Assembly: GCF_004322775.1 (NCBI RefSeq)
Contig: NZ_CP036403.1
Location: 2,170,001-2,234,000 of the forward strand
Reading direction: 5' to 3'
DNA from: Ornithinimicrobium sufpigmenti
GTDB taxonomy: Bacteria; Actinomycetota; Actinomycetes; Actinomycetales; Dermatophilaceae
Length of the DNA: 64,000 nt
Below the pieces are notes generated by a model. It ran no database searches and was not told the origin of the DNA. It saw only the letters and a program-made list of their open reading frames with translations. The translations under genes were made by a program, and so were the position numbers. Position 1 is the first letter of the stretch, and every line of letters begins with the position of its first letter. This document shows, in pieces, positions 1-64,000 of the stretch.

Positions 1-434
1 CCGAGGACTTCCACGCGGTCACCCAGCAGGAGCGCCTGCAGCTGCTCCTCGAGCTCTCCCGCGAGCTGCCCGCCCCGCCCGAGCGCTACGCCGGCAAGCT
101 GGACAGCATGGAGCGCGTCGATGAGTGCCAGTCGCCGCTGTTCCTCGCGGTCGAGGTCGGCGAGGACCCGCAGCGCACCGTGAACCTGTTCTTCGAGGCC
201 CCGCCGGAGGCGCCGACGACACGGGGCTTCGCGGGGATCCTGCACGAGGGCCTGGACGGCCTGCCCGCTCAGGAGGTGCTCGACGTCCCCGACGACGCCC
301 CCTACCGCTTCGGTCTGGCGGAGGCCGTCTCGCCGCTGCGGATGCGCGGGATGGTCGGCATGCTGGCGCGGATCAAGCGCCAGGTCCGGCTGCGCGTGCA
401 GTCCATCGACCTGGCCGCAGGGCAGGAGAGCTGA
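1..434 (+). CDS. sufE: SufE-like Fe-S metabolism protein, 5' truncated
   Basis: The reading frame is open from base 3 and ends with TGA at 432-434, so the start lies before the window. SufE proteins accept sulfur from the SufS cysteine desulfurase and pass it to the SufBCD scaffold for iron-sulfur cluster assembly in the cytosol. The visible part has the family signature around the active cysteine ([12 protein letters not shown], encoded near 111-146) and the C-terminal block [15 protein letters not shown]. Family members are about 140 residues, so perhaps only ten or so N-terminal residues are missing. It ends 4 bases before der. The identity rests on the motif and overall length. Confidence 0.85.
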
Positions 435-438
435 GCCG

Positions 439-2010
439 ATGAGCAGGACGGACGACAGCGGTCACAGCGACGACCACGAGGGCCTCGACGGGGACGACGG
501 GTTCGAGACCGAGGTGGAGTGGACCGCCGGCCCCGACCCCGAGGGACCGGACGCGCCGGAGCTGACCGACGACGAGCACGGCCTGGAGACCGCGCTGCGA
601 GCCGGCCTGGCGGAGTTCGAGCTCTCCGAGGAGGACCTCGAGCTCGTCGAGCGCGGCGAGCTGGGGCTCGAGGACCTCGAGGAGCGGGAGTTCCGCCCGG
701 TCGTGGCCGTCGTGGGTCGGCCCAACGTCGGCAAGTCCAGCCTGGTCAACCGCATCCTGGGCCGTCGCGAGGCCGTGGTGGAGGATGTGCCGGGCGTGAC
801 CCGGGACCGGGTGGCCTACGACGCCGAGTGGTCGGGCCGCCGGTTCACCGTCGTCGACACCGGCGGCTGGGAGGTGGACGCCACCGGCATCCACCTGCGG
901 GTCGCCGAGCAGGCCGAGGTCGCCGTCGAGCTGGCCGACGTGGTGATCTTCGTCGTCGACGCCACCGTCGGGGCGACCGACACCGACGAGCAGGTGGTCC
1001 GGTTGCTGCGCCGCTCGGGCAAGCCGGTCGTCCTGGCGGCGAACAAGGTCGACAACCAGGCCCAGGAGGCCGACGCAGCCATGCTGTGGAGCCTCGGGCT
1101 CGGGCAGCCGTGGCCGGTCTCGGCGCTGCACGGGCGCGGGTCGGGCGATGTGCTCGACGCCGTGCTCGCGGTGCTGCCGGAGCGGTCCTCGGTCGTGGGG
1201 GCCTACCCGCGCGGCGGACCGCGTCGGGTGGCGCTGCTGGGGCGGCCCAACGTGGGCAAGTCCTCACTGCTCAACAAGCTCGCCGGCAGTGAGCGCGTGG
1301 TGGTGGACAACGTGGCGGGCACCACCCGGGACCCGGTCGACGAGCTCATCGAGCTGGGCGGGAAGACCTGGCGGTTCGTCGACACCGCCGGCATCCGGCG
1401 CCGGGTCCACCAGGCCCGGGGGGCCGACTTCTACGCCTCGCTGCGCACCCAGGCCGCGCTGGAGAAGGCCGAGGTGGCCGTGGTGCTCATCGACGTCTCC
1501 GAGCCGATCGCCGAGCAGGACATCCGCGTGATCCAGCAGGTGGTCGACTCCGGTCGCGCCCTGGTCGTGGCCTACAACAAGTGGGACACCATGGACGAGG
1601 AGCGGCAGTACTACCTCGAGCGTGAGATCGAGCGCGAGCTGGTGCAGATCACCTGGGCCCCCCGCGTCAACATCTCGGCCACCACCGGACGGGCCGTGCA
1701 CAAGCTGGTACCGGCCCTGGAGACGGCCCTGGACTCCTGGGACCGGCGGATCCCCACGGGCCGGCTCAACGCCTTCCTGGGCGAGGTCGTCGCCGGGCAC
1801 CCGCACCCGGTGCGCGGCGGGAAGCAGCCGCGGATCCTCTTCGCCACCCAGGCCTCTACCCGCCCGCCGAAGTTCGTCGTCTTCGCCTCGGGCTTCATCG
1901 AGGCGGGGTACCGCCGGTTCCTTGAGCGCCGGCTGCGCGAGCAGTTCGGCTTCGCGGGCAGCCCGATCGAGATCTCGGTCCGGGTCCGCGAGCGTCGCGG
2001 GCGCCGGTAG
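439..2010 (+). CDS. der: GTPase Der (EngA), ribosome assembly
   Basis: Der is an essential double GTPase that helps assemble the 50S ribosomal subunit. The 523-residue product carries two complete G domains: P-loop GRPNVGKS at residues 93-100 and again at 268-275, each followed by a DTxG G3 motif (DTGG, DTAG) and an NKxD G4 motif (NKVD, NKWD). A KH-like C-terminal domain follows, ending in a basic RERRGRR tail. The first 80 or so residues form an acidic Asp/Glu-rich extension not present in the E. coli protein but common in actinobacteria. The ATG lies 4 bases after the SufE-like stop. A tRNA gene follows on the same strand. Confidence 0.96.
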
Positions 2011-2066
2011 GGGATTCGTTGGCCGGCCACGGCATGGGTTATCTTTGACCCTGCCCAACCGGGCCT

Positions 2067-2140
<74 letters not shown>

Positions 2141-2171
2141 CCGAGAAGAAGAAGTAGCTCAGCAGCAGCAA

Positions 2172-2211
2172 GGCACAGGCCCTGCCGGAAAGCTCCGGCA
2201 GGGCCTGTGCC
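2172..2211 (+). terminator. Long perfect hairpin after tRNA-Pro
   Basis: An 18-bp perfect inverted repeat (arms 2172-2189 and 2194-2211) with a 4-base AAGC loop lies about 30 bases after the tRNA. No U tract follows, which fits the hairpin-only terminators common in high-G+C actinobacteria. It separates the der/tRNA unit from the next operon. Confidence 0.75.
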
Positions 2212-2295
2212 GTCTGCTGCACCGGCCGTCGCTGTCCCCGGCTCCTGCCGCGTGGCCTGTCCGGGCGGCCCCCGGCGACCTTCTAGACTGCGCCT

Positions 2296-2928
2296 ATGGG
2301 TACGGGCGCGGGGGAGGACCAGGCGGAGCAGGGGCAGCAGCGCGTCCTGCCCGTCACCGACCAGATCTGGACGGTGCCCAACCTGTTGTCGTTCTTCCGG
2401 CTCATCCTCGTCCCCGTCTTCATCTGGCTCCTGGTCGAGCGCGAGCTGGGCTGGGCCGCGCTGGTGCTGGTGGTCGCCGGTTTCTCCGACTTCGCCGACG
2501 GCAAGATCGCCCGCCACTACGGCCTGGTCAGCCGCCTGGGTCAGGTCCTCGACCCGATCGCCGACCGTCTCTACATCGCCGCCACCCTGCTGGGTCTCGC
2601 CGCCGTCGGCGCCATCCCGTGGTGGCTGGTGGCGGTGCTCGTCGCCCGGGACGCCTTCATCCTGTCCATGTACCCCGTGGTGCGTCGTCATCAGCTGCCT
2701 ATCCCCAAGGTCAGCTTTATCGGCAAGGCCGCCACCTTCAACCTGCTCGGGGGATTCCCACTCATCCTGCTGGGCCAGCTCGACGGCTGGTGGACGGTCC
2801 TGTGCCTGGCGACCGGGTGGGCCCTCACCTGGTGGGGCACCGTGCTCTACTGGGTCGCCGGTCTGGTCTACGCCTGGCAGGTGCTCGACATGGTCCGCCA
2901 GCGCCGGAGGCAGGAGGTGCCGGTATGA
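2296..2928 (+). CDS. CDP-alcohol phosphatidyltransferase family membrane protein
   Basis: The 210-residue protein has the full CDP-alcohol transferase signature: D68-G69-x2-A72-R73-x8-G82-x3-D86-x3-D90, which binds metal and the CDP-lipid. About five or six hydrophobic segments follow. The family joins CDP-diacylglycerol to an alcohol such as glycerol phosphate or inositol phosphate in the inner membrane. It occupies the position of mycobacterial pgsA2 (Rv1822) at the head of a conserved block, but the exact alcohol substrate cannot be read from sequence. Its stop overlaps the ATG of the DUF881 gene in ATGA, so the two are translationally coupled. Confidence 0.88.
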   Translation: MGTGAGEDQAEQGQQRVLPVTDQIWTVPNLLSFFRLILVPVFIWLLVERELGWAALVLVVAGFSDFADGKIARHYGLVSRLGQVLDPIADRLYIAATLLGLAAVGAIPWWLVAVLVARDAFILSMYPVVRRHQLPIPKVSFIGKAATFNLLGGFPLILLGQLDGWWTVLCLATGWALTWWGTVLYWVAGLVYAWQVLDMVRQRRRQEVPV

Positions 2929-3935
2929 AGCTGCCGCGCGCCCGCGTCGAGCAGACAGACGGCGCGCCCGCCCCGGAGCGTGATCCCGCCGCCTCGATGG
3001 CACTGCTCGAGGAGGTCCTGGACCCGCCGGTCGGTCCGGGCTACCGCTCGGCCGCGGACCAGCGGGTGGAGCAGGGCCTGCCCGCGTCCTCCGGCACCCG
3101 CACATGGCTCATGCTGGCCGTCAGCACCCTGCTCGGGCTGCTCTTCACCGCCGCCGCCACCACCCTGGGCGCCGAGGACGAGGCGGCCGCCGAGACCCGC
3201 GCCCAGCTCGTGGAGCGGATCGAGGCAGCCCAGGCGGCCGGCGACGCGCAGCGGGAGACGGTGGAGCAGCTGCGGGCCGACATCAGCGCCCTCGAGCAGC
3301 GCGCGGTGGACCCTGAGGCCGCCACCGCCGGTCGAGGCGATCCTGCGGGGGAGTCGCAGTCCTCGGCCGCCCGCCGGATCGCGGCGGCCGGGCTGGAAGC
3401 CGGAGCCACGGCCGTCCAGGGGCCGGGTGTCGTCGTGCGGCTGGGTGACGGGACGGCCGTCGAGGGCGCCCCGGGGGAGGTCGTCGAGCCCGAGCGGATC
3501 AACTCCCGCGACATCCAGCTCGTGGTCAACGGCCTCTGGTCGGCCGGGGCCGAGGCCCTCTCGGTCAACGGCCACCGGATGACCAGCACCTCGGCCATCC
3601 GCTTCGCCGGCAAGGCGATCATCGTCGACTTCCGCGGCCTGACCCCGCCCTACGAGATCCTCGCGATCGGTGACCCCGCCCGGCTCGCCGAGGAGACCAG
3701 CACCGGCCTGGTCGGGGCCTACCTCGCCGAGCTGCGCGGCCAGCTCGGACTGCGGGCCGAGGTCGAGCAGGCCGACCAGATCACCATCGGTGCGGCCGAG
3801 CGGCTCACCACCCGCGTCAGCTCGGTCGGCACCGACGACCTGCCGCCCGACCCCTCGCCGGAGGAGCCGCCCCCCAACGGCCTACCGGATGCCAGACCGG
3901 ACGCCACACCAGACCCAGAGGAGGACGAACGATGA
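2925..3935 (+). CDS. DUF881 membrane-anchored protein (first copy)
   Basis: The 336-residue protein has a cytoplasmic N-terminus of about 58 residues, one membrane segment near 59-81, a coiled-coil stretch near 84-125 and an extracytoplasmic DUF881 domain (core GPGVVVRLGDG, INSRDIQLVVNGLW and PPYEILAIGD). The tail is rich in Pro, Asp and Glu. The ATG at 2925 overlaps the previous stop and follows AGGAGG. DUF881 proteins are widespread in Gram-positive bacteria and have no settled function. Being coupled to the small basic protein and a second DUF881 gene suggests an envelope or division-related complex. It corresponds to Rv1823. Confidence 0.85.
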   Translation: MKLPRARVEQTDGAPAPERDPAASMALLEEVLDPPVGPGYRSAADQRVEQGLPASSGTRTWLMLAVSTLLGLLFTAAATTLGAEDEAAAETRAQLVERIEAAQAAGDAQRETVEQLRADISALEQRAVDPEAATAGRGDPAGESQSSAARRIAAAGLEAGATAVQGPGVVVRLGDGTAVEGAPGEVVEPERINSRDIQLVVNGLWSAGAEALSVNGHRMTSTSAIRFAGKAIIVDFRGLTPPYEILAIGDPARLAEETSTGLVGAYLAELRGQLGLRAEVEQADQITIGAAERLTTRVSSVGTDDLPPDPSPEEPPPNGLPDARPDATPDPEEDER

Positions 3936-4264
3936 TCCCCGTGCTCGGACTGGTGGTGGGCATCCTGCTCGGGCTGGTCCTCGGCCCGGAGGTGCCGCTG
4001 TGGATGCAGCCCTACCTGCCGATCGCCGTGATCGCCGCCCTCGATGCCGTCTTCGGCGCCACCCGGGCCTCGTTGGAGGGCATCTTCAACGACCGCGTCT
4101 TCGTCATCTCGATCCTCTCCAACGTCGTGGTCGCCGCCCTGATCGTCTTCCTCGGCAACCAGCTCGGTGTCGGGGCGCAGCTGTCCACCGGCGTCGTCGT
4201 CGTGCTCGGCCTGCGCATCTTCTCCAACGTCGCGGCGATCCGACGGCACCTGCTGGGGGCCTGA
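3932..4264 (+). CDS. sbp: Small basic protein family (DUF1290)
   Basis: This 110-residue, almost wholly hydrophobic protein matches the small basic protein family (DUF1290, the Bacillus Sbp type). It has about three membrane segments and the recognisable stretch LDAVFGATRASLEGIFNDRVF. Its ATG overlaps the stop of the first DUF881 gene (ATGA), and its own TGA shares a base with the next ATG at 4264. It is therefore sandwiched between two DUF881 genes, as in mycobacteria (Rv1824). Bacillus Sbp lies near cell-division genes; a role in envelope organisation is inference. Confidence 0.88.
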   Translation: MIPVLGLVVGILLGLVLGPEVPLWMQPYLPIAVIAALDAVFGATRASLEGIFNDRVFVISILSNVVVAALIVFLGNQLGVGAQLSTGVVVVLGLRIFSNVAAIRRHLLGA

Positions 4265-5055
4265 TGGAGGAGCGAGCCACCCGCCCGCCCCGGTTCCGGC
4301 GGCTGCGGCGCACCGGCACACCCACGGTGCAGCAGGCGCGCCAGCGGTTGCTCGCCCTGGGCCGGTTCCGGCTCGGTCGCGGGCCGCTGGTCGCCGCGCT
4401 GCTGCTGGCGCTGCTCGGGGTTGGACTGGTCGCCCAGGTGCGGGTCACCGACGAGGCGGGCCTGGACCAGCTGCGTCAGACCGAGCTGGTCGCCCTGCTC
4501 GACGACGCCACCAACCGCGTGCTGTCGCTGCAGGAGGAGGTCCGCACCCTGGAGGCCGACCGGGCCCGGCTGCAGGGTAGCCAGGGCGACGAGGCTGCGG
4601 CCCGCGCCGCCCAGGAACGCCTGGAGTCCTACCAGATCCTCGCCGGTCTGGTGCCGGTCCGGGGGCCGGGGATCACCATGCACGTCTACGACCCGGGCGC
4701 GGTCGTCACCCAGACGATGCTGCTGGACGGGATCCAGGAGCTGCGCGACGCCGGGGCCGAGGCGATCCAGATCGGCGGCGTCCGGGTGGTGGCCTCCAGC
4801 TGGGTGGGGACCGACCCCGACGGCCGGCTGACCATCGACGGGCGGCTGATCCTGCCGCCGTACACGATCGTGGCCATCGGCGACTCGCACACCCTGGCGG
4901 GCGCGATGGCCATCCCCGGCGGTTTCACCGACAGCCTGCGGGGGGCCGGGGCCTCGGTGACCGTCACCGAGGCGCCGGCCGTCCAGGTCGAGGCATTGCA
5001 CGAGGCCAGACCACCTCGTTACGCTCAACCTGTCCCCGCGGAGCAGACCCCGTAG
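4264..5055 (+). CDS. DUF881 membrane-anchored protein (second copy)
   Basis: The 263-residue protein is a paralogue of the gene at 2925-3935: a basic N-terminus, one membrane segment near residues 41-60, a coiled coil near 70-112 (LLDDATNRVLSLQEEVRTLEAD) and a DUF881 domain with the matching GPGITMHVYDPG, LLDGIQELRDAGAEAI and PPYTIVAIGD blocks. The start shares its A with the previous TGA, giving tight coupling. It corresponds to Rv1825. The two copies are diverged enough that they probably form a heteromer rather than being redundant; that is inference. Confidence 0.85.
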   Translation: MEERATRPPRFRRLRRTGTPTVQQARQRLLALGRFRLGRGPLVAALLLALLGVGLVAQVRVTDEAGLDQLRQTELVALLDDATNRVLSLQEEVRTLEADRARLQGSQGDEAAARAAQERLESYQILAGLVPVRGPGITMHVYDPGAVVTQTMLLDGIQELRDAGAEAIQIGGVRVVASSWVGTDPDGRLTIDGRLILPPYTIVAIGDSHTLAGAMAIPGGFTDSLRGAGASVTVTEAPAVQVEALHEARPPRYAQPVPAEQTP

Positions 5056-5144
5056 GTTAGGGTCGGTCGCGAGAAACGCCAGTTCAGCAGCACCAGTTCC
5101 GCAGCACCGCGCAGAGCCGCGCACCGTCCGCACAGAGGAGAGCC

Positions 5145-5534
5145 ATGAGCACCCTGGAATACCCCGACGACCTGCGCTACACCAGCGACCACGAGTGGGT
5201 CAAGGACCACGGTGACGGTGTGGTGCGCATCGGCATCACCGCCTACGCCCAGGACGCCCTCGGCGACGTCGTCTACGTCTCCCTGCCGACGGTCGGCGAC
5301 ACCGTGGCGGTGGGCGATTCCGTTGGCGAGGTGGAGTCCACCAAGTCGGTCAGCGACATCTACGCGCCGCTGGCCGGCGAGATCACCGCCGTCAACGACT
5401 CCCTGGACGCGACCCCGGAGCTGATCAACAGCGACAGCTACGGCGAGGGCTGGATGTACGAGCTGCGGCTCGAGGACCCGGCTGCGCTGCAGGACCTCCT
5501 GGACGCCGAGGGCTACCAGGCCCAGCTGGACTGA
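5145..5534 (+). CDS. gcvH: Glycine cleavage system H protein
   Basis: GcvH is the mobile lipoyl carrier that shuttles the aminomethyl group between GcvP, GcvT and GcvL. The 129-residue protein has the lipoylation site in GEVESTKSVSD, with the modified lysine at residue 67, and the usual GITAYAQDALGD and LPTVGD segments. The ATG follows GAGGAG. It is preceded by about 90 untranslated bases holding a 14-bp tandem near-repeat at 5080-5107, and followed by a strong hairpin, so it may be its own short unit. gcvP is 3 kb downstream behind a riboswitch. gcvT is not in the window. Confidence 0.96.
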   Translation: MSTLEYPDDLRYTSDHEWVKDHGDGVVRIGITAYAQDALGDVVYVSLPTVGDTVAVGDSVGEVESTKSVSDIYAPLAGEITAVNDSLDATPELINSDSYGEGWMYELRLEDPAALQDLLDAEGYQAQLD

Positions 5535-5564
5535 GCGGCCCTGCACCACCCCTGATCTACAGTG

Positions 5565-5598
5565 GGGGACCGGCGACCGCCACAGGTCGCCGGTCCCC
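5565..5598 (+). terminator. Hairpin between gcvH and garA
   Basis: A perfect 14-bp inverted repeat (arms 5565-5578 and 5585-5598, loop GCCACA) lies 30 bases after the gcvH stop, with no U tract. It is a likely terminator or partial attenuator ahead of garA. Confidence 0.7.
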
Positions 5599-5650
5599 GG
5601 CGTCTACACCCGACATCTGACCCGGCAAGAACCCCAAGGGAGGCCAGACC

Positions 5651-6106
5651 GTGAGCGACCGTGACCGCGAGCACCACGATGTTGGCGGTGACCCATCGAC
5701 GGCCCGGTTGCCGCACGGTGGTGCGCTGCCGGCAGCCGACTACTCCTTCGACGACGAGCTGCCCCGGCTCTCGCCCGAGGACCAGCGCACGGTCGACGCC
5801 CTCCGTCCCGGCACCGCCCTGCTCATCGTGCTGCGCGGCCCCAACACCGGCGCCCGGTTCCTCCTCGATGCCGACGAGGTCTCCTCGGGTCGGCACCCGC
5901 ACAGCGACATCTTCCTCGACGACGTGACCGTGTCCCGGCGGCACGCGGTCTTCGTCAAGCACGAGCAGGGGTATGCCGTGCGCGACGTGGGATCGCTGAA
6001 CGGCACCTACGTCAACCGGCAGCGGATCGACGAGCAGGTCCTCGCCCAGGGCGACGAGGTCCAGATCGGCAAGTTCCGGCTGGTCTACTACCGCGGCCGG
6101 TCGTGA
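5651..6106 (+). CDS. garA: FHA-domain regulator of the GarA/OdhI family
   Basis: GarA/OdhI proteins bind and inhibit 2-oxoglutarate dehydrogenase and control glutamate metabolism through their FHA domain. The 151-residue product has a clear FHA domain at about 57-148, with phosphopeptide-binding residues R81 (GRHP), S95 (VSRRH) and N117 (SLNGTYVN). The DIFLDDVTVSRRHA and GDEVQIGKFRLV blocks match GarA closely. The start is a GTG after AGGGAGG. Unusually, the N-terminal ETTS segment phosphorylated by PknB/PknG in GarA and OdhI is absent; the only early threonine is T17. Its stop overlaps the ftsR start (GTGA), which fits the conserved Rv1827-Rv1828 pair. Confidence 0.9.
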   Translation: MSDRDREHHDVGGDPSTARLPHGGALPAADYSFDDELPRLSPEDQRTVDALRPGTALLIVLRGPNTGARFLLDADEVSSGRHPHSDIFLDDVTVSRRHAVFVKHEQGYAVRDVGSLNGTYVNRQRIDEQVLAQGDEVQIGKFRLVYYRGRS

Positions 6107-6897
6107 GCTCGGCCGCGCGCGCCGAGCAGCCCGGCCGCAGCACCGACGGCGTCTCCATCGGCGCCGTCCTGCGCGAGCTGCACGAGGACTTCCCTGACCT
6201 GACCCAGTCCAAGATCCGTTACCTGGAGACCGAGGGGCTGATCAGCCCGGAGCGGCGGGCCTCCGGCTACCGGCTGTTCACCCGCGCCGACATCGCCCGC
6301 CTGCGCTTCATCCTCACCGCCCAGCGCGACCGGTTCTGGCCGCACAAGGTGATCAAGGACGCCCTCGACCGGCTGGACCGGGGCCTCGACGTGCCCGGTC
6401 TCACCACGCCCGCCGAGCCCGTCGGCGAGCAGGACGCCAGCCCCGCCCCCGCGCCGCGTGCGGAGGCCGAGCCGGACCAGGGGGCCACCCTGGGCGACCT
6501 CAGCGCGGCCGCCCTGCGGCGGCGCCGCTCCATCCGGCTGACCCCGTTGGAGCTGCGCGAGCGCACCGGCCTGGACCAGGGCACCTACGCCCAGCTCAAG
6601 GCCTTCGGCCTGCTGCGCACCGACGCCGCCGGCCGGCACCACGCCGACGACCTCGACGTCGCGACCGCGGCCGCGGCCCTGGCCGGGTACGGGCTGGAGG
6701 CCCGCCACCTGCGCCTCTTCCGCGTCGCCGCGGACCGTGAGGTCGGCCTGACCCAGCAGATCCTGGAGCCCCTGCGTCGTCGGCACGCCCGGACGGGCCA
6801 GGGCGCTGACCCCGCGGACGTCGAGGCCGAGCTGCTGGCCCACTCCCTGGCGCTGCACGTGGCGCTGGTCCGCTCCGGCCTCTCCCAGAGCCGCTGA
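6103..6897 (+). CDS. ftsR: MerR-family regulator FtsR type
   Basis: The 264-residue protein has an N-terminal MerR winged-helix domain (LTQSKIRYLETEGLISPERRASGYRLFTRADIARLRFI, in pieces over residues 25-70), a linker rich in Ala, Pro and Glu, and a second helical domain near 145-250. Position and sequence match Rv1828 and corynebacterial FtsR, which activates ftsZ. The GTG start overlaps the garA stop by four bases, so co-translation is likely. MerR proteins of this group do not carry metal-binding cysteines, and none are seen here. Confidence 0.85.
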   Translation: MSSAARAEQPGRSTDGVSIGAVLRELHEDFPDLTQSKIRYLETEGLISPERRASGYRLFTRADIARLRFILTAQRDRFWPHKVIKDALDRLDRGLDVPGLTTPAEPVGEQDASPAPAPRAEAEPDQGATLGDLSAAALRRRRSIRLTPLELRERTGLDQGTYAQLKAFGLLRTDAAGRHHADDLDVATAAAALAGYGLEARHLRLFRVAADREVGLTQQILEPLRRRHARTGQGADPADVEAELLAHSLALHVALVRSGLSQSR

Positions 6898-6957
6898 TCC
6901 GCGCCGCGGGGCACCGCGGTACTGACGCGCGGCTCCGACAGGGGTAGCCTCGTAGAG

Positions 6958-7440
6958 GTGAAAGAGCTCGACGTCCTAGGGGTCCGGGTCGAGATGCCGA
7001 CCAACAGCCCGATCGTGCTGCTGCGCGAGCGCGACGGGCAGCGTTACGTCCCGATCTGGATCGGGGCTCCGGAAGCCACCGCGATCGCCTACGCCCAGCA
7101 GGGCGTCGAGCCGCCGCGGCCGCTCACCCACGACCTGATGGTCTCGATGATCGAGGCCCTGGGCCGACGCCTGGAGAAGGTGCACATCACCAAGCTGGAG
7201 CGCGACGGCACCGGCTCGGGCGGGATCTTCTACGCCGACCTCTACTTCGACGGTGGCACCGTGCTCTCCGCCCGGCCCTCGGACGCCATCGCCCTGGCGC
7301 TGCGCGCCGCCACCCCGATCCTGGCCCCCGAGGAGCTGCTCGACGAGGTCGGCGTCACCATGGCCGTCGAGGAGGAGGACGAGGTCGAGCGCTTCCGCGC
7401 CTTCCTGGACAACGTCTCCGCCGAGGACTTCGAGGAATGA
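6958..7440 (+). CDS. DUF151 bifunctional nuclease family protein
   Basis: This 160-residue protein matches the DUF151 family, named after a plant bifunctional DNase/RNase; the bacterial role is not settled. The family core is clear: NSPIVLLRERDGQRYVPIWIG, EATAIAYAQQG, the HDLMVSMIEALG block, and ARPSDAIALALRAATPI. The C-terminus is acidic (EEEDEVERFRAFLDNVSAEDFEE). The start is GTG at 6958. It corresponds to Rv1829 and lies between the two MerR genes as in mycobacteria. Confidence 0.88.
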   Translation: MKELDVLGVRVEMPTNSPIVLLRERDGQRYVPIWIGAPEATAIAYAQQGVEPPRPLTHDLMVSMIEALGRRLEKVHITKLERDGTGSGGIFYADLYFDGGTVLSARPSDAIALALRAATPILAPEELLDEVGVTMAVEEEDEVERFRAFLDNVSAEDFEE

Positions 7441-7549
7441 CCGGCGTGGCGTCGTTGACCCCGGCCCTCCCGCACCTTACGGTCGAGGCTGTGCGCATGG
7501 AGCACATGTGTCACCCGATTCACACGAGTCACAGATGCGAGGAGGACCG

Positions 7550-8128
7550 GTGAGCGCTGGCGTCGATGTACCCGGTGGCACCGAGCGGCAGGTCCCGGCC
7601 CAGGGGCTGCTGTTCACCCAGGACACCCCCGCACTGGACGAGAGCATCGGCTACCGCGGGCCCACGGCCTGCGGCGCCGCTGGCGTGACCTACCGCCAGC
7701 TGGACTACTGGGCCCGCACCGGCCTGGTCGAGCCCTCCGTGCGCAACCCCTCCGGGTCCGGCACCCAGCGGCTCTACAGCTTCCGCGACATCCTGGTGCT
7801 GAAGATCATCAAGCGTCTGCTCGACACCGGGGTCTCGCTGCAGCAGATCCGCGTCGCCGTCACCGCGCTCCGCGAGCGGGGCGTGCAGGACCTGGCCCGG
7901 ATCACCCTGATGAGCGACGGCGCGAGCGTCTACGAGTGCACCAGCGACGATGAGGTCATCGACCTCGTGCGGGGCGGCCAGGGCGTCTTCGGTATCGCGG
8001 TGGGCAGCGTGTGGCGCGAGGTCGAGGGCCAGCTGGCCGAGCTGCCCAGCGAGCGGACCGACCAGGTCCCGGCCGATCACCCCGGTGACGAGCTCTCCGC
8101 CCGGCGCCGCGCCCGCAAGACCTCCTGA
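7550..8128 (+). CDS. MerR-family transcriptional regulator (Rv1830 type)
   Basis: The 192-residue protein has a MerR helix-turn-helix at about 30-105 ([47 protein letters not shown]) and a short C-terminal domain. It occupies the place of Rv1830 between the DUF151 gene and gcvP. A GTG start at 7550 was chosen because GGAGG sits at 7541-7545; an in-frame ATG at 7535 lacks such a site. It is the last regulator before the glycine riboswitch. Control of gcvP by this protein is possible but not shown. Confidence 0.85.
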
Positions 8129-8291
8129 CCGGCCGTCGCGCACCTCACCGCGAACACCGCCGGCCACCGCGCCCCGTCACGCCGCACACACCTGCCGACC
8201 CTCTCGTCGGGCCTGCTGACGGCCCCGCTGGCCCGTCGTCGACGACGGGCGTGGCCCCGCCCAGGACTGGTAGATTGGTCGTGCCGTCGAC

Positions 8292-8381
8292 GTCGCGCGG
8301 GAGAGTCCCCACCAGGTTCACCGGTGGGGCGCCGAAGGGGCAATCTCCCCGACAAGCTCTCAGGCGCCAGGACCGCGCGAC
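8292..8381 (+). promoter_or_regulatory. Glycine riboswitch aptamer upstream of gcvP
   Basis: The P1 stem GTCGCGCGG (8292-8300) pairs perfectly with CCGCGCGAC (8373-8381). In between are the conserved glycine-aptamer segments GGGAGAGTC, GCCGAAGGGGCAA and AAGCTCTCAGGCGCCAGGAC. The bases after P1 (GAGGCACTCTGGAACG, 8382-8397) look like the linker and ghost-aptamer region of single-aptamer glycine riboswitches; I see no complete second aptamer. GcvP starts 112 bases after P1, so glycine would control its expression in cis. Confidence 0.93.
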
Positions 8382-8493
8382 CGAGGCACTCTGGAACGGA
8401 CCGCTCGCCTCCGCCCGGCCCAGCCGGGCGGCAGGAGCACCCGGACAGAGGGGGATGGTGCATCTGGCCCCGACTGAAGAGGAGCTCCACCCC

Positions 8494-11445
<2,952 letters not shown>

Positions 11446-11513
11446 CCCCCTAGCCGGCCCCGCCGGTCCGGGCGCCGACCCGCCCGTCCGCCGGCCGATC
11501 GACCAGCCGGGTC

Positions 11514-11555
11514 CACCACAGCCGGAGCACGACATACCGCGCTCCGGCTGTGGTG
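11514..11555 (+). terminator. gcvP terminator hairpin
   Basis: A perfect 15-bp inverted repeat (arms 11514-11528 and 11541-11555) with a 12-base loop lies 68 bases after gcvP. The loop contains one copy of the over-represented hexamer CATACC. Confidence 0.78.
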
Positions 11556-11585
11556 ATCCCCGCCACAGTGTGTGAGGATTCCGGC

Positions 11586-13115
11586 ATGGGCCAAGAGGTG
11601 AGTCACAGCGAGTTCACACGCGAGCAGCGGCAGAGCTTCCGTGCCAAGGTGCTGGGCGACCTGGACGCCTTCGAGCAGATGCTGGAGGGCAGCCGTTTCG
11701 ACTTCACCCGCCCGCAGATGGGGCTGGAGATCGAGCTCAACCTCGTGCACGAGTCGGACCTGTCCCCGGCCCTGTGCAACCGCCAGGTGCTGGACGAGCT
11801 GGACGAGGGTGACTTCCAGTCCGAGGTGGGCCGCTACAACATCGAGATGAACGTCCCGCCACGACCGATGGCGGGGGACCAGGCGGTACGTCTGGAGCGG
11901 TGGCTGTCCCAGTCGATCCGGCGGGCCAGTGACGCCGCCCGGCCCCACCACGCCCGCGTCGCCGCGATCGGGATCGTCCCCACGCTGATGCCGGAGCTCT
12001 TCGACCAGCCGTGGATCAGTGACGGCGTGCGCTACCAGGCCCTCAACGACTCCCTCATCCGGGAGCGGGGCGAGGGCCTGGAGCTGGACATCACCGGCCC
12101 GAGCGGGGAGTCGATCCGCAGCTACCACGACACCATTGGCCCGCTCTCGGGTTGCACCAGCGTCCAGCTGCACCAGCAGGTCACCCCCCAGGACTTCCCG
12201 GTCTACTGGAACGCCGCCTGCGTCATCTCCGGCCTGCAGATCGCGATCGGCGCCAACTCGCCCTACCTGTTCGGCAAGCAGCTGTGGGCCGAGACCCGGA
12301 TCCCGCTGTTCACCCAGATGACCGACACCCGCTCGGTGGAGCTGAAGTACCAGGGCGTGCGGCCGCGCGCCTACTTCGGCCGCAACTGGATCACCTCGAT
12401 CTTCGACCTGTTCGAGGAGAACGTCCAGTCCTTCCCGGCGCTGCTGCCGGAGACCTCCGACGAGGACGCGCGGGCAATCCTGGCCGGGGGCGGGGTGCCC
12501 TCCCTGACCGACCTCAAGCTGCACAACGGCACGGTATGGCGCTGGAACCGGCCTATCTACGACACGAGCCAGGGGGTGCCCCACCTGCGGGTGGAGAACC
12601 GGGTGCTGCCCAGCGGCCCAACGGTGGTCGACATGGTGGCCAACGCCTGCTTCTACTACGGCCTGCTCGAGGCCGCGACCTCCAGCGGGCGGCCGATCTG
12701 GACCAAGATGAGCTTCCAGGACGCCGACCGCAACTTCCGCGAGGCGGCCACGCACGGCATTGACGCGATCCAGCGCTGGCCGGGGCTGGGCAAGGTCCGC
12801 GCCACCGACCTGATCGAGGAGCACCTGCTCTCGGTGGCCGACGACGGGCTGGCCGCGCTCGGCCTGCGCCGCGAGGTCCGCAGCCACTTCCTCACCGTCA
12901 TCGAGGGCCGCTGCCGCACCCGGACCAACGGGGCCAGCTGGCAGGTGGAGGTGGTCCGCGCGCACGAGGCGGCCGGCTACACCCGGGAGGAGGCGCTGCG
13001 GGAGATGTTCCGCCTCTACCTGGACCACAGCGAGGACAACCTGCCGGTGCACACCTGGGCCGTCCCGGAGGTCGAGCCCAAGGCAGACTTGACCCATGGC
13101 TCGACCCATGGCTGA
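11586..13115 (+). CDS. Glutamate-cysteine ligase family 2-like protein
   Basis: The 509-residue protein resembles the actinobacterial GCS2 (carboxylate-amine ligase) family, which condenses glutamate with an amino group using ATP. Recognisable parts are MGLEIELNLV near residue 44, SEVGRYNIEMNVPP, the CTSVQLHQQV and VENRVLPSGPTVVDMVAN segments. Actinobacteria generally make mycothiol rather than glutathione, so the true product is unknown; the common annotation is glutamate-cysteine ligase. The ATG at 11586 begins MGQEVSHSEF, the usual N-terminus of this group. Its last codons overlap the OsmC start, and the overlap includes a duplicated 12-bp unit. Confidence 0.8.
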   Translation: MGQEVSHSEFTREQRQSFRAKVLGDLDAFEQMLEGSRFDFTRPQMGLEIELNLVHESDLSPALCNRQVLDELDEGDFQSEVGRYNIEMNVPPRPMAGDQAVRLERWLSQSIRRASDAARPHHARVAAIGIVPTLMPELFDQPWISDGVRYQALNDSLIRERGEGLELDITGPSGESIRSYHDTIGPLSGCTSVQLHQQVTPQDFPVYWNAACVISGLQIAIGANSPYLFGKQLWAETRIPLFTQMTDTRSVELKYQGVRPRAYFGRNWITSIFDLFEENVQSFPALLPETSDEDARAILAGGGVPSLTDLKLHNGTVWRWNRPIYDTSQGVPHLRVENRVLPSGPTVVDMVANACFYYGLLEAATSSGRPIWTKMSFQDADRNFREAATHGIDAIQRWPGLGKVRATDLIEEHLLSVADDGLAALGLRREVRSHFLTVIEGRCRTRTNGASWQVEVVRAHEAAGYTREEALREMFRLYLDHSEDNLPVHTWAVPEVEPKADLTHGSTHG

Positions 13116-13530
13116 CGACGCACTGCGCTCGGTGTCGCTGACCCGCACCGGACCCCTGACCTTCCAGGCGACCAACGACCGGGGCGGCACGGTGACCATG
13201 TCCTCCGGCGGCACCGAGGAGTTCACGCCTGTGGAGCTCCTGCTGGCCGCGATGGCCGGCTGCTCCGCGGTCGACATCGACCTGCTCACCACACGGCTCG
13301 CCGAGCCGGAGAGCTTCGCCCTGTCCGCCGCGGGGGAGAAGCTGCGCGACGAGGACGGAAACCACATGGGGCCGATCACCATCACCGTCTCGGTCACCTT
13401 CCCCGAGGGTGCGGGCGGCGACGCGGCCCGCGAGCGGCTCCCGGACGCCGTGGCCAAGTCCCGCGACCGGCTGTGCACCGTCTCCCGCACCGTCCAGCTC
13501 CCGACGCCGGTCACCTACCGGACCGACTAG
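13096..13530 (+). CDS. OsmC-family peroxiredoxin-like protein
   Basis: OsmC/Ohr proteins reduce organic hydroperoxides with two redox cysteines. This 144-residue product has C56 in AAMAGCSAVD and C127 in DRLCTVSRTV, the usual spacing. Two start codons are possible, ATG 13096 and ATG 13108, each in one copy of a duplicated 12-bp unit; the second would leave an 8-base overlap with the upstream stop. It is probably co-translated with the GCS2-like gene, and both would fit a thiol or peroxide stress role; that link is inference. Confidence 0.85.
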   Translation: MARPMADDALRSVSLTRTGPLTFQATNDRGGTVTMSSGGTEEFTPVELLLAAMAGCSAVDIDLLTTRLAEPESFALSAAGEKLRDEDGNHMGPITITVSVTFPEGAGGDAARERLPDAVAKSRDRLCTVSRTVQLPTPVTYRTD

Positions 13531-13544
13531 CGCAGGCCCCGCGG

Positions 13545-14828
13545 ATGAGGGGTCCGCAGGCCCGTTCGCTGCAGCGCTCCCTGAGCCTGGGCGACGCCGT
13601 CACGATCGGCCTGGGCGCCATGGTCGGCGCCGGGGTGTTCGCGGTCTGGGGTCCGGCGACCGCCGCCGCCGGTGGGGCCGTGCTCCTGGCGCTGGCCCTG
13701 GCCGCGGTCGTGGCCATCTGCAACGCGCTGTCCTCCGCGGCGCTGGCCGCCCGCTACCCGTCGGCGGGCGGCACCTACGTCTACGGCAGGGAGCGGCTCG
13801 GGGAGGTCTGGGGCTACCTGGCCGGCTGGTGCTTCGTCGTCGGCAAGACCGCCTCCTGCGCGGCGATGGCGATGACTGTCGGGGCCTACTTGGTGCCCGG
13901 GGCCGAGCGGGTCGCGGCCGTGGTGGCGGTGGTGCTGGTGACGGCCCTCAACCTGGCCGGGGTGCACCGCTCGGTGGCCGCCTCGCGGGTCATCGTCTCG
14001 GTCGTCGCCTGCGCCCTCCTGGGTGTCGCGGTCGCCGCCGTGTGGCCCCGTCCGTCCGGGCCGCTGCTGGACCCCGCCCGGCTCGTGGCGGCCCCGGAGA
14101 GTGGCTGGGGGGTGCTGCAGGCGGCCGGGCTGCTCTTCTTCGCCTTCGCCGGGTATGCCCGCGTCGCCACCCTGGGGGAGGAGGTGCGCGACCCCGCCCG
14201 GGTGATCCCCCGAGCCGTGGTCATCGCCCTCGGGGCGGTGCTGGTGCTGTACGCGGTCGTCGGCGTGGTCGTGCTCGGTGTCCTGGGCCCGGCCGGGACG
14301 GCCGCCTCGACCGCGCCGGTGGCGGACGCCGCCGCCGTGGTCTGGGGGTCAGGGTGGGCCTGGGTGGTCCGGCTGGCGGCCGGGCTGGCCGCCGTGGGTG
14401 CGCTGCTCAACCTGGTCCTCGGTGTGTCCCGCACCACCCTGGCGATGGCCCGCGACGGACACCTTCCGCAGGTCCTGGCCACGGTGGCGGGGCCGCAGGG
14501 GGTGCCCCGGGTCGCCGAGCTCGGCGTAGGGCTCGTGGTGCTGGTCCTGGTGGTGGTCGCCGACCTGCGGGGGGTGATCGGCTTCTCCAGCTTCGGGGTG
14601 CTGCTGTACTACGCCGTGGCCAACGCGGCCGCGTTCACGCTGCGCCGGGAGTGGTCGGTCGGGGCCTGGGTGCCCGTGCTCGGGCTGGCCGGGTGCCTGG
14701 TGCTGGTCGTCGCACTGCCGAGGACATCGGTGCTGGTAGGGCTGGCTGTGGTGGCGGTCGGGGCGGCGGCATACCTCCTCGCGCCGTTTGGGCGTCGGGG
14801 ACCCGGTGAGGGAAGATCTGGGTCATGA
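13545..14828 (+). CDS. APC-family amino acid permease
   Basis: The 427-residue protein has about twelve membrane segments and the APC N-terminal signature LGDAVTIGLGAMVGAGVFAVWG, split over residues 14-36, plus SAGGTYVYGRERLGEVWGYLAGW and FFAFAGYARVATLGEEVRDPARVIPRA, both usual for this family. It should be an amino acid/proton symporter or exchanger; the substrate is not readable. The chosen ATG is 14 bases after the OsmC stop. Its stop overlaps the ATG of the GNAT gene. The protein is short at the C-terminus compared with many APC members (about 450-500). Confidence 0.88.
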   Translation: MRGPQARSLQRSLSLGDAVTIGLGAMVGAGVFAVWGPATAAAGGAVLLALALAAVVAICNALSSAALAARYPSAGGTYVYGRERLGEVWGYLAGWCFVVGKTASCAAMAMTVGAYLVPGAERVAAVVAVVLVTALNLAGVHRSVAASRVIVSVVACALLGVAVAAVWPRPSGPLLDPARLVAAPESGWGVLQAAGLLFFAFAGYARVATLGEEVRDPARVIPRAVVIALGAVLVLYAVVGVVVLGVLGPAGTAASTAPVADAAAVVWGSGWAWVVRLAAGLAAVGALLNLVLGVSRTTLAMARDGHLPQVLATVAGPQGVPRVAELGVGLVVLVLVVVADLRGVIGFSSFGVLLYYAVANAAAFTLRREWSVGAWVPVLGLAGCLVLVVALPRTSVLVGLAVVAVGAAAYLLAPFGRRGPGEGRSGS

Positions 14829-15811
14829 CCGACTACCGCTGGGCGCCCATCTCGCACGCCGACCTGGAGCAGTGGGCGGCGCTCGCCAACCACCTGGCGA
14901 AGGTCGACGGCACGGAGGAGTTCACCTCGGTCGAGGACCTCGCCGAGGAGCTGGACAGCCCGCACCGCGACCCCGAGCGGGATACCTGGGCGGTCTGGGA
15001 CGGGGACCGGATGGTCGCCGAGGCACTGGTCTCGGTCCCGACGACCCTGGACTACGAGGGCAGGGCCCGCTGCTACGTGTCCGGCGGGGTGCACCCCGAC
15101 CACCGGGGCCGGGGCCTCGGCAGCCGGCTGCTCGCCCTGTGCGAGGAGCGCGGCCGCGAGCTGCTCACGCAGCGGCACCCGGGCCGGGAGGCCTACTTCG
15201 GCGCCGACGGAGAGCTCGAAGGGTCCTCCGCCCGCGACCTGCTCACCGACCACGGGTATGCCGTGGTGCGGCACTTCAACCACCTGCGTCGCGACCTGGG
15301 TGAGGTCACCGATGGCACGGCCCTGCCGCCGGTGCCGGAGTACGACGACGTCGAGCTGCTCACCCCCACCCTCGAGCACGAGGGGGCGGTCCGGGTGGCG
15401 CACGAGCAGGCGTTCGCCGACCACTGGGGGTCGGGGCCGGTCGCACCTGGCCCGTGGCACCAGCGCTGGGTCTCCCGGTCGGCCAGGGGAGAGCTGTCCA
15501 CGATCGCGGTCGCGCGCGGCGGGGAGCACGACGGCCAGGTCGTCGCCTACGTCCTGGTCGGCCAGTGGGTCGACCGGGAGGCCTACGTCAACATCGTCGG
15601 CACGGTCGCCGCCTTCCGCGGGCGCGGCCTGGCCGCCGCCTGCCTCAGCCGCACCATCGGGCTCGCGGCCGCCAGCGGGGGCTACGACGTCATCGACCTC
15701 GACGTCGACTCCACCAGCCCGACGGGCGCCACCAGGCTCTACGAGCGGCTCGGCTTCCGGCACCTCCGGCAGACCGCGGCGATGCGGCGTCCCGTGGAGG
15801 TGTCGCCGTGA
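14825..15811 (+). CDS. Tandem GNAT-fold N-acetyltransferase
   Basis: The 328-residue protein contains two GNAT domains. Acetyl-CoA binding motifs are VHPDHRGRGLGSRLL near residue 92 and VAAFRGRGLAAACLSRTI near 261. This layout is like mycothiol synthase and other two-domain actinobacterial acetyltransferases, but the substrate is unknown. The first domain has an intact R/Q-x-x-G-x-G/A loop, and so does the second. The start overlaps the permease stop (ATGA) and the stop overlaps the hydrolase start (GTGA), giving a coupled three-gene run. Confidence 0.85.
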   Translation: MTDYRWAPISHADLEQWAALANHLAKVDGTEEFTSVEDLAEELDSPHRDPERDTWAVWDGDRMVAEALVSVPTTLDYEGRARCYVSGGVHPDHRGRGLGSRLLALCEERGRELLTQRHPGREAYFGADGELEGSSARDLLTDHGYAVVRHFNHLRRDLGEVTDGTALPPVPEYDDVELLTPTLEHEGAVRVAHEQAFADHWGSGPVAPGPWHQRWVSRSARGELSTIAVARGGEHDGQVVAYVLVGQWVDREAYVNIVGTVAAFRGRGLAAACLSRTIGLAAASGGYDVIDLDVDSTSPTGATRLYERLGFRHLRQTAAMRRPVEVSP

Positions 15812-16608
15812 CCGGCGCACCGCTGGGGGAGACCCGGATCGGTGACTCCGGCCCGTGGGTCGTGTTCTGCCACGGCCTGTTCGGTCGGGGCAAGAACTTC
15901 ACCAGCGCGGCCAAGGCGCTGCAGCCCGACTTCCGCAGCCTGCTGCTCGACATGCCCGACCACGGCACGTCGCCGTGGACGGAGCGGTTCGACTACGGGC
16001 ACGCAGCCCAGCTCGTCGCCGACCACCTGCGGGCGGGCGTGGCCGCGGACGGCCCGGTGCACGTCGTGGGCCACTCCATGGGCGGCAAGATCGCCATGAC
16101 GCTGGCGCTGATCGCCCCTGAGCTCGTCGACCGGCTCGTCGTGGTCGACATCACGCCCACGGGCAGCTCCGGGGTGTCGGAGTTCGCGCACTACCTGGAC
16201 TCCCTGGCCCGGATCGACCTCGACGCGCTGCGCAGCCACGGCGACGCCGACCGTGCCCTGGCGCACGACGTGCCCCAGCCCAGCCTCCGGGGCTTCCTGC
16301 TGCAGAACCTGCGCCGCGACCGGGAGACCAAGGCCTTCGCCTGGCAGCCCAACCTGCACCTGCTGCGGCGCGACCTGGACGCCATCACCGGCGACATCCC
16401 CGACGACGGCCGTACCTTCGAGGGGCCGGTGCTGTGGATGGCCGGCGGCCGTTCGGACTACGTCACCGACGAGCACGGCCCGGTGATGCGCCAGCTGTTC
16501 CCCAAGGCGGTGCAGGTGACGATCAAGGACGCCGGGCACTGGGTGCACTCCGAGCAGCCGGACGCCTTCGTCGCCACGCTGCGCTACTTCCTGCAGCACG
16601 CAGGCTGA
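15808..16608 (+). CDS. Alpha/beta hydrolase, YbfF-like esterase
   Basis: The 266-residue protein is a typical small alpha/beta hydrolase: oxyanion loop HGLFGRGKNF near residue 20, nucleophile elbow GHSMGG with S90, and the catalytic histidine in DAGHWVHSEQP. The arrangement resembles the esterase YbfF/ABHD11 group. The start is GTG at 15808, overlapping the acetyltransferase stop by four bases. No signal peptide is seen, so it is cytosolic. The substrate is unknown. Confidence 0.86.
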   Translation: MTGAPLGETRIGDSGPWVVFCHGLFGRGKNFTSAAKALQPDFRSLLLDMPDHGTSPWTERFDYGHAAQLVADHLRAGVAADGPVHVVGHSMGGKIAMTLALIAPELVDRLVVVDITPTGSSGVSEFAHYLDSLARIDLDALRSHGDADRALAHDVPQPSLRGFLLQNLRRDRETKAFAWQPNLHLLRRDLDAITGDIPDDGRTFEGPVLWMAGGRSDYVTDEHGPVMRQLFPKAVQVTIKDAGHWVHSEQPDAFVATLRYFLQHAG

Positions 16609-16696
16609 TCCCGGGCATCCGCGTCACACCGGCACGGCGCAGTCGCGCGAGGCTGGCCCGGACAGCGGCGGGCGGCGCTGGCTAGAGTGTCGGAGC

Positions 16697-17317
16697 ATGG
16701 CGCGCTTCGTGGACATCCACCCGGTCGACCCCCAGCCCCGGCTCATCCAGCAGGTGGCGAGCGTCCTGCGAGAGGGTGGACTGGCCGCCTTCCCGACCGA
16801 CGCCTGCTACACGCTCGGGGCGCGGCTGGGCGACCCCGACGCCAAGCAGCGGATCGTCGACATCCGCCGTCTGGACGACCGGCACCACTTCACCCTCATG
16901 TGTGCCGACTTCGCCCAGATGGGGCAGTTCGTGCAGGTCGACAACACCGTGTTCCGCGCGGTGAAGGCCACCACACCCGGCAGCTACACCTTCATCCTGC
17001 CGGCCACCAAGGAGGTGCCGCGCCGACTGCTGCACCCCAAGAAGAAGACCGTCGGCGTGCGGATCCCGAACAGCCCCATCGCGCACGCCCTGCTCGCCGA
17101 GATGGGTGAGCCGCTGCTCACCAGCACCCTGCTCCTGCCGGGCGAGGACGAGCCGCTGGGCTACGGCTGGGAGGTCAAGGAGCGCCTCGACCATGTGGTC
17201 GACGTCGTCGTCGACGGTGACCAGACCGGGTGCGAGCCGACCACGGTGGTCGACTTCTCGGCCGGGGAGGTCGAGGTGGTGCGCCAGGGCGCGGGGGACC
17301 CGACGCCGTTCCGGTGA
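16697..17317 (+). CDS. YciO/Sua5-family (YrdC-like) protein
   Basis: The 206-residue protein belongs to the Sua5/YciO/YrdC family, whose best-known members make threonylcarbamoyl-AMP for the t6A37 modification of tRNA. It looks like the YciO branch: AAFPTDACYTLGARLGD replaces the usual PTDTVYGLG, and the nucleotide-binding PKKKTVGVRIPNSP is present. YciO has an uncertain biological role, so I do not assign tsaC. It faces a minus-strand gene whose stop lies 3 bases beyond, leaving no room for a separate terminator. Confidence 0.85.
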   Translation: MARFVDIHPVDPQPRLIQQVASVLREGGLAAFPTDACYTLGARLGDPDAKQRIVDIRRLDDRHHFTLMCADFAQMGQFVQVDNTVFRAVKATTPGSYTFILPATKEVPRRLLHPKKKTVGVRIPNSPIAHALLAEMGEPLLTSTLLLPGEDEPLGYGWEVKERLDHVVDVVVDGDQTGCEPTTVVDFSAGEVEVVRQGAGDPTPFR

Positions 17318-17320
17318 AGG

Positions 17321-17665
17321 TCAGGTGGGCTGCCAGTCCAGGGTGACGGCGTCGGCGAGCTCGGTCCCGGCCTGCTCGGCGATGATCTGCTCGATGTAGG
17401 TGCGCCGCTCCTCGTTGGGCGCCCGGACCTCGAACCGCAGCCCGGACCCGCTGCCCTCACCTGCCTCGACGACGCGGATCCGCACCTGACCTCCCTCGCG
17501 GAAGGGGATGGTATAGCCGTCCTGCTCGCGCAGCGACCCCCGGTACAGCTGGGCCTCGTCCATGATGACCTCCAGGCGCTCGGCCGGGGCGTCCATCTCC
17601 AGGAAGGCCACGCTGCGGGCGCGTGCTGCCTGGGGGACCGCATCGAAGGTGTTCGGCATGTTCAC
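17321..17665 (-). CDS. Small hypothetical protein
   Basis: This 114-residue protein has no motif I recognise. It has no signal peptide, membrane segment or cysteine pair. The middle has alternating hydrophobic residues suggesting a beta-barrel-like fold (YRGSLREQDGYTIPF, QVRIRVVEAG, LRFEVRAP), followed by a helix with YIEQIIAEQAG. The ATG at 17665 is preceded on its strand by AAGTTGGAGTGAAC, an acceptable ribosome site. A second in-frame ATG lies two codons on. It is convergent with the YciO gene and lies 131 bases downstream of rlmC on the same strand. Confidence 0.6.
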   Translation of the reverse strand: MNMPNTFDAVPQAARARSVAFLEMDAPAERLEVIMDEAQLYRGSLREQDGYTIPFREGGQVRIRVVEAGEGSGSGLRFEVRAPNEERRTYIEQIIAEQAGTELADAVTLDWQPT

Positions 17666-17796
17666 TCCAACTTCCTTGTCCGGGGGAGAACGCCTTCCAT
17701 CATGTCAGAGTCGTGCGGGTCGCGACCGGGGTGGTGGGCCTGCCGACGAGGCGGAGTCGAGGTACCTTCCCGCCGGACGTGATCCGGGGGTGCCGC

Positions 17797-18933
17797 TCAG
17801 CGTCGGTGGAGCAGCACGGCCACCTCGTGGTGGTCGGTCTGCGGGAACATGTCGAACAGCCTCGCCTGCTCGACCTGCCAGGACGGCATCCTGGACAGGT
17901 CGGCAGCCAGGGTGCGCGCATTGCAGCTGGAGTAGACCAGGTGCTGGACGCGGCTCTCCTCGAGGCGTCCTGCGAGCCGGGCCCCCAGGCCACGGCGCGG
18001 CGGGTTGACCACGACCGTGTCCGGGCCGTCCGCCTCGGCCAGCAGGGTCGTGGCGTCCCCCGCCTCGAAGCGCGTGTCCGTCAGCCCCAGCTCCTCCGCC
18101 GACCGACGGGCGCTGGCCACCGCGTCCTGCGAGACCTCGACGCCGAGCACCTGCCGCCCCGGCGCCGCGCAGTGCAGGGCGAAGCCGCCCACCCCGCAGT
18201 AGAGGTCCCACAGCACCTTCGGCCCCCGGCCCGCGTCCACGCCGTCGACCCACCGCGCTACCTGGGCGTAGAGGGCCGCCGCCACGGCGGTGTTGGTCTG
18301 GAAGAAGCTGCGGGTGCCCAGGTGCAGCACCAGCTCGTTGACGCGCATCGGCAGGGTGTCCTGCTCGCTCAGGACCAGTTCCTCCGGACCTTCCAGCACC
18401 GCCTTGTGCTCCGGCTGGAGGTTGACCGAGAGCACCCGCAGGCCGGGCAGCGCCTGCTGCAGCGGACCGGCCAGCTCACGCACGCGGGTCAGCTGGCCGG
18501 GGGAGCGCAGCACCAGGCGGGCCATGAGCTGGTCGTCCGGCGAGACGGTCACCAGCAGATGCTTCAGCTCGCCCTGCCGGGTCGGCACGTCGTAGGGCGT
18601 GAGCCCCGAGCCGGCCACCAGGTCGGCCAGGGCCAGGACCGCGCGGTGCAGCTCGGGCTCGTACAGACCGCAGTGCCGCAGGTCGACACCCTCGCCCCCG
18701 GGGTCGAGGATGCCCAGGGTGGGGGATCCCTTGCGGCCGCCGACGGCCAGCTTGGCCTTGTTGCGGAAGGCGGACTCGCTGCTGGGCTGCGGGTCCAGCC
18801 AGCGGTCGGGTGTCACGTGCTCCGCCAGGGATGCCGCGACCGTGCGCTGGGTGGAGGCGAGCTGGACGGGATACGGCACCCCCATGAGGGTGCAGGACCG
18901 ACAGGCGCCGGCGTCGAAGTAGTCGCACTGCAC
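17797..18933 (-). CDS. rlmC: 23S rRNA (uracil-C5)-methyltransferase RlmC
   Basis: RlmC methylates U747 of 23S rRNA using SAM. The 378-residue product aligns well with the E. coli protein (375): iron-sulfur cysteines C3, C11, C14 and C88, FRNKAK, the SFFQTN segment, SAM motif DLYCGVGGFALHC, NPPRRG and catalytic cysteine in SSCNART. GTG at 18933 was chosen because it places C3/C11/C14 exactly as in E. coli, although the frame stays open further upstream. It is transcribed separately from the DoxX gene, 65 bases upstream. Confidence 0.92.
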   Translation of the reverse strand: MQCDYFDAGACRSCTLMGVPYPVQLASTQRTVAASLAEHVTPDRWLDPQPSSESAFRNKAKLAVGGRKGSPTLGILDPGGEGVDLRHCGLYEPELHRAVLALADLVAGSGLTPYDVPTRQGELKHLLVTVSPDDQLMARLVLRSPGQLTRVRELAGPLQQALPGLRVLSVNLQPEHKAVLEGPEELVLSEQDTLPMRVNELVLHLGTRSFFQTNTAVAAALYAQVARWVDGVDAGRGPKVLWDLYCGVGGFALHCAAPGRQVLGVEVSQDAVASARRSAEELGLTDTRFEAGDATTLLAEADGPDTVVVNPPRRGLGARLAGRLEESRVQHLVYSSCNARTLAADLSRMPSWQVEQARLFDMFPQTDHHEVAVLLHRR

Positions 18934-18998
18934 CGGACCAGCGTAGGCGGAGGAACGACCCGGCCAGACCGGCGTCAGCAGGGAGACGGTCCGCCGCG

Positions 18999-19577
18999 TC
19001 AGGGGCGCCCGGCGGTCCGCAGGTTGTCCAGCGACCAGCGCCCGGCCCCGGTGAAGACCAGCGGCAGGACGAGCGCGACGTAGAGGAGGGCGTTCTCGCC
19101 GGTCAGCGCACCCTGGGGGCCGAGCACCGCGTAGTCGACGCGGACGGCGAACATCAGCCCCCAGATGGCGGACATCATCGCCGCCAGGAGGAAGGCCGCG
19201 GGGCGGGTGAAGAGGCCGACCGCGATGAGGCCCGGCAGGGTGACCTGGCCGAGCATCACCACCCAGGCGATGACCTCCGGTGCCTGGGCGCCGACGAAGG
19301 AGCCGCCGACCGCCTCGGTGAAGGCCGGCATGTCGAAGGCCTTGTGCAGGCCGTGCGGGACCAGGACCAGGGAGCCGCACCGGAGCAGGAGAAGACCGAA
19401 GTCGACGCCTCGTCCGTGGACCTCGACCTGCCCTGCGAGTGCGTAAGCGTCGTCGTCCCAGGACACGGGGTCGTCCACCTCGCGGTGGTAGCGGGCGCCC
19501 CCGTCGTCAAGGACACCGCGCTCGTCCCGGAGGCCACCGTCTCCGCCAGAGGGCGGGGCGGGGCGGTCCGGGCTCAT
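18999..19577 (-). CDS. DoxX-family membrane protein
   Basis: The 192-residue protein has about four membrane segments and DoxX-family features: GLLLLRCGSLVLVPHGLHKAF, LGQVTLPGLIAVGLFTRPAAFLLAAMM, then an ENALLYVALVLPLVFTGAGRWSLD end. DoxX proteins are small membrane subunits linked to quinol or thiosulfate oxidation in some bacteria and to redox stress in others. The first 55 residues are hydrophilic and unusual for the family, so translation could begin later. The ATG at 19577 overlaps the HIT stop (ATGA), which supports the long form. Confidence 0.82.
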   Translation of the reverse strand: MSPDRPAPPSGGDGGLRDERGVLDDGGARYHREVDDPVSWDDDAYALAGQVEVHGRGVDFGLLLLRCGSLVLVPHGLHKAFDMPAFTEAVGGSFVGAQAPEVIAWVVMLGQVTLPGLIAVGLFTRPAAFLLAAMMSAIWGLMFAVRVDYAVLGPQGALTGENALLYVALVLPLVFTGAGRWSLDNLRTAGRP

Positions 19578-20002
19578 GCCTCGCCGGGAACGTGGGCCCC
19601 GTCGCTCTGGGTGCGCAGCGCCGCACGCAAGGCGTCCGCGTCCTGCGCCAGCTGCTCCGGCGTCCGGCTGGAGCGCCGCGACAGCTCGAAGTCGCTGGCC
19701 GAGTTCGCCGGAAAGACGTGCAGGTGAGCGTGAGGGACCTCGAAGCCCTGGATGATCATCCCGACCCGGGCCGCGGCGAAGACCTCCTGCTGGGCCCTAC
19801 CGACACGGGCGGCGACGTCCATCAGGTGGGCGAGCGTCTCCCCGGGCAGGTCCAGCCAGTGGTCGATCTCCGCCCGCGGGACCACCAGGGCGTGACCTGG
19901 GGTGAGCGGCTCGATGTCGAGGAGGACGCCGCAGACGGCGTCGGTCCACAGCAGCTGGCCCGGGATCTCGCCGTCGATGATCTTGCTGAAGATGCTCGCC
20001 AT
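19574..20002 (-). CDS. HIT-family nucleotide hydrolase/transferase
   Basis: This 142-residue protein has the histidine triad H91-A-H93-L-H95 followed by VFP, and the N-terminal FSKIIDGEIPG typical of HinT-like purine nucleoside phosphoramidases. No CxxC zinc pair is seen, unlike the second HIT protein in the window (39982-40467). It is upstream of, and coupled to, the DoxX gene. Confidence 0.9.
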   Translation of the reverse strand: MASIFSKIIDGEIPGQLLWTDAVCGVLLDIEPLTPGHALVVPRAEIDHWLDLPGETLAHLMDVAARVGRAQQEVFAAARVGMIIQGFEVPHAHLHVFPANSASDFELSRRSSRTPEQLAQDADALRAALRTQSDGAHVPGEA

Positions 20003-20048
20003 GCCGGTCAGCGTAGTCCTCAGGCCGCGGCGTCAGCCGGTGCCGCGC

Positions 20049-20546
20049 TCAGCTGGGTGTGGGAATGGGCGGGGTGCCGTCGTCGTCGCTGTCGAGGTCG
20101 GCGTCGCCGCTCGTGCCGCCCTGCGGCTGGGCCTGCGGAGGTGTGCCGTGGGTGTCCGGAGGAGTCCAGTCGGGGTCGTCCTCCACCCACCCGCCCGCGC
20201 CCGCCGGACCGGCTGTCTGCTGGGCCGCGCCACCCTGAACCGTCTGCCCCTGGACGGTCGCCCACGGCGAGCCCTGCGGGCTCACCCGCTCCACCTCGAG
20301 CCGCACCTTGGCCATCGCCCCGCCCACGGCGGCGACGGCAGCCAGCAGCGGCGAGGCCACGACGGCCAGGGCACCGCCGGCCATGCCCCAGGTCAGCGGC
20401 ACGCTCATCAGCTCCTTGCCGTCCTGGTCCTTGATCACCACCCGCCGGGTGTCGGCCTCCCTGGCCAGCTCCTTGACCCGCTCGGTCAGCTCGGCGCCGG
20501 TGGTCTCGAACCGCTCGGTGAAGGTGCGTCCAGACTGTTGGTCCAT
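20049..20546 (-). CDS. DUF4342 domain protein
   Basis: The 165-residue protein begins with a DUF4342 domain at about 8-90 (FTERFETTGAELTERVKELA, RRVVIKDQDGKELMSVPLTW, then a hydrophobic helix AGGALAVVASPLLAAVAAVGG and VRLEVER). The second half is a disordered Gly/Pro/Gln/Asp-rich tail. The function of DUF4342 is unknown; members often have one membrane-like helix. ATG at 20546 was chosen because AGGAGG lies 8 bases upstream on its strand. It is 46 bases from the HIT gene and may be co-transcribed. Confidence 0.82.
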   Translation of the reverse strand: MDQQSGRTFTERFETTGAELTERVKELAREADTRRVVIKDQDGKELMSVPLTWGMAGGALAVVASPLLAAVAAVGGAMAKVRLEVERVSPQGSPWATVQGQTVQGGAAQQTAGPAGAGGWVEDDPDWTPPDTHGTPPQAQPQGGTSGDADLDSDDDGTPPIPTPS

Positions 20547-20601
20547 GGTCTCGTTCCTCCTGCGTGGTGGTGCACCCCCCGGTGGGTGCATGTGTCCCAC
20601 G

Positions 20602-22179
20602 CTAGAGGACGCCGACCACCTGGACCAGGACGATCTTGACGATGATCCCGAGGGCGAAGAGCGCCGCATAACCGGAGTCGATCCGCTCGTCCGTGCACCG
20701 GCCGTTCGCGTAGGCCAGGATGGCCGGCTGTCCGACGAACCCGGCCAGCGCCCCGGCGGTGCGCGGCGGGCTGATCCCCACGCCGCGACCGACGAGCACC
20801 ATGAGCCCTGCGCCCACGCCGACGGTCAGCGCAGCGAGCACCGCCGTGCGCAGGCCGAGCAGGGTGAACGCCTCCGCCGCGAACGCCTGCCCGGCGGACA
20901 GACCGGTCGCGCCCAGGAAGATGAGCAGCCCCAGCTGGCGGATGGTGAGGTTGGCCGGCAGCGGCAGTCCCCAGACGAGGGGACCGGTGCGCTCCAGCCG
21001 GCCGAGCACCATACCGATGACGAGGGGACCGGCCGCCGAGCCGAGGGCGAGGCTGACGCCGCCCGGCAGCGGCAGGGTGACCAGCCCCACCGCCAGGCCG
21101 AGCGCCAGCCCGACGCCCAGGGAAAAGGCGTCGATCTCGCTCACGCTGCGCTCGGAGTCGCCCAGGAGCCTGCTCACGTCCCGCAGCCGGCCCCGGGGGA
21201 CGACGACCCGGACCCGGTCCCCGAGCTCGAGCGTCAGGTCGTCGTGCGCCAGCAGGTCGAGGTCGCCGCGGCGCACCCGGGTCACCACACCCTCGACGCG
21301 GGTGGGCAGGTCGAGTTCGCCGATCGTCCGGCCCGCCGCGTCCTTGCTGGAGACGAGGAAGCGGCGGTAGTCGACCTCCCTGCGGTCGTGCGCGAGGTGC
21401 TCGTCGACCCGGTGGCCCAGGTGGTCGGCCGTCGCCCGGACGGCCTGCTCCGGTCCGACGACGACCACCCGGTCACCGGTCCGCATCTGCTCGTGGTCGC
21501 CGACGACGCGCGTCTGTCCGTCGCGACGCAGGTAGGAGAAGCGCACCGAACCGTCGGCGGCGCCGGGCACGTCCCGCAGGGGCCCCGGGCGGGTCACCTC
21601 GACGCTGATGTCGATCAGACCCTCGCCCGCCGCGGAGGCGCTGTCCCGGGGGGTGGGCCAGGACCGGTTGATGATCGCGGCGACGACGAGGATGGTGACG
21701 ACCACCCCGACGGGGTAGGAGATCGAGTAGCCGACCGCCGGCTCCTGGGTGCCGGCCTGGGCCGCCGCGGCCGCCAGCGCCGGGGTCGAGGTCAGGGCAC
21801 CGGCGTAGGACCCGGCGGCGAGGGCCGGCGACAGCCCCAGCAGGCGCGCACCGAGGACAGCCGCGCCGGTGACCACCACGAGCACCACGACGGCCCCGGC
21901 CATCAGCGGCAGCTGCCGACGCAGGTCCCGGAAGAAGCCGGCCCCCGCGGCGACACCGACGGTGTAGACGAACAGGGCCAGTCCGAGGGTCTGCACCAGC
22001 CCGAGCCCCTCGCCCAGCCGCGGGTCCAGCGCACCGACCGCCAGGCCGACGAAGAGCGCACCGGCGGGCCCGAACCGGATCGGGCCGAAGGGGATCGTCC
22101 CCACGACTGTGCCGACCGCCAGCACGAGCATGATTGTCAGCAGCTGGTTCTCGGCCAGGACGTCGAGCATGCAGGCCAT
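20602..22179 (-). CDS. AspT/YidE-YbjL duplication-type transporter
   Basis: The 525-residue protein has the layout of the aspartate:alanine exchanger family: about five membrane segments (residues 8-175), two RCK C-terminal (TrkA-C) domains at roughly 190-350 (GPLRDVPG, MRTGDRVVVVGPEQAV and DLPTRVEGVVTRVRRGD, ELGDRVRVVVPRGRL), then a second membrane block ending in VKIVLVQVVGVL. Both membrane halves carry family patterns GSYAGALTSTPALAAA and GISPPRTAGALAGFVGQPAILAYA. The substrate is unknown. The start is uncertain: ATG 22179 and ATG 22170 are both possible. Confidence 0.85.
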   Translation of the reverse strand: MACMLDVLAENQLLTIMLVLAVGTVVGTIPFGPIRFGPAGALFVGLAVGALDPRLGEGLGLVQTLGLALFVYTVGVAAGAGFFRDLRRQLPLMAGAVVVLVVVTGAAVLGARLLGLSPALAAGSYAGALTSTPALAAAAAQAGTQEPAVGYSISYPVGVVVTILVVAAIINRSWPTPRDSASAAGEGLIDISVEVTRPGPLRDVPGAADGSVRFSYLRRDGQTRVVGDHEQMRTGDRVVVVGPEQAVRATADHLGHRVDEHLAHDRREVDYRRFLVSSKDAAGRTIGELDLPTRVEGVVTRVRRGDLDLLAHDDLTLELGDRVRVVVPRGRLRDVSRLLGDSERSVSEIDAFSLGVGLALGLAVGLVTLPLPGGVSLALGSAAGPLVIGMVLGRLERTGPLVWGLPLPANLTIRQLGLLIFLGATGLSAGQAFAAEAFTLLGLRTAVLAALTVGVGAGLMVLVGRGVGISPPRTAGALAGFVGQPAILAYANGRCTDERIDSGYAALFALGIIVKIVLVQVVGVL

Positions 22180-22364
22180 GCTCGCACCCACCACGCCGGT
22201 CGGGCACGGCACGGCGCTGATGGGCACGCACAGCGCCGCCGCCCTTCGGCACACCGAGGCGGGGCAGGGGGCGGGGCAGGGGGGGGCAGGCGGGGCGGTC
22301 GAGCGGCCATGGGCCCCGGCCGTCTCCCCGGGCAGGCGGCGCCCGTCGCCCCTAGCCTGGGGCC

Positions 22365-23141
22365 ATGCCCAGCTCCCGGCCTGCCGCTGTCACGTCGAGC
22401 CCAGCGCCACCGCCCGGGACGGCGGCCGTCGCGCACCACCCGCCCCTGGGTGGCTCCGGCGGCCGAGGTCTCAGCCAGCTCCTGGGCCGGGCTGGCGGGG
22501 GCCTCCTCGCCGCGGTGTTCGGCGCGACCGCCCGCGTCCGTGGCACCCGGGCGCTGCACCCGGTCGGGGTATGCGGCCACGGTCGCCTCAGCATCGTCCC
22601 CGGCCCCGCGAGCGGCGTCGTCCTGCTGGACGATCCAGGTCCGCACGACTGCGCGCTGCGGTGGTCCCGGTCCACGGGACGGCAGCGTGGTCTCGACGTC
22701 GAAGGCCTGGCCCTGCGCGTCGACGGCCCCGGGCGCGGTGACGTGCTGCTCAGCTCCACCGGCACCGGGGTGCTCGGACGTCACCTGCTCGTGGTCCGCA
22801 GACCTCATCGGCACGGCCCCCTGACCACCCTGCTGCCGCTGCAGAGCGCGCGGGGAGCGCTGCTCCTCGCCCTTGACCCTGAGCCGCCGGAGGGGGAGGA
22901 CCCGCCCACGGCATACCGGCTGCTGGTCAGCGCCCCCGGTCACCCGTGGCACGAGCGCGGCCGGCTCGAGATCGCCTGGACCGACCGGGACTGTCCGCGG
23001 CGGCACGACCCGGTCGGGCACCCGCCGGTGGGCACGTGGACCCACCCGTTCTGGGCGGCGCTGCGCGACCCCTCCTACGTCGCCTCGCAGCAGGTGCAGG
23101 CCCGGGTGATCGAGCCCGAGGCGATCACCGGCGCCGGGTGA
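22365..23141 (+). CDS. Conserved actinobacterial hypothetical protein
   Basis: The 258-residue protein has an unstructured Pro/Ala/Gly N-terminus (about 50 residues) and then a folded region with RVRGTRALHPVGVCGHGRL, VEGLALRVDGPGRGDVLLSSTGTG and HPPVGTWTHPFWAALRDPSYVASQ. It weakly resembles a catalase-fold-like group sometimes labelled phosphodiesterase, but I cannot identify heme or metal ligands, so no function is assigned. It is transcribed away from the AspT-like gene and is followed by the ADH operon after 147 bases. Confidence 0.65.
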   Translation: MPSSRPAAVTSSPAPPPGTAAVAHHPPLGGSGGRGLSQLLGRAGGGLLAAVFGATARVRGTRALHPVGVCGHGRLSIVPGPASGVVLLDDPGPHDCALRWSRSTGRQRGLDVEGLALRVDGPGRGDVLLSSTGTGVLGRHLLVVRRPHRHGPLTTLLPLQSARGALLLALDPEPPEGEDPPTAYRLLVSAPGHPWHERGRLEIAWTDRDCPRRHDPVGHPPVGTWTHPFWAALRDPSYVASQQVQARVIEPEAITGAG

Positions 23142-23246
23142 GGTCACGGCAGAGCACCGGGGGACGCCCTTGGCCGGGCACGCGGCCGGTCGGCGATCTA
23201 GGTTGGAGGTCGGTCGGATCGTCACCCACGAGCCCGACCACCAGAG

Positions 23247-23278
23247 ACGAACAGATCCACGAACACATCCCACGAACA
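23247..23278 (+). repeat. Three ACGAACA direct repeats before the ADH operon
   Basis: ACGAACA occurs at 23247-23253, 23259-23265 and 23272-23278, spaced 12 and 13 bases apart, just before the AGGAGG ribosome site of the alcohol dehydrogenase gene. It lies in the 5' leader, so it may be an RNA or DNA binding element or simply a local duplication. Confidence 0.6.
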
Positions 23279-23288
23279 GGAGGCGGTC

Positions 23289-24437
23289 GTGCGCGCCATG
23301 GTCTACCGCGGTCCCTACAAGATCCGGGTCGAGGAGAAGCCCAAGCCCCGGGTCGAGCACCCCAACGACGCCATCATCCGGGTGGTCATGGGCGCGGTCT
23401 GTGGCTCCGACCTGCACCTCTACCACGGGATGATGCCCGACACCCGGGTCGGCACGACCTTCGGGCACGAGTTCATCGGGGTCGTCGACGAGGTCGGCCC
23501 CTCGGTGCAGAACCTCAAGCCCGGGGACCGGGTGATGGTGCCGTTCAACGTCTTCTGCGGCAGCTGCTACTTCTGCGCCCGCGGCCTCTACGGCAACTGC
23601 CACAACGTCAACGCCAACGCCACCGCCGCCGGGGGGATGTACGGCTACTCCCACACCGCCGGCGGGTATGACGGTGGCCAGGCGGAGTACGTCCGGGTGC
23701 CGTTCGCCGACGTGGGCCCGATGGTCATCCCGGACTGGCTGGACGACGAGGACGCGGTGATGCTCACCGACGCCCTCCCCACCGGCTACTTCGGCGCCCA
23801 GCTGGGCAGCATCGCCGAGGGTGACGCGGTGGTCGTGCTCGGCGCCGGGCCGGTCGGGCTCTTCGCCGCCCGCTCCGCCTGGCTCATGGGCGCCGGCCGG
23901 GTCATCGTCGTGGACCACCTGGACTACCGGCTGGAGATGGCCCGGACCTTCGCCCACGCCGAGACGGTCAACTTCGCCGAGCACGACGACGTCGTGGTCC
24001 ACCTGAAGCGAACCACGGACCACCTGGGCGCCGACGTGGTCATCGACGCGGTCGGGGCCGAGGCCGACGGCAACTTCCTCCAGCACGTCACCGCGGCCAA
24101 GCTCAAGCTGCAGGGCGGCTCGCCGATCGCGCTGAACTGGGCGATCGACGCGGTCCGCAAGGGCGGGACCGTCTCGGTGATGGGCGCGTACGGGCCGATG
24201 TTCAGCGCGGTGAAGTTCGGTGACGCCTTCAACAAGGGGCTCACGCTCCGGATGAACCAGTGCCCCGTGCGCCGGCAGTGGCCGCGGCTGCTCGAGCACA
24301 TCCAGGCCGGCCACTTCAAGCCCAACGACATCGTGACCCACCGCATACCGCTGGAGCACGTGGGGGAGGCCTACCACCTGTTCTCAGCCAAGCTCGACAA
24401 CATCGTCAAGCCGCTCATCGTCATGGACCCCGCATGA
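23289..24437 (+). CDS. Zinc-dependent alcohol dehydrogenase (formaldehyde dehydrogenase-like)
   Basis: The 382-residue medium-chain dehydrogenase has catalytic zinc residues C38 and H60-E61, the structural zinc set C90, C93, C96 and C104, and the cofactor motif VVVLGAGPVGLFAA. The long insertion NANATAAGGMYGYSHTAGGYDGGQAEYVRVPFAD and overall layout resemble glutathione-independent formaldehyde dehydrogenase and related enzymes. The start is GTG after AGGAGG; an ATG three codons on is less well placed. Its stop overlaps the next start (ATGA). The substrate is uncertain. Confidence 0.9.
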   Translation: MRAMVYRGPYKIRVEEKPKPRVEHPNDAIIRVVMGAVCGSDLHLYHGMMPDTRVGTTFGHEFIGVVDEVGPSVQNLKPGDRVMVPFNVFCGSCYFCARGLYGNCHNVNANATAAGGMYGYSHTAGGYDGGQAEYVRVPFADVGPMVIPDWLDDEDAVMLTDALPTGYFGAQLGSIAEGDAVVVLGAGPVGLFAARSAWLMGAGRVIVVDHLDYRLEMARTFAHAETVNFAEHDDVVVHLKRTTDHLGADVVIDAVGAEADGNFLQHVTAAKLKLQGGSPIALNWAIDAVRKGGTVSVMGAYGPMFSAVKFGDAFNKGLTLRMNQCPVRRQWPRLLEHIQAGHFKPNDIVTHRIPLEHVGEAYHLFSAKLDNIVKPLIVMDPA

Positions 24438-25033
24438 GGAAGGACTCGGACGTGCCCTACACCGCAGACGCCCCGCAGCGCCCGTCGGCCGAGGAGCTGC
24501 GCGCCAGGATCCCCGGGTGGGGAGCCGACCTGGACCCCGCCGACCGACCTTCGGTGCCCCGGGAGCAGTTCCTGCCCACCGGTGCCCACTGGACCCTGCC
24601 CGAGGACCAGCGCCCCCAACCGGGCCAGGCCGAGCGCGAGCGCTCCATCGAGCATGGTCGGCTCACCCCCGTGTACGGCACCTCGGTCCCGCTGCGCGGG
24701 CTCTCCGGGGTGATCCGTCGTCACGCCTACCGGCGCTACAGCGAGGCCCGCGCCGCCCACTGGCTGCTGTTGCTGGGCGCTGACCGGGTGGACGCGGTGG
24801 AGAGCCACCTGGCCTCGCTGCTCACCACCCGGCCCGACAACCCGATCACCCAGACCGGGATCCAGAGCGAGCTGGGCCAGGGACCCCTGCGCTCGCGGTT
24901 CGGCCAGCACCGGGCCGACTCCAGCCACCACGTCATCGACCCGGTCCTCATCGCCGGACCGTGGGTGCTGGCCGGTGGCGCGGCCTACGGCGCCCTGAAG
25001 CTCCTGCGCCGACGCGCCGCGGACCGCCGATGA
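24434..25033 (+). CDS. Hypothetical protein coupled to the dehydrogenase
   Basis: The 199-residue protein is unrecognised. It is hydrophilic, rich in Arg and Pro, with a stretch LRGLSGVIRRHAYRRYSEARAAHWLLLLGADRVDAVE in the middle and a single hydrophobic helix close to the C-terminus (VLIAGPWVLAGGAAYGALKLL) followed by a basic RRRAADRR tail, so it may be tail-anchored. It overlaps both neighbours by four bases, which suggests it works with the dehydrogenase or with the DUF1360 protein. Confidence 0.75.
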   Translation: MRKDSDVPYTADAPQRPSAEELRARIPGWGADLDPADRPSVPREQFLPTGAHWTLPEDQRPQPGQAERERSIEHGRLTPVYGTSVPLRGLSGVIRRHAYRRYSEARAAHWLLLLGADRVDAVESHLASLLTTRPDNPITQTGIQSELGQGPLRSRFGQHRADSSHHVIDPVLIAGPWVLAGGAAYGALKLLRRRAADRR

Positions 25034-25575
25034 CCCAGGGGCACGTGGCCCGGGGACGGTTCGAGCGGGCGGTCCGCGCCGTGCTGCGGCAGCCGGCCGA
25101 CGACGACCGCCCACTCGTCGGGTATGCCGCGCTCGGCGCCGGGTATGCCGTGACGGCTGCCGCTGCCCTGGCCGCGAGCGCGCGCAACGGCACGACCGGC
25201 AGGCCGGTGTCCTCCGGTGACCTGGCGCTCATCACCGTGGCCACCCACCGCCTGAGCCGGCTGATCACCAAGGAGACGGTCACCGCGCCCCTGCGGGCGC
25301 GGTTCACCACGCCCGTGGGGCCAGGCATGGCGTCGGAGATGCTGGAGGAGGTGAGCACCGACCCCCGGCACGACCCGTTCTCGCACGCCGTGGGGGAGCT
25401 GCTCACCTGTCCGTTCTGCATGGCGCAGTGGTGCGCGACGGCGCTGGTGGGCGCCCACCTGGTGGCGCCCCGCCAGGCTCGCCTGGTCACCTCGGTGCTG
25501 ACCGCGGTGGCCGGGGCCGACGCCCTGCACTACGTCTACGCCTCGCTGGACCGGCTGCCCAAGCCCTCCGACTGA
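25030..25575 (+). CDS. DUF1360 membrane protein
   Basis: The 181-residue protein matches DUF1360: the THRLSRLITKETVTAPLRARF segment and the cysteine-bearing GELLTCPFCMAQWCAT block are characteristic. Two or three hydrophobic segments are present. The function is unknown. It starts inside the previous stop (ATGA), and its last 40 bases overlap the end of the minus-strand hydrolase gene at 25536-26267. Confidence 0.85.
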   Translation: MTQGHVARGRFERAVRAVLRQPADDDRPLVGYAALGAGYAVTAAAALAASARNGTTGRPVSSGDLALITVATHRLSRLITKETVTAPLRARFTTPVGPGMASEMLEEVSTDPRHDPFSHAVGELLTCPFCMAQWCATALVGAHLVAPRQARLVTSVLTAVAGADALHYVYASLDRLPKPSD

Positions 25576-26267
25576 CCGCCCGGCGCCGCGGCGGCGCGTC
25601 GGACGGCTTCCAGCAGCTCCGGGTCCGCGACGATCCGGAAGTGGCCGGACGTGCGCAGCGGGACATTGGTCGCGCCCTCCAGCCGGCTGCCGCCGGGGAT
25701 GTGCGGGTCGAAGGCGCCCCAGATCGAGGTGATCCGGGTGTTGACCTCGAGCTGGGCGCCGAGCATGCGGACCGTCCGGTCCTGCGGGGAGAAGGCCCGG
25801 ATCGACCTGGCCAGGAAGTACTGCGCGTAGCGGGAGCCCGCGAACGGGGTGGCGACCGCGATCATCCGGGCGATCCGCGCCTCCGGGTCGGCGCGCAGCA
25901 TCGCGTACTTGCCGATCAGGCCGCCCTTGCTGTGTGCCACCACGAGCACCTCGCGCAGGTCGTGCTCCTGCAGGTAGGCGGCCACGTGCTCGGCGCTCGC
26001 GGCGACGGGTGCGGTGTTCCAGCGCAACCGGGTCAGGACGTGCACGGGGTGGCCCTTGTCCCGCAGCAGGTCCGCCACCGGACGCAGGAACTGCCACCGC
26101 TCGTAGATCCCCGGCAGCAGCAGGACCGGGGGAGCGGTCGCGGCTGGATCCAGGTAGTCAGCCGGATCGGTGCGGTCCAGCAGGCCGCGAGCCTGCCAGT
26201 ACACGACATACCGGTAGTCGAGCACCCAGGCCCAGGCGTTGCGGGCCAGCTGACTGACAGAAGTCAT
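25536..26267 (-). CDS. Alpha/beta hydrolase (lipase-like)
   Basis: The 243-residue protein is an alpha/beta hydrolase with oxyanion loop LLPGIYERWQFLRP and nucleophile AHSKGG with S113, as in triacylglycerol lipase and PGAP1-like esterases. The likely acid is D207 in WGAFDPHIPGG and the likely histidine H228 in TSGHFRI. No clear secretion signal is present. The ATG lies in the first of five 11-bp tandem units that separate it from the upstream hydrolase gene. The 3' end overlaps the convergent DUF1360 gene by 40 bases. Confidence 0.85.
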   Translation of the reverse strand: MTSVSQLARNAWAWVLDYRYVVYWQARGLLDRTDPADYLDPAATAPPVLLLPGIYERWQFLRPVADLLRDKGHPVHVLTRLRWNTAPVAASAEHVAAYLQEHDLREVLVVAHSKGGLIGKYAMLRADPEARIARMIAVATPFAGSRYAQYFLARSIRAFSPQDRTVRMLGAQLEVNTRITSIWGAFDPHIPGGSRLEGATNVPLRTSGHFRIVADPELLEAVRRAAAAPGGQSEGLGSRSSEA

Positions 26268-26317
26268 GGCGAGGTCATGGCGAGGTCACGGCGATGTCAT
26301 CGCGGTGTCATGGCGAG
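26263..26317. repeat. Five 11-bp tandem repeats at an operon junction
   Basis: The unit GTCATGGCGAG occurs at 26263-26273 and 26274-26284, as variants GTCACGGCGAT (26285-26295) and GTCATCGCGGT (26296-26306), and exactly again at 26307-26317. On the minus strand each unit reads CTCGCCATGAC. The unit at 26307-26317 contains the stop of the upstream hydrolase and the unit at 26263-26273 contains the start of the downstream one. Confidence 0.9.
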
Positions 26318-27078
26318 GGCGGGCGGGCGACGACCCACGCGTGCGCCAGGATCGCCTCGGCCACGTCGCGCGCGTGGGTGTACATGGCCACGTGCGCGGC
26401 CCCAGGGACGGTGACCAGCCGGGCGTCCGGGGCCAGCCGTTGCATCTGCTCGGCCCAGGGCTGGGTGGCGATCGGATCACGGGCCCCTCGCAGGAGGAGC
26501 AGGGGGACCTGCAGCCGGGGGAGCGCCTCCTCCAGGCGGTAGCCGAGCATGATCGGCACGTTCTTCAGGTACCACCGTGGGCCGGTCCGCGCGTAGTCGC
26601 GCAGTACCGCATAGTTGGCCAGCGGCGTCTCGCGCAGCGTGTCCAGCCCGAGTCGCGTCGCCTGACGCAAGGCGGTGCGGGCCGAGGGGTCGACGACGCC
26701 GCCGATGCCGACCACGCTGGGGTGGAGCCCAGGCTCCTGCAACGCCGCCTCCACCACGATCTGCACCCCCATCGAGTGACCGACCAGCACCGGCTGGTCC
26801 AGTCCGGCCGAGACGACGTAGGCGTTGAGGAGGGCCGCGTGCTCCTCGACGGACAGTGGGCGCTCGGGGCGGGGTGCCCCACCGAAGCCTGCGAGCTCGA
26901 GGACGTGCACGCCGCCGGACAGGGCCAGCGCCCGCGCCAGCCGGGTGTAGTAGCGGGACGCGACCCCGATGCCGTGCACCAGCACGAACTGCTGGCCCGT
27001 GCCGGAGTCACCCTGCGGACGCTTCACCAGCATGGAGCGGTCCCCGTGGCGGAACTCTTCGACCGTCCTCCAGTGCAT
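26308..27078 (-). CDS. Alpha/beta hydrolase
   Basis: The 256-residue protein has HG oxyanion loop FVLVHGIGVASRYY, nucleophile VGHSMGV with S102, acid in LLLRGARDPIATQPW and histidine in VPGAAHVAMY. The ATG at 27078 was preferred to an upstream in-frame ATG at 27102 because the protein then begins MHWRTVEEF, giving a normal family length. It is upstream of the second hydrolase on the same strand, so the two probably form an operon. The substrate is unknown. Confidence 0.85.
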   Translation of the reverse strand: MHWRTVEEFRHGDRSMLVKRPQGDSGTGQQFVLVHGIGVASRYYTRLARALALSGGVHVLELAGFGGAPRPERPLSVEEHAALLNAYVVSAGLDQPVLVGHSMGVQIVVEAALQEPGLHPSVVGIGGVVDPSARTALRQATRLGLDTLRETPLANYAVLRDYARTGPRWYLKNVPIMLGYRLEEALPRLQVPLLLLRGARDPIATQPWAEQMQRLAPDARLVTVPGAAHVAMYTHARDVAEAILAHAWVVARPPSP

Positions 27079-27195
27079 ACGGGCCACCCTACGGCTCAGC
27101 ACCGGTCACCCCCTGCCGAAGGCGGGCTTCTCGGGCTAGAGTCGAGGCCACGGACCCGCACGGCGCCGGTCCGTCCCAGGGCGAGTGGGGTGACC

Positions 27196-29319
27196 ATGGC
27201 GAAGAAGGCGCGCAAGGATCGCGGGACGCTGAGCAGTGGGCAAGTCGTCTCCTACGCGCTGGGAGACGTCGCGAACAACCTGACGTTCCTGATGACCTCG
27301 ATGTTCCTCATGGTCTACATGACCGACATCGCCGGTCTGTCGGCCGGCGTGGCCGGCACCATCTACGGCGTCACCAAGATCTGGGCCGGCGTCGCCGACC
27401 TCATCGCCGGTCAGACCGTCGACCGGTTCGACACCCGCTGGGGCCGCCTGCGCCCGTGGTTGCTCTTCGGCAGCACCCCGCTGGCCATCGTCTTCGTGCT
27501 GCTGTTCAGCGTGCCCGCGGGGCTGAGCCCCACCCTGACGGTCGCCTGGATCTTCCTGCTCGACGCGCTCTTCCAGCTCGCCTACTCCTTCGTCAACATC
27601 CCCTACGGCTCGCTGTCGGCCGCGATGACGCAGGACTCGGTGGACCGGTCCAAGCTGTCCGGAGCCCGGTCGATCGCCAGCGCCCTGACCGGTGTGCTCC
27701 TCTCGGCGGTCGTCGCCCCGCAGTTCAACGACACCAGCGGCGACAACGTCCGGCTCCAGTTCACCCTGACCACGGCCGCGCTGGGCGTGCTGGCGGTCGT
27801 GCTCTACCTCATCTGCTTCAAGAACAGCAAGGAGGTCGTGCCGCGCAGCGCGACCAAGATCTCGTTCAAACGCACCCTGACGATGATCCGGCACAACCGG
27901 CCGCTGATCGTGCTGTGCCTGGCCGCCTTCTTCCTGCTCGCCGCGATCTTCACGATGAACGCCGTCGGGCTGTACTACGCCCGGTACGTCCTCGGCAACG
28001 CCGGCTACTTCACCTTCCTCGCGCTGGCCCAGACGGTCGGCACGGTGCTGATCGCCTCGCTCGTCCCGGGCATCACCACCCGCTACGGCAAGCGCAACGG
28101 GTACATCGGGGCCTCGATGGTCATCATCCTGGCCTTCGTCCTCGTCTACTTCGTGCCCGAGGGCAACCTGGCCATCGGCATCCTGGCCTGGTTCCTCATG
28201 GGCATAGGGTCCGGCGGCACCAACGCGCTGATGTTCTCCATGCAGGCCGACACGGTCGACTACGGCGAGTGGAAGACCCGGCTGCGGGCCGAGGGCGGCT
28301 CCTACTCGATCCTGTCCTTCATCCGCAAGTGCGGCCAGGGTATCGGCGGCTGGGCGGCTGCCGCCCTCATCGGCGCCTTCGGGTACGTGGGCCAGGCCGA
28401 GACCCAGACCGACAGCGCGATCGAAGGGATCCGGCTGGCCACCGGCGTGCTTCCCGCGGGCCTGGCGGTGCTCGCCATGATCATCATGTTCTGGTACAAC
28501 CTCGACGGCGACGAGCACCGCAGGATCGTGCGCGACCTCAACTCCCGCCGCTCCGCCGGTGCGGTCAGCACCTCGTACGGCGTCGACACGGATCGGGTCA
28601 AGATCCCCGCCCTCGGCGACTCCCGCGACCTGCTGCTGAGGCCGCGGGACCGAGGCACCCTGCCGGTGGTGACCATCTTCGAGCGGGAGGGCGCCGGCGC
28701 CTCGGACATCGGGCCCGCCGTCGCCAAGGAGCTCGGGGTGAAGTGGGTGGACCAGGCGTTCAGCTCCGACCAGGTCGCCGAGGTGGACACCCGTGCGCTG
28801 TTCTCCGACAGCGCCTTCCAGCGCTGGCTGCGCACGCTGTCCTACACCGGCACGCAGGACGCCGACCTAGCCCGTGCGCGGGACGTGGCCGAGGACCACT
28901 CGCTGGCCGAACGCAACCGGCTGGACCTGCTCACGCTGGCGCGGGACGGCGCGGTCATCCGCGGCCGCAACGGGGCCTACGTCCTGGGTCGGGCGGTCGG
29001 CTCGCTGCACGTCCGGCTGACCGCTCCGATGGAGATGCGGATCGAACGGGTCATGCACAAGACCGGTCTGGAACGGCACGCCGCCGAGTCCCGGATCGCC
29101 GTCGAGGACCGGGTGCGGGCCGAGATGTCCAAGAACCTCTACCAGTGGGACCCGCACACGGACGAGTCCTACGACCTGGTCATCAACACCGGGACCGTGA
29201 CCTACAAGCAGGTCGTCGAGATGATCGTGGCCTACTACCGCAGCAAGTACCCCGAGACCGACCCGGCGGCGGCGAGCCAACCGACGGCGGACGACCCGAC
29301 GGACGCCTCACCTTCGTGA
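27196..29319 (+). CDS. GPH-type sugar symporter fused to a cytidylate-kinase-like domain
   Basis: The 707-residue protein joins two families. Residues 1-450 are a twelve-segment glycoside-pentoside-hexuronide:cation symporter (MelB-like) with SGQVVSYALGDVANNLTF, DRFDTRWGRLRPWLLFG, NIPYGSLSAAMTQD and DYGEWKTRLRAEG. After a linker, residues 488-690 resemble the cytidylate kinase-like family (Cytidylate_kin2): EREGAGASDIG at 496-506 replaces the usual Gly-rich P-loop, VIRGRNGAYVLG at 587-598, and MEMRIERVMHKTGLERHAAESRI, ending in YDLVINTGTVTYKQVVEMI. The P-loop lacks the canonical GK[ST]. It could couple sugar uptake to nucleotide sensing or phosphorylation, but that is inference. Confidence 0.88.
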   Translation: MAKKARKDRGTLSSGQVVSYALGDVANNLTFLMTSMFLMVYMTDIAGLSAGVAGTIYGVTKIWAGVADLIAGQTVDRFDTRWGRLRPWLLFGSTPLAIVFVLLFSVPAGLSPTLTVAWIFLLDALFQLAYSFVNIPYGSLSAAMTQDSVDRSKLSGARSIASALTGVLLSAVVAPQFNDTSGDNVRLQFTLTTAALGVLAVVLYLICFKNSKEVVPRSATKISFKRTLTMIRHNRPLIVLCLAAFFLLAAIFTMNAVGLYYARYVLGNAGYFTFLALAQTVGTVLIASLVPGITTRYGKRNGYIGASMVIILAFVLVYFVPEGNLAIGILAWFLMGIGSGGTNALMFSMQADTVDYGEWKTRLRAEGGSYSILSFIRKCGQGIGGWAAAALIGAFGYVGQAETQTDSAIEGIRLATGVLPAGLAVLAMIIMFWYNLDGDEHRRIVRDLNSRRSAGAVSTSYGVDTDRVKIPALGDSRDLLLRPRDRGTLPVVTIFEREGAGASDIGPAVAKELGVKWVDQAFSSDQVAEVDTRALFSDSAFQRWLRTLSYTGTQDADLARARDVAEDHSLAERNRLDLLTLARDGAVIRGRNGAYVLGRAVGSLHVRLTAPMEMRIERVMHKTGLERHAAESRIAVEDRVRAEMSKNLYQWDPHTDESYDLVINTGTVTYKQVVEMIVAYYRSKYPETDPAAASQPTADDPTDASPS

Positions 29320-29358
29320 ACGCCCCACGGCTCTTCAGGTTTCGGTAAGGTCCCGGGC

Positions 29359-30087
29359 ATGATGGGGCACGGGACGGTCCGGCACGGGCTGCGCAGCAGG
29401 GGAGTGGTGGTCATCGGTGCGGGGCTCATCCTGCCGCTCCTGCTGGCTGCGTGCGGCGACGGGGCAGGCGCCGGCACCGGCGACGACGCCGGCAGTCGCA
29501 GTGACGTGGCGACCGCGGTGGACGCGTCGGCGGAGGCCGACGGGGTGCCCGAGCTGCACCAGGCGGTGCTGGCGGACGACCACGACCGGGTGGTGGAGCT
29601 GCTCGCCGGCGGTGCCGACCCCGACGAGACCGGGCCGGACGGCGCCACCGCGCTGCACCTGGCGGCCTTCAGCAGCAACCCGGCCCACCTGACCTCCCTG
29701 CTGGAGGCCGGTGCCAACCCCGACGAGCCGCATGCGGTGACGGGCGCCAGCGCGCTGGACCAGGCGGTGCTGAACGCCACCGACGAGCCGTTCTACCTGC
29801 TGCTGGAGGCCGGGGCGGATCCGGCTGTGACGGACAAGAACGGCGGCACGCCGCTGCACACCGCCGCCCGCACCAACGCGGGGTGGGCCATCCTGGCGCT
29901 GCTGGAGGCTGGCGCGGACCCGTCGGCCGAGACCGGCGGCCGGACCTTCCAGGACGACTACTGGGGCTACAACCCGGCGATCCTCAACGACCGGGCGCGC
30001 ACGGAGCGGGCCCAGCTGATCGAGTGGCTGGAGGCGCACGACATACCTGTCGACCCCCGCGCCGGGCAGTTCCGCGAGGAGGGTTGA
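29359..30087 (+). CDS. Ankyrin-repeat lipoprotein (first of two)
   Basis: The 242-residue protein has a lipoprotein signal ending in LPLLLAAC with C32 as the lipidated residue, a Gly/Asp spacer, then four or five ankyrin repeats from about residue 64 (DGATALHLAAFSSNPAHLTSLLEAGANPDE, NGGTPLHTAARTNAGWAILALLEAGADPSA). The C-terminal cap FQDDYWGYNPAILNDRARTERAQ is shared with the next gene. It should sit on the outer face of the membrane and bind a protein. It ends one base before the second ankyrin gene. ATG codons at 29359 and 29362 are both possible. Confidence 0.88.
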   Translation: MMGHGTVRHGLRSRGVVVIGAGLILPLLLAACGDGAGAGTGDDAGSRSDVATAVDASAEADGVPELHQAVLADDHDRVVELLAGGADPDETGPDGATALHLAAFSSNPAHLTSLLEAGANPDEPHAVTGASALDQAVLNATDEPFYLLLEAGADPAVTDKNGGTPLHTAARTNAGWAILALLEAGADPSAETGGRTFQDDYWGYNPAILNDRARTERAQLIEWLEAHDIPVDPRAGQFREEG

Positions 30088-30088
30088 G

Positions 30089-30850
30089 GTGCGCGTCTGG
30101 ACCATGGCGATGAGTGTCCTGCTGGCGATGACGGTGTCGGCCTGCCAGCTCCTGGGCGGTGGCGGCACCGGCAGGGACGTGACGCAGCACTTCGACGACG
30201 CCTCGGCGCAGGAGCTGGCGCGGGCCGTCTCCAGCGGCGACCGTGACGGCATCCGCGACCTGGTCGCGGCCGGCAGCCCGGTCGACGCGGTGGGCAAGGA
30301 GGGCGTGACGATGCTGCAGTGGGCGGTCTTCGAGGGTCAGCACGGAGCCCTGTCCACGCTGCTGGACCTGGGGGCCGACGTCGAGCAGCACGGGCTCGGC
30401 GGGTCGACCGTGCTGCACACCGCAGCCCAGGCGCCGGACGTGTGGTTCCTGGACACCCTGCTCGAGACCGGGGTCGACCCTGATCTGAGGCACGCCGTGA
30501 CCGAAGAGACCCCGCTGCAGGCCGCGACGGGGATGGGCACGGACGAGAACTTCAGGCTGTTGCTGAAGCATGACGCCGACGTGCGGCTGGCCGACCGCAA
30601 CAGGACCACGGCACTGCACCTGGCGGCCATGCTGAACGCCGGCAGCCAGGTCCTGGCGCTCCTGGACCGGGGCGCGGACCCCCTGGCCGTGGACCGGGTG
30701 GGCGCCACCTTCCAGGACTACTTCTGGACCACCAACCCCAACATCATGCACGACCGGGCCCTGCGCGAGCGTCGCAAGGTCGCGGACTGGCTCACCGCTC
30801 GGGACATCCCGCTGCACGAGGACGCCGCCTGGCAGAAGGACAAGTCCTAG
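30089..30850 (+). CDS. Ankyrin-repeat lipoprotein (second of two)
   Basis: This 253-residue paralogue of the preceding protein has a lipobox TVSAC with C19, and ankyrin repeats from about residue 45 (EGVTMLQWAVFEGQHGALSTLLDLGADVEQ, NRTTALHLAAMLNAGSQVLALLDRGADPLA). The C-terminal cap is again FQDYFWTTNPNIMHDRALRERRK. Start is GTG one base after the upstream stop, with GAGGAGG just before. The pair probably arose by tandem duplication and may form a heteromer or bind two forms of one ligand. Confidence 0.88.
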   Translation: MRVWTMAMSVLLAMTVSACQLLGGGGTGRDVTQHFDDASAQELARAVSSGDRDGIRDLVAAGSPVDAVGKEGVTMLQWAVFEGQHGALSTLLDLGADVEQHGLGGSTVLHTAAQAPDVWFLDTLLETGVDPDLRHAVTEETPLQAATGMGTDENFRLLLKHDADVRLADRNRTTALHLAAMLNAGSQVLALLDRGADPLAVDRVGATFQDYFWTTNPNIMHDRALRERRKVADWLTARDIPLHEDAAWQKDKS

Positions 30851-30876
30851 GACATGACACCGCACACAGCACCCTC

Positions 30877-30912
30877 AGCCCTGACAGCCCCGAGAGCCCC
30901 GAGAGCCCTGAC
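30877..30912. repeat. Four 9-bp tandem units
   Basis: AGCCCTGAC, AGCCCCGAG, AGCCCCGAG and AGCCCTGAC lie head to tail at 30877-30912 between the second ankyrin gene and the cupin gene. No coding role is seen. They are short and probably slippage-derived. Confidence 0.75.
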
Positions 30913-30972
30913 AGCTTCGCTTCGCCTGACACCGCTGCGGCAGGCACCGCAGCCTTCCGGTTGGATAGCCCG

Positions 30973-31383
30973 ATGAGCACTGCACCCGACCCCCGGTCCG
31001 CCACTCCCGTCCGGGTCATCCCCGACACCGCGCTGCAGCCGGGGGACCCCACACCCGGTATGTCGCGCCGGGTCGCCGGCCACGAGCAGGGGATGTGGAC
31101 GGGCACGGTGGACACCGAGCCCGGCGCCGTCAGCGGTTGGCACCACCACGGCGAGCACGAGACGACGCTGTACGTGGTCTCGGGCCGGATGCGTCTGGAG
31201 TCCGGGCCCGACGGCCAGGACGTGGTCGAGGCCGGCCCGGGCGACTTCATCCGGGTGCCCGCCGGCGCCGTGCACCGGGAGTCGAACCCCTCCGGTGAGC
31301 CGGCCCGCGCGGTCATCGTCCGCTGCGGCACCGGTGCCCCGACCATCAACGTCGACGGGCCTGCGGGCCCGACCCCACCCTGA
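30973..31383 (+). CDS. Cupin-domain protein
   Basis: The 136-residue protein is a single small cupin: metal-binding motif GWHHHGEHETTLYVVSG (histidines 57-59 and 62, E63) and the second motif PGDFIRVPAGAVHRESN. Cupins of this size are dioxygenase-like or sugar-binding regulators of diverse function; no substrate is inferred. ATG at 30973 is preferred to a TTG at 30961. The 3' end lies 57 bases before the flotillin gene. Confidence 0.85.
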   Translation: MSTAPDPRSATPVRVIPDTALQPGDPTPGMSRRVAGHEQGMWTGTVDTEPGAVSGWHHHGEHETTLYVVSGRMRLESGPDGQDVVEAGPGDFIRVPAGAVHRESNPSGEPARAVIVRCGTGAPTINVDGPAGPTPP

Positions 31384-31440
31384 CCGAACCCGAACCACAC
31401 GCCTGACCGCAAACAGACCACATACAGACCTAGGAATCCC

Positions 31441-33042
31441 ATGGAACTCGCCGCCCCCGTCATCATCACCGTCATCGTGGTGGTGGCGCTGCTCGTCCTG
31501 GCCCTCATCGCCGCGGTCTACGCCAAGGCCCGGTTCAAGATCGCCACCCCCGACGAGGCCCTCATCATCACCGGGCGCAAGAGCGGCACCCCGGTGATCA
31601 ACCCCGAGACGGGGGAGGAGAGCACCGACCTGTCCGGCCAGCGGGTGGTCATCGGTGGGGGCACCCTCGTCAAACCCATCTTCGAGCAGGTGGCCCGGCT
31701 CTCGCTGGCCTCCCAGAGCTTCTCGGTGACCGCCGAGGACGCCACCACCAAGAGCGGTGTCGGGGTGACCCTGCGCAGTATCGCTGTCGTCAAGGTGGGC
31801 GGGACCGAGCGGATGGTGCGGGCCGCTGCCCAGCGCTTCGCCGGCCGCAGCCAGGAGCAGGTCATCGAGCAGCAGACCAGCGAGGTGCTCGTGGGTGTGC
31901 TCCGCACCATCGCGGGGACGCTGACCGTGGAGTCGATCCTCTACGAACGCCAGGACTTCTCCAAGGAGGTCAAGGACATCGCGGTCCCGATGCTCGCCGA
32001 GCGCGGCCTGGTCCTGGAGAACTTCGAGATCCAGACCGTCGAGGACTCCGGGGACTACATCCGCAACCTGGGCCGGCCCCGGGCGGCCGCGGTGTCCCGC
32101 GACGCCGAGATCGCCGAGGCCCAGGCCCGGCAGGCGAGCACCGAGCGCTCCAACGAGGCTGCCGTGCAGATCGCGGAGTCGAACAAGGCGCTGGCCCTGC
32201 GCAACGCCCAGATCGCCCGCGAGACCGCCCAGGCCCAGGCCGAGGCCGAAGCCGCGAAGGAGCGGGCCGAGGCGGAGGCCCAGCAGGAGGTGCTGGTGCA
32301 GCAGGAGCTGGTCGCCCAGAACCGCGCCGCCCTGCGCGAGCAGGAGCTGCAGACCGAGGTGCGCAAGCCGGCGGAGGCACGCAAGTACGAGGCGGCCCAG
32401 GAGGCCGACGCACGCAAGTACGCCGCCGAGCAGGAGGCCGAGGCGGCCAAGACGACCGCCATCCGTCAGGCCGAGGCCGAGGCTCAGCGCACCACCGCCC
32501 AGGCCGACGCGGAGGCAGCGGCGCTGCGGGCCCGGGCCGAGGCCGCCCTGGTCGAGCAGCAGCGCCGTGCGGAGGGTGAGCTGGCCCTGGCGCGGGCCGA
32601 GGCCGACGGTGTGCGGGCACGTGGTGAGGCGGAGGCCGTGGCCGAGCGGGCCAAGGGTGAGGCGCGCGGTGCGGCCATCAAGGCCGAGGCCGACGCCTAC
32701 CAGGCCTTCCCCGAGTCGGCCCGCCTGCAGATGGTGCTGGACGCGCTGCCGAAGATGGCCCAGCCCTACGCCGACGCGCTCGGCAGCATCGACGACATCA
32801 CGGTCATCGACAGGGACGGTGCCTCGCGGCTCAGCGGTCAGGTCTCCACCGGGGTGCAGGAGCTGCGCGCCCTGCTCAAGGCCCAGACGGGCATCGACCT
32901 GCTGGATCTGGCGCGTGGGCGCGGGGTCCAGGGGCACCAGGCCGGCGTCTCGGGGCCGTCGTCCTCCGAGGGTGCACAGGACGGGGAGCAGGCCGGCCCG
33001 CCGGCCGAGGCCGACGAGGTCGAGGCCGCGCACCCCAGCTGA
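31441..33042 (+). CDS. Flotillin-like SPFH-domain protein
   Basis: Flotillins organise membrane microdomains. The 533-residue product has one N-terminal membrane segment (residues 5-28), an SPFH/PHB domain near 35-200, then a long coiled coil of Ala/Glu/Arg/Gln heptads (about 205-420) and a flotillin C-terminal region ALPKMAQPYADALGSIDDITVID. This matches Bacillus FloT/YuaG. The C-terminal 50 residues are disordered. The nearest ribosome site is AGGAA, 6 to 10 bases before ATG. Confidence 0.92.
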   Translation: MELAAPVIITVIVVVALLVLALIAAVYAKARFKIATPDEALIITGRKSGTPVINPETGEESTDLSGQRVVIGGGTLVKPIFEQVARLSLASQSFSVTAEDATTKSGVGVTLRSIAVVKVGGTERMVRAAAQRFAGRSQEQVIEQQTSEVLVGVLRTIAGTLTVESILYERQDFSKEVKDIAVPMLAERGLVLENFEIQTVEDSGDYIRNLGRPRAAAVSRDAEIAEAQARQASTERSNEAAVQIAESNKALALRNAQIARETAQAQAEAEAAKERAEAEAQQEVLVQQELVAQNRAALREQELQTEVRKPAEARKYEAAQEADARKYAAEQEAEAAKTTAIRQAEAEAQRTTAQADAEAAALRARAEAALVEQQRRAEGELALARAEADGVRARGEAEAVAERAKGEARGAAIKAEADAYQAFPESARLQMVLDALPKMAQPYADALGSIDDITVIDRDGASRLSGQVSTGVQELRALLKAQTGIDLLDLARGRGVQGHQAGVSGPSSSEGAQDGEQAGPPAEADEVEAAHPS

Positions 33043-33097
33043 CGCCGAGGCCGGCCAGGAGCGGTGCGGGTATGCCGCTCCTGGCCGGTGCCCATCC

Positions 33098-33676
33098 TCA
33101 GGCAGGCGGCGGGACCCACGAGGGATCCCGGCCGATGAAGCCCACGAGCCGGTCCTGCACGGGCGCGTCGTCGGGCACCGGGACCGCTGGTCCGAACTGA
33201 CCCGAGCTGCGCATGACCTGCTCCATCGGCCGCATACCGGAGAGGAGCTCGGCGCAGAAGGCCGGGTCGAGCGCGGGATCCTGGCCGGAGGCCTGGCTGA
33301 GGTCCCAGGTGTGCAGGAAGACGTCGGCGGTGTAGAAGCGGTCGACCGCGGCACCCAGCGGCAGCTCGGGCAGGCGGGGGTGGGCGAAGCGCCCGGCCAC
33401 GGCCTCCGGGTCGTCGAGCAGCGCCTGCACCGCCTGGGTCCGACGCTCCCACGCGGCCACGGGGTCCTCGTCGACGTCCGGCACCGGGTCCAGCCGGTGG
33501 GCGCTGCCGGTGGCGAGGAAAGCCGGGAACCAGTCCAGCAGGTGGCGGACGACGTCCCGGGCGGTCCACTCGGCCACGGGGCTCGGGGCGTCCCAGTCGC
33601 GCACGCCCCGGACCCGTGCGGAGAAGTCGGCAGCCACGGCGCGGTGCCGGCCGGCCGGGTCCGTGGCCGGGCCCAC
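33098..33676 (-). CDS. TIGR03086-family (DinB/MDMPI-like) protein
   Basis: The 192-residue protein belongs to the actinobacterial TIGR03086 group with a mycothiol-dependent maleylpyruvate isomerase N-terminal fold. Features are WTARDVVRHLLDWFPAF, the histidine in DVFLHTWDLSQASG and the typical Asp in that motif. Members bind metal and may use mycothiol, but the reaction here is unknown. The GTG start is 2 bases from the end of the SRPBCC gene, so it is the third gene of the ArsR operon. Confidence 0.82.
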   Translation of the reverse strand: MGPATDPAGRHRAVAADFSARVRGVRDWDAPSPVAEWTARDVVRHLLDWFPAFLATGSAHRLDPVPDVDEDPVAAWERRTQAVQALLDDPEAVAGRFAHPRLPELPLGAAVDRFYTADVFLHTWDLSQASGQDPALDPAFCAELLSGMRPMEQVMRSSGQFGPAVPVPDDAPVQDRLVGFIGRDPSWVPPPA

Positions 33677-33678
33677 GC

Positions 33679-34185
33679 TCAGACCAGCCCGTCGGAGATC
33701 AGCTGGTCGAGCTTGTCGTAGCCGTCCTGCACGCCGGACTCCATACCGGAGGCGAGCATGGCGTCACGGCCCTCGAAGCTGTCGCCCAGGGAGAAGCAGC
33801 GCAGCCGGGTCCAGCCGTCACCGAGGTCCTCGAAGCGCAGGGTCTCCAGGGCGATGGCCTCGGGCATCTCCTCCCAGCAGAAGGTCTGCACGATGCGGTC
33901 CTCCGCCACGTGGGGGAAGGTGCCTCGGAAGGCGTACTCCTCCTCACCGCGGACGTTGAGGAAGCGGTAGGACCCCAGCGTGCGGCAGTCCCAGTGGTCG
34001 ATCCGGGTGGTCATCTCCCGCGGTCCGATCCAGCGGGCGAACAGCTCCGGGTCGGTATGCGCCCGCAGCAGCTGCGCGGGCGTGGCGCGGAAGTCGCGGG
34101 TGATGTGGATGGCCACGGTGGGGTCGGGAGTGATCGCGGCCCGCTCGTAGCGGGTGGTGGCGGGGGTGGCGTCGATGGTGCTCAT
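33679..34185 (-). CDS. SRPBCC (AHSA1-like) protein
   Basis: The 168-residue protein has an SRPBCC/AHSA1 fold: AIHITRDFRATPAQLLRAHTDPELFARWIGP, GSYRFLN and TFCWEEMPEAIALETLRFEDLGDGWTRL are characteristic. Such proteins bind hydrophobic ligands and often sit downstream of an ArsR repressor in actinobacteria, as here. The ATG at 34185 overlaps the ArsR stop (ATGA). Confidence 0.88.
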   Translation of the reverse strand: MSTIDATPATTRYERAAITPDPTVAIHITRDFRATPAQLLRAHTDPELFARWIGPREMTTRIDHWDCRTLGSYRFLNVRGEEEYAFRGTFPHVAEDRIVQTFCWEEMPEAIALETLRFEDLGDGWTRLRCFSLGDSFEGRDAMLASGMESGVQDGYDKLDQLISDGLV

Positions 34186-34535
34186 GATGCGGCTTCCTCC
34201 TCGGAGGCGGGTGACGGGTCTTGCAGGTCCGCCAGGACGGCGTCGAGACGCTGGTAGCGCTCCTCGACCTGGCGTTGGTAGCGCTCGATCCACTTGCGCA
34301 TGAGGTCGAAGACCTCCGGCTGCAGGTGGACCGGGCGCCGTTGGGCGTCCCGGCTCCGGGTGACCATCCCGGCGTCCTCGAGGACCTTCAGGTGCTTGGA
34401 GACCGCCTGGACGCTGACCTCGTAGGGCGCTGCGAGCTCGCCGACCGTGGCATCACCGGTCGAGAGGCGGGCGACGATGTCCCGGCGGGTGGGGTCGGCC
34501 AGAGCGGCGAAGACCTGGGACAGACGATCGGTCAC
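34182..34535 (-). CDS. ArsR-family repressor
   Basis: The 117-residue protein is a winged-helix ArsR regulator: ALADPTRRDIVARLSTGDATVGELAAPYEVSVQAVSKHLKVLEDAGMV. No metal-binding cysteines are present, so it is not an arsenic sensor; these members usually sense something handled by the SRPBCC partner. GTG at 34535 was chosen because upstream in-frame codons run into the operator. The gene is likely auto-repressed through the two palindromes at 34553-34613. Confidence 0.9.
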   Translation of the reverse strand: MTDRLSQVFAALADPTRRDIVARLSTGDATVGELAAPYEVSVQAVSKHLKVLEDAGMVTRSRDAQRRPVHLQPEVFDLMRKWIERYQRQVEERYQRLDAVLADLQDPSPASEEEAAS

Positions 34536-34552
34536 GGGGAGCCCTTTCTTTG

Positions 34553-34613
34553 TCAACCTTGCGGTTGAATAAGGGTAGCGCGCCCTTCGGGCGGTCGTCA
34601 ACCATTCGGTTGA
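34553..34613 (-). promoter_or_regulatory. ArsR promoter with two TCAACC-N4-GGTTGA operators
   Basis: Two perfect palindromes, TCAACC-TTGC-GGTTGA (34553-34568) and TCAACC-ATTC-GGTTGA (34598-34613), lie with centres 45 bases apart. On the minus strand TTGACG (34601-34596) and TACCCT (34577-34572) form a -35/-10 pair with an 18-base spacer. The upstream operator covers the -35 and the downstream one lies at the start of transcription, an arrangement suited to ArsR auto-repression. Confidence 0.85.
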
Positions 34614-34748
34614 ATACCCGGCGTCCTAGCGAGCATCCACCTCTCAGCCTGGCGGGCACGAGAAGGCATCGCGATGTGCCATGTTGCGAGGCGCGCGTAC
34701 CCGTCTGAGATGGTGGGAGCACCGTTCCCGTCCCAGGAGGAGAGCACC

Positions 34749-35192
34749 ATGATGACCAAGCAGCAGGCCGCCGAGATCGTCCGCGAGGCGCAGTTCCGGA
34801 CCGGCACGCCCTGGCACCGGATCGCCGAGGCCATCGGTCGGCCTGCCGTGTGGACCGTCGCGGCACTGCTCGGACAGCACCCGATGAGCGCGGAGGAGGC
34901 GGGCAAGGCCGGAGAGCTGCTCGGGCTGAAGGACGACGTGGTGCAGGCGCTGCAGCGGCAGCCCTACCGCGGGTCGGGCAGGCAGGAGGTCCCGACCGAC
35001 CCGACGATCTACCGGCTCTACGAGGCCGTGGACGTCTACGGCGCAGCCATCAAGGAGCTGATCCACGAGGAGTTCGGCGACGGCATCATGAGTGCCATCA
35101 ACTTCAAGGTGGACGTGCAGCGCCGCCCCGACCCCTCCGGCGACCGGGTCGTCATCACCCTGGACGGGAAGTTCCTCGACTACAACTGGTGA
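34749..35192 (+). CDS. cynS: Cyanate hydratase (cyanase)
   Basis: Cyanase converts cyanate plus bicarbonate to ammonia and carbon dioxide. The 147-residue product matches the decameric enzyme, with catalytic residues R89, E92 and S115 in IYRLYEAVDVYG and GDGIMSAINFK, corresponding to E. coli R96, E99 and S122. ATG 34749 follows AGGAGGAGAG. The upstream 10-bp palindrome CATCGCGATG at 34667-34676 could be an operator. No CynR or CynT partner is adjacent; it appears as a single gene. Confidence 0.95.
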   Translation: MMTKQQAAEIVREAQFRTGTPWHRIAEAIGRPAVWTVAALLGQHPMSAEEAGKAGELLGLKDDVVQALQRQPYRGSGRQEVPTDPTIYRLYEAVDVYGAAIKELIHEEFGDGIMSAINFKVDVQRRPDPSGDRVVITLDGKFLDYNW

Positions 35193-35256
35193 CTGCCGGT
35201 GACGGGCAGGTGTGGGACGCTGAGACGGTCCGACACCCAGACCGTGTAGGGAACCC

Positions 35257-36084
35257 GTGACCCGCCAGCTGCGCATCACCCGAGCCAACGCCCAGTACCA
35301 GCAGTGGCGGGCGCTCCTGGACAACCGGACGAAGCGACAGCGGGCCGGCGAGTTCCTGGTGCAGGGCGTCCGGCCCATCACGCTGGCGGTCCAGCACGGC
35401 TGGCCGGTGCGCGCGCTGATCCACGACGCCGGACGCAGCCCGTCCCGTTGGGCTCAGGACCTGATGGCCCGGGCCGGGGGAGCGCGGGTGGCCATGGTCC
35501 CTGAGCTTCTGCGTGAGCTGGGCGGCAAGGACGCGGAGGTGCCCGAGGTCGTCGCCGTGGTCGAGCTGCCCGAGGACGACCTGGGTCGAATCCGCGTAGG
35601 CCCGCACTTCCTCGGCGCGGTCTTCGACCGCCCGGGGAGCCCCGGCAACATCGGCACCATGTTGCGCTCCCTCGACGCGTTCGGGGGAGCGGGACTGGTG
35701 ACGACCGGCCATGCCAGCGACCCCTACGATCCGCGCGCCGTGCGCGCCTCGACCGGGTCCCTCTTCGCGGTCCCGGTCGTGCGAGCCAGGTCACACCGTG
35801 AGGTTCTCGACTGGGTCGCACGCGTGCGCGAGGGTCAGGTGCCGCTCCAGGTGCTGGGGACGGATGAGGACGGCGCCGTCGAGATCACCGATGCCGACCT
35901 CACCGGGCCGACCCTGATGGTGATCGGCAACGAGACCAGCGGACTGAGCGCGGGCTGGCAGGAGGCGTGCGACGTGACCGTGCGGATCCCGATGGCGGGC
36001 TCGGCCAGCTCGCTCAACGCCGCCAGTGCGGCGACTGTCGTCCTGTACGAGGCCGCCCGCCAGCGGAGGACCCAGACTCGGTAG
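35257..36084 (+). CDS. TrmH/SpoU-family RNA 2'-O-methyltransferase
   Basis: The 275-residue protein has the SPOUT signature: FDRPGSPGNIGTMLRSLDAFG, VIGNETSGL and IPMAGSASSLNAASAATVVLYE, which bind SAM through the trefoil knot. An N-terminal substrate-binding domain precedes it. It methylates the 2'-O of an rRNA or tRNA nucleotide; the target cannot be read. GTG start at 35257 gives the usual beginning TRQLRITRANAQYQQW. A hairpin lies 92 bases after the stop, shared with the metQ end. Confidence 0.9.
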   Translation: MTRQLRITRANAQYQQWRALLDNRTKRQRAGEFLVQGVRPITLAVQHGWPVRALIHDAGRSPSRWAQDLMARAGGARVAMVPELLRELGGKDAEVPEVVAVVELPEDDLGRIRVGPHFLGAVFDRPGSPGNIGTMLRSLDAFGGAGLVTTGHASDPYDPRAVRASTGSLFAVPVVRARSHREVLDWVARVREGQVPLQVLGTDEDGAVEITDADLTGPTLMVIGNETSGLSAGWQEACDVTVRIPMAGSASSLNAASAATVVLYEAARQRRTQTR

Positions 36085-36176
36085 GAGGGCGGTATCCGCC
36101 TCGAGACAAGAGGCCGGTCGGTGGACGCTGTGGGGGCCACCTCGCTGCGCGCGTCCTCCGGGCGGTGATGGAGGGT

Positions 36177-36216
36177 CGGGCGGGTGCCGGCATCCGTGCT
36201 GCCGCTCACCCGCCCG
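36177..36216. terminator. Hairpin between the TrmH gene and metQ
   Basis: A 10-bp inverted repeat (arms 36177-36186 and 36207-36216) with a 20-base loop sits between the two convergent genes and could stop transcription from both sides. It is weaker than the other hairpins here. Confidence 0.5.
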
Positions 36217-36231
36217 GAACCGGTGGAACCC

Positions 36232-37077
36232 TTACTGCAGCTCCTCCGGGATCCACCACAGACCGTCGTTGTTCTCTTCCATGTACGTGGCGAACTCCTC
36301 GGAGTGGTAGGCGTTCACGATCGCCTGGGCCCAGGGCTCCTCCGCGTTCTCCTCCTTGACGACAACCTGGAGGACGAGGTGGTCGAGGATGTCCTCGGTC
36401 GCCAGTGCCGTGGCCGGGTCGATGCCGGCGTTGTAGACGATCGAGCCGGTGATGACGATGTAGTCGAAGTCGACGCTGGCGGGCGGGATGGTCAGCGACC
36501 GCATCTCGGTGATGTCGAGATCGTGCGGGTTGGCCACGATGTCGTTGCCCGTCACCGCCGTGGGGTCGGCCGACTCGTCGAGCTCGATCCAGCCGATCTT
36601 CTCCAGAAGCAGGTAGGCGCGCGCCATGTTCGAGGCGTCGTTGGGTACCGCCACCGTGGCGCCCTGGGGCACGTCGTCGAGGCTGTCGTGGCGATCGGAG
36701 TAGATGCCCGCCGGGACCGTGGGGATCGGGGTGATCGGGACCAGGTCGCCGTCGTTCTCGGCGTTGAAGGCCTCCAGGTAGGCGGTGTGCTGCTCGACGT
36801 TGAAGTCGACGTCGCCGTCGTTCAGGGCGATGTCGGCGGTGAGGAGGTCGGACACGTCCTGGCTCTGCAGCGTGTAGCCCTCCTCCTCGAGGATCGGGGC
36901 GACGGCGTCCTCGAAGAGCTCGGTGTAGGGCCCCTGGGACTTGCTGTAGGTGATCGTCGTCTTCTCACCCGACGCGTCGTCATCGCCGGAGTCCAGGGTC
37001 CCGGGTGCGGCGCACGCACCGAGGATGAGCGCCAAGGGCAGGGCGCCGGCGAGGGTGACGGTGTGGATCTTCTTCAT
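36232..37077 (-). CDS. metQ: MetQ/NlpA-family substrate-binding lipoprotein
   Basis: The 281-residue lipoprotein has a signal peptide with lipobox LILGAC and C22, then the NlpA/MetQ fold (TITYSKSQGPYTELFEDAVAPILEEEGY, NDGDVDFNVEQHTAYLEAFN, VPNDASNMARAYLLLEKIGWIEL). MetQ binds methionine outside the membrane and delivers it to MetNI. Related members bind other sulfur amino acids. It is the last gene of the metN-metI-metQ operon, 25 bases after metI. G+C looks lower than in flanking genes. Confidence 0.92.
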   Translation of the reverse strand: MKKIHTVTLAGALPLALILGACAAPGTLDSGDDDASGEKTTITYSKSQGPYTELFEDAVAPILEEEGYTLQSQDVSDLLTADIALNDGDVDFNVEQHTAYLEAFNAENDGDLVPITPIPTVPAGIYSDRHDSLDDVPQGATVAVPNDASNMARAYLLLEKIGWIELDESADPTAVTGNDIVANPHDLDITEMRSLTIPPASVDFDYIVITGSIVYNAGIDPATALATEDILDHLVLQVVVKEENAEEPWAQAIVNAYHSEEFATYMEENNDGLWWIPEELQ

Positions 37078-37102
37078 GCTTGAAGCGTTCCTTTTCTGTT
37101 GA

Positions 37103-37771
37103 TCAGCGAGGGTCGCGCAGCCGGCGGGACAGGTAGTTGCCCGCGGCCTGCATCAGCTGGACGAAAATGATCAGGATGATGACGGTGAACACCATGAGTG
37201 GTGTGTTGAACCGTTCTCGGCCGTAGGTGAGCGCCAGGTCGCCCACACCGCCGCCTCCGCCGTACCCGGCCATGGCGGTGGCGCCCAGGAGCCCGACGAC
37301 GCTCGTCGTCAGGGCGAGCACGATGGAGCTGTAGGCCTCAGGCAGGAGGAAGCGGCGCACGATCTGGGCGTTGCTGGCGCCCATCGCCTTGGCCGCCTCC
37401 AGCACGCCGGGGGAGACCTCGAGCAGGCTGGCCTCGACCATGCGCGCGATGAACGGCGCGATGTAGACGATGAGGGGGACCAGGGCCGCGCGGCTGCCCA
37501 CGCTGGTACCGACGATCATCCGGGTGATCGGCATCATCGCGACGAGCAGGATGATGAACGGGATGCTGCGCACGATGTTGATCGTCACGTTGACCGCGGC
37601 GTACGTCACGTGGTTCTCCATGAGCCCGCCGCGGCGGCTGAGTACCAGCGTCAGAGCCAGCCCGATCCCGATGACGGTGCCGAAGAGCATCCCCCAGCCG
37701 AGCATGTAGACGGTCTGGGCACCGGCCAGCGTCAGCTGGTCGACGGTGACGCCGAAGATCTCCCGCTCCAC
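37103..37771 (-). CDS. metI: Methionine-type ABC transporter permease
   Basis: The 222-residue protein has five membrane segments and the ABC permease EAA loop EAAKAMGASNAQIVRRFLLPEA, with the MetI-like features NIVRSIPFIILLVAMMP and YGGGGGVGDLALTYGRERF. It works with MetN and MetQ. GTG at 37771 overlaps the metN stop by one base. Confidence 0.95.
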   Translation of the reverse strand: MEREIFGVTVDQLTLAGAQTVYMLGWGMLFGTVIGIGLALTLVLSRRGGLMENHVTYAAVNVTINIVRSIPFIILLVAMMPITRMIVGTSVGSRAALVPLIVYIAPFIARMVEASLLEVSPGVLEAAKAMGASNAQIVRRFLLPEAYSSIVLALTTSVVGLLGATAMAGYGGGGGVGDLALTYGRERFNTPLMVFTVIILIIFVQLMQAAGNYLSRRLRDPR

Positions 37772-38793
37772 TAGGCCTCGATCCTCTCTCGCAGGATTCC
37801 CGCGTCGTCGATGAGCTGTTCTGCCCGGCGGATGGCGTCGTCATCACCGATGAGCTGGACGAGGAACAGGCAGATGACCGACTCCTGGACCTCTTCGACC
37901 GTCGCGCCGAGGATGTTCACCTCGAGCCCCTCGATCCGGCTGAGGGAGGACAGCAGTGGCTGGCGGACGGTGTCGCCGACGAAGCGCAGCCGGAGCAGCT
38001 CCTGGGGACGGGCCTCCTCGCGGACCATCTCCAGCATGGGTCCCGGAATCTGGTCGTTGACCACCGTCCGGACGAACTCCTGCGTGATGGGCAGGCGCGG
38101 CTGGGTGAACACGTCGATGACGCTGCCGTGCTCGACGATCCGGCCCCCTTCCATGACGGCGACCTTGGTGCAGATCCGCTGGATGACGTGCATCTGGTGC
38201 GTGATGAGCACGATGGTCACCCCCATCTCGCGGTTGATCTTCTTCAGCAGCGCAAGGATCGACTCCGTGGTCTTGGGGTCGAGCGCGCTGGTCGCCTCGT
38301 CGCACAACAGGATCGAGGGCCGGGTCGCGAGCGCTCGAGCGATGCCGACGCGCTGCTTCTGCCCGCCCGAGAGCTGCCGGATGCTGGCGTTGCGCTTCTC
38401 CTCGAGCTCGACGATCCTCAGGACCTCGTCCACCCGGCGGTCGACATCCGCTCTGGACGCACCCTGGATGAGGAGCGGCATCGCGACGTTGTGGTAGACG
38501 GTCTTGGTCTCGAGCAGGTTGAACTGCTGGAAGATCATGCCGATGTCGCGCCGCGTGCGGCGCAGCTGCCGGGTGGACATCGCTGTGAGGTCCAGCCCTT
38601 TCACGGTGACGGCGCCAGCGTCGGGCTTCTCCAGCTGGTTGACCATCCTGACCAGGGTGGACTTGCCGGCGCCGGAGAAGCCGATGATGCCGTAGATGTC
38701 GCCCTGCTCGACCTCGATCGACGCGTCGATGAGGGCGTCAACTGTTCCGTTCGCGGTGACGTAGCGCTTGGAGATGCCGTCGAGCGTGATCAC
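37771..38793 (-). CDS. metN: Methionine-type ABC transporter ATP-binding protein
   Basis: The 340-residue ATPase has Walker A GFSGAGKST at residues 38-46, signature LSGGQKQR, Walker B ILLCDEATSALDP and a C-terminal NIL/ACT-like regulatory domain (GDTVRQPLLSSLSRIEGLEVNILGATVEEVQE) of the kind that senses methionine in E. coli MetN. GTG at 38793 gives VITLDGISKRY, matching the family; an in-frame upstream start at 38931 would overlap the leader terminator and is rejected. It is the first gene of the operon and lies behind the attenuator. Confidence 0.94.
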   Translation of the reverse strand: MITLDGISKRYVTANGTVDALIDASIEVEQGDIYGIIGFSGAGKSTLVRMVNQLEKPDAGAVTVKGLDLTAMSTRQLRRTRRDIGMIFQQFNLLETKTVYHNVAMPLLIQGASRADVDRRVDEVLRIVELEEKRNASIRQLSGGQKQRVGIARALATRPSILLCDEATSALDPKTTESILALLKKINREMGVTIVLITHQMHVIQRICTKVAVMEGGRIVEHGSVIDVFTQPRLPITQEFVRTVVNDQIPGPMLEMVREEARPQELLRLRFVGDTVRQPLLSSLSRIEGLEVNILGATVEEVQESVICLFLVQLIGDDDAIRRAEQLIDDAGILRERIEA

Positions 38794-38894
38794 CGCGCAG
38801 CCGCCGGGAGCGGTGGGCGTGCCACGCGGCGATCGTTCGGGCAAAGGGTTTCGGTCACTACTGCGTCTTTCGTGGCGGGTCAGGGGCCGGGCAC

Positions 38895-38921
38895 AAAAAA
38901 CGAGGCACGATACCGTGCCCC
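38895..38921 (-). terminator. Intrinsic terminator in the metNIQ leader
   Basis: On the minus strand GGGGCACG (38921-38914) pairs with CGTGCCTC (38909-38902) around a GTAT loop, with one G-U pair, and is followed by G and six T (38900-38895). It is one of the few true U-tract terminators in this window and lies about 100 bases upstream of metN, so it can only regulate the operon, not end another gene. Confidence 0.88.
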
Positions 38922-38949
38922 GCTCCGTCATGGGTGCGCTAGGTGTGCT

Positions 38950-39003
38950 TTATGACGGGTGCCCAGACGGATCGAGGCCCTGCGCGCGACTACACGTACA
39001 CAT
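38950..39003 (-). CDS. Cysteine-codon leader peptide for metNIQ
   Basis: A 17-codon open reading frame encodes MCTCSRAQGLDPSGHPS and ends with TAA. Cysteine codons occupy positions 2 and 4. AGGACGGA lies upstream as a possible ribosome site. The frame overlaps two alternative stems: GACGGATC (39017-39010) with GATCCGTC (38973-38966), and CCGTCAT (38958-38952) with ATGACGG (38931-38925), followed by the U-tract terminator. This layout matches ribosome-mediated attenuation by Cys-rich upstream peptides known in actinobacterial sulfur genes. Its translation is predicted, not shown. Confidence 0.7.
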   Translation of the reverse strand: MCTCSRAQGLDPSGHPS

Positions 39004-39042
39004 CGTGGGGATCCGTCCTGATCGGGTCGGCTACTGCAGTCC

Positions 39043-39082
39043 AAAATAACACGGGATGATGATTGGTCATGCACCGTGCATG
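39043..39082 (-). promoter_or_regulatory. Putative metNIQ promoter and palindromic operator
   Basis: On the minus strand ATGACC (39070-39065) and TATTTT (39048-39043) form a plausible -35/-10 pair with a 16-base spacer. The perfect palindrome CATGCAC-C-GTGCATG (39068-39082) overlaps the -35. The predicted start lies 30-40 bases before the leader peptide. Confidence 0.55.
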
Positions 39083-39289
39083 GTGAGGGCCCCATGGCCC
39101 GTCCGTCTACGGGCCCGGGCGCAGGGGGAGGGTGGCGCACAGTCAGTCAGGCTGGCGTCCCGGCGTCGGGCGCGAGTCCTTTACTTTACATAATGTGGCT
39201 TATCGGCGTCGCAACCCGGTCTGTCCGGACCCGGCCGAGAGGGGCTCCGAACCGCTAGCGCGCCCCTAGAGCGTTGAGGAGGCCGACCC

Positions 39290-39935
39290 ATGGCACGCAC
39301 CCGGATCCACAACCTGTCCGTCTCCCTGGACGGCTTCGCCACCGGGCACGGCCAGAGCCTCGACGCCCCGATGGGACACGCCGGCGGCCGGCTGCACGCG
39401 TGGATGTTCGCCACCAGCTTCGGCGCCTCGATCGTGGGCGGCACCAGCGGCGGTCAGGGTGTCGACGACGCCCTTGCCCCAGCGGCACGGTCCCGGGATC
39501 GGGGCCGAGATCATGGGCTCGGGCAAGTTCGGCCCGCCGGGCTGGCAGGACGACCCCGACTGGCAGGGCTGGTGGGGTCCGGAGCCGCCCTTCCGCACGC
39601 CGACCTTCGTGCTCACCCATCGCCCGCGACCGCCGGTCACGATGGCCGGCGGGACGACGTTCCACTTCCTGGACACCTCGCCCTCCGCCGCGCTCGACCT
39701 CGCGCGGCAGGCCGCCGACGGCCAGGACGTGCGCATCGGCGGCGGCCCGAGCCTCGCCCGCGACTTCATCGCGGCCGGGCTGGTCGACCACATCCACCTC
39801 GTCCAGGTGCCGATCCTGCTCGGGCGCGGGGTGCGGCTGTGGGACGGGCTGGAGGGTCTCGAGGCGGACTACGAGGTCGAGGCCGTCTCCACGCCCAGCG
39901 GGGTCACCCACCTCACGTTCACCCGCAGCGAGTAG
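39290..39935 (+). pseudogene. Dihydrofolate reductase/RibD-like gene with a frameshift
   Basis: The start (ATG 39290, after GAGGAGG) encodes MARTRIHNLSVSLDGFATG and runs to GVDDALA, then the frame is lost. From 39480 a different frame continues QRHGPGIGAEIMGSGKFG, FVLTHRPRPP, GGTTFHFLD and IGGGPSLARDFIAAGLVDHIHLV to TAG at 39935. Both parts are consecutive pieces of one RibD C-terminal/DHFR family protein. Removing one C from the run at 39477-39480 restores a single frame of about 214 codons. It could be a real null mutation, a homopolymer sequencing error, or rarely programmed slippage. Confidence 0.85.
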
Positions 39936-39981
39936 GACCACGGCCTGCTGCGTGAGCCTGCTGCGTGGTCTGCTCCCGGCA

Positions 39982-40467
39982 TCAGGTGCCACGACCCACA
40001 CCGGCCGGCAGCGGGTCACCGGGCTGCAGCGCCGCGGCGAGGACGGCCGCGCGCCGGGCGATGGCCCCGTCGTCCGCCGACCGACCGGGCTCGAAGAGCA
40101 GCTCGAGCCGGTCCTTGCCGCGATCGCGGTAGCGCGGTATCACGTGCAGGTGGAAGTGGAAGACGGTCTGCCAGGCGGCCTCACCGCTGCAGTTGAAGAG
40201 GTTGACACCCTCGGCGCCGAGCACGGGGAGGATGGCCGTGGCGATCCGTTGGGCCGCGAGCGTGGTGGCCGTCAGGTCGTCGGCGGAGATCTCGAAGAGG
40301 TCGGCGCTGTGCCGTTTCGGGACCACGAGCAGGTGCCCGTCCGAGCCGGGGTCGTGGTCCAGGAAGGCGAACGTGGTCTCGTCCTCGGTCACCTTCGCGC
40401 ACGGGACCGTCCCGGCGACGATCCCGCAGAAGACGCAGTCGTCGGGGGCGGTCACCTGCTCGTGCAC
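39982..40467 (-). CDS. HIT-family hydrolase with zinc CxxC
   Basis: The 161-residue protein has the histidine triad H104-F-H106-L-H108 followed by VIPRY, and the N-terminal CVFC pair (C11, C14) typical of zinc-binding HIT proteins. It hydrolyses nucleotide conjugates, the exact one unknown. The C-terminus carries an extra 50 residues or so after the triad. It is divergent from the esterase gene (50 bases between starts). Confidence 0.9.
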   Translation of the reverse strand: MHEQVTAPDDCVFCGIVAGTVPCAKVTEDETTFAFLDHDPGSDGHLLVVPKRHSADLFEISADDLTATTLAAQRIATAILPVLGAEGVNLFNCSGEAAWQTVFHFHLHVIPRYRDRGKDRLELLFEPGRSADDGAIARRAAVLAAALQPGDPLPAGVGRGT

Positions 40468-40517
40468 ACCGGCGATGCTAGTGCGAGGACCTGACCACCC
40501 TGTGCGAGCCTGGGTGC

Positions 40518-41408
40518 GTGGACCTGCGCGACCTGACCCCGCCCGTCGAGGACGGGCCGTTCCCCCCGCTGACCTACCTGCCGCCGATCACCACGGCACA
40601 GGTGCGCGGCGCCCGGTCGCTGACCGGGCTCACCTACGGCGTCGTCCGCGGCTACCGGCCGCTGGTGCTGGACCTGCACGTCCCGCAGGACGCCGAGGGA
40701 CCGGTGCCGGTCGTCGTCTGGATCCACGGCGGTGGCTGGATGGAGGGTGACCGCCGGCAGGTGCCGCTGCAGTGGGGCCAGCAGCTCGTCTTCGACACCA
40801 TCGTGGCGGCCGGCCTGGCCGTGGCCACGGTCGACTACCGGCTCCTGCTCGAGGCACCGTTTCCGGCGTGCGTGCACGACTGCGTGGCCGCGGTCCGCTA
40901 CCTGCGCCGCTTCGCCGACGAGCTCGGCCTCGACCCCGACCGGATCGGCCTGTGGGGCGAGTCCGCCGGCGCCCACCTCGCCTCGATGGTCGCCTTCCTC
41001 GGCACCCACCCCGAGTCCCGCCCCGGCCTGCTCGGCTCCGTCGGCGTCGCCGACGGCCGCGTCGACAGCCAGGCCGCCGTGCTCTTCTACGGCGCCGAGA
41101 GCCTGGACGCCCTCGCCGGCGACCACGACTTCGGTCCCGCACCCTTCGGCGACGACCCCGACCTGATGCGCGCGATGGCGCCGATCGAGCACGTGCACCA
41201 CGGCATACCGCCGGTCCTGCTCATGCACGGGGACCAGGACGGCATCGTCGACGCCGAGCACAGCCGGCTGCTGCACGCGGCGCTCCGGGACACCGGGGTG
41301 GACAGCACCCTGGAGATCACGCCGGGTGCCGACCACTGCTTCCTCGGCACCCCGATCCAGCCGCACCTGGACCGCGCGGTGACCTTCCTGGCCGGGCACC
41401 TGCTCTGA
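40518..41408 (+). CDS. Alpha/beta hydrolase (HSL/BD-FAE-like esterase)
   Basis: The 296-residue esterase has oxyanion motif IHGGGW at residues 69-74, nucleophile GESAGAH with S149, acid in MHGDQDGIVD and histidine in GADHCFLG. This is the hormone-sensitive-lipase-like group of carboxylesterases. The start is GTG at 40518. Substrate unknown. It is followed by the aldo/keto reductase gene after 37 bases. Confidence 0.9.
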   Translation: MDLRDLTPPVEDGPFPPLTYLPPITTAQVRGARSLTGLTYGVVRGYRPLVLDLHVPQDAEGPVPVVVWIHGGGWMEGDRRQVPLQWGQQLVFDTIVAAGLAVATVDYRLLLEAPFPACVHDCVAAVRYLRRFADELGLDPDRIGLWGESAGAHLASMVAFLGTHPESRPGLLGSVGVADGRVDSQAAVLFYGAESLDALAGDHDFGPAPFGDDPDLMRAMAPIEHVHHGIPPVLLMHGDQDGIVDAEHSRLLHAALRDTGVDSTLEITPGADHCFLGTPIQPHLDRAVTFLAGHLL

Positions 41409-41445
41409 CCTGACGCCGCCGGGTCCGGCACCTATCGTCAGCACC

Positions 41446-42270
41446 ATGCACACCCTCCGCGACGGCACCCCGCTCCCCCAGGTCGGCTTCGGCACCCATC
41501 CCCTGCGCGGCGAGGAGGGCATCGAGGCGATCGCGTCCGCGCTGCAGCTGGGCTACCGCTACCTCGACACGGCCACCAACTACGAGAACGAGCGGGAGGT
41601 CGGCGAGGCGCTGCGCCGCAGCGGCGTGGCCCGCTCCGAGGTGCTGATCGCCAGCAAGATCCCGGGCCGTGCGCACGAGCGGGACAAGGCCGTCGCCAGC
41701 GTCGAGCAGTCGCTGGAGCTGCTGGGCGTGGACTACCTCGACGTCATCCTCGTGCACTGGCCCAACCCGCGCCGGTTGCGCTACGTCGAGGCGGTGGAGG
41801 CACTCCTGGAGTGCCGCGAGCGCGGGCTGGTGCGCCACGTCGGCACCAGCAACTACACCGAGGGTCATCTGCGCGAGGTGATGGCCGCGACCGGGGAGGC
41901 GCCCGTCGTCAACCAGATCGAGTGCCACCCGCTCTTCCCGCAGGAGCACCTGGTCCGGGTGCACGACGAGCTCGGCGTCCTCACCCAGGCGTGGAGCCCG
42001 CTGGGCAAGCGGCAGGCGCAGTATGACGCGGCAGCCGTCGCGGAGGCGGCCGACCGGCACGGCGTCACCCCCGCCCAGGTGATCCTGCGCTGGCACCTGG
42101 AGCGCGGGGTGATGCCGCTGCCGAAGTCGGCCACGCCCGAACGTCAGCAGGCCAACCTGGACCTGGACGGATTCACGCTCGGCGCGGACGAGGTGGCCGC
42201 GATCAGCGCCCTCGGGCGGGCCGACGGGCGACTGTGGGGCGGCGACCCCGACACCCACGAGGAGATGTAG
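41446..42270 (+). CDS. Aldo/keto reductase
   Basis: The 274-residue protein carries the complete catalytic tetrad D41, Y46, K71 and H104 in LDTATNYENE, IASKIPG and LVHWPNP, with the NADPH-binding LPKSATPER near the end. It resembles the 2,5-diketo-D-gluconate reductase group of broad-specificity AKRs. Together with the upstream esterase it may form a small detoxification unit, which is inference. Confidence 0.93.
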   Translation: MHTLRDGTPLPQVGFGTHPLRGEEGIEAIASALQLGYRYLDTATNYENEREVGEALRRSGVARSEVLIASKIPGRAHERDKAVASVEQSLELLGVDYLDVILVHWPNPRRLRYVEAVEALLECRERGLVRHVGTSNYTEGHLREVMAATGEAPVVNQIECHPLFPQEHLVRVHDELGVLTQAWSPLGKRQAQYDAAAVAEAADRHGVTPAQVILRWHLERGVMPLPKSATPERQQANLDLDGFTLGADEVAAISALGRADGRLWGGDPDTHEEM

Positions 42271-42366
42271 CAGGCTCCTGTCCACACCCACCGGCCCGCC
42301 GCCGGCTCGTCCACAGATTGGCCGCCGCTACTCCCCCGGGCGCACCCGGCGATGCAGGGTCGGAGG

Positions 42367-42762
42367 ATGGGACGTGAGCAGGTGGCACCGGCCAACGAGG
42401 TGCAGCTGGTCGGCAGGGTGAGCGGGGACCCCGCGGAGCGGGAGCTGCCCAGCGGGGACCGGGTGGTGCAGCTGCGGGTGGTGGTCCCCCGGGCCACCCG
42501 CAGGGCCCGCACGGGCGCCGGGGCCGTCGCGGAGGCGGGAGCTGACAGACCCCGGGCAGGAGACCGTCCCCGCACGCAGGTCGACACCATCGACGTCGTC
42601 TGCTGGACGGCCCGCGCGAGGGCCGCGGCCCTGCGCCTGGCCGACGGCTCCGGGGTGCAGGTCGCCGGGGCGCTGCGCCGCCGCTTCTTCAGCACCGGGT
42701 CCGGCAGGGCCTCCCGCTACGAGGTCGAGGCCAGCTCGATCCGGCGCGTCGACCTGGTCTGA
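42367..42762 (+). CDS. Single-stranded DNA-binding protein paralogue
   Basis: The 131-residue product is an OB-fold protein of the SSB family: NEVQLVGRVSGDPAERELPSGDRVVQLRVVVPR, TIDVVCWTARARAAALRLADGSGVQVAGALRRR. It is shorter than housekeeping SSB and lacks the acidic C-terminal tip, ending RRVDLV, so it probably does not recruit SSB partners. Such paralogues in actinobacteria are linked to competence or sporulation roles. ATG at 42367 or 42352 are both possible. Confidence 0.78.
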   Translation: MGREQVAPANEVQLVGRVSGDPAERELPSGDRVVQLRVVVPRATRRARTGAGAVAEAGADRPRAGDRPRTQVDTIDVVCWTARARAAALRLADGSGVQVAGALRRRFFSTGSGRASRYEVEASSIRRVDLV

Positions 42763-42814
42763 GCGGCGGTGCCTGACATGGCTGCCGTCGTGCTCCAGGT
42801 TCGGGTGCCTCAGG

Positions 42815-43966
42815 ATGGGTCCCATGGCCACGCCTACTCCCGACCAGCAGCCGCGCGGCACGCGAAGTCGCGGGGTGCAGACCAGGGACCGGATCAGGGA
42901 CGAGCGCCGGTCCGGTCGGCTGCGGGAGCGCTGGTACGACGTGCTCGACGTCGGCCGGCAGCCCCGGCTCGTGCGTACCGCGCTGCGCTACGTCGTCGCG
43001 TGGGGCAGCCTCGGCTCGGGCGGGGTGACCTTCACCGCCCTGCTCTCCCTCACCGCGGCGCTGACCATCGTGGTCAACACCTCCCGGGCCTTCCTCGGGG
43101 ACCGCCCCGAGCTGGTCGGCGGGGTCATCTCCGTGGTCAACTCCGTCATCCCCGGCATCATCGACGACGGCCGCAACGACGGCCTGATCCCTGCCGAGCA
43201 CCTCATCCGGGACGGCACCTGGGGGTGGACCACGATCATCTCGGCCGTGGTCATCGTGTGGACGGCACTGACCATGATGACGGGTCTGCGCCGGACCGTG
43301 CGGCAGATGTTCGGCCTGGGTGGGGCACCGATCCGCTTCGTGCGCGGGAAGGTGATCGACCTGTGGGGCTTCTTCCTGCTGGCCTTGACCTTCCTGTCCT
43401 CCTCGGTGGCCGTCTCGGCGATGACCCTGCTCGGGGAGACGGTGATGGGTTGGCTGGGGCTGCGCAGCGCCGTGGCCGGCTGGCTGCTGGCGGCGGGCAC
43501 CCTGCTGCTGGTCGCGGTGCTCGACGCGCTGCTGGTCTGGCTGATCATCCGGGTCACCAGCAAGGTCCGGGTGCCGTGGCCGGACATGCGCCAGGGCATG
43601 GTCCTGGGCGCGGTCGGCTTCGGCCTGCTGCGCCTCGGCGGCACGTCGCTGGTCGGCGCCATCTCGGCCGGACCGTTGTTCTCCACCTTCGCGGCGGCGG
43701 CCACCGTGCTGCTCACGCTCAACCTGGCCCTGCGGTGGCTGCTCTTCGTCGCGGCCTGGACGGCCAACCCGCCGGCCGCCCACGTCCCGGTCCACCCTGA
43801 CACCGTGCACGCGAAGGAGGTGCCGAACTATGTGACGGTGAGTGCCCCGCATACCTTGGACTGGCCCCACCACCAGGTCACCGGCTCGCTCATCCCCGAA
43901 CACGACCCGCGGTTCGAGCGTCAGCAGCGCCCCCGCGCACCCCGGCGCAATAAGGTGGCCCGATGA
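42815..43966 (+). CDS. YihY/BrkB-family inner membrane protein
   Basis: The 383-residue protein has a basic N-terminal tail (RSRGVQTRDRIRDERRSGR) and about six membrane segments, with the YihY/YhjD pattern ALTIVVNTSRAFLGD, FFLLALTFLSSSVAVSAMTLLG and VLGAVGFGLLRLGGTSLV. YihY family members are of uncertain function, with YhjD suggested in lipid export. The C-terminus extends as a disordered Pro/Arg-rich tail ending RRNKVAR. ATG at 42824 is an alternative start. Its stop overlaps the mutarotase start (ATGA). Confidence 0.85.
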   Translation: MGPMATPTPDQQPRGTRSRGVQTRDRIRDERRSGRLRERWYDVLDVGRQPRLVRTALRYVVAWGSLGSGGVTFTALLSLTAALTIVVNTSRAFLGDRPELVGGVISVVNSVIPGIIDDGRNDGLIPAEHLIRDGTWGWTTIISAVVIVWTALTMMTGLRRTVRQMFGLGGAPIRFVRGKVIDLWGFFLLALTFLSSSVAVSAMTLLGETVMGWLGLRSAVAGWLLAAGTLLLVAVLDALLVWLIIRVTSKVRVPWPDMRQGMVLGAVGFGLLRLGGTSLVGAISAGPLFSTFAAAATVLLTLNLALRWLLFVAAWTANPPAAHVPVHPDTVHAKEVPNYVTVSAPHTLDWPHHQVTGSLIPEHDPRFERQQRPRAPRRNKVAR

Positions 43967-44805
43967 GCCTGACACCGCGCGTGCACGACGACGGTCGTTC
44001 CCGGCTGATGGCCTTCGACCACGGCGCCCACCTGGCCTCCTGGGAGCTCGACGGCGAACCGATGGTCTGGCTGAGCGAGGCCGCGGTGCTGGACGGGAGC
44101 AGGGCCGTCCGCGGCGGGGTGCCGATCTGCTTCCCGTGGTTCGCCGACGGCCCGGACGGGCAGCACTCCCCCAGCCACGGCGTGGTGCGCACCGCGACGT
44201 GGCGGCCGGCGGCGACGCAGGGCGAGGAGCTGTGGGCCTGGGAGCTGTCGCACACCGACGTCGCCGGCGCACCGGGCGCCCACCAGATCCCGGGCCCCTT
44301 CGACCTGCGGTATGCGGTGCGCCTCTCCCCCGCCGGCGCCGACCGCGCCCCCGCCCTCGAGCTGGACCTGCAGGTCCACAACCCGGGTCCCACAGCCTAC
44401 GACGTCGAGGTGGCGCTGCACACCTACGTCGCGGTGGGCGACGTGGAGCAGGTGCGGATCGACGGGCTCGACGGCGCCCACTACCTGGACAAGGTCACGG
44501 GGTCACGCCGGCGCCAGCAGGGCCCGGTGTCGCTGACCGGCGAGACCGACCGCGTCTACGAGCGCAGCAGCCTGATCCAGGTCCATGACCACGCCCGGGG
44601 CCGCACCGTCGAGGTCAGCCCGCGGGGCGCGGCCCAGACCGTCGTCTGGAACCCGTGGGCGGAGCAGGCGGCGGCCACCTCCGACCTGGGCGAGGACTCC
44701 TGGCGCCAGTTCGTCTGCGTGGAGACCGCTGCGACCGGTGGGCAGGCCCTGACGCTGGGCGCAGGACAGACTGACACCTTGGGCTGCTCGTTGAGCATCA
44801 CGTGA
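43963..44805 (+). CDS. D-hexose-6-phosphate mutarotase
   Basis: The 280-residue protein is a galactose mutarotase-fold epimerase of the YeaD type: RGGVPICFPWFADG and SPSHGVVRTATWRP carry catalytic His and Asp residues, with IPGPFDLRYAVRLSP following. It interconverts anomers of glucose-6-phosphate and similar sugars in the cytosol. It is coupled to the YihY gene by a 4-base overlap. Confidence 0.9.
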   Translation: MSLTPRVHDDGRSRLMAFDHGAHLASWELDGEPMVWLSEAAVLDGSRAVRGGVPICFPWFADGPDGQHSPSHGVVRTATWRPAATQGEELWAWELSHTDVAGAPGAHQIPGPFDLRYAVRLSPAGADRAPALELDLQVHNPGPTAYDVEVALHTYVAVGDVEQVRIDGLDGAHYLDKVTGSRRRQQGPVSLTGETDRVYERSSLIQVHDHARGRTVEVSPRGAAQTVVWNPWAEQAAATSDLGEDSWRQFVCVETAATGGQALTLGAGQTDTLGCSLSIT

Positions 44806-44909
44806 GCACCTTCATGAGCACCCCCATGTGCACCACGGAGAACACCCATGACCATGCCGAGCACCCCGCGAGCCACAGCTGTCGGACCGATGAAAGCCCG
44901 AGGACATAG

Positions 44910-46616
44910 ATGAGCGAGAAGAGCACTCCCAGCGCGCAGGAAGGTAGGCGCCTCGACGAGGAGGAGATCGGCGGCCGCGAGGTCGTGCCGGCCCCGGTCG
45001 AGGTCAGGGGACCCGGGCCGCACCCCACGTACGACGGCAGCGGCGTGGACCGGGGCTCGCTGATCCTCTCCGGCCTGAAGGGCGCGGCCGCGTGGTCGTG
45101 GCGCCTCCTGCTGGTGGTCGCCGCGCTCGCGGTCCTCCTGTGGCTGGTCGGACAGGTGTGGGTCGGCGTCCTGCCGGTGATGATGGCGATCCTCATCTCC
45201 ACCGTGCTGTGGCCGCTCGCGAACTGGCTCAAGGAGCACGGCTGGCCCGCCGCCCTGGCAGCCGTCACGGTGCTGGTCGGCTCGCTGGCCATCGTCATCG
45301 GCGTCTTCGTCGCCATCGCACCCACGGTCATCCAGCAGGGGCAGATCGTCATCGAGCAGGCTGGCGAGGGCATCCAGGTCGTGCTGGACTGGTCCTCGGG
45401 GCCACCGCTGAACCTGCAGAACGAGCAGGTCAGCCAGTATGTCGACCAGGCCACCACCTGGTTGCAGGAGCAGGCCAACCTGATCGCCGGCGGCGTGATC
45501 AGCGGCGCGATGACCGTCGGCTCGATCCTGGTGTCGATCGTGATGACGCTGGTCTTCACCTTCTTCATCCTCAAGGACGGTCAGCGCTTCGGCCCCTGGG
45601 TGCGCCGGGTCGCCGGTCCCACGGCGGGCATGCACCTGACCGAGGCCTTCGCCCGCATCTGGAAGACCGTCGGCGGCTTCTTCAAGGCGCAGGCCGCGGT
45701 GTCGGCGGTCGACGCGCTCTTCATCGGCTTGGGGCTGCTGCTCCTCGGGGTGCCGATGGCCTTCGTGCTGGCGGTGATCACCTTCTTCGCCGGCTTCATC
45801 CCCATCGTCGGTGCCTTCACCGCAGGGGCACTGGCGGTCCTGGTGGCCCTCGTCTCCGAGGGCTTCACCACCGCCATCTGGGTGCTGGCGATCGTGCTCC
45901 TGGTGCAGCAGATCGAGGGCAACGTGCTCCAGCCCCTGCTCCAGAGCAAGGCGATGGACCTGCACCCGGCCCTCATCCTGCTCGTCGTGGCGGCCGGTGC
46001 CACCCGGTTCGGGATCGTCGGCGCGTTCCTGGCCGTTCCGGTGACCGCGGCTTTCGTCAGCGTCATCCGCTACGGCAGCGAGCACCTGGACCTGCGCACC
46101 GGCACGGTGCGGGCGGACGAGCTGACGATCCTCACCTCCGAGGGCCGCACCGCCGCGGTGATGGCCGAACGCACCGCCCCCGTCTTCCAGCTGCGGGCCA
46201 AGCAGGCCTTCGAGCAGGCCGAGGGCGAGCGGGGCGCGGCCAGCGCCTTCGTCGAGCGCGGCACCGAGCTCGCGGTCTCCCTGCGGGACAAGCTGCTGGC
46301 ACCCATGAGACGGCGGGGGGACAACGACCAAGCGGCCGAGGACACGGTCGTGGAGGGCGAGACGCCGTTCGCCGAGCCGAGTGGCCTCCCCGGGGACCAT
46401 GGCGGCGCCCACCTGGCCCCGCCCCCGGACGTCCTGGAGCGGCACGAGAACGAGGTGCGTCACTACCGCGAGCAGGCAGCGGGCGGCCAGGAGCCGGGTG
46501 CGACATGGGCAGGCGAGCCGCCGGCGTCTGACGACGCCGCCCCACCTGCGCAGGACGGGACCGAGGCTGAGGACACGAGGGACCGGCCCGAGGGCGGGGA
46601 CGACGACCGGCGATAG
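44910..46616 (+). CDS. AI-2E-family transporter
   Basis: The 568-residue protein has the AI-2E (PF01594) core of eight membrane segments between about residues 60 and 390: VGQVWVGVLPVMMAILISTVLWP, FTFFILKDGQRF and FFAGFIPIVGAFTAGALAVLVAL and VLLVQQIEGNVLQPLLQSKAMDLHP. The family includes TqsA and sodium/proton antiporters, so quorum-signal export should not be assumed. The C-terminal 150 residues are a disordered acidic tail. A strong bidirectional hairpin follows at 46633. Confidence 0.92.
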   Translation: MSEKSTPSAQEGRRLDEEEIGGREVVPAPVEVRGPGPHPTYDGSGVDRGSLILSGLKGAAAWSWRLLLVVAALAVLLWLVGQVWVGVLPVMMAILISTVLWPLANWLKEHGWPAALAAVTVLVGSLAIVIGVFVAIAPTVIQQGQIVIEQAGEGIQVVLDWSSGPPLNLQNEQVSQYVDQATTWLQEQANLIAGGVISGAMTVGSILVSIVMTLVFTFFILKDGQRFGPWVRRVAGPTAGMHLTEAFARIWKTVGGFFKAQAAVSAVDALFIGLGLLLLGVPMAFVLAVITFFAGFIPIVGAFTAGALAVLVALVSEGFTTAIWVLAIVLLVQQIEGNVLQPLLQSKAMDLHPALILLVVAAGATRFGIVGAFLAVPVTAAFVSVIRYGSEHLDLRTGTVRADELTILTSEGRTAAVMAERTAPVFQLRAKQAFEQAEGERGAASAFVERGTELAVSLRDKLLAPMRRRGDNDQAAEDTVVEGETPFAEPSGLPGDHGGAHLAPPPDVLERHENEVRHYREQAAGGQEPGATWAGEPPASDDAAPPAQDGTEAEDTRDRPEGGDDDRR

Positions 46617-46632
46617 ACCCCGCCACGACACA

Positions 46633-46666
46633 GAACGGGCACCCACCTGCTGGTGGGTGCCCGTTC
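46633..46666. terminator. Bidirectional terminator hairpin
   Basis: A perfect 15-bp inverted repeat (arms 46633-46647 and 46652-46666) with a TGCT loop sits between the convergent AI-2E transporter and csbD genes. Confidence 0.85.
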
Positions 46667-46714
46667 GTGATGATCAGGTCGCCGTCCGCCCTCGGCCGGC
46701 ACCTGGGCGAAGGA

Positions 46715-46897
46715 TCAGCGGGTGGCGTCCTTGAAGCCATCCTTCACGTTCTCGCCGGCCTGCTTGGCGCTGGACGAAGCCTGGTCCACCTTGCCTTCGG
46801 CTTCCATCTGCTCGTTGTCCATCGCCTTGCCGGCGCCCTCCTTGGCCTTGCCCTTGGCGTCCTGGGCGGCGTTGGAGATCTTGTCACCGAGTCCCAT
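46715..46897 (-). CDS. CsbD-family stress protein
   Basis: This 60-residue, highly charged helical protein matches CsbD: GDKISNAAQDAKGKAKEGAGKAM and AEGKVDQ are typical. CsbD proteins are induced by general stress in Bacillus and are probably disordered until bound. ATG at 46897 follows AAGGAG on the minus strand. Confidence 0.92.
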   Translation of the reverse strand: MGLGDKISNAAQDAKGKAKEGAGKAMDNEQMEAEGKVDQASSSAKQAGENVKDGFKDATR

Positions 46898-46998
46898 GAT
46901 GTACTCCTTCGAGTGGATGGCTGGAACACCATCACCCTCCCCGGAGCCACCGGACCTCGCAACTCGAAGCGTGTGGTGAGAAGCGTCCGGTCAGAAGC

Positions 46999-47043
46999 GT
47001 GCAGGGGTCGGGCGCGCAGGGATCAGGCGTGCAGGGATCAGGC
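46999..47043. repeat. Three 15-bp tandem units covering the rbpA stop
   Basis: GTGCAGGGGTCGGGC, GCGCAGGGATCAGGC and GTGCAGGGATCAGGC lie head to tail at 46999-47043. On the minus strand the last two units contain TGA in GCCTGATCCC, and the unit at 47029-47043 contains the real stop codon of rbpA. Confidence 0.88.
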
Positions 47044-47397
47044 GCTGCGTCGGCGGGTGGGCTTCTCGCCGCGCATCTCGCGCAGCAGGCCCAGACGCTC
47101 CTCGAGCAGCTCCTCCAGCTCGGGGATGGAGCGGCGCTCCAGCAGCATGTCCCAGTGGGTGCGCTGGGGCTTACCGGCCTTCAGCTCGGGCTCGGGACCG
47201 CCCTCGAGCTTCGCGTCCAGCCCGCAGCGGCACTCCCACAACGGCGGGACGTCGGCCTCGACGGAGAACGGCAGCTCACTGACATGCCCGTCCGGGCAGA
47301 TGTAGCGGCTGATGGACCGCTCGCTGAAGGTGACGCCCTCGTCGCTCTCGAAGGACAGCCAGCTCAGGTTGGTGCCGCGCAGGGACCTCTCTGCCAT
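47038..47397 (-). CDS. rbpA: RNA polymerase-binding protein RbpA
   Basis: RbpA binds the sigma subunit and RNA polymerase, stabilises the open complex and affects rifampicin tolerance. The 119-residue product has an RbpA core with C34, H38, C56 and C58 in RYICPDGHVSELPFSVEADVP and LWECRCG, then the basic linker and sigma-interacting domain (QRTHWDMLLERRSIPELEELLEERLGLLRE). ATG 47397 gives the usual start MAERSLRGTNL. A SigR-type promoter lies about 100 bases upstream, as reported for Streptomyces rbpA. Confidence 0.95.
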   Translation of the reverse strand: MAERSLRGTNLSWLSFESDEGVTFSERSISRYICPDGHVSELPFSVEADVPPLWECRCGLDAKLEGGPEPELKAGKPQRTHWDMLLERRSIPELEELLEERLGLLREMRGEKPTRRRSA

Positions 47398-47497
47398 GTG
47401 TGTGCACTCCCATTTCGTGTCGTGGACACGGGTGTTCTCGGTGGTCTTGCTCGACGTTCGGAACCCGCGCCCGTGCCGCAGGCGTTCCGGTGTGGTC

Positions 47498-47524
47498 AAC
47501 GTCGGCGTGGGTCTCGATGTTCCC
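47498..47524 (-). promoter_or_regulatory. SigR-type promoter for rbpA
   Basis: On the minus strand GGGAAC (47524-47519) is followed by exactly 18 bases and then GTT (47500-47498). This matches the GGAAT-N18-GTT pattern of Streptomyces SigR and its mycobacterial counterpart SigH. The predicted start gives a leader of about 90 bases before the rbpA ATG. Confidence 0.75.
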
Positions 47525-47648
47525 CGGCATGGCGCGCACCGTGGCAGCAGGGCACCGCTGCGGTGGGCTGGCTCGGGGAGACAAGCCATGGTAGCGGGGT
47601 CGGCACCAGCCGGTCCAACCGAGCCGAGGGGTGTGCCGAGATCGATGG

Positions 47649-48200
47649 TCAGCGGTCGAGCTGGTGCGGCCCGTCGGACTCGGGCGCGCCGGGCGGCGGC
47701 TGCTCGGAGACCACCTCGCCCTCGATCACCTGGCCGCGGCCGGAGCTGCGGCGGACTCCCCCACCTGCCGGTGGCGGGCCGGCGGTGCCGACGACCGCGA
47801 CGGCCCGGCTGGCGACGAAGGCTTGCAGCAGCTTCCGGGCGAGCGGGCGGGTGAAGGGCAGGACGAGCAGCAGACCCAGGACGTCGCTGACGAAGCCGGG
47901 CAGAATCAGCAGGAAGCCACCGATCATCACCAGGATGGCGTCAGTCATCTCGTCGGCCGGCATCTTGCCGGAGTTGAGCGTGTCCTGCAGCGCCCGGTAG
48001 GTGCGGGACGTCTCGTGCCGGACCAGGAGGACGCCCACCACGGTCAGCGTTACCAGCAGGCCGAGGGTCCACCAGAAGCCGATCGCCTGTCCGACCGCGA
48101 CCAGCGCGGCGACCTCGGCGAACGGCAGGAGCACCAGGCCCAGGAGCAGCCATCGCAGCAGGCCACCGCGTCGGCGCGGCGTCGGTCCGGGGGTGCTCAT
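47649..48200 (-). CDS. fxsA: FxsA-family membrane protein
   Basis: The 183-residue protein has four hydrophobic segments in the first 130 residues with FxsA features (LLLGLVLLPFAEVAALVAVGQAIG, TLNSGKMPADEMTDAILVMIGGFLLILPGFVSDVLGLLLVLP) and a disordered C-terminal tail. FxsA overproduction suppresses F exclusion of phage T7 in E. coli; its normal role is unknown. ATG 48200 overlaps the ppm1 stop (ATGA), so it is the last gene of an lnt-ppm1-fxsA unit. Confidence 0.88.
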   Translation of the reverse strand: MSTPGPTPRRRGGLLRWLLLGLVLLPFAEVAALVAVGQAIGFWWTLGLLVTLTVVGVLLVRHETSRTYRALQDTLNSGKMPADEMTDAILVMIGGFLLILPGFVSDVLGLLLVLPFTRPLARKLLQAFVASRAVAVVGTAGPPPAGGGVRRSSGRGQVIEGEVVSEQPPPGAPESDGPHQLDR

Positions 48201-49024
48201 GGGTGCTCGTCTCCTCTGAGGGTCTGCCAGCGGGAACGATCCCAGGCGGCCCGCTGTTCCCCGACCAGCCTGCGCACCTGACGGGCGCGCCGGCGGGCAC
48301 CCCATACCCCGACGCGCACCACCGCCTCGCGCACGATGGAGTCGCTCATCTTCGACGTGCCTTCCTCGCGCTCGACGAAGGCGATCGGCACCTCCACCAC
48401 GTGCAGCCCCTCCTCGAGGGCCCGCACGGTGAGGTCGATCTGGAAGCAGTACCCCTGGGAGGCGACGGCGCTGGTGTTCATCCGCCGCAACGCGGCCAGC
48501 CGGTAGACCCGGAAGCCGGCCGTCGAGTCCCGCACCGGGATCCCCAGCGCGAGACGGGCGTAGGTGTTGGCTCCCACCGACAGCAGGCGGCGGTGGGCCG
48601 GCCAGTTGTGCACCGAGCCGCCCGGGACCCAGCGCGAGCCGATCACCAGGTCGGCCCCGGTGAGCTCTGCGGCCTGGAGCAGGTCCGGCAGCTGCTCGGG
48701 CTGGTGCGACCCGTCCGCGTCGATCTCCACCACCGCGTCATACCCCCGCTCCTGCGCCCAGGCGAAGCCGGCCAGGTAGGCCGGGCCCAGGCCCTGCTTG
48801 CCGGGCCGGTGCAGGACGTGCACCTGCGGGTCCCGCGCCGCGAGCCCGTCCGCGATCTCGCCGGTGCCGTCCGGGCTGTTGTCGTCCAGCACCAGCACGT
48901 CCGCCTCCGGCACGGCGCTGCGGATCCGCGTCACGATCTTCGGCAGCGTGGTCCGCTCGTTGTAGGTCGGCACGCAGATGCAGACGCGGCCCAGGGAGGC
49001 ACGCGCAGGGTCCGGGGAGGTCAT
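48197..49024 (-). CDS. ppm1: Polyprenol monophosphomannose synthase
   Basis: The 275-residue GT2 glycosyltransferase transfers mannose from GDP-mannose to polyprenyl phosphate, supplying lipoglycan and O-mannosylation pathways. It has N-terminal VPTYNERTTLP, VLDDNSPDGTG, the D102-A-D104 metal motif in EIDADGSHQPE and VIGSRWVPGGSVHNWP, and no membrane anchor. In M. tuberculosis the same domain is fused to an Lnt-like domain; here it is a separate gene 16 bases after lnt. Confidence 0.92.
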   Translation of the reverse strand: MTSPDPARASLGRVCICVPTYNERTTLPKIVTRIRSAVPEADVLVLDDNSPDGTGEIADGLAARDPQVHVLHRPGKQGLGPAYLAGFAWAQERGYDAVVEIDADGSHQPEQLPDLLQAAELTGADLVIGSRWVPGGSVHNWPAHRRLLSVGANTYARLALGIPVRDSTAGFRVYRLAALRRMNTSAVASQGYCFQIDLTVRALEEGLHVVEVPIAFVEREEGTSKMSDSIVREAVVRVGVWGARRRARQVRRLVGEQRAAWDRSRWQTLRGDEHP

Positions 49025-49040
49025 CCGGGCAGCCTAGTCG

Positions 49041-50549
49041 TCACCGGCGGGCGCCCCGACGAGCGGTGAGGAGCCCGAGCAGGACCAGGATCCCCGCCGC
49101 CAGCGGCACCCACGGGCCGACGTGCACCGCGGCGGTGACGTCGGTGCGCAGCGGGACCTCGCCCTCGACCAGGTCGGTGGTGAACAGCTCCGTCTGGTCG
49201 TGCACCTGCCCGTCGGGGGTGACGAGCGCCGAGACTCCCACATTGCTGATGTGCACGACCGACCGTCCCAGCTCCACGGCCCGGACCCGGGAGATCCCGA
49301 GGTGCTCCACCGACTGGTTGCCGTCGCCGAACCAGGCGTTGCTGGTCGGGACCATGATGATCTCGGCTCCCCCCAGGGCCAGGTCCCGGGCCGCCTGGTC
49401 CATGACGTTCTCGAAGCAGATGGCCAGGCCCACGGCGATCTCCCGGCCGTCACGCAGGGTGACCGGGAGCAGCCCCGGCTCGGTGCCCGCGTCCCAGTCG
49501 GGGATCCGGTCCACCCAGGGCGAAAGGTGGCGCATCGCCGGCCGCAGCGGCATGAACTCCCCGAACGGCGCCAGGTAGACCTTCTGGTACTCCGCGACGA
49601 GCCCCTCGCCCGGGTCGACCTGGTAGACCATGTTCCGCGGCGCGTCGTCAGGGGTGCGCGACGTGGCGCCGAAGAGCAGCGGCGCGTCGACGGCGTCGAC
49701 GACCTCCTGGACCGCCGCGACGGTCTCCTCGCCGCTCCGGGCCGAGACGGGGTCGAGGTCGCTCGCGCCTTCAGGCCAGATCACCAGGTCGGGGTATGCG
49801 GTCTCTCCGGTCGCCACCGCGGCGGCCAGGTCCTGAGTCTGGTCCAGGTAGCGCTCCAGCATCGCCCCGCGGTCGGCGCTCAGCGTGCGGGTGTAGTCGG
49901 GCGGCAGCTCGCCCTGGACGGCGGCGACCCGCATCGTCGGACCGTCCGTGGGCCGCGGGACCAGCAGCGGCGCGAAGGCCAGCACGGTGGCCAGCGCGGC
50001 GAGCCCCAGCGCGCTCCACGCCCGCCCACGCAGGAGCCGTTGCAGGGCCAGTGCCAGTACGCCGCCGACGAGGGCCACGAGGAAACCCAGCCCGAGCACC
50101 GAGACCCAGGCGACCGCGCCGAGCAGCGGGGAGTCGCCCTGGCTGAAGGCGAGCCGCCCCCAGGGGAAGCCGCCGAAGGGGGTGACCGAGCGGGCATACT
50201 CCATCAGCACCCATGCCGCTGCCCCGACGACGGGGCGCACCGCTCCCCCGCGCTGCAGCAGGGCCAGGAGCCCACCCAGGGCCGCGGGGTAGAGCGCCGA
50301 GGCCACGCTCATCGCCAACCAGGGCCAGGGGCCGGCGTAGGTGCCGGCCCAGGTGAACATCGGGGTGTACCAGGCCAGCCCCAGCACGAAGCCGGCCAGC
50401 AGCCCCTGCCACAGCCTCGCCCCTGCAGTCGCCAGCGCCAGGCACAGGCAGCCGACGACGGCCAGCGGCCAGATGTCGTAACCCGGGAAGGCCAGCAGCA
50501 GCGCCACTCCACCCACTGCGGCGAGGAGGAGGCGGAGCGGCAGGAGCAC
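49041..50549 (-). CDS. lnt: Apolipoprotein N-acyltransferase
   Basis: Lnt N-acylates the lipidated cysteine of lipoproteins at the outer face of the membrane. The 502-residue product has about seven membrane segments up to residue 185 and a nitrilase-like domain with catalytic residues in VIWPEGAS (Glu), KVYLAPFGEFMP (Lys) and AICFENV (Cys). The GTG at 50549 after GGAGAG places the first membrane segment at the start; the open frame continues upstream as a Pro/Gly-rich shadow to 50672. Confidence 0.93.
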   Translation of the reverse strand: MLLPLRLLLAAVGGVALLLAFPGYDIWPLAVVGCLCLALATAGARLWQGLLAGFVLGLAWYTPMFTWAGTYAGPWPWLAMSVASALYPAALGGLLALLQRGGAVRPVVGAAAWVLMEYARSVTPFGGFPWGRLAFSQGDSPLLGAVAWVSVLGLGFLVALVGGVLALALQRLLRGRAWSALGLAALATVLAFAPLLVPRPTDGPTMRVAAVQGELPPDYTRTLSADRGAMLERYLDQTQDLAAAVATGETAYPDLVIWPEGASDLDPVSARSGEETVAAVQEVVDAVDAPLLFGATSRTPDDAPRNMVYQVDPGEGLVAEYQKVYLAPFGEFMPLRPAMRHLSPWVDRIPDWDAGTEPGLLPVTLRDGREIAVGLAICFENVMDQAARDLALGGAEIIMVPTSNAWFGDGNQSVEHLGISRVRAVELGRSVVHISNVGVSALVTPDGQVHDQTELFTTDLVEGEVPLRTDVTAAVHVGPWVPLAAGILVLLGLLTARRGARR

Positions 50550-50863
50550 CTCTCCAGCGTACGTCGCCCTTCTGGGCGCCCACTGGACCGGCCGGGGTGG
50601 TCCAGCCGGGCCGGGACATGGCCGGGCCCCGCCACCTTTGGGGCCGGGTCCGGGACGACTGGTGGCCGTCACGGACCCGTTGTCTACTCGGTGTGCGGGG
50701 CCCTGGCTCCTCGGTCGACGCCGAGGCGTCCTTCGGGGGACTCGTCGAACTTAGGCCGGGCGACCCTCGGGTGTCAACAGCCGCCTGACCTGCGCAGACG
50801 CGCGTCGGTGCAGGTCAACGCACGGCCTCGCCGGTGAAGGTGACCATGCCCACAGGCAGGTCC
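50550..50863. other. Gene-free stretch between lnt and kal
   Basis: No convincing gene is seen in these 314 bases. They hold the presumed lnt promoter region and an 8-bp perfect inverted repeat TGACCTGC/GCAGGTCA (50786-50793 with 50810-50817), which may be a second terminator or an operator. Confidence 0.6.
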
Positions 50864-50888
50864 CGGCGTGTCGTCGGCCGACACGCCG
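50864..50888 (-). terminator. Terminator of the kal-kamE-kamD-kdd operon
   Basis: A perfect 10-bp inverted repeat (arms 50864-50873 and 50879-50888, loop of 5) begins 3 bases beyond the kal stop on the minus strand. Confidence 0.75.
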
Positions 50889-50891
50889 ACC

Positions 50892-51308
50892 TCACCTCGA
50901 GGGTGGCACCACGACCGTGCCGCGGGCCGTGGTCGCCAGCACCGGGGGGTCCAGGACGTCCGCGGCCGAGCCGCCCCGCTCGGGGTTACCCCGGGCCACG
51001 ACCCGCACCTGGAAGTCCATCTCCCGGGACCGGCTGCCGACCCGGACGAGTGTCGCCGTGACCTCCAGGCAGTCGCCGGCCCGCACCGGGGCCAGGAACT
51101 GCACGTCGGAGTAGGAGGCGAACAGCCCCTCGTCGCCGTCGGTGCGGATGCACAGCTCGGTGGCGACGTCGCCGAACAGGCCCAGGCTGTAGGCGCCGTC
51201 CACGAGGTTGCCGGCGTAGTGGGCGTGCGCGTAAGGCACGTAGCGGGCGTGCGTGACGCCCATCCCGACGCGCGCGGGGTGGGCGGCAGGGGTCGGCCGG
51301 TCGGTCAT
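50892..51308 (-). CDS. kal: 3-aminobutyryl-CoA ammonia-lyase
   Basis: Kal removes ammonia from L-3-aminobutyryl-CoA to give crotonyl-CoA, the last step of lysine fermentation. The 138-residue product has a hotdog-like layout (VTHARYVPYAHAHYAGNLVDGAYSLGLFGDVATEL, FASYSDVQFLAPVRAGDCLEVTATLVRVG), close to clostridial Kal. Context is decisive: it follows kamE with a 4-base overlap. The enzyme before it in the pathway, Kce, is not found in this window. Confidence 0.85.
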   Translation of the reverse strand: MTDRPTPAAHPARVGMGVTHARYVPYAHAHYAGNLVDGAYSLGLFGDVATELCIRTDGDEGLFASYSDVQFLAPVRAGDCLEVTATLVRVGSRSREMDFQVRVVARGNPERGGSAADVLDPPVLATTARGTVVVPPSR

Positions 51309-52135
51309 GACTTCTCCTTGACGGTCGGGGACTGGGGTCGGCACAGGGCGTGCACGAGGTAGGAGGCGACCTCTGCGGGCGTGGTGCCCTTGCCGAAGAT
51401 CCGGTCCACGCCGAGCGTGCTCGCCGTCCCCTCCTCGAACCGGGGGCCGCCGGCGATGAGCAGGGGGACCTGCCCGGCCGGATAGGCCTCGCGGAAGGCC
51501 GCGGACATCTGGGTGGTGTTGTGGATGTGGGCGTCGCGCTGGGTCACGACCTGGGAGACGAGGACCGCGTCAGCCTCCTCGGCGATGGCGCGCTCGACCA
51601 GTTCGGGCACCAGGACCTGGGCACCGAGGTTGACCACGCGGATCTCGGAGTAGGACTCCAGCCCCTTCTCCCCCGCGAAGCCCTTGATGTTGAGGATGGC
51701 GTCGATGCCGACCGTGTGCGCGTCGGTGCCGATGCAGGCGCCGACGACCACGAGGGGGCGCCGCAGCGTCCGCTTGATCGCGGAGTTGACGTCCTTGGCG
51801 GGCAGCAGGGGGAAGTCCCGCTCCACCACCTGCACCTTGTCCAGCTCGACCAGGTGGGTGACCGAGCCGTAGACCACGAAGAAGGTGTGCGCCGGCCCGA
51901 TCGCCTTGGCGTGCACGAGCAGCGCCGGCGCCAGGCCCATCTTGCCCGCCAGCTGCAGGGCGGCGCCCTCGGCGCGCTTGTCGTGCGGGACGGGCAGGGT
52001 GAAGGACACCTGGACCATCCCGTCCCCGGTCATGTCGCCGTACGGGCGCACCACCGACGGCGCGGTCGGCGCGGTAGCCCCCTGGGGAGCGCTCTCGGTG
52101 ACGGTTGGCTGCATACCCTGGCTCACCTGGCTCAT
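51305..52135 (-). CDS. kamE: Lysine 5,6-aminomutase beta subunit
   Basis: KamE carries the cobalamin-binding Rossmann domain of the B12/PLP-dependent mutase that converts beta-lysine to 3,5-diaminohexanoate. The 276-residue subunit has the DxHxxG cobalamin motif in GTDAHTVGIDAI with the axial ligand H140 and, eleven residues on, K151, which matches the PLP lysine of the clostridial enzyme (H133 and K144). LIAGGPRFEEG is also conserved. The first 35 residues are a disordered extension. The start overlaps the kamD stop by 4 bases. Confidence 0.93.
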   Translation of the reverse strand: MSQVSQGMQPTVTESAPQGATAPTAPSVVRPYGDMTGDGMVQVSFTLPVPHDKRAEGAALQLAGKMGLAPALLVHAKAIGPAHTFFVVYGSVTHLVELDKVQVVERDFPLLPAKDVNSAIKRTLRRPLVVVGACIGTDAHTVGIDAILNIKGFAGEKGLESYSEIRVVNLGAQVLVPELVERAIAEEADAVLVSQVVTQRDAHIHNTTQMSAAFREAYPAGQVPLLIAGGPRFEEGTASTLGVDRIFGKGTTPAEVASYLVHALCRPQSPTVKEKS

Positions 52136-53787
52136 CGGCCCTCCTCCAGCAGCTCGACCGCGGGGTTGTGGTAGTCCTCGGCGTGGGCGGCCACCCCGTC
52201 CAGGCCCTTGCCCTGGTCCGCGGGTCGCTTCATGTGCCCGAAGGTGCCGTCGGCGATGGCCTGCAGCAGCGGCACACCTCGAGCGGTGTCCCCGGCCGGG
52301 TCGTCCAGGATCTTCTCCAGCAGGTCGACCGCCTCGCCGAGCACCTGGCGCGCCCGGGTCTGGATGAACCCGTCCGGCGGGGGCCGGAAGTCCTCGGTCA
52401 GGCCCCCGGCCGCGCGCTGGACGTAGCGCACGTTCTGCAGGGCCAGGTCGCGGTCGGACAGCCACGGCGTGACGACAGCCTCGGTCATCATCCCGACCAG
52501 CAGGATCGACTGACCGGTCATCGCGCCGACCAGGTTGAAGAAGCCGTCGAGCAGGTAGCCCATGAAGATGTCGCCGGTCATGTGCTTGGTCGGCGGCATC
52601 CACTTCAGCGGCGCGTCCGGGAAGAGCTGGCGGGCCAGCAGCGCGTGCGCCAGCTCCATCCGGAGGCTCTCGGGCACCTCGGGGTTGATCTCGAAGGCGT
52701 GACCCAGGCCCATCAGCTCCTCGGGCAGGCCGGCCTCCTGGGCGAAGTACTCGTTCATCAGCTGGCTCACCGTCACCGTGTGCGCCGCCTCGACCGCGTC
52801 CGCGGTCGTGAGGTAGTTGTCCTCGCCGGTGTTGATGATGATCCCGGCGCGGGCGTGCACCTGGCGGGAGAAGCGCTGGTCGACGAAGGTGCGGATCGGG
52901 TTGATGTCGCGGAAGAGGATGCCGTACATCGAGTCGTTCAGCATCATGTCCAGCCGCTCCAGGCCGGCCAGCGCCGCGATCTCCGGCATGCACAGGCCGG
53001 AGGCGTAGTTGGTGAGCCGCACGTACCGGCCCAGCTCCTTGCTCACCTCGTCCAGGGCGCCGCGCATGAGGCGGAAGTTCTCCTGGGTGGCGTAGGTGCC
53101 GGCGAACCCCTCCCGGGTCGCGCCCTCGGGCACGTAGTCCAGCAGCGACTGGCCCGTGGAGCGGATGACCGCGATGACGTCCGCGCCGGCCCGGGCCGCG
53201 GCCTGCGCCTGCGGCATGTCCTCGTAGATGTCGCCCGTGGCGACGATGAGGTAGATCCACGGCCGGTGGTCCGGGTCGCCGAGCCGGCCGATGAGCCGGT
53301 CGCGGGCCGCGCGCTGGCGGTCGATCCTGGCCAGGCCGGGCCGGACGGCGGCGGTGGCCGCACGGCGGGCGCCCGTGCGCTCACCCTTCTTCTCCGGTAT
53401 GCGGAAGCGCACCGCCCCTGCCGACGCCTTCTGGGCCAGGGTGAGCAGGTCGGGGGCCTCGTCGCGGCGCAGTGCGTCCCACACCGGGGTGGTGACACCG
53501 TGCCCCAGGCCGACCTGGTCCCGGACGGCGTCGACGAGGTGGTTGACCCAGGGCACCCGCTCGTGGTCGGCACCGGCCAGCCCGGCCAGGCGCAGGGTGG
53601 CGCGCTCGACCGAGACGGTGGTGTGGCTGCTGGCCAGGTCCACGACCGGCCGACCGAGCCGGGCCGCCAGCTTGCGGGCCTTGCGGACCGTCGACGCGTC
53701 CAGCTCCAGCCGGGGCGGTGGCACGGGCCGGGGGGTCGCGGTCGTGCCGCTGGTGCCCAGCTCCACGGGGTTCTTGCGGGCAGCCAT
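52132..53787 (-). CDS. kamD: Lysine 5,6-aminomutase alpha subunit
   Basis: The 551-residue protein is the PLP- and substrate-binding alpha subunit that pairs with KamE. Family segments include LDASTVRKARKLAARLGRP, ATGDIYEDMPQAQAAARAGADVIAVIRSTGQSLLDYVPEG, DINPIRTFVDQRFSRQVHARAGIIINTGEDNYLTT and WMPPTKHMTGDIFMG. It is somewhat longer than the clostridial subunit (about 516), with extra residues at both ends. It is the second gene after kdd, 2 bases downstream of it. Confidence 0.93.
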   Translation of the reverse strand: MAARKNPVELGTSGTTATPRPVPPPRLELDASTVRKARKLAARLGRPVVDLASSHTTVSVERATLRLAGLAGADHERVPWVNHLVDAVRDQVGLGHGVTTPVWDALRRDEAPDLLTLAQKASAGAVRFRIPEKKGERTGARRAATAAVRPGLARIDRQRAARDRLIGRLGDPDHRPWIYLIVATGDIYEDMPQAQAAARAGADVIAVIRSTGQSLLDYVPEGATREGFAGTYATQENFRLMRGALDEVSKELGRYVRLTNYASGLCMPEIAALAGLERLDMMLNDSMYGILFRDINPIRTFVDQRFSRQVHARAGIIINTGEDNYLTTADAVEAAHTVTVSQLMNEYFAQEAGLPEELMGLGHAFEINPEVPESLRMELAHALLARQLFPDAPLKWMPPTKHMTGDIFMGYLLDGFFNLVGAMTGQSILLVGMMTEAVVTPWLSDRDLALQNVRYVQRAAGGLTEDFRPPPDGFIQTRARQVLGEAVDLLEKILDDPAGDTARGVPLLQAIADGTFGHMKRPADQGKGLDGVAAHAEDYHNPAVELLEEGR

Positions 53788-53789
53788 GC

Positions 53790-54887
53790 TCAGGCCTCCA
53801 CGGGTAGGGGGTGCTCGGCGAGCCGGGTCTGGAACAGGGCCCGGACCTGCGGGTCGGCCCGCACCAGGGTGAGGGCGTAGTCGGCGTGGCCCGGCGTGTA
53901 GCCGTTGCCGATGAGCATGGTCACGTCGGCGGCCAGCCCCTCGGCGCCGAGCGCCGCCGCGGCGAAGTTGGTGGCCATGGAGAAGTAGATGACCGTGCCG
54001 CCCTGGGCGGTGACCAGCAGGGCCGGCTGCTCGCAGCCCGGGACGTCCACACAGACCACGGTGACGTCGACCGGTCCCCCGGCTTCGCGCACCGCGCGCT
54101 CCAGGTCCAGCGGGGAGCGTGCGTCGGCGATGACGACCTCGTCCGCCAGGGCTGAGGTGCGCAGCAGCTGCGCCTCGCGCTCGAACGGCACGACCCCGAT
54201 CGTGCGGGAGGCGCCGGCGTCGCGGGCGGCGGCCAGCGACAGGGAGCCGGACTTCCCCGCCGCACCCAGCACGGCGACGGAGGGGGCGTGGCCGCGCGCC
54301 ACATACCCCTGCACGACGGTGCGGGTGAGGGCCGGGGCGCCGCAGACGTCCATCACCATCAGCGCCAGCTCGTCGTCGAGGTCGTCGGGCAGCACCGCGG
54401 CGATGGAGCGGCCGAAGAGAATGGCGTGGCCGGCGGCCGGGACACGCTCGGAGAGGCCGTCCCAGCGCTCCAGGCCGTCGGAAAGCGCGAGCGGGGTCAG
54501 GGAGAGGGAGACGAGCGTGGCCACGTGGTCCCCCACCTGCAGACCCAGCGTGCTCTCCGGGCCGACCTCCGCGACGGTGCCGATGAGCATGCCGCCGGAG
54601 CCGGTCACGGGGTTCTGCATCTTGCCGCGTCCGGCCACGATCGAGAGCACCTCGGCGCGGATCCCCGCGCCGTCCACGGTGCCGTCGGCGTCGGTGTGCT
54701 TCTCCCGCAGCTGGCGGTAGGAGGCGGCGTCGAGGTTGAGGACCTCGACGTCGACGCGCACCTCGTCCGGGGCCAGGACGGGTGAGGGGTCGAGCCGCCG
54801 CGCCGCCTGGGGCAGGGTGACGTCGGGCCCCGAAGGCTCCAGCACACGGTGGAGCCCGAAGGGTGAATGGCCGGGTACGGCCGTCAT
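53790..54887 (-). CDS. kdd: L-erythro-3,5-diaminohexanoate dehydrogenase
   Basis: Kdd oxidises 3,5-diaminohexanoate to 5-amino-3-oxohexanoate with NAD(P)+. The 365-residue product resembles clostridial Kdd: PVTGSGGMLIGTVAEVGP, LVSLSLTPLALSDGLERWDG, cofactor loop VAVLGAAGKSGSLSLAAARDAGA and VTMLIGNGYTPGHADYAL. ATG at 54887 is preceded by AGGAGG on the minus strand. It is the first gene of the kdd-kamD-kamE-kal operon and diverges from kamA across a 73-base region with a long inverted repeat. Confidence 0.92.
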   Translation of the reverse strand: MTAVPGHSPFGLHRVLEPSGPDVTLPQAARRLDPSPVLAPDEVRVDVEVLNLDAASYRQLREKHTDADGTVDGAGIRAEVLSIVAGRGKMQNPVTGSGGMLIGTVAEVGPESTLGLQVGDHVATLVSLSLTPLALSDGLERWDGLSERVPAAGHAILFGRSIAAVLPDDLDDELALMVMDVCGAPALTRTVVQGYVARGHAPSVAVLGAAGKSGSLSLAAARDAGASRTIGVVPFEREAQLLRTSALADEVVIADARSPLDLERAVREAGGPVDVTVVCVDVPGCEQPALLVTAQGGTVIYFSMATNFAAAALGAEGLAADVTMLIGNGYTPGHADYALTLVRADPQVRALFQTRLAEHPLPVEA

Positions 54888-54914
54888 CTGTCCTCCTGAT
54901 CGGATCTTTGGCAA

Positions 54915-54954
54915 GACATCTTCCTGCAGATGTTCCCTTTTTCGGGAAGATGTC
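54915..54954. promoter_or_regulatory. Inverted repeat between kdd and kamA
   Basis: GACATCTTCC (54915-54924) and GGAAGATGTC (54945-54954) are perfect 10-bp arms separated by 20 bases; centres are 30 bases apart, close to three helical turns. A related AGATGTTCCC lies between them at 54928-54937. Position in a short divergent promoter region suggests an operator for a dimeric or tetrameric regulator. Confidence 0.7.
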
Positions 54955-54960
54955 CGTAGC

Positions 54961-56442
54961 ATGCCACGTATGCGTCAGACTACCGAGCAGCCCTACGTGT
55001 ACGCGCGCCGCGAGCTCATCGAGCCCGACTGGACCCGGTTCCCCGGCTGGGCCGACGTCACCGCCGGGCAGTGGGCGGACGTGCAGTGGCAGCGGGTCAA
55101 CTGCGTCAAGAACCTCAAGCAGCTGCGCGCCCTCATGGGCGAGCTGCTCACCGAGGAGTTCTACGCCGACCTGGAGAAGGACCAGCAGCTACGGGCCACC
55201 ATGTCGATGCTGGTGCCGCCGCAGATGATGAACACGATGGTCTCGGAGGTGACCTGGGCCGACGGGCGGATGCCCCGTGCGGGCGCGGAGTTCACCGCCG
55301 CGTTCTACGCCGACCCGGTGCGCCGCTACATGCTGCCGGTCTTCTCCGACCGGTTCACCGAGTGGGCCTCCCACCCCTACGCCACCCGCGACTCCCTGCA
55401 CGAGCACGACATGTGGGTCGCGGAGGGTCTGACGCACCGCTACCCCACCAAGGTGCTGGCCGAGATGCTGCCGACCTGCCCGCAGTACTGCGGGCACTGC
55501 ACCCGGATGGACCTGGTCGGCAACTCCACGCCCCAGTTCACCAAGCTCAAGCTGGCCGGGAAGCCGGTCGACCGGCATACCGCGATCCTGAACTACCTGC
55601 AGCAGAACACGGGCGTGCGTGACGTGGTCGTCTCCGGGGGCGACGTGGCCAACATGCCGTGGAAGAACCTGGAGGGCTGGCTGGACAAGCTGCTCGACAT
55701 CGACAACATCCGCGACATCCGGCTGGCCACCAAGGCGCTGATGGGGATGCCGCAGCACTGGCTGGCCCCCGAGACCGTGGAGGGCGTGGCCCGGGTCGCG
55801 GCCAAGGCCCGCGCGCGCGGCGTCGGCCTGGCGATCCACACCCACGTCAACTCCGCCCAGTCGGTGACGCCGCTGGTCGCCCAGGCCAGCCGCGCGATGC
55901 TGGACGCGGGCATCCGCGACGTGCGCAACCAGGGTGTGCTCATGCGCGGGGTCAACGACACCTCCACGCAGCTGCTCGACCTGTGCTTCGCGCTGGCCGA
56001 CGACGCGATGATCACGCCCTACTACTTCTACATGTGCGACATGATCCCGTTCAGCGAGCACTGGCGGGTCTCGCTGTCGCACGCCCAGCACCTGCAGCAC
56101 TCGATCCTGGGCTACCTGCCCGGCTTCGCCACCCCGCGGATCGTCTGCGACGTGCCGTTCGTCGGCAAGCGCTGGGTGCACCAGGTCGACACCTACGATA
56201 CCGAGCGCGGCATCTCCTACTGGCGCAAGAACTACCGCACCTCGATCGAGTCCGAGGACGTCGACGTCAGCAGCGCCGAGTACGTCTACTACGACCCGAT
56301 CGACACCCTGCCCGCCAGCGGCCAGGAGTGGTGGCGCCAGCACGCCGCGGAGCTCGACGGCCAGGACGCCGCCGCACAGGAGGAGAGGGCGGTCGCTGCG
56401 GCCGCCGCCTCGCGGCAGGCGTCGGTGGACCAGCTGGCCTGA
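54961..56442 (+). CDS. kamA: L-lysine 2,3-aminomutase
   Basis: KamA is the radical SAM and PLP enzyme that converts L-lysine to L-beta-lysine. The 493-residue product has the 4Fe-4S motif C173-x3-C177-x2-C180 (PTCPQYCGHCTR), the GGD segment VVVSGGDVANMP and the PLP lysine, probably K403, in VPFVGKRWVHQV. It is longer than clostridial KamA (416), with an N-terminal extension and an Ala/Glu-rich C-terminal tail. A second ATG at 54970 is possible. It is transcribed away from the other lysine genes from a shared regulatory region. Confidence 0.95.
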   Translation: MPRMRQTTEQPYVYARRELIEPDWTRFPGWADVTAGQWADVQWQRVNCVKNLKQLRALMGELLTEEFYADLEKDQQLRATMSMLVPPQMMNTMVSEVTWADGRMPRAGAEFTAAFYADPVRRYMLPVFSDRFTEWASHPYATRDSLHEHDMWVAEGLTHRYPTKVLAEMLPTCPQYCGHCTRMDLVGNSTPQFTKLKLAGKPVDRHTAILNYLQQNTGVRDVVVSGGDVANMPWKNLEGWLDKLLDIDNIRDIRLATKALMGMPQHWLAPETVEGVARVAAKARARGVGLAIHTHVNSAQSVTPLVAQASRAMLDAGIRDVRNQGVLMRGVNDTSTQLLDLCFALADDAMITPYYFYMCDMIPFSEHWRVSLSHAQHLQHSILGYLPGFATPRIVCDVPFVGKRWVHQVDTYDTERGISYWRKNYRTSIESEDVDVSSAEYVYYDPIDTLPASGQEWWRQHAAELDGQDAAAQEERAVAAAAASRQASVDQLA

Positions 56443-56449
56443 CCGGCGC

Positions 56450-56953
56450 TCACCCGCGCCGGGCGACCGGTCCTGTCCGGCCGCGGGTGACCGCGAGCAG
56501 GTCCTGCGGCGAGAGCTCGAGGTCCAGGCCGCGTTTGCCGCCGCTGACCAGCACCGTGTCATGGCTCAGGGCGGAGTCGTCGAGCACGGTGGGCAGCGCC
56601 TTCTTCTGCCCGACCGGGCTGATCCCGCCCACCACGTAGCCGGTGGTGCGCTCGGCGGTCTTCGGGTCCGCCATGGTCGCCTTCTTGGCGCCCACGGCAG
56701 CCGCGACCGCCTTGAGGTCCAGGGTGGTGTCCACCGGCACGATCCCCACCGCGAGGCCACGGTCGGTGTCGACCAGCAGCGTCTTGAACACGCGCGCCGG
56801 CTCCACCCCCAGTGCCTCCGCGGCCTCCAGCCCGTAGGACGGGGCGGCCGGGTCGTGCTGGTAGGGACGCGCCTGGTAGGCGATCCCTGCCCTGTCCAGG
56901 GCCACGGTCGCCGGCGTCCCGCCTCCGCTCCGACTCTTCCTCGCCACCGCCAC
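56450..56953 (-). CDS. ybaK: YbaK/EbsC-family Cys-tRNA(Pro) deacylase
   Basis: YbaK removes cysteine mis-attached to tRNA-Pro. The 167-residue protein has the family pattern RVFKTLLVDTDRGLAVGIVPVDTTLDLKAVA, AAVGAKKATMADPKTAERTTGYVVGGISPVGQKKALPTVLDDSA. The GTG start at 56953 gives an Arg/Ser/Gly-rich N-terminus. It is convergent with kamA (7 bases apart). It may pair functionally with the tRNA-Pro gene elsewhere in the window only in a general sense. Confidence 0.93.
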   Translation of the reverse strand: MAVARKSRSGGGTPATVALDRAGIAYQARPYQHDPAAPSYGLEAAEALGVEPARVFKTLLVDTDRGLAVGIVPVDTTLDLKAVAAAVGAKKATMADPKTAERTTGYVVGGISPVGQKKALPTVLDDSALSHDTVLVSGGKRGLDLELSPQDLLAVTRGRTGPVARRG

Positions 56954-57110
56954 AGGGTATGCCGTCGCCGCTGCGACCTGCTCGTGGCGGGACGCACCCT
57001 TGTTGCGACCTGCTCGTGGCGAGACGCACGCTCGGGCGGGCGACCCGCCGCAGAGCGCCTAGGCCCTGTGCAGACACGCCGGGACCGGGGCGCGGTCATA
57101 GGCTGCGGGC

Positions 57111-58190
57111 ATGCAGCTGCGCTCCCCCGCTCCCCTGCGTCCCGGCGACGTCGTCGGGGTGACCAGCCCGTCCAGCGGTGTTGACGATCGCCTCCGGCCG
57201 CGGCTCGAGGTCGCGGTGGACGCCGTGCGCCGGCGGGGCTTCGAGGTCGAGGTCGGCGACTGCATGGAGGGCTCCTCGCACGTCAGCGCGCCGGCCGAGG
57301 AACGGGCCGCGGAGCTGGAGCGGATGCTGCTGGACCCGCGCATCCGGGCGGTCGTGCCGCCCTGGGGCGGGGAGACCGCGATCGACCTGGTGGGGCGCCT
57401 GGGCTGGGACCGCCTGGCCCAGGCCGAGCCGACCTGGATGGTGGGCTTCTCCGACCTGGCCACGCTCATCACGCCGCTGACCCTGCTCACCGGGTGGGCC
57501 AGCATCCACGGCAGCAACCTCATGGACACGCCGTACCGGGTCCCCGACGGACTCGTGGGCTGGCTGGACATCGTCAGCCTCGAGCCGGGCACCACCTTGA
57601 CCCAGACCTCGCCCAGGGCATGGCGGAAGGGCCTCGTGGACTACGTCGCGCACCCCGGGGTGGACCGCTACGAGCTGGACCAGGCGGGGTCGTGGCGTCG
57701 GCTCGACGGGGGTCCGGACAGTCTGGGTGGCACGGCCGCCGCCGCGAGAGGCGGTGGGGTCGTCGGTCCGAGCGACAGCGTGGAGGTGAGTGGCCGGTTG
57801 ATCGGCGGATGTCTGGAGACCCTGGCACCTTTGAGCGGCACGCCGTACCTGGACACCGGCCGGCTCGCCGCGCTCGGGGATCCGCTCATCGTCTACGTCG
57901 AGGTCGCCGAGGCCGACGCCTTCCAGGCCTGCCGTCTCCTGCACGGGATGCGGCTCGCCGGGTTCTTCGAGCACGCCGCCGCGGTGCTGGTGGGGCGGAC
58001 CGCCGCCCCCGACTCACCGACGCTCACCCAGGACGAGGCGGTGCTCGACGCGCTCGGCGAGCTGGGCGTGCCGATCCTGGCCGACGTCGAGTGCGGGCAC
58101 GTCGCCCCGCACCTGCCGTTGGTCAACGGCGCGCTGGCGACCGTGCGGCATACCCCTGAGGTGTCGAGCGTCACGCAGACCTTGGCGTGA
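57111..58190 (+). CDS. S66-family peptidase (LD-carboxypeptidase/MccF-like)
   Basis: The 359-residue protein matches the S66 family: LRPGDVVGVTSPSS, WGGETAIDLV, VGFSDLATLI with nucleophile S114, and C-terminal DVECGHVAPHLPLVNGA containing the catalytic His. S66 enzymes trim murein tetrapeptides (LdcA) or cleave microcin-like conjugates (MccF); the sequence does not decide which. No signal peptide is seen. It is followed by a short tandem repeat and the Lrp gene on the opposite strand. Confidence 0.88.
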   Translation: MQLRSPAPLRPGDVVGVTSPSSGVDDRLRPRLEVAVDAVRRRGFEVEVGDCMEGSSHVSAPAEERAAELERMLLDPRIRAVVPPWGGETAIDLVGRLGWDRLAQAEPTWMVGFSDLATLITPLTLLTGWASIHGSNLMDTPYRVPDGLVGWLDIVSLEPGTTLTQTSPRAWRKGLVDYVAHPGVDRYELDQAGSWRRLDGGPDSLGGTAAAARGGGVVGPSDSVEVSGRLIGGCLETLAPLSGTPYLDTGRLAALGDPLIVYVEVAEADAFQACRLLHGMRLAGFFEHAAAVLVGRTAAPDSPTLTQDEAVLDALGELGVPILADVECGHVAPHLPLVNGALATVRHTPEVSSVTQTLA

Positions 58191-58202
58191 GGCGGCCCTG
58201 CT

Positions 58203-58233
58203 GCCGGGCATGCCGGGCATGCCGGGCATGCCG
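58203..58233. repeat. 9-bp tandem repeat
   Basis: GCCGGGCAT occurs three times at 58203-58229 plus a partial GCCGG, between the convergent S66 and Lrp genes. Confidence 0.85.
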
Positions 58234-58297
58234 GTAGGCGGGTCCAGCAGCCAGCTGCGTCGGACGACGTCGTGGGCCTCAGGCCACCAGCCGCACG

Positions 58298-58768
58298 TCA
58301 GATGACGTAGTCCTCCGTGGGCAGCCGGCCCAGGCGGTCCTCCCAGGGCGTGGACAGCACGATCGTGGTGTTCGTGGCGACCGAGGCCTGCTGCCGGATG
58401 CGGGCGAAGAGCTCCTCGAGGTCCTGGGGACGGCCCACGCGGATGAGCAGGACGTAGTTCTCGTCCCCCGCGACCGACCAGCAGGCGACGATCTCCTCGA
58501 TGTCGTTGAGGCGCTCGGGCACGTCGTCCTCGGCCGCCGGGTCGAAGGGGGTGACGGACATCAGCGCCGTCAGCGGCAGGCCGACCTTGGTGTAGTCGAC
58601 GACCGCACGGTAGCCGGTGATGATCCCCCGCTCCTCCAGACGCTTGACCCGCTGGTGCACGGCCGAGGTGGACAGCCCGACGCGGCGGCCCAGGTCGGCG
58701 AAGCTGATTCGCCCCTCCTCGGCCAGCACCTGGACGATGTGACGGTCGAGCGGCTCGAGGACGGACAT
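58298..58768 (-). CDS. Lrp/AsnC-family regulator
   Basis: The 156-residue protein has an Lrp/AsnC helix-turn-helix (LAEEGRISFADLGRRVGLSTSAVHQRVKRLEERGIITGYRAVVD) and a RAM ligand-binding domain (ALMSVTPFDP, IEEIVACWSVAGDENYVLLIRVG). Lrp family proteins sense amino acids. Its nearness to the lysine aminomutase locus, about 2 kb away, makes it a candidate regulator of that locus, but it is not adjacent. ATG at 58768. Confidence 0.9.
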   Translation of the reverse strand: MSVLEPLDRHIVQVLAEEGRISFADLGRRVGLSTSAVHQRVKRLEERGIITGYRAVVDYTKVGLPLTALMSVTPFDPAAEDDVPERLNDIEEIVACWSVAGDENYVLLIRVGRPQDLEELFARIRQQASVATNTTIVLSTPWEDRLGRLPTEDYVI

Positions 58769-58777
58769 GGGCCCAGC

Positions 58778-59182
58778 CTAGTGGCGTCGTCCGGCGGCGA
58801 CGGCCGGCTCTCGCGCCGCCGACGACTCCTGGCGCCGGAGCCAGAACGCCACCGCCACGGCCGCGACCGTCAGCACCAGCGCAGGCAGGAACCAGACCGG
58901 CAGCGGCGCCGGGGCCGCCACGAAGGCAACGGCAAAGACGACCAGCCCCGCCGCGGCGAGCCCCACCCGGCGCGGGAGAGCGAGCGCCACCAGCAGCCCT
59001 CCGGCCACCATCACCGTGGGCAGGGAGAGCTGGAGCACCTGCTCCCAGGCGACCCCGCCCGGTCGGTCCAGCGGGTTCTCGTCGCGCGCGTCGTCCCACA
59101 GCGGACCGAAGAGCAGGACCGCCGCCGTGAGGACGGTCAGCGCGAGCGCCACCCAGGGCAGGCGACGGAGGAGGACGGGCAC
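58778..59182 (-). CDS. Small hypothetical membrane protein
   Basis: The 134-residue protein has four hydrophobic segments and no motif I recognise. The N-terminus is MPVLLRRLPWVALALTVLTAAVLLFG and the C-terminus is Arg/Ala-rich (FWLRRQESSAAREPAVAAGRRH). The GTG start at 59182 lies 37 bases from the divergent exonuclease start. It ends 9 bases before the Lrp start. Confidence 0.7.
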   Translation of the reverse strand: MPVLLRRLPWVALALTVLTAAVLLFGPLWDDARDENPLDRPGGVAWEQVLQLSLPTVMVAGGLLVALALPRRVGLAAAGLVVFAVAFVAAPAPLPVWFLPALVLTVAAVAVAFWLRRQESSAAREPAVAAGRRH

Positions 59183-59219
59183 CCCGTCAGGCTAACGCCC
59201 GGGACTACGCTGGAGCGCC

Positions 59220-60161
59220 ATGAGCCAGACCTCCGCGCCGCGCCTGCTCCTGCTGGACACGGCCAGCCTCTACTTCCGGGCCTTCTTCGGCGTCAAGGAT
59301 CAGCGCCCCGCGCCGGACGGGACGCCCACCAACGCCATCCGCGGCCTGCTGGACATGATCGCCACGCTCACCACCCGGTTCTCCCCCACCCACCTGGCCT
59401 GCTGCTGGGACGACGACTGGCGACCCCAGTTCAGGGTCGACGCGATCCCGTCCTACAAGGCGCACCGTCTGGTCGAGGGGTCGCAGGACAAGGAGGAGGC
59501 TCCACCTGAGCTCGAGGTGCAGGTGCCGATCCTGCGCCAGGTCCTGGAGTCGGTGGGTCTGCCGGTCCTGGGCTCCCCCGGGTACGAGGCCGACGACGTC
59601 ATCGGCACCCTCACCGCGACCCATCATGGTCAGCTGCCGATCGGGGTGGTGACCGGTGACCGGGACCTCTTCCAGCTGGTCGACGACGCCGCGGACGTCA
59701 GCGTCATCTACACCGCCAAGGCCGGCGTCCGCGACGCGGAGGTCATCACCGAGGCCGACCTGCAGTCCCGGTACGGCGTCCCGACCGGGGTGGCGTATGC
59801 CGAGATGGCCATGCTGCGGGGTGACACCAGCGACGGGCTGCCCGGCGTCAAGGGCATCGGGGAGAAGACGGCCGCGCAGCTGCTCGCCGACTACGGGAGC
59901 CTCGCGGCGCTGCGTGCCGCGGTCGACGCCGGCGACCCCCGGCTCAAGGGTGCCCGGCGCGCCAACCTGGAGGCCGGCGCGGCATACCTCGACGTAGCGC
60001 CGCGCGTGGTGCTGGTCGCGCCCGACGCGCCGCTGCCCGACGTGCCGCTCACCCTGCCGCGCGAGGTCGCCGACCCGGAGACCCTGCACCGGCTCATCGA
60101 GGCCTACGACATCGGCAACCCCGTCTCCCGCCTGCTCACCGCGCTGGGCATCCGCCCCTGA
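59220..60161 (+). CDS. 5'-3' exonuclease (PolA N-domain-like)
   Basis: The 313-residue protein is a stand-alone FEN/PIN nuclease like the N-terminal domain of PolA: LLLLDTASLYFRAFFGV, CCWDDDWRPQFRVDAIPSYKAHR, SPGYEADDVIGTL, VVTGDRDLFQLVDD and helix-3-turn-helix SDGLPGVKGIGEKTAAQLL. It should remove flaps or RNA primers in DNA metabolism. It corresponds to Rv2090, which also lies near helY. Confidence 0.93.
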   Translation: MSQTSAPRLLLLDTASLYFRAFFGVKDQRPAPDGTPTNAIRGLLDMIATLTTRFSPTHLACCWDDDWRPQFRVDAIPSYKAHRLVEGSQDKEEAPPELEVQVPILRQVLESVGLPVLGSPGYEADDVIGTLTATHHGQLPIGVVTGDRDLFQLVDDAADVSVIYTAKAGVRDAEVITEADLQSRYGVPTGVAYAEMAMLRGDTSDGLPGVKGIGEKTAAQLLADYGSLAALRAAVDAGDPRLKGARRANLEAGAAYLDVAPRVVLVAPDAPLPDVPLTLPREVADPETLHRLIEAYDIGNPVSRLLTALGIRP

Positions 60162-60247
60162 GGGAGCTCCACGGTGCCCACGACGGCGAGGTCCCCGATG
60201 TCCCCGATGTCCACAACGGGCGGTGGTCCGGGTGCCATGATGCGGCC

Positions 60248-60796
60248 ATGGCACTGAAGGACCGCAACCTCGCCGACGGCGAGCAGGTCATCCTCAATCT
60301 GCGTACGCACGTGAAGGCCATCCTGCGGCCCGTGCTGGTCGCCCTGCTGCTGGTCGTCGTCCTCGTCGCCCTGTGGTGGTTCCTGCGCGGGGAGGACTAC
60401 TACCCCCTCGTGATGTGGGTCGCCGGCGCCGTGGCGCTCGGGCTCGCGGTCTGGCTGGTCGCGCTGCCGATCCTGGAGTGGAACGCCGAGCGCTACGTCA
60501 TCACCAACCGGCGGGTCGCCCACCGCACCAGCATCCTCAACCGCAAGGGGCGCGACATCCCCCTGCACCGGGTCAACGACATCTCTATGGAGAAGAGCCT
60601 GCTGGACCGGATGTTCGGCTGCGGGACGCTGGTCATCTCCGACGCCACCCAGCAGCAGGGCATGGTGCTGCATGACATCCCCCAGGTCGAGAGCGTCCAG
60701 GTGCGGCTGCACAACCTGCTCTACGACGCGGACGACGGCTCGGACGACGGGGAGCACCCGCCCAACGAGCCGCCGCGCTCACGCGGGCGCCGCTGA
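60248..60796 (+). CDS. PH-domain (bPH2) membrane protein
   Basis: The 182-residue protein begins with a short basic segment, has two membrane helices near residues 25-80 and then a bacterial PH domain (ALPILEWNAERYVITNRRVAHRTSILNRKGRDIPLHRVNDISME, GTLVISDATQQQGMVLHDIPQVE). The C-terminus is disordered. The function of such bPH2 proteins is not established; they may bind lipids or other membrane proteins. Its 3' end overlaps the PAP2 gene by 18 bases on the other strand. Confidence 0.87.
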   Translation: MALKDRNLADGEQVILNLRTHVKAILRPVLVALLLVVVLVALWWFLRGEDYYPLVMWVAGAVALGLAVWLVALPILEWNAERYVITNRRVAHRTSILNRKGRDIPLHRVNDISMEKSLLDRMFGCGTLVISDATQQQGMVLHDIPQVESVQVRLHNLLYDADDGSDDGEHPPNEPPRSRGRR

Positions 60797-61423
60797 GCGC
60801 AGACCCCTGCCGGCCGGGGCCCCATCCCGCCCCCGACCCTGCACGAGCAGCCCGGCGCCCCACGCGGCCAGCGCCAGGGCGGCCGAGGCCAGCACGTCGC
60901 TCGGTCGGTGGTAGCTGAGGACGACGACCATCGCTCCCATGAGGGCGGTGGCACCGGTGCCCACCAGCAGGACCAGCCCGCGCCAGGCCACCGGCAGCAC
61001 CAGCACCAGGGCCACCGTGAGGGCCGCGACGGCTGCGGTGTGCCCGCTCGGCAGGGAGTTGGGCATCGGCCACGGGTCGGCCAGCTGCGGGCGCGGCAGC
61101 GTCGCCTTGAGGACCTGCGGCCCGAGCAGGCACACCGACACCGCGACTGCCGCACCCAGCGCGACGCGCCAGTGCCGCAGCAGACCGGTGAGACACGCCA
61201 TACCGCACAGCAGCACCATCCGGGTGGGGCCCAGCTCCGCGACGATGACCTCCGCGACGCGTCGGAGTCCGGGCCGGGCGGAGGCCCGGTCCATCACCGC
61301 GGTGTCCCAGGCCTGACCGGTCGTGCTGAGCACGAAGACGACGTAGAGGCCGAGCACCCCGAGGGCGCCCACGGTGATGAGGGCCCAGGGCAGCACGGGT
61401 GGCGGACGGTCACGGTCGGGCAT
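60779..61423 (-). CDS. PAP2-family phosphatase
   Basis: The 214-residue protein has six membrane segments and PAP2 motifs: KATLPRP, PSGH and SYHRPSDV. The first motif is compressed relative to the usual KX6RP, which may affect activity. Members dephosphorylate lipid phosphates such as undecaprenyl pyrophosphate or phosphatidate. ATG 61423 gives MPDRDRPPPVLPW as a short cytosolic start. Confidence 0.85.
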   Translation of the reverse strand: MPDRDRPPPVLPWALITVGALGVLGLYVVFVLSTTGQAWDTAVMDRASARPGLRRVAEVIVAELGPTRMVLLCGMACLTGLLRHWRVALGAAVAVSVCLLGPQVLKATLPRPQLADPWPMPNSLPSGHTAAVAALTVALVLVLPVAWRGLVLLVGTGATALMGAMVVVLSYHRPSDVLASAALALAAWGAGLLVQGRGRDGAPAGRGLRSAAPA

Positions 61424-61520
61424 GGCCGGATCAGGATAGACGCGCGGGCTGGGTCGACGGCTGAGGGCGGCAGGGAGCGGCACAGAGCAGCGGGGGCAGC
61501 AGCGGGCAGCGGGTATGCCG

Positions 61521-64000
61521 TCAGTCGAGCCGGTCGGCCGCCACCACGCCGCGCATGACCGCGTCGGAGGCCCTCCGCGCGGTCCGCGCCAGGTCCCCGT
61601 CAGCCGCCTGCGCGATCTGCCCGAGCAGGTCGACGACCTGCTTGGCGCGCCGCACGAAGTCGCCGGCGGACAGGTCGCCGCCGCGGAGCACCTCGTCCAG
61701 CCCACGGCCGGAGGCCCACCGGTGCACCATCCAGGTGATCCCGGGGTCGAGCTCCCGGTCGCCGGTGAGGTCGTGCTCGCGCTTGGCGTCCTGGACCTCG
61801 CGCCAGATCGCCGCCATCTCGCCGAGCGCCTCGGCCACCTCGACGCTGGGGACCGGGGGCTCGGCGGTCTCGTCGCCGCGGGCCTCGTGGATGATCGCCG
61901 AGACGACCGAGGCGAGGTCGGCCGGGGTGAGCCGGTCCCACGCGCCGCGCCGGATGGACTCGGCCACGACGAGGTCGAGCTCGGTGTAGATGCGCCGCAG
62001 CCGCCCGCCCTCGGGCGTCACCTGCTGACCGTCCGGCGTCAGGTAGCCCAGGCTGGCCAGCAGGTCACAGATCCGCTCGAAGGTCTTGGCGACGGTGTTG
62101 GTGCGGTGCGCCACCCGCCGCTGCAGGTCGTCGGTCTCCTTGCGCAGCTGCCACCAGCGGGCCGCCCAGCGGGCGTGGTCCTCGCGGTCGGGGCAGCTGT
62201 GGCAGGGGTGGGCCTTCATCTGGGTCCGCAGCTCCTCGACCTGCGTGGTGATGTTGCTGCGCGCGTGTCCTGATGCGCCTTCCGCCGTGTCCTGTGCGGC
62301 GCTTCCACGTGTCCTGTCGGAGCGGGAGCCGGCGGGGCCGGGATAGGGGTCGTCGTGGACGGTGCTGCGCAGGGCCGAGGCGAGGTCCTTGCGGGCCTTG
62401 GGGCTGCGCGGGTTGAAGTGGCCGGGGATGCGCAGCGTGCCGATCACCTCGGGCACGTCCCGGAAGCCGGCGATGCCGAGCCGCTGCAGGCTGCCGTTGG
62501 AGGTGATGACGCTCAGCTCGGGGGCTGCCGAGCGGCCCTTCGGGCTGCGCAGCACCACGGCCATCGAGCCCTTGCGGCCCCCGTCGAGCTGGATCACCTG
62601 GCCCGGCTCCAGCTCCTCCATCGCCTGGGCGATGTCGGAGCGCCGCTCGGCCTGGCGGCGGCGGGCCTGCTTCTTCTCCAGCTCGGACAGCTCGTTGCGC
62701 AGGCGGCCGTACTCGCGGAAGTCGCCCCGGTCGCACGCCATCGCCTCGGCATACCCCTCCAGGGCGGTGAGGTTGTCCCGGACCTGGGTGGTCAGCCCGA
62801 CCACGGACCGGTCGGCCTGGAACTGGGCGAAGGAGGACTGCAGCAGCTCGTGGGCCCGGTCCCGGCCGTACTGCGCGACGAGGTTGACGGCCATGTTGGA
62901 GCTGGGCCGGAAGGAGCTGCGCAACGGGTAGGTCCGGGTGGAGGCCAGCCCGGCGACGTCCATGGGGTCCATCCCGCGCCGCCAGAGCACGACGGCGTGA
63001 CCCTCGATGTCGATGCCGCGGCGGCCGGCGCGGCCGGTCAGCTGGGTGTACTCCGCGGGGGTCACGGGTGCGTGGGTCTCGCCGTTGAACTTCACCAGCT
63101 TCTCCAGCACCACGGTGCGGGCCGGCATGTTGATGCCCAGGGCCAGGGTCTCGGTCGCGAAGACGGCCCGGACCCGGCCGGCCGTGAACAGCTCCTCCAC
63201 GATCTCCCGGAACAGCGGCAGCATCCCGGCGTGGTGCGCGGCATACCCGCGGGAGAGGCCCTCGACGAAGTCGTGGTAGCCCAGCACCCCCAGGTCGCGC
63301 GGGTCCACCGCGGCGGCCTGGACCCGGCGGGTGACCAGGTCGCGGACCGCGACGCTCTCCTCGTCGGAGATCAGCCGCATGCCCCGGCCGAGCAGCTGCT
63401 GGACGGCAGCGTCGCAGCCGGCGCGGCTGAAGATGAAGGTGATGGCCGGCAGCAGACCCTCGCGCTCCAGCCGCTCGATCACCTGGGTGCGGCTGGCCAC
63501 CCCGCCCGGGAGCGCCCCGCCAGCAGGGACGGCACCGTTGTCACCCTGGTCAGGACGGTAGCCGCGGGCGTCGGAGTAGCCGCGGGAGCGGTCCGAGCGT
63601 CCGCCCCTGCCGACCTCACGCGAGTCGCGTCCTCCCCGCCCACGACCCCCGCCGCCGCGGCCCCCGCGCCCACCACCGGGACCTCCGTCGCGACCCCCAC
63701 GCTGGCCTCCGCGCGGCTCGCCACGACGACCCCGAGGACCCCCTTCGTCGCCCCGTCGCCAGCCGCCGGACTGGGCGGCCCGCTCGGCCGAGGTGATCCG
63801 CTGTAGCAGCTCGGGGTTCACCCGCGTGGTGCCGCCCACGTCCGCGGTGCCGCCTCCGGAGCCGTCCGTGACGAAGAGGTCGAAGAGCTGCTGGCCGACC
63901 ATCATGTGCTGCCACAGCGGCACGGGCCGGTGCTCGGAGACGATCACCCTGGTGTCGTCCCCCCGGACCGTGCGCAGCCAGTCGCCGAACTCCTCGGCGT
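61521..64000 (-). CDS. helY: Ski2-like DEAD/DEAH RNA helicase HelY, 5' truncated
   Basis: The frame is open to the window edge and ends at 61521; the upstream half with Walker A/B is outside. The visible 826 codons include PVPLWQHMMVGQQLFDLF, the second RecA domain (GLLPAITFIFSRAGCD, FATETLALGINMPARTVVLEKLVKF, PAEYTQLTGRAGRRGIDIEGHAVVLW) and the C-terminal arch and helical regions usual for Mycobacterium HelY (Rv2092c). Between the helicase halves is a long Arg/Gly insertion, about 63600-63730, and near 62270-62340 a low-complexity insertion made of imperfect 22-bp repeats. It probably unwinds RNA. Confidence 0.92.
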   Translation of the reverse strand, partial: AEEFGDWLRTVRGDDTRVIVSEHRPVPLWQHMMVGQQLFDLFVTDGSGGGTADVGGTTRVNPELLQRITSAERAAQSGGWRRGDEGGPRGRRGEPRGGQRGGRDGGPGGGRGGRGGGGRGRGGRDSREVGRGGRSDRSRGYSDARGYRPDQGDNGAVPAGGALPGGVASRTQVIERLEREGLLPAITFIFSRAGCDAAVQQLLGRGMRLISDEESVAVRDLVTRRVQAAAVDPRDLGVLGYHDFVEGLSRGYAAHHAGMLPLFREIVEELFTAGRVRAVFATETLALGINMPARTVVLEKLVKFNGETHAPVTPAEYTQLTGRAGRRGIDIEGHAVVLWRRGMDPMDVAGLASTRTYPLRSSFRPSSNMAVNLVAQYGRDRAHELLQSSFAQFQADRSVVGLTTQVRDNLTALEGYAEAMACDRGDFREYGRLRNELSELEKKQARRRQAERRSDIAQAMEELEPGQVIQLDGGRKGSMAVVLRSPKGRSAAPELSVITSNGSLQRLGIAGFRDVPEVIGTLRIPGHFNPRSPKARKDLASALRSTVHDDPYPGPAGSRSDRTRGSAAQDTAEGASGHARSNITTQVEELRTQMKAHPCHSCPDREDHARWAARWWQLRKETDDLQRRVAHRTNTVAKTFERICDLLASLGYLTPDGQQVTPEGGRLRRIYTELDLVVAESIRRGAWDRLTPADLASVVSAIIHEARGDETAEPPVPSVEVAEALGEMAAIWREVQDAKREHDLTGDRELDPGITWMVHRWASGRGLDEVLRGGDLSAGDFVRRAKQVVDLLGQIAQAADGDLARTARRASDAVMRGVVAADRLD

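Follow-up and report, generated by a model that had tools for sequence, protein, structure and literature searches.

What does a kinase-like domain do at the end of a sugar carrier? The question is raised by a gene in the window, the 64,000-nucleotide stretch of DNA from Ornithinimicrobium sufpigmenti analysed here, in which a GPH symporter runs in frame into a domain of the Cytidylate_kin2 family. We consider the product a glucuronide or hexuronide symporter with a cytosolic kinase-fold domain that is probably non-catalytic and most likely regulates transport, a composite reading that we hold tentatively, at slightly under an even chance. The gene and its parts are as follows.

27196..29319, + strand: whole fused gene, a UidB-type GPH symporter plus a Cytidylate_kin2 domain, 707 aa, defined by the open frame, Pfam and NCBIfam matches and a shared architecture
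27196..28578, + strand: 12-helix GPH symporter, residues 1-461
28579..28665, + strand: linker, residues 462-490, of low model confidence and evolving faster than the domains
28666..29247, + strand: Cytidylate_kin2 (PF13189) domain, residues 491-684, with a predicted NMP-kinase fold
28690..28713, + strand: P-loop position GAGASDIG, residues 499-506, with Ala502 in the place of the Walker-A lysine of the host CMP kinase (alignment with host Cmk)
28963..28971, + strand: GRN, residues 590-592, which is GRD in host Cmk and mostly GRA or GRG in other PF13189 proteins
29185..29190, + strand: NT, residues 664-665, which is DT in host Cmk; 14 of the 17 other PF13189 proteins likewise have Asp at the first position

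From the ATG at 27196 to the stop at 29319 the gene is a single open frame with zero internal stops. In Pfam searches, residues 19-437 match MFS_2 (PF13347; E 5.8e-87, 292.4 bits against a cut-off of 27) and residues 491-666 match Cytidylate_kin2 (PF13189; E 7.9e-29, 101.5 bits against 28); the HMM ends the second domain at residue 666, the predicted fold at about 684. The symporter part also exceeds the GPH model TIGR00792 of NCBIfam (377.6 bits, cut-off 231.35). The initial annotation, which had described a symporter in frame with a cytidylate-kinase-like domain, is borne out by these matches, including the one of the C-terminal half, and the motifs it quoted, EREGAGASDIG and YDLVINTG, are present together with VIRGRNGAYVLG. 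The predicted structure (mean pLDDT 77.9) has 12 helices of at least 20 residues each between residues 14 and 431, block means of 53-69 for pLDDT in the linker, and low confidence at residues 531-565 of the full-length model. This model comes without pairwise error, so that the relative placement of symporter and kinase-like domain in it is not usable; the C-terminal domain was also folded and fold-searched alone. GC at codon position 3 is 0.97 in the symporter, 0.93 in the linker and 0.95 in the kinase-like domain.

The same architecture of symporter plus PF13189 occurs in 57 of the 60 proteins that match residues 470-707 (the query being one of the 57). Their source names include Ruania, Ornithinimicrobium, Knoellia, Tessaracoccus, Pseudactinotalea, Corynebacterium and Trueperella and, where named, they appear in the databases as 'cytidylate kinase family protein', 'GPH:cation symporter' or 'glucuronide carrier protein'. 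In five relatives the C-terminal domain is 73-78% identical to that of the query. Symporter and C-terminal domain are under similar purifying selection and the linker is less constrained: dN/dS against five relatives is 0.22-0.31 for the symporter, 0.23-0.32 for the C-terminal domain and 0.30-0.77 for the 30-codon linker. That the fusion is real and that both family assignments hold is near certain. A chance fusion or a frame error at the junction, the latter considered in the initial annotation itself, is ruled out by the shared architecture and by the five fused loci that were read, each one frame with no stops; with 56 other proteins carrying both domains in one chain, the probability that a frame error or misassembly joined two neighbouring genes is negligible.

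The distribution of the fusion is patchy and the fusion is rare. With its PF13189 domain as the query, the fused gene was found in 2 of 149 genomes of the family (its own and G147), 2 of 297 of the order (its own and G733) and 1 of 394 of the class (its own), and weak partial matches lay in other long frames. Within the window's genus, the other eight genomes gave zero matches to this domain. The gene had also been noted to lie beside two ankyrin lipoproteins. The two genes downstream of it do encode ankyrin-repeat proteins with lipobox-like starts (the lipobox was read directly), but this neighbourhood is not conserved: at seven further fused loci, tblastn (E 1e-3) finds no counterpart of the ankyrin genes or of four other window neighbours. 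The ankyrin lipoproteins were rejected as part of the system on this ground, and all these neighbours look incidental to the fusion.

Beyond the GPH assignment of the initial annotation, its sequence places the symporter in the UidB (glucuronide) type. Its best NCBIfam match is the UidB glucuronide transporter model PRK09848 (NF007353), with 450 bits, under the cut-off of 528, and it is 40% identical to E. coli UidB over 443 aa. At or next to what we take to be the sugar site of MelB, eight residues (N27, N28, N134, G138, R158, S374, R377 and K378) are identical in UidB and the fused proteins compared; the equivalent positions in two glycoside-type GPH proteins (L131, L134) read R D D W A P N K. 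Sugar-site positions 64, 159 and 343 differ from UidB, with Ala64 for an Asp and Asn343 for a Met of UidB. We regard it as quite probable that the fused carrier transports uronides. Its substrate may instead be another glycoside, since the equivalog cut-off is unreached and GH3, not beta-glucuronidase, is the next gene after the fusion at L013, L014, L015 and L102, four of the seven other fused loci (L013 by Pfam). The window fusion has no GH3 gene behind it, and the nearest GH3 relative (45% identity) is encoded elsewhere in the genome. As for the coupling ion, presumably bound in MelB through D55 and D59, the D59 equivalent is D68, invariant in 49 rows. At the place of D55, each of the four fused proteins that were compared has Ala64, and two of the three L026-type symporters have Gly. 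Because D55 is replaced by Ala64, sodium coupling appears unlikely and proton coupling likely; the same replacement makes cation coupling as such uncertain.

The rest of the host genome fits into this picture as follows. It encodes no second strong GPH symporter (the next match has 43.9 bits, against 294.4), one beta-glucuronidase (58% identity to that of locus L064; 855.6 bits, cut-off 544) and one glucuronate isomerase, UxaC (68% identity). The isomerase locus presumably also holds a LacI-like regulator, TRAP-transporter-like genes and a UxuB-like gene, names that we assigned from the sequence. The other eight genomes of the genus yield no beta-glucuronidase above the cut-off: two have weak matches and six have none.

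In several loci of relatives, the domain is linked to UidB-type symporters together with glucuronide or hexuronate genes. Stand-alone PF13189 genes of about 200-220 aa lie on the same strand just 5' of a UidB-type symporter gene in L019 (gap of 40 or 52 bp, depending on the start), L020 (41 bp), L021 (30 bp), L104 (35-74 bp), L031 (7 bp) and L026, where the two genes overlap by 4 bp. The order in L064 is PF13189, beta-glucuronidase, symporter. NCBIfam scores identify the beta-glucuronidase of L064 (882.8 bits, cut-off 544) and a glucuronate isomerase next to the pair in L021 (535.7 bits, cut-off 387). Beta-glucuronidase, UxaC-like isomerase and UxuB-like genes are found within 10 kb in L019, UxaC-like and UxuB-like genes and GH3 in L020 and L021, and in L024, on a short contig, the PF13189 gene adjoins a beta-glucuronidase. 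The UxuB-like and GH3 proteins matched several NCBIfam models, all below cut-off; gene calls in several loci were made by a simple script, and gene names not backed by a family score were assigned from the sequence. The same subclade also includes PF13189 genes with no symporter in the flanking DNA examined (L018, L022, L023, L029 and L103). Because the stand-alone genes lie 5' of the symporter and the fused domain is C-terminal, it is unlikely that the fusion arose by a stand-alone gene running into its neighbour.

Across the 149 family genomes, GPH symporters above cut-off were found at 29 places in 25 genomes, two of them fused to PF13189 and five adjacent to it, and beta-glucuronidase (UidA) above cut-off in 15. 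UidA is encoded by 6 of the 7 genomes with a fused or adjacent pair versus 9 of the 142 others (Fisher p 2.4e-6, uncorrected for kinship and with two genera counted twice, G050/G082 and G020/G066). When 24 of the 29 places were examined for type and domain, 16 proved to be of the UidB type by identity, seven with PF13189 and nine without it in the flanking DNA (L127 and L129 being on short contigs), and none of the eight of other types had the domain. As nine of these 16 UidB-type places have no PF13189, several of them beside UidA or UxaC, the domain is dispensable for UidB-type function in general.

The history of the pairing was approached with two trees. The symporter tree was built from 12 of the 57 fused proteins, seven adjacent symporters and 14 others (L133, L136 and L140 were unused). 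This tree unites the fused proteins in a single clade (100/100) next to the symporters of L026, L031 and L064 (87/99), and those of L019-L021 and L104 form a separate clade (100/100). It contained two very long branches and was rebuilt minus five far rows; with the remaining 28 rows, the grouping of fused and L026/L031/L064 symporters has a support of 100/98.6. This rebuilt tree places all domain-linked symporters on one side of a branch, with support that is not firm (86/85). A constraint uniting the fused with the L019-type symporters was rejected (p-AU 0.005). In the kinase-like tree (12 of the 57 fused proteins and 23 others, L022 and L106 being long branches), the fused domains group with those of L019-L021, L104 and stand-alone kin (100/100), and a constraint uniting them with L026, L031, L064 and L024 was rejected (p-AU 2e-5). 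As L022 lies among the fused domains in this tree, they do not make up a clade in the strict sense. Because the two trees disagree, symporter and domain were paired more than once, or the domain was swapped; one old partnership followed by a later swap appears as possible as several pairings.

The residues of the kinase-like domain bear on whether it is an enzyme. The residues were read with the roles generally known for CMP kinases. None of the 57 fused proteins (aligned to host Cmk), none of the 120 stand-alone close relatives listed out of 211 matches and none of 17 other PF13189 proteins has the Walker-A lysine, which is also missing in the solved PF13189 structures 3hdt and 3fdi. The initial annotation had singled out the non-canonical loop as special; the loop is there, but with the lysine in 0 of 194 aligned PF13189 proteins its absence is a trait of PF13189, not of the fusion. 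Further changes emerge when the fusion's subclade (177 rows, made up of the 57 fused and the 120 listed stand-alone proteins) is compared with the 17 other PF13189 proteins. Gln520 is found in 177 of 177, where the others have Arg or Lys in all 17; Asn592 in 176 of 177, where they have Ala, Gly or Ser; and Asn664 in 175 of 177, where they have Asp in 14 and Asn in three. Arg591 is kept in 56 of the 57 fused proteins and Arg615, Arg618 and Arg641 in all 57. The changes at Gln520 and Asn664 lean towards a non-catalytic role, tempered by the Asn in three of the 17 and at the same place in 3hdt. With a predicted NMP-kinase fold, no lysine and the retained arginines, the domain looks like a ligand-binding pseudo-kinase, and we consider a regulatory, non-catalytic role about evenly balanced against its opposite. 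It was rejected as a true cytidylate kinase, the genome encoding a separate Cmk (L003, which from its sequence we take to be the host's own). Another match in the genome, L002, resembles CoaE.

A structural or docking function is the alternative that fares best: the domain would stabilise the carrier, set its oligomeric state or location, or hold UidA or GH3 at the exit, without sensing. The glycosidase genes right behind the fusion in L013, L014, L015 and L102 and between both genes in L064 fit such a role, as does the conservation of a domain for which catalysis looks unlikely. A scaffold, however, would presumably need none of the invariant polar positions in the loop, GR and arginine motifs that the domain has in common with nucleotide-binding CMP kinase, and we judge docking unlikely, though well worth considering. 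Doubt is greater for a catalytic domain; PF13189 would then be a kinase of atypical loop acting on the imported sugar acid, or on a nucleotide, and uptake would be coupled to the first metabolic step. The initial annotation had offered sensing of a nucleotide or phosphorylation linked to uptake as roles for two established families; the pairing and the family names stand. A kinase would have to work without the Walker-A lysine, like all 194 aligned PF13189 proteins, and with the additional changes of the subclade. Its scores stay below the CMP-kinase cut-offs (TIGR02173, 31.2 versus 102.1 bits; PF02224, 11.3 versus 26). Moreover, the first step of the known hexuronate route requires no kinase, and UxaC, the first enzyme of this route, is encoded in the host genome. 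Taken together, we find catalysis quite improbable. Import of nucleosides or nucleotides by the carrier, with the domain acting in nucleotide salvage, is very improbable: the nearest named enzymes in a fold search of the domain are CMP kinases, and one protein (P0238) joins PF13189 to a nucleoside hydrolase domain, but the symporter is UidB-like in sequence and binding-site residues and the linked genes in several relatives encode glycosidases and hexuronate enzymes.

PF13189 also occurs at loci without a GPH match. Among 20 class-survey loci fetched (L063-L082) only L064 has a GPH match, and L025, L027, L028, L033 and L107-L110 have none; these 19 and eight loci refute the idea that PF13189 is always linked to a transporter. 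Of the 341 genomes of a second family, 219 have matches, with types unsorted, and a few of the matches lie inside long frames of 758-977 aa (G788, G822, G823 and G861). A second family of carriers was found as well: 55 of 67 proteins matching the P0058 domain (itself included) list PF07690 together with PF13189, a count that excludes known GPH fusions and P0236 and contains two proteins that also list PF13347. In the open-licence PMC literature we found no paper on a GPH-PF13189 fusion, no assigned function for PF13189, whose name suggests an enzyme, and no ligand or regulation of any PF13189 protein; the parts of PMC8756737 and PMC9848294 that concern such a gene merely list it as 'cytidylate kinase-like'. 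The fused architecture is already in databases under source names, and the domain type is new among GPH carriers with a putative control domain.

In the reading that we prefer, of a regulated uronide symporter, the UidB-like carrier would import beta-glucuronides or related hexuronides, probably coupled to protons. The cytosolic C-terminal domain would bind a phosphorylated metabolite or a nucleotide through its retained arginines and switch or tune the carrier as IIA does in LacS. The composition of the protein and the uronide link are well supported; regulation and ligand are what we infer. Nine domain-free UidB-type places, stand-alone genes without a carrier and the rarity of the fusion weigh this reading down. 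A regulatory role would account for the retention of a kinase-like fold that lacks the usual lysine. The pairing with one transporter type, by fusion and through neighbouring genes that come from two branches of the domain tree, gives PF13189 a concrete, testable role in bacteria that appear to use glucuronides. A wider and more doubtful proposal makes PF13189 a sensor module for secondary transporters in general, a kinase fold that became regulatory and was recruited to MFS_1 carriers and to UidB-type GPH carriers, in the latter as a tail and, in two domain lineages, as a separate subunit. The nucleotide sensed in uronide carriers would contain uridine or cytidine and might be UDP-glucuronate or UMP. 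If true, glucuronide uptake would be tied to the nucleotide-sugar state of the cell itself.

Known systems resemble the fusion in part. UidB (GusB) of E. coli K-12, a glucuronide:H+ symporter by annotation, has the same eight sugar-site residues, and the link of the fusion's relatives to beta-glucuronidase genes is a further likeness to the glucuronide system; unlike the fusion, UidB (L141; 457 aa) has no C-terminal domain. The host-type Cmk has the Walker lysine and GRD, whereas the fused domain has GRN in place of the latter and no lysine, and stays below the Cmk cut-offs. The nearest solved relatives by sequence and fold, 3hdt from Clostridium symbiosum and 3fdi from Eubacterium ventriosum, are stand-alone proteins with titles that name no function; at the place of Gln520 they have Asp and Lys, respectively (aligned through L064). 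A C-terminal PF13189 is shared by the MFS_1 proteins (P0058 and relatives, EmrB/QacA-type by source names), whose carrier is not of the GPH family. Because the P0058 domain groups with general-type PF13189 in the kinase-like tree, this is probably an independent fusion. The closest parallel in design is LacS, the lactose permease of Streptococcus thermophilus and presumably a GPH member, in which a carrier is likewise followed by a cytosolic C-terminal domain; it is because of this analogy with the LacS IIA domain that we take the tail as regulatory. The tail of LacS is a PTS IIA domain, whereas that of the fusion is PF13189 with a predicted NMP-kinase fold, and no PTS family is among the five Pfam matches of the fusion up to E 1. 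A regulatory tail in the fusion would thus add a second way for a GPH carrier to bring its own control domain, beside the PTS IIA tail of LacS.

The fusion's C-terminal cytidylate-kinase-like domain, PF13189, is also found in a separate family of MFS_1 proteins (P0058 and P0181-P0235), which we recovered in a protein search with the P0058 domain as query. Going by their source names, these proteins are of the EmrB/QacA type, and some carry the name 'MFS family permease/cytidylate kinase'. A further single protein, P0238, combines a nucleoside hydrolase domain (PF01156) with PF13189. In the genome survey of a second family, PF13189 matches were enclosed by open frames of 758-977 aa on four contigs (G788:C15, G822:C109, G823:C254, and G861:C57), which possibly represent further fusions or else long frames arising by chance. 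The PF13189 match at L105:6950-7360 is partial, contains an internal stop, and is probably a decayed copy.

General-type PF13189 genes have recurrent neighbors. At seven loci, all from one part of the window organism's family (L027, L028, L033, and L107-L110), these are genes that we take to be gatC/gatA-like from reading the sequence. At eight loci of a large-genome family (L065, L066, L067, L069, L071, L078, L079, and L080), the PF13189 gene is located 5' of a gene whose product, presumably malic-enzyme-like, contains PSVSYSITVRLE or similar, and is mostly preceded by a thioredoxin-like gene.

Two further features were identified in the window by domain matches:

20602-22179 (-), Asp-Al_Ex permease with TrkA_C domain
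29359-30850 (+), tandem pair of ankyrin-repeat proteins, each with a lipobox-like start

The permease is another transporter there bearing a soluble domain of regulatory type. The ankyrin-repeat proteins had no match at the seven other fused loci searched. Distant from the fusion gene, the same genome contains a hexuronate locus (L120):

G000:C1:1522000-1541000, TRAP-transporter-like genes, glucuronate isomerase, and UxuB-like gene

At one surveyed locus, the arrangement is as follows:

L106:6842-10204, stand-alone PF13189 gene immediately ahead of a gene for a 913-aa fusion protein

In the 913-aa protein, an amino acid permease shares one chain with an iron-containing alcohol dehydrogenase, an odd fusion on its own account. 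L106 is one more case of PF13189 adjoining a transporter.
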